Assembly: GCA_027063545.1 (NCBI GenBank)
Contig: JAMORN010000281.1
Span: 1 to 18,143, forward strand
DNA length: 18,143 nucleotides
Source of the DNA: JAMORN01 sp027063545 [NCBI: bacterium]
GTDB taxonomy: Bacteria; JAMORN01
Direction of reading: 5' to 3'
The position numbers and the translations under genes were made by a program. Below are positions 1 to 18,143 of the stretch, piece by piece (the stretch's first letter is position 1; every line of letters starts with the position of its first letter). The notes beneath the pieces are model-generated. The model did not search any database and was not told the origin of the DNA. It saw only the letters and a program-made list of their open reading frames with translations.

Positions 1-870
1 TATAGACATCAAAAGTTTATTTTTTTCAAAAAAGTTTTTATCCTTTTGAAGTAGTTCTATAATCTTATATAGAATTGTTTTTAGACTTTCTATTTTATCT
101 TTATTTAGTAATGGTGTTATTATTTCCAAATCTTCAGATAATCCCTCAAAATTTTTTAAGATAGAATCCATTTCTGATAGATATATAAATTCCTCAATTC
201 TATATAACTTATCAGGTAAAGAATTTTTTACTTCAACTCTTTTGTTTTCTTCAGCCTTTAATTTATCAAAATATCCTTCTTTTTTGAGTTTTTTCCATTC
301 TTTTATGAGTTCATCTATTTCACTTTGTTTTAAAAGTATATATCCATAGGTGTCTATTACTTCTTTATATTTTATATCTTCCAATGAGTCTTCAATTTTA
401 TCTAAAGTATCTGTGGATTTATCCTCTTCTGTTTCAATCCCATGCTCTTTTTTATAAAAATCTAAGTCAGCTTTAATTTCATATAGAGAAAATAGAAGAT
501 CTTTATAATTTACTTCTCCTATATCAAGAATTACCTCTTCACCAGATATTTCCATGTTTTCTAATCCAGAAAGTAAATGCTGACCCATTTCTTTAAGTAT
601 TTCTATAGCAGATAGTAAAAAAAATTTTATACTTTTAAAATCAGGGTATTCTATAATGGTTTCCACAGAATATTTTATTGCTTCTAAGAATTCATTAAAC
701 TCTTTTATTTCAAGCTGTGTTCCTTTATCATATATATCTGAAATAATTTGATAAACTATATCCCATTTTTCATCATCTATAATTCTTTGTAGTTTATCAA
801 AATTATCCATTATTAAATCAATAGTTTGTGTTACTATTTCTATTTTTTCCTTTTTTATTTTTATTTTCAT
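1..870 (-). CDS. Putative degenerate CheA-like protein, partial (C-terminus beyond left edge)
   Basis: The reading frame is open from ATG at 870 to the left edge (290 residues, no stop), with AAAGGGC upstream as ribosome site, 14 bases after the previous gene. It is almost all helical. Residues about 20-100 look like the helical HPt (P1) domain of CheA, but there is no histidine in the phosphorylation-site region (around residues 46-51). Residues about 168-190 (VIDTYGYILLKQSEIDELI) match the first helix of the CheA P3 dimerisation domain, where families read roughly LxxLVGELVIxRSRL. Residues about 244-280 (starting LSEDLEIITPLL) resemble the second P3 helix and its exit toward the kinase domain. 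No CheY-binding P2 domain is apparent. An ATPase (P4) and CheW-like (P5) region would be expected to the left. This is an inference from patterns; a generic coiled-coil protein is the alternative. The gene itself is certain. Confidence 0.45.
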   Translation of the reverse strand, partial: MKIKIKKEKIEIVTQTIDLIMDNFDKLQRIIDDEKWDIVYQIISDIYDKGTQLEIKEFNEFLEAIKYSVETIIEYPDFKSIKFFLLSAIEILKEMGQHLLSGLENMEISGEEVILDIGEVNYKDLLFSLYEIKADLDFYKKEHGIETEEDKSTDTLDKIEDSLEDIKYKEVIDTYGYILLKQSEIDELIKEWKKLKKEGYFDKLKAEENKRVEVKNSLPDKLYRIEEFIYLSEMDSILKNFEGLSEDLEIITPLLNKDKIESLKTILYKIIELLQKDKNFFEKNKLLMSI

Positions 871-884
871 ATTTTTGCCCTTTT

Positions 885-1709
885 TTATATTATTAATAAG
901 GTTTTGTTTTTATAATTAATTTTTTCTTGTTTTATTATTATATTTTTGTAATAATTATAAAATAATAATAAATTTTTATTATTCAAATCTTTTTCCAGAA
1001 AAATATTAAAACCTTTTTCTTTAATCTTTGAAATAAAAATTAGGGTATCTTTTTCTAATTTATAATTTAAATTTAAATAAGCTTTTAAATTTAATTTTTC
1101 TTTTTTAAAAAATGTATTAATGTTAATTTCTGTTATAAGAAAACAGCTCTTATCATTACATATGTATATATCAAAAGATATATTATCAATAGTTAATTTC
1201 TTTTTAGTTTTTATTACATTATTAGCTGGTATAGAATAAACTTTTTTTATCTTATTAATTTTAAAAACAACATTATTTTTAAAAGAGATTAAAAGCAACT
1301 CTTTTTTATTATTTAAAACAGCATCAATAAATCCTTTTTCTATAATTAAAGCAGTATTTTCCCTTTCTATTATCAAATATGTTTCTTTATATCTATTGAT
1401 ATTTGCCACTTTTATTTTCTTTTTTCTATATTTTGGAAATTTTTGAGATATATTTTGTGTATTAACTAGTTCTTTTTCATCTATACTTATACTTTTAGAT
1501 ATTTTGTTTGATATATTGTTAATTTGTCCAATATATCCAATTGTAGAATTATAATATATAAATATAACATTTCCTTTACTATCAGGATTAATAATTGGAA
1601 TTATTTTATTATCATAAACAAATAAGGCATTATTTAAAGAGGTTAATATAGATTCATTTTTTATATCTTTAATTCTTAATATATCTACAAGATTAAATTT
1701 TATTTTCAT
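885..1709 (-). CDS. Putative CheW-like scaffold protein with two diverged modules
   Basis: A 274-residue, beta-rich, Lys/Asn/Ile-heavy protein with no signal peptide or membrane segment. Residues about 8-76 follow the CheW layout: V-x-I-L-R-I near 8-13, then ALFVYDNKIIPIINPDSKG (28-46), where CheW has GvvnlRGqvlPVidL. Next come a VIFIYYNSTIGYIGQI strand pair (48-63) like CheW's rliVv-gllVD, and a closing strand that ends at SISI. A second, weaker round may begin near residue 108 (YLIIERENTALIIEKGFIDAV). CheW couples receptors to CheA; here the usual Arg-Gly of the RG motif is replaced by Asp-Asn. The ribosome site AGAGGT lies inside the end of the upstream gene, 4 bases away, so the two are probably translationally coupled. 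The family call rests on pattern and on neighbours; it could be another beta-barrel protein. Confidence 0.42.
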   Translation of the reverse strand: MKIKFNLVDILRIKDIKNESILTSLNNALFVYDNKIIPIINPDSKGNVIFIYYNSTIGYIGQINNISNKISKSISIDEKELVNTQNISQKFPKYRKKKIKVANINRYKETYLIIERENTALIIEKGFIDAVLNNKKELLLISFKNNVVFKINKIKKVYSIPANNVIKTKKKLTIDNISFDIYICNDKSCFLITEININTFFKKEKLNLKAYLNLNYKLEKDTLIFISKIKEKGFNIFLEKDLNNKNLLLFYNYYKNIIIKQEKINYKNKTLLII

Positions 1710-1713
1710 AACT

Positions 1714-2733
1714 TTATACCTCTAATAATCTTTCTTCAATGTAGTTTATAATACCATTTTTTAGAGGCAGAAATAGATTTATATTTGCATCTACAATATG
1801 AATTTGTGATATTATTTCTCTTAAATTCACATCAATTATAGACATTTCATTATTTAATGTATCTATATAGTTAGAGATTAATGTGGTTATATTTTTTACT
1901 TGATATAATATTCCTAAAATTCCTTTTTGCTGTTTTTTATTTTGAGATATAATATATGAAAGTACAATGGTTATATTACTTAATTTTATAGTTTCATGTT
2001 GTAGGATATCAATCTCATATTTAATTGTAGATATATAATTTGATAATGTATTTATTTTTAATTTTAAATTAGAGAATTCAGAGGATAAATCTTTAATTTT
2101 ATTTAATTCTTTGGATAATTCTTTTAAATATTCTTTAACTTTTTCTTTTAATTCTTCAAATATTTTTGCCATATTTTTTTCTTTTAGTTCATCTTTTGAT
2201 GTTTTAGTATTGTTGTAAAATATTTCTATTTCTTTGATAATTATATTTATATCAGAAATCATAAATTCTAATTTATCATTAGGTTCTATTTTAAATTTTA
2301 GATTTTCTTTTAGTTTTTGTTTAATATTATCAATCTTTTTGATAGAGTTGTTTAATTTTTCTATAGAATCTAATATTTCCTTTTCAAATATTAATATAGC
2401 CTCAATATTTTCGGCATCTTCTACAGATAGATTTAAATTAAGTTTTAGGACATCTATAGATTCTTCAAACTCGGTTTTTGATAAATCGGAAAAGTAAAAA
2501 TCATTTATTTCATCTAAGCTTTGAGATAGATTGTAAAGAATCATAGAACTATTTAAGTAAAATAGATTTAAAGATTCTAAAGAATTTTTTAAAGAGTTTA
2601 ATACAGAAATAGGAGAGTAGTTTTTATTATCTTTTTCTTGCGAAAATGGAACTATATTATCTGTTTCTACAATTTCAATTTTTATATTTTCTACTTCTTT
2701 TATTTTTTCTTGATTATTTATTTTTTTTGCCAT
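1714..2733 (-). CDS. Putative soluble chemoreceptor-like coiled-coil protein
   Basis: A 339-residue protein that is almost entirely helical with heptad-like spacing of Leu/Ile, charged, and without any transmembrane segment, so probably cytoplasmic. An unstructured start (about 1-40) is followed by long helices. Residues about 240-290 can be laid over the receptor hairpin tip of methyl-accepting proteins: ILQHETIKLSNITIVLS (243-259) for the ...QTNLLALNAAIEA helix, a polar turn SQNKKQQKG (263-271), and ILYQVKNITTLIS (275-287) for the returning ...DEVRKLAERS helix. The conserved Glu and Arg residues that bind CheW and CheA in true receptors are lost. AAGGAG 7 bases before the ATG (CTCC at 2741-2744 on the plus strand) fixes the start. 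The next gene, a CheW-like candidate, starts 4 bases after its stop. A coiled-coil protein unrelated to receptors remains possible. Confidence 0.4.
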   Translation of the reverse strand: MAKKINNQEKIKEVENIKIEIVETDNIVPFSQEKDNKNYSPISVLNSLKNSLESLNLFYLNSSMILYNLSQSLDEINDFYFSDLSKTEFEESIDVLKLNLNLSVEDAENIEAILIFEKEILDSIEKLNNSIKKIDNIKQKLKENLKFKIEPNDKLEFMISDINIIIKEIEIFYNNTKTSKDELKEKNMAKIFEELKEKVKEYLKELSKELNKIKDLSSEFSNLKLKINTLSNYISTIKYEIDILQHETIKLSNITIVLSYIISQNKKQQKGILGILYQVKNITTLISNYIDTLNNEMSIIDVNLREIISQIHIVDANINLFLPLKNGIINYIEERLLEV

Positions 2734-2748
2734 TTTTTATCTCCTTTT

Positions 2749-3906
2749 TTATTCTATTATATAGTCAGATTTTTTAATTTTTATATTTTTTTTATCACTT
2801 CCTATAAAAATCTTGGCTTCTACGTCTAGGCTATTTTTAAAATATATGTCTAATATTATGTTTTCTTTATTTTCTTTATGAATTGTAGTTTTCAATAAAG
2901 AATATATTTCTTGGCTTATATCTATTATAGCAAATTCTATATCTATTTTTTCGTCATTTACTTTTTCTATTTTTAGAGTTATCCTATTTTTTGTTAACTT
3001 ATTTCTAGGATATTCTAGAATTTTTCTATTATTTAAAAATAACACAAAATTGAAATAATACAAATTGTTTTTTATAAAATCTTCAAATAGAGAATATTTA
3101 GGTTTTCTTAATGTTTTTAGAATAATATTGTAATTCTCAATAGTTGAAGGGATAAAGCCTATAAGAGAAAAAATATTTTTCTTATTAAAATCACGAATCT
3201 CATTGAAAGTTTCTAGAATAATTTCAGTTATATTTATAGAAATGAAATCAAGATTATCTGATGTCGGTATGGCTATTATTTTAGATGTTTTTTTATCAAA
3301 AAGACTATTTTCATGTAAAGAGATAAAATTATGAAATAGATATTTAAATAAAATTTTTTTAATTCTATCTTTAGATGTTAGATTTTTTTCTATTTTTTTT
3401 ACAATCAACTTTTCTATTTTATCAATTATATTGATATTTTTTAGTTCTTTATTAGTGTATAAATAGATTGTTTTTCCTATACCATCGTAAATATCAATTT
3501 TATCTATCTTTAGTTTTGATTTAGCAATGAATTCGATAAAGTCATAAAGATTAAAAATATATATATTTTTAAGAAAATTTAACTCTTTTAATATTTTTAA
3601 TAAATTAGAAATAGCATTTAAAGGTATAGGTTTTAATCCTATATAAATAATATCTTTTTCATTTTTAATATAATTTTCTTTTATATTAAGAAAAATAGAT
3701 CTAACAATACTTAATCCATCAATGGTTATATTTCTTTTTGTTATTTTTTCTTTTAGAAGAAGATAATTTATGTCTATTTCATTTTTTTCTAAGAATTCTA
3801 AAAAGAATCTTTCTTTACTATTAAAGATACTATGTATGTCTATTATTTCAAATTTATCCTTTTTACAAAGATAAATATTATTGAAATAAAACCATATATA
3901 TATCAT
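2749..3906 (-). CDS. Putative degenerate Hsp70/actin-fold protein
   Basis: A 385-residue protein whose segment order follows a reduced Hsp70. MIYIWFYFNNIYLCKKDKF at the start occupies the place of the phosphate-1 hairpin. Residues about 64-118 follow the pattern helix (VRSIFLNIKENY), strand (DIIYIG), helix, strand, as in ISxxxLxxLKxxAE...AVITVPAxF...AGL. IDIYDGIGKTIYLYT (137-151) sits where Hsp70 has VFDLGGGTFDVS. ISINITEII (223-231) and SLIGFIPST (247-255) sit where lobe II and GGSSRIP lie. SLDVEAKIFIGSDKKNIKI (359-377) resembles the substrate-binding beta strand pair GxLxVxAxDxxTGKxxxI. The glycine-rich nucleotide loops are mostly lost, so ATP hydrolysis is doubtful. It is far shorter than DnaK (about 640 residues). 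The ATG follows GGAAG that overlaps the parA stop. The assignment is structural guesswork supported by order, not by motifs. Confidence 0.4.
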   Translation of the reverse strand: MIYIWFYFNNIYLCKKDKFEIIDIHSIFNSKERFFLEFLEKNEIDINYLLLKEKITKRNITIDGLSIVRSIFLNIKENYIKNEKDIIYIGLKPIPLNAISNLLKILKELNFLKNIYIFNLYDFIEFIAKSKLKIDKIDIYDGIGKTIYLYTNKELKNINIIDKIEKLIVKKIEKNLTSKDRIKKILFKYLFHNFISLHENSLFDKKTSKIIAIPTSDNLDFISINITEIILETFNEIRDFNKKNIFSLIGFIPSTIENYNIILKTLRKPKYSLFEDFIKNNLYYFNFVLFLNNRKILEYPRNKLTKNRITLKIEKVNDEKIDIEFAIIDISQEIYSLLKTTIHKENKENIILDIYFKNSLDVEAKIFIGSDKKNIKIKKSDYIIE

Positions 3907-3915
3907 CTCAACTTC

Positions 3916-4692
3916 CTATTTTTTATGTTTTATTAATATCGCTAACACAACTCTTGTATAATCAAAATTTCCCAAAGAGTTTTTTTTATATTCATCTATT
4001 AATTTCCCAAAATTTGGGGCTTCAGCTAATGCTACATTATTTCTTATTGGAGGAAGTATTTTATCTTCACCAAAACTCTTTTTTAATTTTTCAAGGAAAA
4101 ATTTTCCTATATTTGTTCTATGATTAAAAAATGTCGGAAGAATACCTAAAATTTCTATATCAGGATTATACTCTGTTTTTATTTCATATATAAAATCAAC
4201 AACTTCTTCTACACCATTTATTGATAGAAAATTTGTTAGTGTTGGAATAATAACCTCTTTTGAAGCAACTAAAGAAAGAGTTGTTAAGAATTCTAAAGAT
4301 GGGGGAGTATCTATAAAAATAAAATCAAAATTATCTATAAAATAGGAATATATAAGTTGTTTTAAAGCATAGGGATTGAAAGAGTTTGGGGTTAAATTCT
4401 TTTCATATTCTTCTAAAAATTTACCCCCACCTGTTATATACAGATATTCATTTTTTTTGAAAATTATACTATCAGAATATTTATTAATATCAGTTAATGA
4501 TTTAACAAATAAAGGAGATACATTATTTTTTGTTATTCCCAAGTGAAGTAAGGCATGTCCCTGAGGATCCATATCTATTATTAGAGTTTTATATTTCTTT
4601 TTAGAAATGAGTCCAGCAATATTTACACATGATGTAGTTTTACCACAGCCACCCTTTTTATTTGTTAAAGCAATTATCCTAATTTTTTTCAT
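3916..4692 (-). CDS. ParA/Soj-family P-loop ATPase
   Basis: A 258-residue deviant Walker ATPase of the ParA/MinD superfamily. Visible motifs are NKKGGCGKTTS at 11-21 (signature Lys13 and P-loop Lys18), LIIDMDPQG at 37-45 (switch I/A'), FDFIFIDTPPS at 122-132 (Walker B, Asp128) and, near the C-terminus, IRNNVALAEAPNFGKLIDEY (216-235), which is typical of Soj-type proteins. Such proteins dimerise on ATP, bind DNA nonspecifically and position plasmids, chromosomes or protein clusters. There is no N-terminal helix-turn-helix and no parB follows, so a chromosome-partition role is not indicated. The gene is first in a five-gene leftward operon with chemosensory-like partners, which fits a cluster-positioning role such as known for Vibrio ParC or Rhodobacter PpfA. 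AAAGGA precedes the ATG. The family is firm; the cargo is inferred. Confidence 0.9.
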   Translation of the reverse strand: MKKIRIIALTNKKGGCGKTTSCVNIAGLISKKKYKTLIIDMDPQGHALLHLGITKNNVSPLFVKSLTDINKYSDSIIFKKNEYLYITGGGKFLEEYEKNLTPNSFNPYALKQLIYSYFIDNFDFIFIDTPPSLEFLTTLSLVASKEVIIPTLTNFLSINGVEEVVDFIYEIKTEYNPDIEILGILPTFFNHRTNIGKFFLEKLKKSFGEDKILPPIRNNVALAEAPNFGKLIDEYKKNSLGNFDYTRVVLAILIKHKK

Positions 4693-4759
4693 ACTTTATC
4701 CTTTGTTTTTAATTTTCTTTTCTGCAATTTATATGCCAGATTTATATAATAGATTTTAC

Positions 4760-4790
4760 TGAACAAATTTTTTATTTTATTATATATAAT
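4760..4790 (+). promoter_or_regulatory. Possible promoter of the tRNA-Arg gene
   Basis: A perfect TATAAT lies at 4785-4790, about 21 bases before the mature tRNA 5' end, which is a suitable distance for a short leader. The best -35 candidate is TGAACA at 4760-4765 with an over-long 19-base spacer. The whole 4693-4811 interval is so A+T rich that TATAAT-like strings are expected by chance. The interval is also the divergent leader of the parA operon on the other strand; I could not pick a promoter for that. Confidence 0.3.
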
Positions 4791-4811
4791 TTTATAAAAT
4801 TTTTCTACTAA

Positions 4812-4885
4812 GGCCCCATAGCTCAGGTGGATAGAGCGACGCCCTCCTAAGGCGTAGGTCGCAGGTTCAAATCCTGCTGGGGCTA
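4812..4885 (+). tRNA. tRNA-Arg (anticodon CCT)
   Basis: A full cloverleaf folds by eye. The acceptor stem is GGCCCCA with TGGGGCT (first pair G-U), the D stem GCTC/GAGC, and the anticodon stem ACGCC/GGCGT around loop CTCCTAA, giving anticodon CCT (reads AGG). The variable loop is AGGTC, and the T stem GCAGG/CCTGC encloses loop TTCAAAT. The discriminator is A4885 and CCA is not encoded. Eight T residues follow directly (4886-4893), so the tRNA body plus T-run may itself end transcription. The last 19 bases overlap, antisense, the end of the neighbouring membrane-protein gene. Confidence 0.97.
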
Positions 4886-5817
4886 TTTTTTTTATATAAA
4901 TGAGGATTTTCAAGAAAATATAGTATTTCTAAAGAAAATATAAGAGTCATTGAAACGTAATATATCCAGGATAATATGATTATAATAGAAGAGAGCGATC
5001 CATATACTAAGTTTAGATTTGTTATTTTTGTTATATATATAGCGTAAAGAAATTTAGCTATAGACCATAAAGTAAAGAATATTGTAGCAGCAATAAGTTG
5101 GTTTATTATTTTTACTTTTATATTTAAAAAGAATTTTATAGTAAGAATATAAAATATGAGAAAAATAGAAAATGATATATAATTTATATTAGAAAGAGTA
5201 GATATAATAAAATTAGATAATGGTAAAGTTTTTTTTAAAAATATAAATAGTTTATTTATATAAACAGATGAGTATATAAGGTTAGTAAATGTAAGATGTA
5301 AAATTTCAAATATGAAATTAGAGATAAAAATAACAAGTATTATTGAAATAACAAAAAGTGAGCTTAATAGTTGAACTTTAATTAAATGTCTATTAGGGAG
5401 ATTAAATACTTTTCTATAAATTGTTTGAAGCATATTAAATATTACTCCACTAATAAACGGAAGAAAAAGTAGATTAATTAAAGTAAAGGATGTTGAAAGA
5501 GTATGGTTTATTAAATTTTTTTCTATCCACTCTTTAGTTAAAAAAGGGACAACTTCAGATAAGTTATTTATGATTAAATTAATTGTATTAGATGAACTAT
5601 GTAAAAAAAGTTTAAATAGTATATTTAATACTATTATACTAAAAGTAGTAAATGGAATTATAGAAAGTAGAAAGTAATAAGATATTGATGCAGAATAAGA
5701 AAAACCGCTATCATTTATAAATTTTAAAATAGAGTTATAAATAAGTAGGAAAGTGTTTGATAAGAAATTATACAATTTTCTTTTTATAAGAATTAATATT
5801 TTTATTTTTTTATTCAT
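4867..5817 (-). CDS. YihY/BrkB-family inner-membrane protein
   Basis: A 316-residue polytopic membrane protein of the YihY/virulence factor BrkB family, once misnamed ribonuclease BN; its function is not established. After a short basic segment it shows the family hallmark near the first membrane helix, DSGFSYSASISYYFLLSIIPF (about 36-56), followed by about five more hydrophobic segments and a polar tail. I start it at ATG 5817, which has AAGG a few bases upstream. A TTG 60 bases farther up (5877) would add 20 residues but lacks a ribosome site. The length is normal for the family. The stop codon (4867-4869) lies inside the tRNA gene, so the last residues (SPSRI) are encoded by the antisense of the tRNA T-arm and acceptor stem. 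It is divergent from rfbA, across an 83-base AT-rich gap (5818-5900) in which I see no convincing promoter. Confidence 0.85.
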   Translation of the reverse strand: MNKKIKILILIKRKLYNFLSNTFLLIYNSILKFINDSGFSYSASISYYFLLSIIPFTTFSIIVLNILFKLFLHSSSNTINLIINNLSEVVPFLTKEWIEKNLINHTLSTSFTLINLLFLPFISGVIFNMLQTIYRKVFNLPNRHLIKVQLLSSLFVISIILVIFISNFIFEILHLTFTNLIYSSVYINKLFIFLKKTLPLSNFIISTLSNINYISFSIFLIFYILTIKFFLNIKVKIINQLIAATIFFTLWSIAKFLYAIYITKITNLNLVYGSLSSIIIILSWIYYVSMTLIFSLEILYFLENPHLYKKNSPSRI

Positions 5818-5900
5818 AAACCTTAACTTTAATAATAAAATTATTGTTAATTTCCAAAATAAAATAATATTTTTCAATAAAAAATAACAAGAAAGATAAT

Positions 5901-6782
5901 ATGAAAGGAATAGTTTTAGCAGGTGGAAGTGGTACTAGACTTTATCCTATAACATTAACAACAAGTAAACAGCTTTTACCTCTTTATGATAAACCTATGA
6001 TATATTATCCTCTTTCAATTTTATTTGAGGCAGATATTAGGGAAATAGTTATTATTTCAACTCCTAAACATATAGATTTATATAAAGAGCTTTTAGGTAC
6101 AGGGGAAGACTTTGGGGTTAAGTTTTATTATGTAATACAACAGGAACCAAGAGGTATAGCTGAAGCTTTTTTGATTAGTGAAGATTATATAAAAGAAGAA
6201 AATGTAGCTCTTATTTTAGGAGATAATGTTTTTTATGGAGATATAATCTATGATATAATAGAAAAAGGGAAAAAAATAAAAGAAGGAGCGTTAATTTCTG
6301 CATATTATGTAAAGGATCCGCAAAGATATGGAATTGTAGAATTTGATAAAGAAGGAAAACCTTCAAAAATTGTAGAGAAACCAAAGAACCCAAAAAGTAA
6401 TTATGCAGTAATGGGACTTTATTTTTATGATAAAAATGTTATTTACTATGCTAAAGAACTTAAACCTTCTCAAAGAGGAGAACTTGAGATAACAGATTTA
6501 AATAATATATATTTAGAAGAAGGAAAATTAAATGTAATAAAAATAGATAAAGGTTTAGCTTGGCTTGATACAGGAACACCTTCTTCTCTTCTTGAAGCAG
6601 CTAATTTTATAGAGACAATACAAAATAGACAAGGTTTAATGATTGCAGCTTTAGAAGAAATAGCATATTTAAAAGGTTTTATTACGTTAGAGAAGTTAAA
6701 GGAAAGAGCAAAGTATTTTGAAAATAGTGAATATGGAAAATATCTATTAAGAAGAATAAAGGAGTTTGAAAATGAAATATAA
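5901..6782 (+). CDS. rfbA: Glucose-1-phosphate thymidylyltransferase
   Basis: A 293-residue RmlA/RfbA enzyme, cytosolic. It makes dTDP-glucose from dTTP and glucose 1-phosphate, the first step toward dTDP-rhamnose and other deoxysugars for surface polysaccharide. The nucleotide-binding loop LAGGSGTRLYPIT (6-18), SKQLLPLYDKPMIYYPL (22-38), EPRGIAEAF, the metal-binding LGDN and WLDTGTPSSLLEA are all present, and the C-terminal RQGLMIAALEEIAY stretch is typical of the short RmlA type. The length matches the family. EPRGIAEAF replaces the commoner PxGLAQAF, a minor variant. No rfbB, rfbC or rfbD lies beside it, so the rest of the pathway must be elsewhere. Its stop codon lies 8 bases into the following export gene, so the two are co-transcribed and probably co-translated, tying the nucleotide sugar to export. 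Confidence 0.95.
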   Translation: MKGIVLAGGSGTRLYPITLTTSKQLLPLYDKPMIYYPLSILFEADIREIVIISTPKHIDLYKELLGTGEDFGVKFYYVIQQEPRGIAEAFLISEDYIKEENVALILGDNVFYGDIIYDIIEKGKKIKEGALISAYYVKDPQRYGIVEFDKEGKPSKIVEKPKNPKSNYAVMGLYFYDKNVIYYAKELKPSQRGELEITDLNNIYLEEGKLNVIKIDKGLAWLDTGTPSSLLEAANFIETIQNRQGLMIAALEEIAYLKGFITLEKLKERAKYFENSEYGKYLLRRIKEFENEI

Positions 6783-9069
6783 ACTTTTTATTTATGGTTT
6801 ATTATATATAATTTTTATAAATACACAAATTTTTTCACAAGTTTTTAATTCAAATATTGATTTTTCAGTTTCTCAAAATAAGAATACTAATTTGGTAAAA
6901 AAATTAGATTCCTTAAAAACTATTAAAAATATAACTGGAAACGAACAAGTTTCTTCTTTTAAATATTCTTCTCCTTCTATAATTACACAAATAGATACAT
7001 CCTATTATGATAGTCTGATTATGCAGTCTTTATTGAGTAGGTTTTTATATAGAAATTCTTTAATGAAGAAAATAAAGATTTTTGGAGAGCAGTTCTTTCT
7101 TTTTAATAGGGATGGATTTATTCCAAGTATAATAGGTCCTGTTCCTGAGGATTATGTTTTTGGGCCGGGTGATGAATTTTCTATATATTTATGGGGAGAA
7201 GTTCAAAAGGTATATAATGTGAAAGTGCAAAAAGATGGATCTATTTTTTTACCATATATAGGAAAAATTGTTGTTTCAGGATTAACTTATGATAAATTAA
7301 AAAAGAAATTAACATATAGACTAACAAAAGTATTTTCTACGTTAAATTATGGTAAAAGTTCTGCAACAACATTTTTAGATATTATAATGACTAAATATAG
7401 ATCTATAAAAATTTTTGTTGTAGGAGAGGCTTTAAATCCAGGAGCTTATACTTTATCTGGTTTTACAAATATTTATTCCGCAATATACTTTACAGGAGGT
7501 CCTTCTAAAACAGGAAGTTACAGAGAAATTTTAATAAAAAGGAATAAAAAAATAGTTGAAAAGATTGATCTTTATGATTTCCTGATTTATGGGAACATAA
7601 AATCAGATTTTAGGTTAAAAGATGGTGATATTATAGTTTTTACCCCTCGAAAAAAGTTAGTAAAAATTAAAGGAGCTGTTTTAAGAGAGTTTACTTATGA
7701 ATTGAAAGAAAATGAAACTTTAGGAGATTTAATAAAATTAGCCGGAGGTTTAAAATCTACAGCTAATATAGAAAATGTGAGAATTACAAGAATAATAACA
7801 GATTCTAATTTTTATAAAGAGAATAAAAAGGAAATATTTTTAAGTTTTAAAAATAGAGAAGAGTTATATGATAGTGATTTTCTTTTATATGATAATGATG
7901 AAATATATATTCCCGAGATTTATATAAAACCAAAAAATAGAGTTATAGTAAAAGGGCAGGGTATTAAATATCCGGGTACTTATGCAATAGATGATAGTAT
8001 TAAAACATTAAAAGATATCCTCAAAGTATCTGGTGCAAAGAAAGATATTATTGATAAAATTATAATTTTAAGAAGAATAAGAGAGGGAAAATATAAAGCT
8101 ATTTTATTAAATATAGAAGAAGGTAATAATTTTCAACTAAAAAATGAAGATATAATATATACATTTCTTCAACGAGAGTTCTTTATTTATCCAAAAATTA
8201 AAATAATGGGAGCCGTTAATCGTCCAGGAATGTATAATTATTATAAGGATTTAACAGTGTCAAAATTACTTGTTTTAGCTAGAGGTTTCAGATATGATGC
8301 TGATACCACCTATGTTGAGGTAAATAGAATAGATAGAAACTCAGATAGATTATATGTTAATATAGCAAGGTTAAAGTATGATAGAAATTTAAATTTATTG
8401 GAAGGTAAAGAGTTAAAATTATTACCAGGAGATGTTGTAATTGTTAGAGTAAATCCTAATCTAGTTACACCTAAATTAGTTAAGATATATGGAGAAGTAA
8501 GATACCCAGGAGAATATTTACTAACAAATAATACAGAACGGATAAGCGATTTAATAGAAAGAGCAGGAGGTGTTAAATCTTCAGGTTATTTAAAGGCTGG
8601 AGTTTTATGGAGAGATTCTATAAAAGTTAATATAGATTTGGAAAATGCATACAAAAATCCTAAATCACCGGATAATATAATATTAAAAGAGGGAGATTCT
8701 ATTTATATACCAAAACTTGAATATACAGTAAAAGTAGAAGGCGAAGTTCAATTCCCATCTTTAATTGTATGGAGAAGAGGAAAAGGAATTGACTATTATA
8801 TATCCCAAGCAGGAGGATTTACAGAAAATGCTGATCCAGATAGGGTTGTTGGTTATCAGCCTAATGGAAAGAGGATAATTCAAAGAACATGCTGGTTTGA
8901 TGATAGAGTAGAACCAGGAGCATATATATATGTTCCTAAAAGAAAAAATCAAAGATTTGATTGGTCCTATACACTTTCTATTATAAAGGATATTGTTGGA
9001 ATAGTTTCTTCTGCTGTTACTACAGCTTATTTAATATATACAATACAAAATAATGATGATAATAAGTAA
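6772..9069 (+). CDS. Wza-like polysaccharide export protein with SLBB repeats
   Basis: A 765-residue exported protein. The start is ATG 6772, set by AAAGGAG at 6758-6764 with a 7-base spacer; this gives an 11-base overlap with rfbA. A signal peptide (hydrophobic about 4-20, cleavage near IFS-Q) is followed by a Ser/Asn/Lys-rich linker and a Poly_export domain that begins PVPEDYVFGPGDEFSIYLWG (about 122-141). Six SLBB-type units follow, starting near residues 214 (VVGEALNPGAYTL), 297, 391, 476 (MGAVNRPGMY), 569 (YGEVRYPGEYLL) and 651 (VEGEVQFPS). A hydrophobic segment near 732-758 closes the protein. Wza-family proteins form the outer-membrane exit pore for capsule or exopolysaccharide. This one has more SLBB units than Wza itself and resembles the long forms of deltaproteobacteria and FCB bacteria. 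There is no lipobox Cys at the signal cleavage. No Wzc-type kinase gene is adjacent. Confidence 0.92.
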   Translation: MKYKLFIYGLLYIIFINTQIFSQVFNSNIDFSVSQNKNTNLVKKLDSLKTIKNITGNEQVSSFKYSSPSIITQIDTSYYDSLIMQSLLSRFLYRNSLMKKIKIFGEQFFLFNRDGFIPSIIGPVPEDYVFGPGDEFSIYLWGEVQKVYNVKVQKDGSIFLPYIGKIVVSGLTYDKLKKKLTYRLTKVFSTLNYGKSSATTFLDIIMTKYRSIKIFVVGEALNPGAYTLSGFTNIYSAIYFTGGPSKTGSYREILIKRNKKIVEKIDLYDFLIYGNIKSDFRLKDGDIIVFTPRKKLVKIKGAVLREFTYELKENETLGDLIKLAGGLKSTANIENVRITRIITDSNFYKENKKEIFLSFKNREELYDSDFLLYDNDEIYIPEIYIKPKNRVIVKGQGIKYPGTYAIDDSIKTLKDILKVSGAKKDIIDKIIILRRIREGKYKAILLNIEEGNNFQLKNEDIIYTFLQREFFIYPKIKIMGAVNRPGMYNYYKDLTVSKLLVLARGFRYDADTTYVEVNRIDRNSDRLYVNIARLKYDRNLNLLEGKELKLLPGDVVIVRVNPNLVTPKLVKIYGEVRYPGEYLLTNNTERISDLIERAGGVKSSGYLKAGVLWRDSIKVNIDLENAYKNPKSPDNIILKEGDSIYIPKLEYTVKVEGEVQFPSLIVWRRGKGIDYYISQAGGFTENADPDRVVGYQPNGKRIIQRTCWFDDRVEPGAYIYVPKRKNQRFDWSYTLSIIKDIVGIVSSAVTTAYLIYTIQNNDDNK

Positions 9070-9121
9070 GTAATTATAAAAGTATCAAAGTTTTTAGCAT
9101 TTTCTTTTTTGATTTTTATCT

Positions 9122-9153
9122 CCCTTACTTTTGCAAAAGTAGGGCTTTTTTTT
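9122..9153 (+). terminator. Rho-independent terminator after the export gene
   Basis: A hairpin forms from CCC-T-TACTTTT with AAAAGTA-GGG at 9122-9144 (10 pairs with a single bulged T), followed one base later by eight T residues (9146-9153). It separates the rfbA/export unit from the rnf operon, 53 bases beyond the stop codon. The hairpin is one of the few GC-containing palindromes in this region. Confidence 0.85.
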
Positions 9154-9184
9154 ATTTTCTCTTTTCTATATAAAAAATTAAATT

Positions 9185-9212
9185 TTGAAATATTATAAAA
9201 AAAAATTATTTT
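9185..9212 (+). promoter_or_regulatory. Possible rnf operon promoter
   Basis: TTGAAA at 9185-9190 and TATTTT at 9207-9212 with a 16-base spacer lie between the terminator and rnfC, and transcription would begin about 17 bases before rnfC. Position is the main argument; the sequence match is modest and the region is very AT-rich. Confidence 0.25.
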
Positions 9213-9235
9213 ATGGGTATATTGGGAGAGTGTTG

Positions 9236-10567
9236 ATGGAAGTAATAATCAAAAAGAATAATTTTAAAGGTGGTGTTCATCCGCCGGAATATAAGTATTT
9301 TACAGAACATAAATCTATAGAAAATTTTCCATTACCAGAAAAAGTATATCTTTTACTTCAACAACATATAGGAGCTCCTGCAAAGCCAATTGTTAAAGTT
9401 GGAGATAAAGTAAGAACAGGAGAGTTAATAGCAGAAGCCTCTGGTTTTATTTCAGCAAATATTCATGCTTCTATATCTGGAGAAGTAACAGGATTTAAAG
9501 AATTTATCGTACCATTTGGGGCAAAGGTTCAGGCTATAGAAATAACATCAGATGGGGAAGACAATTGGGTTGAATTAGATAAAAGAGAATGGCAAAGATT
9601 ATCTCCTAAAGAAATTATAGAATTAGTGAAAGAGAAAGGTATTGTAGGAATGGGAGGAGCAACGTTCCCAACACATGTTAAACTCTCTCCTCCTCCAGAA
9701 AAAAAGATAGATACTTTAATTATAAATGGTGTAGAATGTGAGCCTTATTTAACAGCAGACCATAGATTAATGCTTGAAGAAGCTGATAAAATAATAGATG
9801 GTATAAAAATTTTAATGTATGTATTGGGAGTGGATAAGGCTTATATAGGTGTAGAAGCAAATAAGATGGATGCAATTGAACATTTAATAGAAAAAACAGC
9901 AAACGATCCTATAGAAGTTGTTGCTCTTGAGGTCAAATACCCTCAAGGAGCTGAAAAACAACTTATATATGCAATAACCAAGAGAGAAGTTCCTTCAGGA
10001 GGTCTCCCAGCAGATGTTGGCGTTGTAGTTCAAAATGTTGCTACAGCCAAAGCGATTTATGATGCGGTTGTTGAGGATATACCTTTGATTGAAAGAATAA
10101 CAACAGTAACAGGATCTATTGTAAAAAATCCAACAAATTATAGAATAAGAGTAGGGACGTTAATATCTTCAATTTTGGATACTGTAGGGGTTGAATATGA
10201 AAATATTGCTAAATTAATTATGGGTGGCCCTATGATGGGGTTAACCCTTTATACTGATAACTTTCCTCTTCTTAAGGCAAATAATGGAATATTAGTTTTA
10301 TCTAAGGATGAGGTAAAAAGAGAAGAAGAGTATCCTTGTATTTCATGTGGAAGATGTGTTGATGTATGTCCTATGAATTTACTTCCAACTATGATAGCGT
10401 CAAGTTATAGGAAAAAGGAAATAAAATTAGCAGAAAAATTAGGAGCATTGGATTGTATTGAATGTGGTTCATGTTCATATATTTGCCCAGCTAAAATTCC
10501 ATTGGCTCAACAGATAAAATTAGCTAAAAAGAGAATAATAACTCTTAAGAAAAAGGCTAAATCTTAG
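9236..10567 (+). CDS. rnfC: Rnf complex subunit C (NADH/FMN and Fe-S subunit)
   Basis: A 443-residue peripheral subunit of the Rnf complex; it carries the NAD(H) site and passes electrons to or from the membrane part. The start at ATG 9236 is favoured because GGGAGAG (9224-9230) sits 5 bases upstream and the family's FKGGVHPPEYK motif then begins at about residue 9; an in-frame extension upstream has no such support. Visible features are the Rossmann-like signature GMGGATFPTHVKL (138-150), an SLBB-like region (TGSIVKNPTNYRIRVGT), and two 4Fe-4S motifs, CISCGRCVDVCP (Cys 368, 371, 374, 378) and CIECGSCSYICP (Cys 407, 410, 413, 417). It is the compact form without the long C-terminal repeats of enterobacterial RnfC. 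It is first in a C-D-G-E-A-B operon, and rnfD follows after 11 bases. Confidence 0.97.
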   Translation: MEVIIKKNNFKGGVHPPEYKYFTEHKSIENFPLPEKVYLLLQQHIGAPAKPIVKVGDKVRTGELIAEASGFISANIHASISGEVTGFKEFIVPFGAKVQAIEITSDGEDNWVELDKREWQRLSPKEIIELVKEKGIVGMGGATFPTHVKLSPPPEKKIDTLIINGVECEPYLTADHRLMLEEADKIIDGIKILMYVLGVDKAYIGVEANKMDAIEHLIEKTANDPIEVVALEVKYPQGAEKQLIYAITKREVPSGGLPADVGVVVQNVATAKAIYDAVVEDIPLIERITTVTGSIVKNPTNYRIRVGTLISSILDTVGVEYENIAKLIMGGPMMGLTLYTDNFPLLKANNGILVLSKDEVKREEEYPCISCGRCVDVCPMNLLPTMIASSYRKKEIKLAEKLGALDCIECGSCSYICPAKIPLAQQIKLAKKRIITLKKKAKS

Positions 10568-10578
10568 GAGAAAATAAA

Positions 10579-11583
10579 ATGGGTGTAGGTAAATTGGTAG
10601 TAGGTCCAGGGCCTCATATTAGAGATAGAGATGATGTTAAGACTATAATGTGGTGGGTTGTAATTTCTCTTATGCCAGCTTTAATAGCAAGTGTTTTATT
10701 TTGGGGGATAAGACCCCTTATTATGACATTAATAAGTGTTGTAGTTGCTGTAGGTAGTGAATATTTGTTTTCAAAGCTTTTTAATTTGCCTATTAGAATA
10801 GATGATGGATCAGCAGTTATAACAGGAATATTATTAGCTTTTAATGTAACTCCAAATGCTCCATGGTGGATTTTTGCTGTAGGTTCTTTTTTTGCTATTG
10901 TTTTTGGTAAGATGGTTTTTGGCGGATTAGGATACAATCCTGTGAATCCTGCTTTAGCAGGTAGAGCATTTTTAATGGCTTCTTGGCCAGTTATAATGAC
11001 AGCTGACTGGATCCCAGCAAATTTTTTATTTAAAGGTCCTATGGGAGGTATAGATGGCTTTACTTCAGCAACTCCTTTGAATGTGTATAAATATAATCAA
11101 TTAACAATAGATCAATTAAAAGAGGCTTTAATGCCTTTATTTATAGGGAATGTTGGAGGAGTTTTAGGAGAAACATCTGCTATAGCTCTTTTAATTGGGG
11201 CAGCTATACTATTTTATAAAAAGATAATCTCTTGGAGAATTCCTTTTACTTATATAGGAACAGTTTTTATTTTAGCATGGATATTTCAAAAAAGTGGGGC
11301 TCAATTTACAAAAGACTTTTGGGTTGAGCCTATGTTTCATGTATTAGCTGGAGGATTAATTTTAGGGGCATTTTTTATGGCAACCGATATGGTTACATCT
11401 CCAATAACACCAAAAGGACAAATTATTTTTGGTGTAGGGTTAGGGGTTTTAACTTATTTAATAAGAAGATTAGGAGGTTATCCAGAAGGAGTGTCTTATT
11501 CTATTCTTTTAATGAATTTGACTGTACCATTTTTAAATAAACTAACAATACCTAGAATATTTGGCCATAAGGATAAAAAATAG
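10579..11583 (+). CDS. rnfD: Rnf complex subunit D (membrane flavoprotein)
   Basis: A 334-residue integral membrane protein of the NqrB/RnfD family with about nine to ten hydrophobic segments. The opening GPGPHIRDRDDVKTIMWWVV is typical of the family. GLGYNPVNPALAGRAFL (about 116-132) is the conserved loop, and DGFTSATPLN carries the threonine (about Thr165) expected to bind FMN through a phosphoester bond. YPEGVSYSILLMN near the C-terminus is also conserved. It is part of the ion-translocating core. AGGAG overlaps the rnfC stop and precedes the ATG. Length is normal for the family. Confidence 0.97.
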   Translation: MGVGKLVVGPGPHIRDRDDVKTIMWWVVISLMPALIASVLFWGIRPLIMTLISVVVAVGSEYLFSKLFNLPIRIDDGSAVITGILLAFNVTPNAPWWIFAVGSFFAIVFGKMVFGGLGYNPVNPALAGRAFLMASWPVIMTADWIPANFLFKGPMGGIDGFTSATPLNVYKYNQLTIDQLKEALMPLFIGNVGGVLGETSAIALLIGAAILFYKKIISWRIPFTYIGTVFILAWIFQKSGAQFTKDFWVEPMFHVLAGGLILGAFFMATDMVTSPITPKGQIIFGVGLGVLTYLIRRLGGYPEGVSYSILLMNLTVPFLNKLTIPRIFGHKDKK

Positions 11584-11599
11584 AGAGGCGGGGAATTTT

Positions 11600-12256
11600 A
11601 TGAATAAAGAAATGTTGAATAATATATTAAAATTCTCTTTAGTTTTAGTGATAGTTGGTATGGTTGCCGGAGGTAGTTTATCTTTTGTTTATTTAAAAAC
11701 AAAATCAAAGATAGAAGAACAACAAAAGAAGGAAGAATTGGCGGCTAAGAATGTAATTTTTAAAGATAAAGGGTATGTTTTTAAAAAAATAAAAAAAGAA
11801 GGAATTGAATATGAAGAAGTATATAAAAATGGGAAATTAGAAGGATATTTATTTAAAGCGTATGGCCCAGGATATTCATCAGTAATTGTTACTTTAGTAG
11901 GTGTTGATACAAATTTTAATATAAAGGGAATTGTTATTTTATCACAGGCAGAAACCCCGGGTCTTGGAGCAAGAATAAAAGAGGTTAAAAGTGATAAATA
12001 TATTTTTAACTTTTGGAAAAAGAAAAGTGAAAACACAAAACCTTGGTTTGAAGAGCAATTTGAAGGGCTTAATGCTTTAAGTTTAAAGTTAATTAAGGGT
12101 GGAAAAGAATATAAAGATTTGGATGATAAAGCAAAAGAAAAGTTAAAAAAGAAAAATGAGATAACTGCTTTATCAGGAGCTACAATATCTTCAAATGCAG
12201 TATTAAGTAGTATTAAAGCTAAGGCTGATAGTTTGTATAAAATTTTGAAAAAGTAG
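11600..12256 (+). CDS. rnfG: Rnf complex subunit G (periplasmic FMN-binding subunit)
   Basis: A 218-residue protein with one N-terminal membrane helix (about 9-32) and a periplasmic FMN-binding domain. The FMN attachment motif is LSGATISS, with Thr195 as the acceptor of the phosphoester-linked FMN; QAETPGLGARI is the second family signature. The start is ATG 11600, preceded by GGGGA. An in-frame ATG farther up, inside the end of rnfD, would add 13 polar residues ahead of the anchor and is less likely. It relays electrons across the membrane between the RnfD and RnfE/A parts. Confidence 0.96.
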   Translation: MNKEMLNNILKFSLVLVIVGMVAGGSLSFVYLKTKSKIEEQQKKEELAAKNVIFKDKGYVFKKIKKEGIEYEEVYKNGKLEGYLFKAYGPGYSSVIVTLVGVDTNFNIKGIVILSQAETPGLGARIKEVKSDKYIFNFWKKKSENTKPWFEEQFEGLNALSLKLIKGGKEYKDLDDKAKEKLKKKNEITALSGATISSNAVLSSIKAKADSLYKILKK

Positions 12257-12267
12257 AGGAATATACC

Positions 12268-12861
12268 ATGGCAAAGATAAAAGAGTTAATAAAAGATGGT
12301 ATTTGGAATAAAAATCCTGTTTTAGTTCAAGCAATAGGTCTTTGTCCAACATTAGCGGTAACAACATCCTTAAAAAATGGTTTTTATATGGGTGTAGCCT
12401 CTACTTTTGTTTTAGTAGGATCAAATGTTATAATCTCAATAATAAAATCTTTTATTCCTGCAAAGGTTAGAATACCAGTATATATAACAGTAATAGCCTC
12501 ATTTGTAACATTAGTGCAACTTTTTGTATCTGCATATTTACCAGAACTTAATAAGACACTGGGGATTTTTATACCATTAATTGTTGTAAATTGTATAATT
12601 TTAGGGAGAGCTGAGGCTTTTGCTTCAAAAAATGGAGTTTTTGATTCTTTGATAGATGGAGTTTCTATGGGTATAGGTTTTACATTAGCACTTATGATAA
12701 TGGCAGGTATAAGAGAATTTTTAGGTGCAAATAAACTATTTGACTTACTTGTAATACCGGGTTTTGAGCCTGCTGCAGCAATGATATTACCTGTTGGTGG
12801 ATTTTTAACAATGGGTGTTCTTATTGCTATAATGAATTATATAAATATGAAAAAGAGGTAG
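12268..12861 (+). CDS. rnfE: Rnf complex subunit E
   Basis: A 197-residue, six-helix membrane protein of the RnfE/NqrD family. NPVLVQAIGLCPTLAVTTSL (about 16-35) and IPLIVVNCIILGRAEAFAS (about 98-116) are its diagnostic repeats; the two cysteines are those that, with the matching pair in RnfA, hold the intramembrane 2Fe-2S cluster. ATTSL and RAEAFAS distinguish it from RnfA. GAGGA precedes the ATG, 11 bases after the rnfG stop. Confidence 0.97.
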   Translation: MAKIKELIKDGIWNKNPVLVQAIGLCPTLAVTTSLKNGFYMGVASTFVLVGSNVIISIIKSFIPAKVRIPVYITVIASFVTLVQLFVSAYLPELNKTLGIFIPLIVVNCIILGRAEAFASKNGVFDSLIDGVSMGIGFTLALMIMAGIREFLGANKLFDLLVIPGFEPAAAMILPVGGFLTMGVLIAIMNYINMKKR

Positions 12862-12866
12862 ATTAA

Positions 12867-13451
12867 ATGGATTTGGGAACACTTCTTCAAATAACAATAG
12901 CGGCAATTTTTATAAATAATTTTGTTTTATCAAGATTTTTGGGATTATGTCCTTATTTTGGAGTTTCTAAACAGGTTGATAGTGCAATAGGGATGGGGCT
13001 TTCTGTAATATTTGTAATGACAATAGCAGCAACAGTTACATGGCCTATCTATTATTTTGTTTTAAAGCCTTTGGGAATAGATTTTCTTCAGACAATAGTT
13101 TTTATTTTAGTTATAGCTTCTTTAGTTCAATTGGTGGAGATGGTAATCCAAAAGGTTTCTCCTTCTTTATATGAATCATTAGGAATTTATCTTCCTCTTA
13201 TAACAACAAATTGTGCTATATTGGGAGTGACTGTTTTAAATATAAGTGAGAGTTATAATTTTATAGAATCTGTAGTTAATGCCTTTGCTTCAGGTGTTGG
13301 TTTTACACTTGTTTTAATATTAATGTCAGGTATAAGAGTTAAATTAGAAGATACCCCATTACCAGAGTATATGAAGGGGCTACCGCTTGCTTTTTTTGTA
13401 GGAGCAGTAATGGCTTTAGCATTTATGGGATTTTCAGGTTTTAAGATTTAA
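12867..13451 (+). CDS. rnfA: Rnf complex subunit A
   Basis: A 194-residue, six-helix membrane protein of the RnfA/NqrE family, paralogous to the preceding RnfE with inverted topology. NNFVLSRFLGLCPYFGVSK (about 17-35) and YLPLITTNCAILGV (about 106-119) are diagnostic and carry the two cluster-binding cysteines. The ribosome site GAGG overlaps the rnfE stop, and the intergenic gap is 5 bases, which suggests coupled synthesis of the A/E pair in equal amounts. Confidence 0.97.
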   Translation: MDLGTLLQITIAAIFINNFVLSRFLGLCPYFGVSKQVDSAIGMGLSVIFVMTIAATVTWPIYYFVLKPLGIDFLQTIVFILVIASLVQLVEMVIQKVSPSLYESLGIYLPLITTNCAILGVTVLNISESYNFIESVVNAFASGVGFTLVLILMSGIRVKLEDTPLPEYMKGLPLAFFVGAVMALAFMGFSGFKI

Positions 13452-13473
13452 AAAAAACAAGGTAGGGTAAATT

Positions 13474-13758
13474 ATGAATATAATAGTATTATATTCAATT
13501 TTAACTTTAGCCATAATGGGACTAATAATAGGAATATTATTAGGTATAGCTAGTGAAATTTTTAAAGTTGAAGTTGATCCTAGAGTAGAAAATATAGAAG
13601 AAATTCTTCCAGGTTTAAATTGTGGAGCTTGTGGTTATCCTGGATGTTCAGGGTATGCAAAGGCTATAGTAAAAGGAGAAGCACCTATAAGTTTATGTAC
13701 GCCTGGTGGTCCAGATGTTCAAGAAAAAATACAAAAAATAATGGAGGAAAATTCTTAA
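13474..13758 (+). CDS. rnfB: RnfB N-terminal part (membrane anchor and first Fe-S domain), separate ORF
   Basis: A 94-residue protein equal to the first third of RnfB: a membrane helix (about 4-25), a short linker, and the 4Fe-4S motif ILPGLNCGACGYPGCSGYA with Cys50, 53, 58 and Cys75 (SLCTPGG). RnfB is the ferredoxin-facing subunit. The frame stops at TAA 13756-13758, exactly in the linker after the CTPGGPDV segment where single-chain RnfB continues into its ferredoxin-like half. That half is encoded in the next frame starting one base after this stop. AGGG lies upstream of the ATG. Both halves together (343 residues) would make a normal long-type RnfB. This could be a genuine two-polypeptide RnfB or a single-base sequence error at the junction. 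Confidence 0.9.
   Translation: MNIIVLYSILTLAIMGLIIGILLGIASEIFKVEVDPRVENIEEILPGLNCGACGYPGCSGYAKAIVKGEAPISLCTPGGPDVQEKIQKIMEENS
13743..13747 (+). promoter_or_regulatory. Ribosome binding site for the second rnfB ORF
   Basis: GGAGG lies inside the last codons of the first rnfB ORF, 12 bases before ATG 13760. The spacer is longer than usual (5-9), but the motif is strong and supports independent initiation or re-initiation of the second half right after the TAA stop. Confidence 0.55.
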
Positions 13759-13759
13759 T

Positions 13760-14509
13760 ATGGCAAGTAAAAAAGTTGCTATAGTAAAGTGTGTCGGTGA
13801 TAGAAGAGTAGCAAAAGAAAAATATGAATATTTAGGATATGAAAGTTGTGAAGCAGCTGTAATGCATTTTAATGGTCCAAAGGAATGTTATTTTGGATGT
13901 ATAGGTTTGGGAGATTGTGTAGAAGCTTGTCCTTTTGATGCTATGTATATGAGTGAATTTGCTTTACCTGTTGTTATTGAGGATAAATGTATAGGTTGTG
14001 GAGAATGTGTAAAGGCATGTCCCAAGGGAATAATGGAGTTAATAGATAGGGATCAAAAAGTGTATGTCAAATGTTCTTCTCATGAACCAGCGAAGGTAAC
14101 AAATCAGGTATGTAATAATGGGAAAAAAGGGGATGAAAAACTAGGTGGGTGTATTGCTTGTGGATTGTGTGAGAAAAATTGTCCTCACGATGCTATACAT
14201 GTTATAGACAATCTTGCAGTTATTGATTATGAAAAATGTACTTCCTGTGGAATATGTGTGCAGAAATGTCCTACAAATGTAATAATAGATATGCTTCCTT
14301 CAAGACCAAAGGCTTATATTGGGCCTAATTGTGTTGGATGTGGTTTGTGTAAGAAGGTTTGTCCAACAAATGCTATAAGTGGAGAACTAAAGGAAAAACA
14401 TGTTGTCGATCCAGATAAATGTATTGGTTGTGGGGAATGTATTGAAGCATGTCCTCCTAAGATAAAGGCTATATCTTTCATTGGAAGCTACGATGAAATA
14501 GATAAATAA
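13760..14509 (+). CDS. rnfB: RnfB C-terminal part, six 4Fe-4S ferredoxin-like motifs, separate ORF
   Basis: A 249-residue soluble iron-sulfur protein equal to the C-terminal part of RnfB. The opening KKVAIVKCVGDRRVAKEKYE (4-23) is the normal mid-RnfB segment. Six cluster motifs follow: Cys43/47/53/57, 77/80/83/87, 131/134/137/141, 160/163/166/170, 191/194/197/201 and 221/224/227/231. Extra cysteines lie at 11, 30, 105 and 118. It would receive electrons from reduced ferredoxin and pass them into RnfC/D/G. It has no membrane anchor of its own and must dock on the 94-residue N-terminal protein or other subunits. It is the last gene of the rnf operon. A run of twelve T residues follows at 14540-14551, without a clear hairpin. 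Confidence 0.93.
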   Translation: MASKKVAIVKCVGDRRVAKEKYEYLGYESCEAAVMHFNGPKECYFGCIGLGDCVEACPFDAMYMSEFALPVVIEDKCIGCGECVKACPKGIMELIDRDQKVYVKCSSHEPAKVTNQVCNNGKKGDEKLGGCIACGLCEKNCPHDAIHVIDNLAVIDYEKCTSCGICVQKCPTNVIIDMLPSRPKAYIGPNCVGCGLCKKVCPTNAISGELKEKHVVDPDKCIGCGECIEACPPKIKAISFIGSYDEIDK

Positions 14510-14637
14510 TTTATTATCTTTTTCTCCTTTATTTTTCTCTTTTTTTTTTTTATTTTCTATAACAAATCGTATTTAAGCGATTAATTAATTTGGTATTTTA
14601 TGGAAAAAATTAATAAAATTTTAAAAAAGGAGATGCT

Positions 14638-17600
14638 ATGAACATAAATAAAAGTATGTTTAGTTTTTATACTAATATTTCTTCTTTTATACTAATATTT
14701 CTTTTAAATTTAAATGTCTTCTTAAATGCGCAAACAGTACCTTTTCATGATAGACTTCATTATGATTCTTTGAATTTAGTTCCTAATAATATTAGGGTAA
14801 ATCAAGTAGGGTATTTGCCTGATGATAGGGGTAAACGTGCTTTTGTAACTGCTTATGGAGATTATCAACCAAAAGAAGGGGATCCTTTTTATATTATTGA
14901 TGCTTATACAAAAGAGGTGGTTTATGAGGGAAAACTTAAAGATTCGGGATATGATTTTTTTAGAGGTTCGTGGTATATTCAGGCTTATTATAATTCAATA
15001 ACAGCTTGGGATCCACCTTATCCTTTAGTTGCTAATTATGGAGATGAACATATTTATTATGCAGAGTTTGGAGATTTTACTCAAGAAGGAACATTCCAGA
15101 TTGTATGTAATGGAGATACCTCTTGGACTTTTAGAATAAGTAAATACTTATTTAATGATTTATTAAATACAGAACTTAAATTTTTAGCATTTCAAAGATG
15201 TGGTCCTGATCCTTCATGGGCGCATGGCCCTTGTCATACCCATGATGGGGATTATTTGGGAGAAGAGTTTGATGGTGCTTTAGTTGGCGGTTGGCATGAC
15301 TGTGGAGATCATCCTAAATTTGCCTTAACTTTAAGTTATACAGCTTTTATGCTTTCGGTTTTATCTGCAGTTTTTGAGGATAAATTAAATGATCAATATA
15401 ATGCAGCAATGAATGATACAATATTTACAGATGGTATTCCAGATTTAATGTATGAGGCTTATAGAGGGACACAGTATATATTAAGACTTCTTGAGGTTTC
15501 AAAAAAGAAAGGAATTTGGCCTGATGATATGTACCATACAGTAGGAGATGGAGATTATGATCATTCATGGTGGGGAAGGCCAGAATGGCAGGATCAAGTA
15601 CCTCAAAGTCAAGGTGGAAGGCCAAGACCAGTAGTAGCAGGTGCAGGGGCTGAGGTTGCAGCAAAGTTCGGTGCAGCTCTTGCTTTCTTTGGAGGTGTTT
15701 GGAAAAAATATGATCCAGAATATGCCCAGAAATGTATTGATGCAGCAGAGGAACTTTATGAATATGCTAAAAATCATTTAAGTTCTCAAACAACTCATGG
15801 AGCTTACTATAGAAGTAATGGTAGATTTGATGATGAAATGGCAGCAATCACAGTAGGACTTTTATATGCAACAGGAGATGAGAAGTATAAATATGATCTA
15901 TTAGAAAATACAGATTATGGTCGTGCTACTAGTTATGAGTGGAATGCTTATCTTTTTCCTGGGGGTTGGCTTGCTATGAATGGAGATGGAGGCTTTTATC
16001 CGGGAGGTTGGGTTCAAGATTGGGAAAATATCTATGCAATGGTTTTATATGCTTTTAAAAAGTTAATTCTTCCAGATATTGAAACAGCAAGAAAATATAA
16101 TTTTACAGATGATGAATACAATAATTATTCTGTAAGAATAGCTTATGCATACTTAAAAAATCTTCAAGATGGGGGATTAATTGCTGATTATAGTGATCCT
16201 ACAGCAGGTGCCACTACAATGGCTGAACCTTATAATTTACCTACATTTTCTATGGATTGGGGATTTAATAGATATAATTTAGGTATATCTATTGCTGGTT
16301 TTTTCTTTATTGATGCTTTTGAAGGACAGACATTTGCGGTTGTAGAAGACTTACAAAATACAAATGAATGTAGAGGTAAAACAGAAATAGATTTTAATGA
16401 TTGGGCATGGTTAAGGAATTTTGCAGTAAGACATCTTGATTATATTTTAGGATTAAATCCATGGGATGTCTCTTTTGTTATGGGTGTTGGGACAAAAAAT
16501 TTAAATCATCCTCATAATAGGACAGCCTCTGCTGAACTTTTAAATAATGCAGCTGAACCTTATGATTATACTCCACCTGTAGGAGCATTGATGGGTGGTG
16601 TAAATCCTTCAAGTACTAATGTATTGAAAGAGGATGCTCAGGATTATACAGTTGATGAAACATGTGTTGATTATTCTATGGTACTTCTTGGAATGACATT
16701 AACTCATGCAGTAAAACTTCCACCAGATACAATACCTCCAGGTATTAAAAATTTAAGATATACTCAAGTATCAGAAAATACAGAACTTATTTCATGGGAA
16801 ACAACAGAATTATCAAAAGATACTCTATTCTTAGCAGCATCAAAAGAAATTTTAGAAGCCTATTTAAATGGAAATACAGCAGCAGGAGAATTTGTTTATA
16901 AGTTAGTTTCAAAAAAGGATGAAAATGCTATTAGTGACTTTCAATTTAACCATTTAGTTGAGGCAACACCCCTTGATATAGGTGTGACTTATTATTTTTA
17001 TATAAAAGCGTATGATGTTAAAGGAAATGTTTTGGTAGATGATAATAACGGTCAATTTTATTCTTTTACTTTGACAGAATTTACAGGAGTAGAAATATCT
17101 GATGTTACAGTTTGTAATATAACAGCCCATTCAGCAACAGTTTTATGGATGACAAATGTACCAGCGGATTCTAAAGTAAGATATGGGACATCACCAGGTG
17201 TTTATACAGATTCTATTCTTTTTGATGATATAACAATACCAACAACATTTCATAGGGTAACACTTGAGAATTTACAGGCAAATACAACCTATTATTTTGA
17301 GGTAATAAGTGGAGATGCTAAAGCAACAGGTACTTTTACTACAGAGTTTGAGTATGCAAATATTCAGGTTTTGGGTGCTTTTACATCTTCTAATGTTTTG
17401 TGGCTTAAGATTGTAAATAAAGAAAATTTAACTAAATACGCAGGTCTAGAAGTTAGAGTTTATTTAGATAAAGTAACCTCAACAAGTACAACAGCAAATA
17501 TATGGTTAAGTGAATTGTGGACAGGGGATAATTTAACGTCTCCTAGTGGTTCTTTAACTTTTGATTATTTAGGATTAAAAACAGATGAAAATGGATATAA

Positions 17601-18143
17601 GTATTTAAGTATTCAGATTTCAGATAAAGATACCCTCTATCCAACTGGTAAATTTGTTATGAAGATAGAATTTCAAAATACCACAGAAGAGGAATTAAGA
17701 GAAAGTTGGTCTTTAAGACCACATATTGACGAGGATCCATATCCTTATTATGAAGGAATAGGACCATCTGTTGATCCAACAACAGAACCTATTAGACAAG
17801 AGGGAGAGTGGGCTGGACTTCCAGCTTATTTAGAGGATCCTTATGTTGTTGTTTATAATCACGATGCACATATATATGGTTATTATCCAGAGTATGATTT
17901 TGAAAATGGAACTTTACATCAAGAATATGATATTACAATAAATGTAACTTCTCCATTAAATATAAATGAAAACAATTATGTTGTAATAACAGGTGATGAT
18001 GAGACTTATACTTTAACTATAGAAGGTACAGTAACTGTAAAGGGTGAGGTTTCTGGATATGGAAGTGTTGATAGAATAATCATAAATGGGACAGAAACAG
18101 CAGATTTTCCAGCAGATAATAATGGTGAGAATGTACCATTTAC
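14638..18143 (+). CDS. Secreted modular glycoside hydrolase family 9 enzyme, partial (3' end beyond window)
   Basis: 1168 codons are visible, still open at the right edge; AAGGAG lies 5 bases before the ATG. A signal peptide (hydrophobic to about 30, cleavage near LNA-Q) is followed by a CelD_N Ig-like domain (about 50-165; NIRVNQVGYLP) and the GH9 catalytic (alpha/alpha)6 domain (about 175-696). Key residues are GGWHDCGDHPKF with Asp221 and Asp224 (catalytic base region), NHPHNR (His624/His626) ahead of LMGGVNP, and the acid Glu674 in YTVDETCVDYS. Then come FN3-like modules at about 700-815 and 818-905, a probable CBM3-like module at about 907-1082 (SWSLRPH; VVVYNHDAHIYGYYP), and the start of another Ig-like module (TVKGEVSGYGSVDRIIING). 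It should hydrolyse beta-1,4-glucan, probably endoglucanase or processive. Cys replaces the common Ala in the WYDAGD motif. Any sorting signal at the C-terminus is not visible. Confidence 0.94.
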   Translation, partial: MNINKSMFSFYTNISSFILIFLLNLNVFLNAQTVPFHDRLHYDSLNLVPNNIRVNQVGYLPDDRGKRAFVTAYGDYQPKEGDPFYIIDAYTKEVVYEGKLKDSGYDFFRGSWYIQAYYNSITAWDPPYPLVANYGDEHIYYAEFGDFTQEGTFQIVCNGDTSWTFRISKYLFNDLLNTELKFLAFQRCGPDPSWAHGPCHTHDGDYLGEEFDGALVGGWHDCGDHPKFALTLSYTAFMLSVLSAVFEDKLNDQYNAAMNDTIFTDGIPDLMYEAYRGTQYILRLLEVSKKKGIWPDDMYHTVGDGDYDHSWWGRPEWQDQVPQSQGGRPRPVVAGAGAEVAAKFGAALAFFGGVWKKYDPEYAQKCIDAAEELYEYAKNHLSSQTTHGAYYRSNGRFDDEMAAITVGLLYATGDEKYKYDLLENTDYGRATSYEWNAYLFPGGWLAMNGDGGFYPGGWVQDWENIYAMVLYAFKKLILPDIETARKYNFTDDEYNNYSVRIAYAYLKNLQDGGLIADYSDPTAGATTMAEPYNLPTFSMDWGFNRYNLGISIAGFFFIDAFEGQTFAVVEDLQNTNECRGKTEIDFNDWAWLRNFAVRHLDYILGLNPWDVSFVMGVGTKNLNHPHNRTASAELLNNAAEPYDYTPPVGALMGGVNPSSTNVLKEDAQDYTVDETCVDYSMVLLGMTLTHAVKLPPDTIPPGIKNLRYTQVSENTELISWETTELSKDTLFLAASKEILEAYLNGNTAAGEFVYKLVSKKDENAISDFQFNHLVEATPLDIGVTYYFYIKAYDVKGNVLVDDNNGQFYSFTLTEFTGVEISDVTVCNITAHSATVLWMTNVPADSKVRYGTSPGVYTDSILFDDITIPTTFHRVTLENLQANTTYYFEVISGDAKATGTFTTEFEYANIQVLGAFTSSNVLWLKIVNKENLTKYAGLEVRVYLDKVTSTSTTANIWLSELWTGDNLTSPSGSLTFDYLGLKTDENGYKYLSIQISDKDTLYPTGKFVMKIEFQNTTEEELRESWSLRPHIDEDPYPYYEGIGPSVDPTTEPIRQEGEWAGLPAYLEDPYVVVYNHDAHIYGYYPEYDFENGTLHQEYDITINVTSPLNINENNYVVITGDDETYTLTIEGTVTVKGEVSGYGSVDRIIINGTETADFPADNNGENVPF
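14665..14704 (+). repeat. 20-bp tandem duplication within the signal-peptide codons
   Basis: Two adjacent copies of a 20-base unit (TTTTATACTAATATTTCTTC, then the same with a final T) occupy 14665-14684 and 14685-14704, with 19 of 20 identical. Because 20 is not a multiple of three, the copies are read in different frames: the first gives FYTNISS, the second FILIFLL, which supplies the hydrophobic core of the signal peptide. Confidence 0.9.

What the first reader, a model, noticed from the sequence alone, without database searches (positions are those of the whole stretch)
1..4692. Five-gene operon that looks like a diverged chemosensory array with its own ParA and an Hsp70-like partner
Seen: five leftward genes with gaps of 9, 15, 4 and 14 bases: ParA, then four proteins with no strong signature. 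Inference from residue patterns: they resemble, in order, reduced Hsp70, a soluble receptor hairpin, tandem CheW modules, and CheA P1 plus P3. Each single match is weak, but three separate matches to parts of one complex in one operon reinforce each other. Known: ParA-type proteins position chemoreceptor clusters (Vibrio ParC, Rhodobacter PpfA), and DnaK homologues (SglK/Stk) affect Myxococcus social motility, which also uses chemosensory pathways. A structural array that has lost phosphotransfer, or one with a changed output, would be new to my knowledge.
Basis: partly seen in the sequence, partly recalled or inferred. Interest (0 to 1): 0.85.

Follow-up and report, generated by a model that had tools for sequence, protein, structure and literature searches.

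The report
ParA-led operon, possibly chemosensory array
A five-gene operon in a deep-branching uncultured bacterium starts with a positioning ATPase and has an order of genes that fits a sensory-array operon seen here in other bacteria, but four of its proteins are so changed that no sequence search recognises them.

Summary
The operon is real: five leftward genes, gaps 9, 15, 4 and 14 bases. Only ParA is recognised by sequence. orfB-E pass no curated family cut-off, and profile tests against CheW, MCP tip, CheA and Hsp70 are near shuffle level. Two other lines favour its idea. Second, a single-sequence AlphaFold model of orfB, weak overall, gives an actin/Hsp70-type N-terminal subdomain (Z 7.4-8.2); and in a 51-row ParA tree the window ParA is sister to those array ParAs (97/78), though rival placements are not rejected. 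orfC is a soluble heptad coiled coil (z 5.9). orfD as CheW and orfE as CheA are unproven. Best reading: a highly diverged, ParA-positioned cytoplasmic chemosensory-type array, about 0.45; a ParA/actin-fold system with another cargo remains a serious rival.

The parts
3916..4692 (-). ParA-type ATPase (258 aa), no parB beside it in the sequenced part; NKKGGCGKTT Walker A
   Evidence: Pfam AAA_31 1.2e-39; the genome's Soj-ParB pair, read by eye, is at C305; trees
2749..3906 (-). orfB, 385 aa, actin/Hsp70-superfamily-like N-terminal subdomain; no phosphate-1 loop seen by eye; strand-rich C-terminal stretch in the model
   Evidence: AlphaFold single sequence, mean pLDDT 49.9, block means 52-80 over residues 1-110; VIA-align Z 7.4-8.2 to actins, Arp2/3, MreB and a RAC-complex chain; Foldseek no E<=0.001; no Pfam hit at E<=1
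1714..2733 (-). orfC, 339 aa soluble coiled coil, possible degenerate receptor hairpin
   Evidence: heptad periodicity z 5.9, no membrane helix; MCP-tip profile not significant
885..1709 (-). orfD, 274 aa, basic; possible pair of diverged CheW-like modules
   Evidence: position only; CheW profile 5 of 100, 357 of 600 and 116 of 1000 shuffles as good; AlphaFold uninformative, pLDDT 33
1..870 (-). orfE, first 290 aa of an acidic helical protein, cut by the contig end
   Evidence: helical periodicity z 4.6; no family; 3' end missing
4779..4807 (-). promoter-like site before parA, consensus match only
   Evidence: 10 of 12 letters; 4 sites found in the region, 2.2 expected in shuffles
4812..4885 (+). 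tRNA-Arg (CCT), right-hand boundary of the operon
   Evidence: ARAGORN

Best explanation
The operon most likely encodes a fast-evolved, cytoplasmic chemosensory-type array that is positioned by its own ParA. Inferred mechanism: ParA-ATP binds the nucleoid and moves or spaces a cytoplasmic cluster built from a coiled-coil receptor (orfC) and CheW-like couplers (orfD); the actin/Hsp70-fold protein (orfB) is an accessory or adaptor between ParA and the cluster and has probably lost ordinary ATP cycling, as no phosphate-1 loop can be seen. Output would pass through orfE or through one of the CheA kinases found elsewhere in the genome (C157, C265). Shown: the operon, ParA, a heptad coiled coil in orfC, and a conserved ParA-Hsp70-MCP-CheW operon in another phylum. 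Moderately supported: the actin-type subdomain of orfB. Inferred: identity of orfC, orfD and orfE, the array, the positioning and the output.
For: All 8 operons read (G248, G376, G110, G396, G403, G407, G405, G408, out of 12 of 50 genomes of that phylum with the triple-CheW gene) start ParA - Hsp70 (498-502 aa) - soluble MCP (646-751 aa) - CheW x3 (501-509 aa in 7; broken by a stop in G405) (alignments of 7 CheW3 and 8 Hsp70). Pfam on one member (L070): HSP70 9.6e-120, MCPsignal 2e-61 with CZB, CheW 4.6e-102. The window order ParA - actin/Hsp70-type - coiled coil - orfD is collinear with it. orfB fold. orfC heptads. ParA tree: window sister to 7 array ParAs, 97/78, inside a 9-row starred set 96/91. 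Among the 65 rows printed, NKKGG occurs in the window and in 10 rows that are all array ParAs (three of these repeat or belong to the same operons), not in the other 54. The genome has chemosensory genes: CheW 4 matches, all over the cut-off, MCP 11 at E<=1, of which 4 on three contigs over the cut-off.
Against: No sequence test links orfB-E to Hsp70, MCP, CheW or CheA. Models of the triple CheW (E<=1e-45) and of this Hsp70 (E<=1e-130) found nothing in the window's genome, although those limits are strict. The window ParA is a very long branch; in the first tree it joined two other long rows, L039 and L045 (80/23), and AU tests do not reject its placement with pilM-linked (p 0.292) or other pilus-linked ParAs (p 0.211). 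The closest ParAs by E-value were a Soj (G138) and then a pilM-linked one (G347), ahead of the array ParAs. The collinear operon was seen only in one phylum. Foldseek on orfB gave no E<=0.001 and unrelated folds among its top rows. With the CheW profile cleaned of own-genome rows orfD ranks 22 of 70.
Confidence: 0.45

Rival explanations
1. A ParA-plus-actin-fold cargo-positioning or cytoskeletal system unrelated to chemosensing: ParA positions some other cytoplasmic assembly made of coiled-coil and strand-rich proteins.
For: Only ParA and, moderately, the actin-type subdomain of orfB have positive evidence; orfC-E match nothing.
Against: The order fits a real ParA-Hsp70-MCP-CheW operon and the window ParA groups with its ParAs.
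Confidence: 0.32
2. A diverged ParA-pilM type IV pilus assembly operon, with orfB as PilM.
For: ParA stands directly before PilM/PilN, PilO and a secretin in L072 (Pfam) and before similar genes in L074 (PilM/PilN by Pfam) and L073 (by eye). These ParAs share KGGCGKTT with the window and are its nearest rows by path. PilM is actin-like (recalled).
Against: orfC, orfD and the held part of orfE have no membrane helix, while PilN and PilO are membrane-anchored and the secretin is an outer-membrane protein (recalled). orfC is a soluble coiled coil. No pilus family hit.
Confidence: 0.12
3. Variant of the best reading: orfE is not CheA-like but the N-terminal part of a soluble receptor whose signalling end, followed by cheA and a CheB-like gene, lies on contig C265; the operon would then be a nearly whole chemosensory operon. 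(Not exclusive of the best explanation.)
For: C265 begins with a 5'-open MCP-like frame of 246 aa (PF00015 1.9e-5, 25.0 bits, cut-off 34.6), then CheA (771 aa) and a receiver domain read by eye as the start of CheB, in a compatible orientation. GC 0.236 for orfE and 0.229 for that frame. In one of four widths orfE scored z 1.95 (25 of 500 shuffles) against the MCP tip.
Against: No overlap between the two contig ends. C157 starts inside a CheA whose N-terminus is missing and is as open a candidate. Other contig ends were not examined. orfE in the other three widths: 137, 193 and 442 of 500.
Confidence: 0.15

Closest known systems
ParA-Hsp70-soluble MCP-triple CheW chemosensory operon of Deferribacterota (found here; G403 equals Denitrovibrio acetiphilus by its 3,222,077-base contig, against Table 3 of PMC3035293, passages)
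   Same: Order of the first four genes as far as the window's can be identified; leading ParA without ParB; soluble third protein
   Different: There the proteins are recognised by Pfam (one member of each tested) and Hsp70 keeps its ATP motifs. Window orfB, orfC and orfD are 0.77, 0.45-0.52 and 0.54-0.55 of the length and unrecognisable. There CheB, STAS, CheY, HEAT, CheR, CheY and CheA follow (seen together in L089); here orfE follows
ParA-positioned chemoreceptor clusters (Vibrio ParC/ParP, Rhodobacter PpfA/TlpT)
   Same: Orphan ParA with array genes (recalled; PMC5706961 and PMC6829392 seen only as abstract starts in the listing)
   Different: No Hsp70 partner there as far as I recall; no localisation data here
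Myxococcus FrzCD nucleoid-bound cytoplasmic array
   Same: Soluble receptor; the Deferribacterota MCPs have a basic N-terminal tail (net +7 to +11 in 50 residues, 8 of 8), as described for FrzCD (abstract start of PMC5716589 in listings)
   Different: orfC has no such tail (net 0 in 50 residues); no ParA or Hsp70 in the Frz operon as far as I recall
Myxococcus StkA, an Hsp70 homologue acting upstream of the Dif chemosensory pathway
   Same: An Hsp70 linked genetically to a chemosensory pathway (PMC4319316, abstract and passages)
   Different: stkA stands with stkB and stkC, not with array genes, in the passages seen; StkA has 540 residues

Membership tests
ParA | Deviant Walker A KGGxGKT and AAA_31 profile | tested here: met
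Soj-ParB chromosome partition pair | parB next door | tested here: not met
   no ParB-like gene among the four other genes of the operon; the genome's pair is at C305; what follows orfE is unknown
Hsp70 | HSP70 profile match; DFGTTNS and DLGGGTLD motifs | tested here: not met
   orfB: no Pfam match at E<=1; own-genome HSP70 search finds only C329; domain profiles 50 to 373 of 400 shuffles as good
Actin/Hsp70 superfamily fold | Actin-type subdomain | tested here: inconclusive
   residues 1-121: Z 7.4-8.2, rmsd 2.1-3.4 A, 81-114 residues aligned; the 50 listed rows are, by title, actin, Arp2/3, MreB, dynactin, RAC and complexes holding actin; the model is weak elsewhere and Foldseek has no E<=0.001
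MCP signalling domain | Conserved hairpin tip | tested here: not met
   orfC: 72-151 of 500 shuffles as good, 371 of 600; the own MCPs of C284, C137 and C204, not in the profile, score 62, 60 and 46
CheW | CheW profile match or fold | tested here: inconclusive
   orfD: no Pfam match; 5 of 100, 357 of 600, 116 of 1000 shuffles as good; model pLDDT 33. Own CheW left out of the profile still scores z 22.3
CheA | Hpt with histidine, H-kinase_dim, HATPase, CheW-like end | tested here: inconclusive
   orfE: no Pfam match in 290 aa, 304 of 600 shuffles as good; the rest lies beyond the contig end
ParA-Hsp70-MCP-CheW operon of the Deferribacterota type | Four leading genes in this order | tested here: inconclusive
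   order compatible, but only ParA and in part the orfB fold are identified
ParA-pilM type IV pilus operon | Membrane-anchored PilN/PilO and a secretin after PilM | tested here: not met
   no membrane helix in orfC, orfD or the held part of orfE; no pilus family

The most novel reading that the evidence does not exclude
An Hsp70/actin-fold protein is a core, co-transcribed partner of ParA in a class of cytoplasmic chemosensory arrays found in at least two far-apart bacterial lineages; in the window lineage the whole module has been rebuilt so far that its Hsp70 lost ATP binding and its receptor, coupler and possibly kinase lost their signature residues, leaving a positioning or scaffolding array with a changed output.
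Probability: 0.37. Interest if true: 0.78.

Novelty: new variant of a known kind. Interest (0 to 1): 0.56.

Why it matters
If an Hsp70 is part of a chemosensory array, as a loader for ParA or a remodeller of the receptor lattice, it gives a concrete test in culturable bacteria (Denitrovibrio) of how cytoplasmic arrays are assembled and positioned. The window would show how far such an array can drift and still keep its gene order. In the rows listed by seven searches of the held PMC library I saw no paper on a chemosensory operon headed by ParA and Hsp70: 20 of 441 papers, 15 of 2,354, 15 of 20, 8 of 19, 2 of 2, 10 of 17, 1 of 1. Titles and abstract starts only, so an unlisted or subscription paper may describe it.

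Tried and rejected
Relatives of the unrecognised genes: orfB in 59 genomes (1 of 59, itself) and in viral contigs (none); orfD in viral contigs (none) and plasmids (none); orfB-E against 78 own-genome ORFs (nothing beyond themselves that I would trust). orfC and orfE were not searched in any outside collection, nor orfD in the genomes. ParA in genome contigs gave 7 loci, 27-37% identity; I read the ORFs of two, L004 and L007, and neither has such an operon.

hhalign of the single window proteins against eight families and pooled CheW domains: best probability 1.1% for orfB-E. My own profile aligner gave no support either. Alignments that look good by eye (orfD residues 10-65 and 140-215 to CheW; the end of orfB to an Hsp70 substrate-binding sheet) failed these tests and are not used as evidence. 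In some searches the own CheW of C157 was in the profile, so its high score there is no control; one search repeats the test without it.

AlphaFold of orfD without an alignment: pLDDT 33, best Z 3.5, no CheW among the 18 rows; uninformative. Foldseek on the orfB model: no E<=0.001; MreB at ranks 3 and 4, Hsp70s at 15 and 30, unrelated folds above and between.

Left end: of 46 matches to window 1-150 in the own genome none but itself starts at base 1; the ends of C265 and C157 do not overlap it.

ParA trees: 65 rows, 56 different. For the second tree I dropped 14 rows: repeats, the long row L007, and L039 and L045 because the window had joined them as long branches. The AU test for window plus own Soj did not finish. 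The ORF listing was cut in the output; one search scanned all of its 29 loci and 30 more by profile.

My ORF filter keeps the longer of two overlapping frames, so CheB in L070 and one CheY each in L071 and L092 do not show; I did not look for them further.
Full report
What is there. The window is one whole contig (C281) of a 1.57 Mb, 355-contig, 83% complete genome; the 59 and 386 'relatives' offered for it are all labelled 'same domain' in the rows shown. The five leftward ORFs and their 9, 15, 4 and 14 base gaps are as described. They are genes: the longest stop-free frame is 388 codons against at most 100 in 200 first-order Markov sequences, GC differs by codon position as in other genes of this genome, and AAGG/GAGG-type sites precede the starts. 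GC of the five genes is 0.16-0.255, against 0.326 for the RnfC-like gene to the right; other genes of the genome are as low (BrkB 0.195, recF 0.154). A tRNA-Arg and a BrkB gene bound the operon on the right; on the left the contig ends inside orfE.

What sequence says. Only ParA is recognised (AAA_31 1.2e-39). It is not the chromosome-partition ParA: by eye, the genome's Soj and ParB stand on C305 near ATP synthase genes. For the other four, Pfam and NCBIfam reached no cut-off, and PDB, PHROGs and PADLOC gave only coiled-coil noise for orfC and chance-level hits. Pfam's CheW, MCPsignal and HSP70 models over the own genome at E<=1 gave 4, 11 and 1 matches, none in this contig. The tests do find real members: the own MCPs of C284, C137 and C204, which are not in the tip profile, score 62, 60 and 46, and a degenerate MCP-like frame of C265 is fourth; the own CheW of C157 and the CheW ends of two CheAs, with those rows left out of the profile, stand first with z 22.3, 8.7 and 8.5.

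What gene order says. The window ParA hit 45 of 386 genomes at E<=1e-36. Of the 29 loci fetched by that search, 3 have an Hsp70 gene beside ParA, all of one family, f111; 30 loci of a second ParA search add no further place. Reading more DNA showed a chemosensory operon. Whole in L089: ParA, Hsp70, soluble MCP, triple CheW, CheB, STAS, CheY, HEAT, CheR, CheY, CheA. Pfam was run on one member of each gene (L070 for ParA, Hsp70, MCP with CZB, CheW, CheY, HEAT, CheR; L069 for CheB; L089 for STAS; L090 for CheA); the other genomes were matched by alignment or by start and length. In that phylum 12 of 50 genomes have the triple-CheW gene at E<=1e-50. I read 8 of these 12 and all 8 begin ParA-Hsp70-MCP-CheW; in G405 the CheW gene is broken by a stop. 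CheA is reached in 5 of the 8 stretches; the other three stretches end before it. The 3,222,077-base contig of G403 equals the genome size of Denitrovibrio acetiphilus (PMC3035293, Table 3 in passages), hence Deferribacterota (phylum name recalled). Across 386 genomes an Hsp70 of this type at E<=1e-130 was found in 3, all f111.

What structure and phylogeny say. A single-sequence AlphaFold model of orfB is poor overall (pLDDT 49.9), with block means of 52-80 over residues 1-110. Aligned to Foldseek's candidates, the 50 listed rows are by title actin, Arp2/3, MreB, dynactin, RAC (Hsp70-type) or complexes holding actin, Z 7.4-8.2 over residues 1-121. The tool warns that Z under 8 may mean a common arrangement, and Foldseek gave no E<=0.001; I call this moderate. 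orfC has heptad periodicity (z 5.9 at 3.5) and orfE helical periodicity (z 4.6 at 3.67); orfB and orfD show neither. None has a membrane helix. In a 51-row ParA tree the window ParA is sister to seven array ParAs (97/78). It is a long branch; in the first tree it joined two other long rows beside that group, and AU tests do not reject pairing it with pilus-linked ParAs (p 0.292, 0.211). NKKGG in front of the Walker lysine occurs, among 65 printed rows, in the window and in 10 rows that are array ParAs.

Rivals. ParA also leads PilM/PilN, PilO and a secretin in L072 and similar genes in L073 and L074. That shares the actin-type second gene but not a soluble coiled coil, and the window's later genes have no membrane helix. 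A ParA/actin-fold system with another cargo remains quite possible. orfE could be the front of the receptor whose end is on C265, or of the kinase whose start is missing on C157; neither contig end overlaps the window, so this is open.

Mechanism. Shown: a ParA in one tight operon with a soluble coiled coil and, moderately, an actin/Hsp70-type protein. Inferred: a ParA gradient on the nucleoid carries or spaces a cytoplasmic cluster, as is known (recalled) for PpfA and ParC. In Deferribacterota the MCP begins with a conserved basic tail (net +7 to +11 in the first 50 residues, 8 of 8), a candidate ParA-contacting or DNA-contacting tail; orfC has none. The Hsp70 there keeps its ATP motifs and lacks the lid, as its match ends at profile position 496 of 599; orfB shows no such motifs by eye, which suggests a structural rather than a chaperone role.

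Verdict. Observation confirmed. Interpretation partly supported, through conserved order and a partial fold, not through the residue patterns on which it was built. The most useful result is the ParA-Hsp70-headed chemosensory operon of Deferribacterota, of which I saw no description in the rows listed by my paper searches.

Noticed in passing
L028:1034-1999 (own genome, contig C305): ATP synthase subunit c with four fused hairpins (PF00137, 4 stretches). By eye all four have Q or G where the ion-binding glutamate is expected (comparison recalled, not aligned here; other copies not searched).
   Followed up: partly
L072:858-5528 (also L073, L074): An orphan ParA directly before PilM/PilN, PilO and a secretin: ParA as first gene of a type IV pilus assembly operon (L072 by Pfam; L074 PilM/PilN by Pfam; L073 by eye).
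   Followed up: partly
L027 (own contig C157): CheA fragment with three CheW-like stretches and a receiver domain, then CheW, then, read by eye, a KaiC/RadA-like ATPase.
   Followed up: no
L026:2824-3564 (own contig C265): Soluble MCP-like frame with a degenerate tip before CheA; PF00015 25.0 bits, below the cut-off of 34.6.
   Followed up: partly
L069-L071, L089-L093: Conserved basic N-terminal tail on the soluble MCPs of the Deferribacterota operon, a possible ParA- or nucleoid-contacting peptide.
   Followed up: partly
L092, near 6446-7534: In G405 the triple-CheW gene is interrupted by a stop codon.
   Followed up: no
4812-4885 and 4867-5877: tRNA-Arg (CCT) on the plus strand overlaps the 3' end of the BrkB-like gene on the minus strand by 19 bases.
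   Followed up: no
1-6000: Strong AT enrichment (GC 0.18-0.27 per kb) against 0.25-0.37 in the rest of the contig.
   Followed up: no
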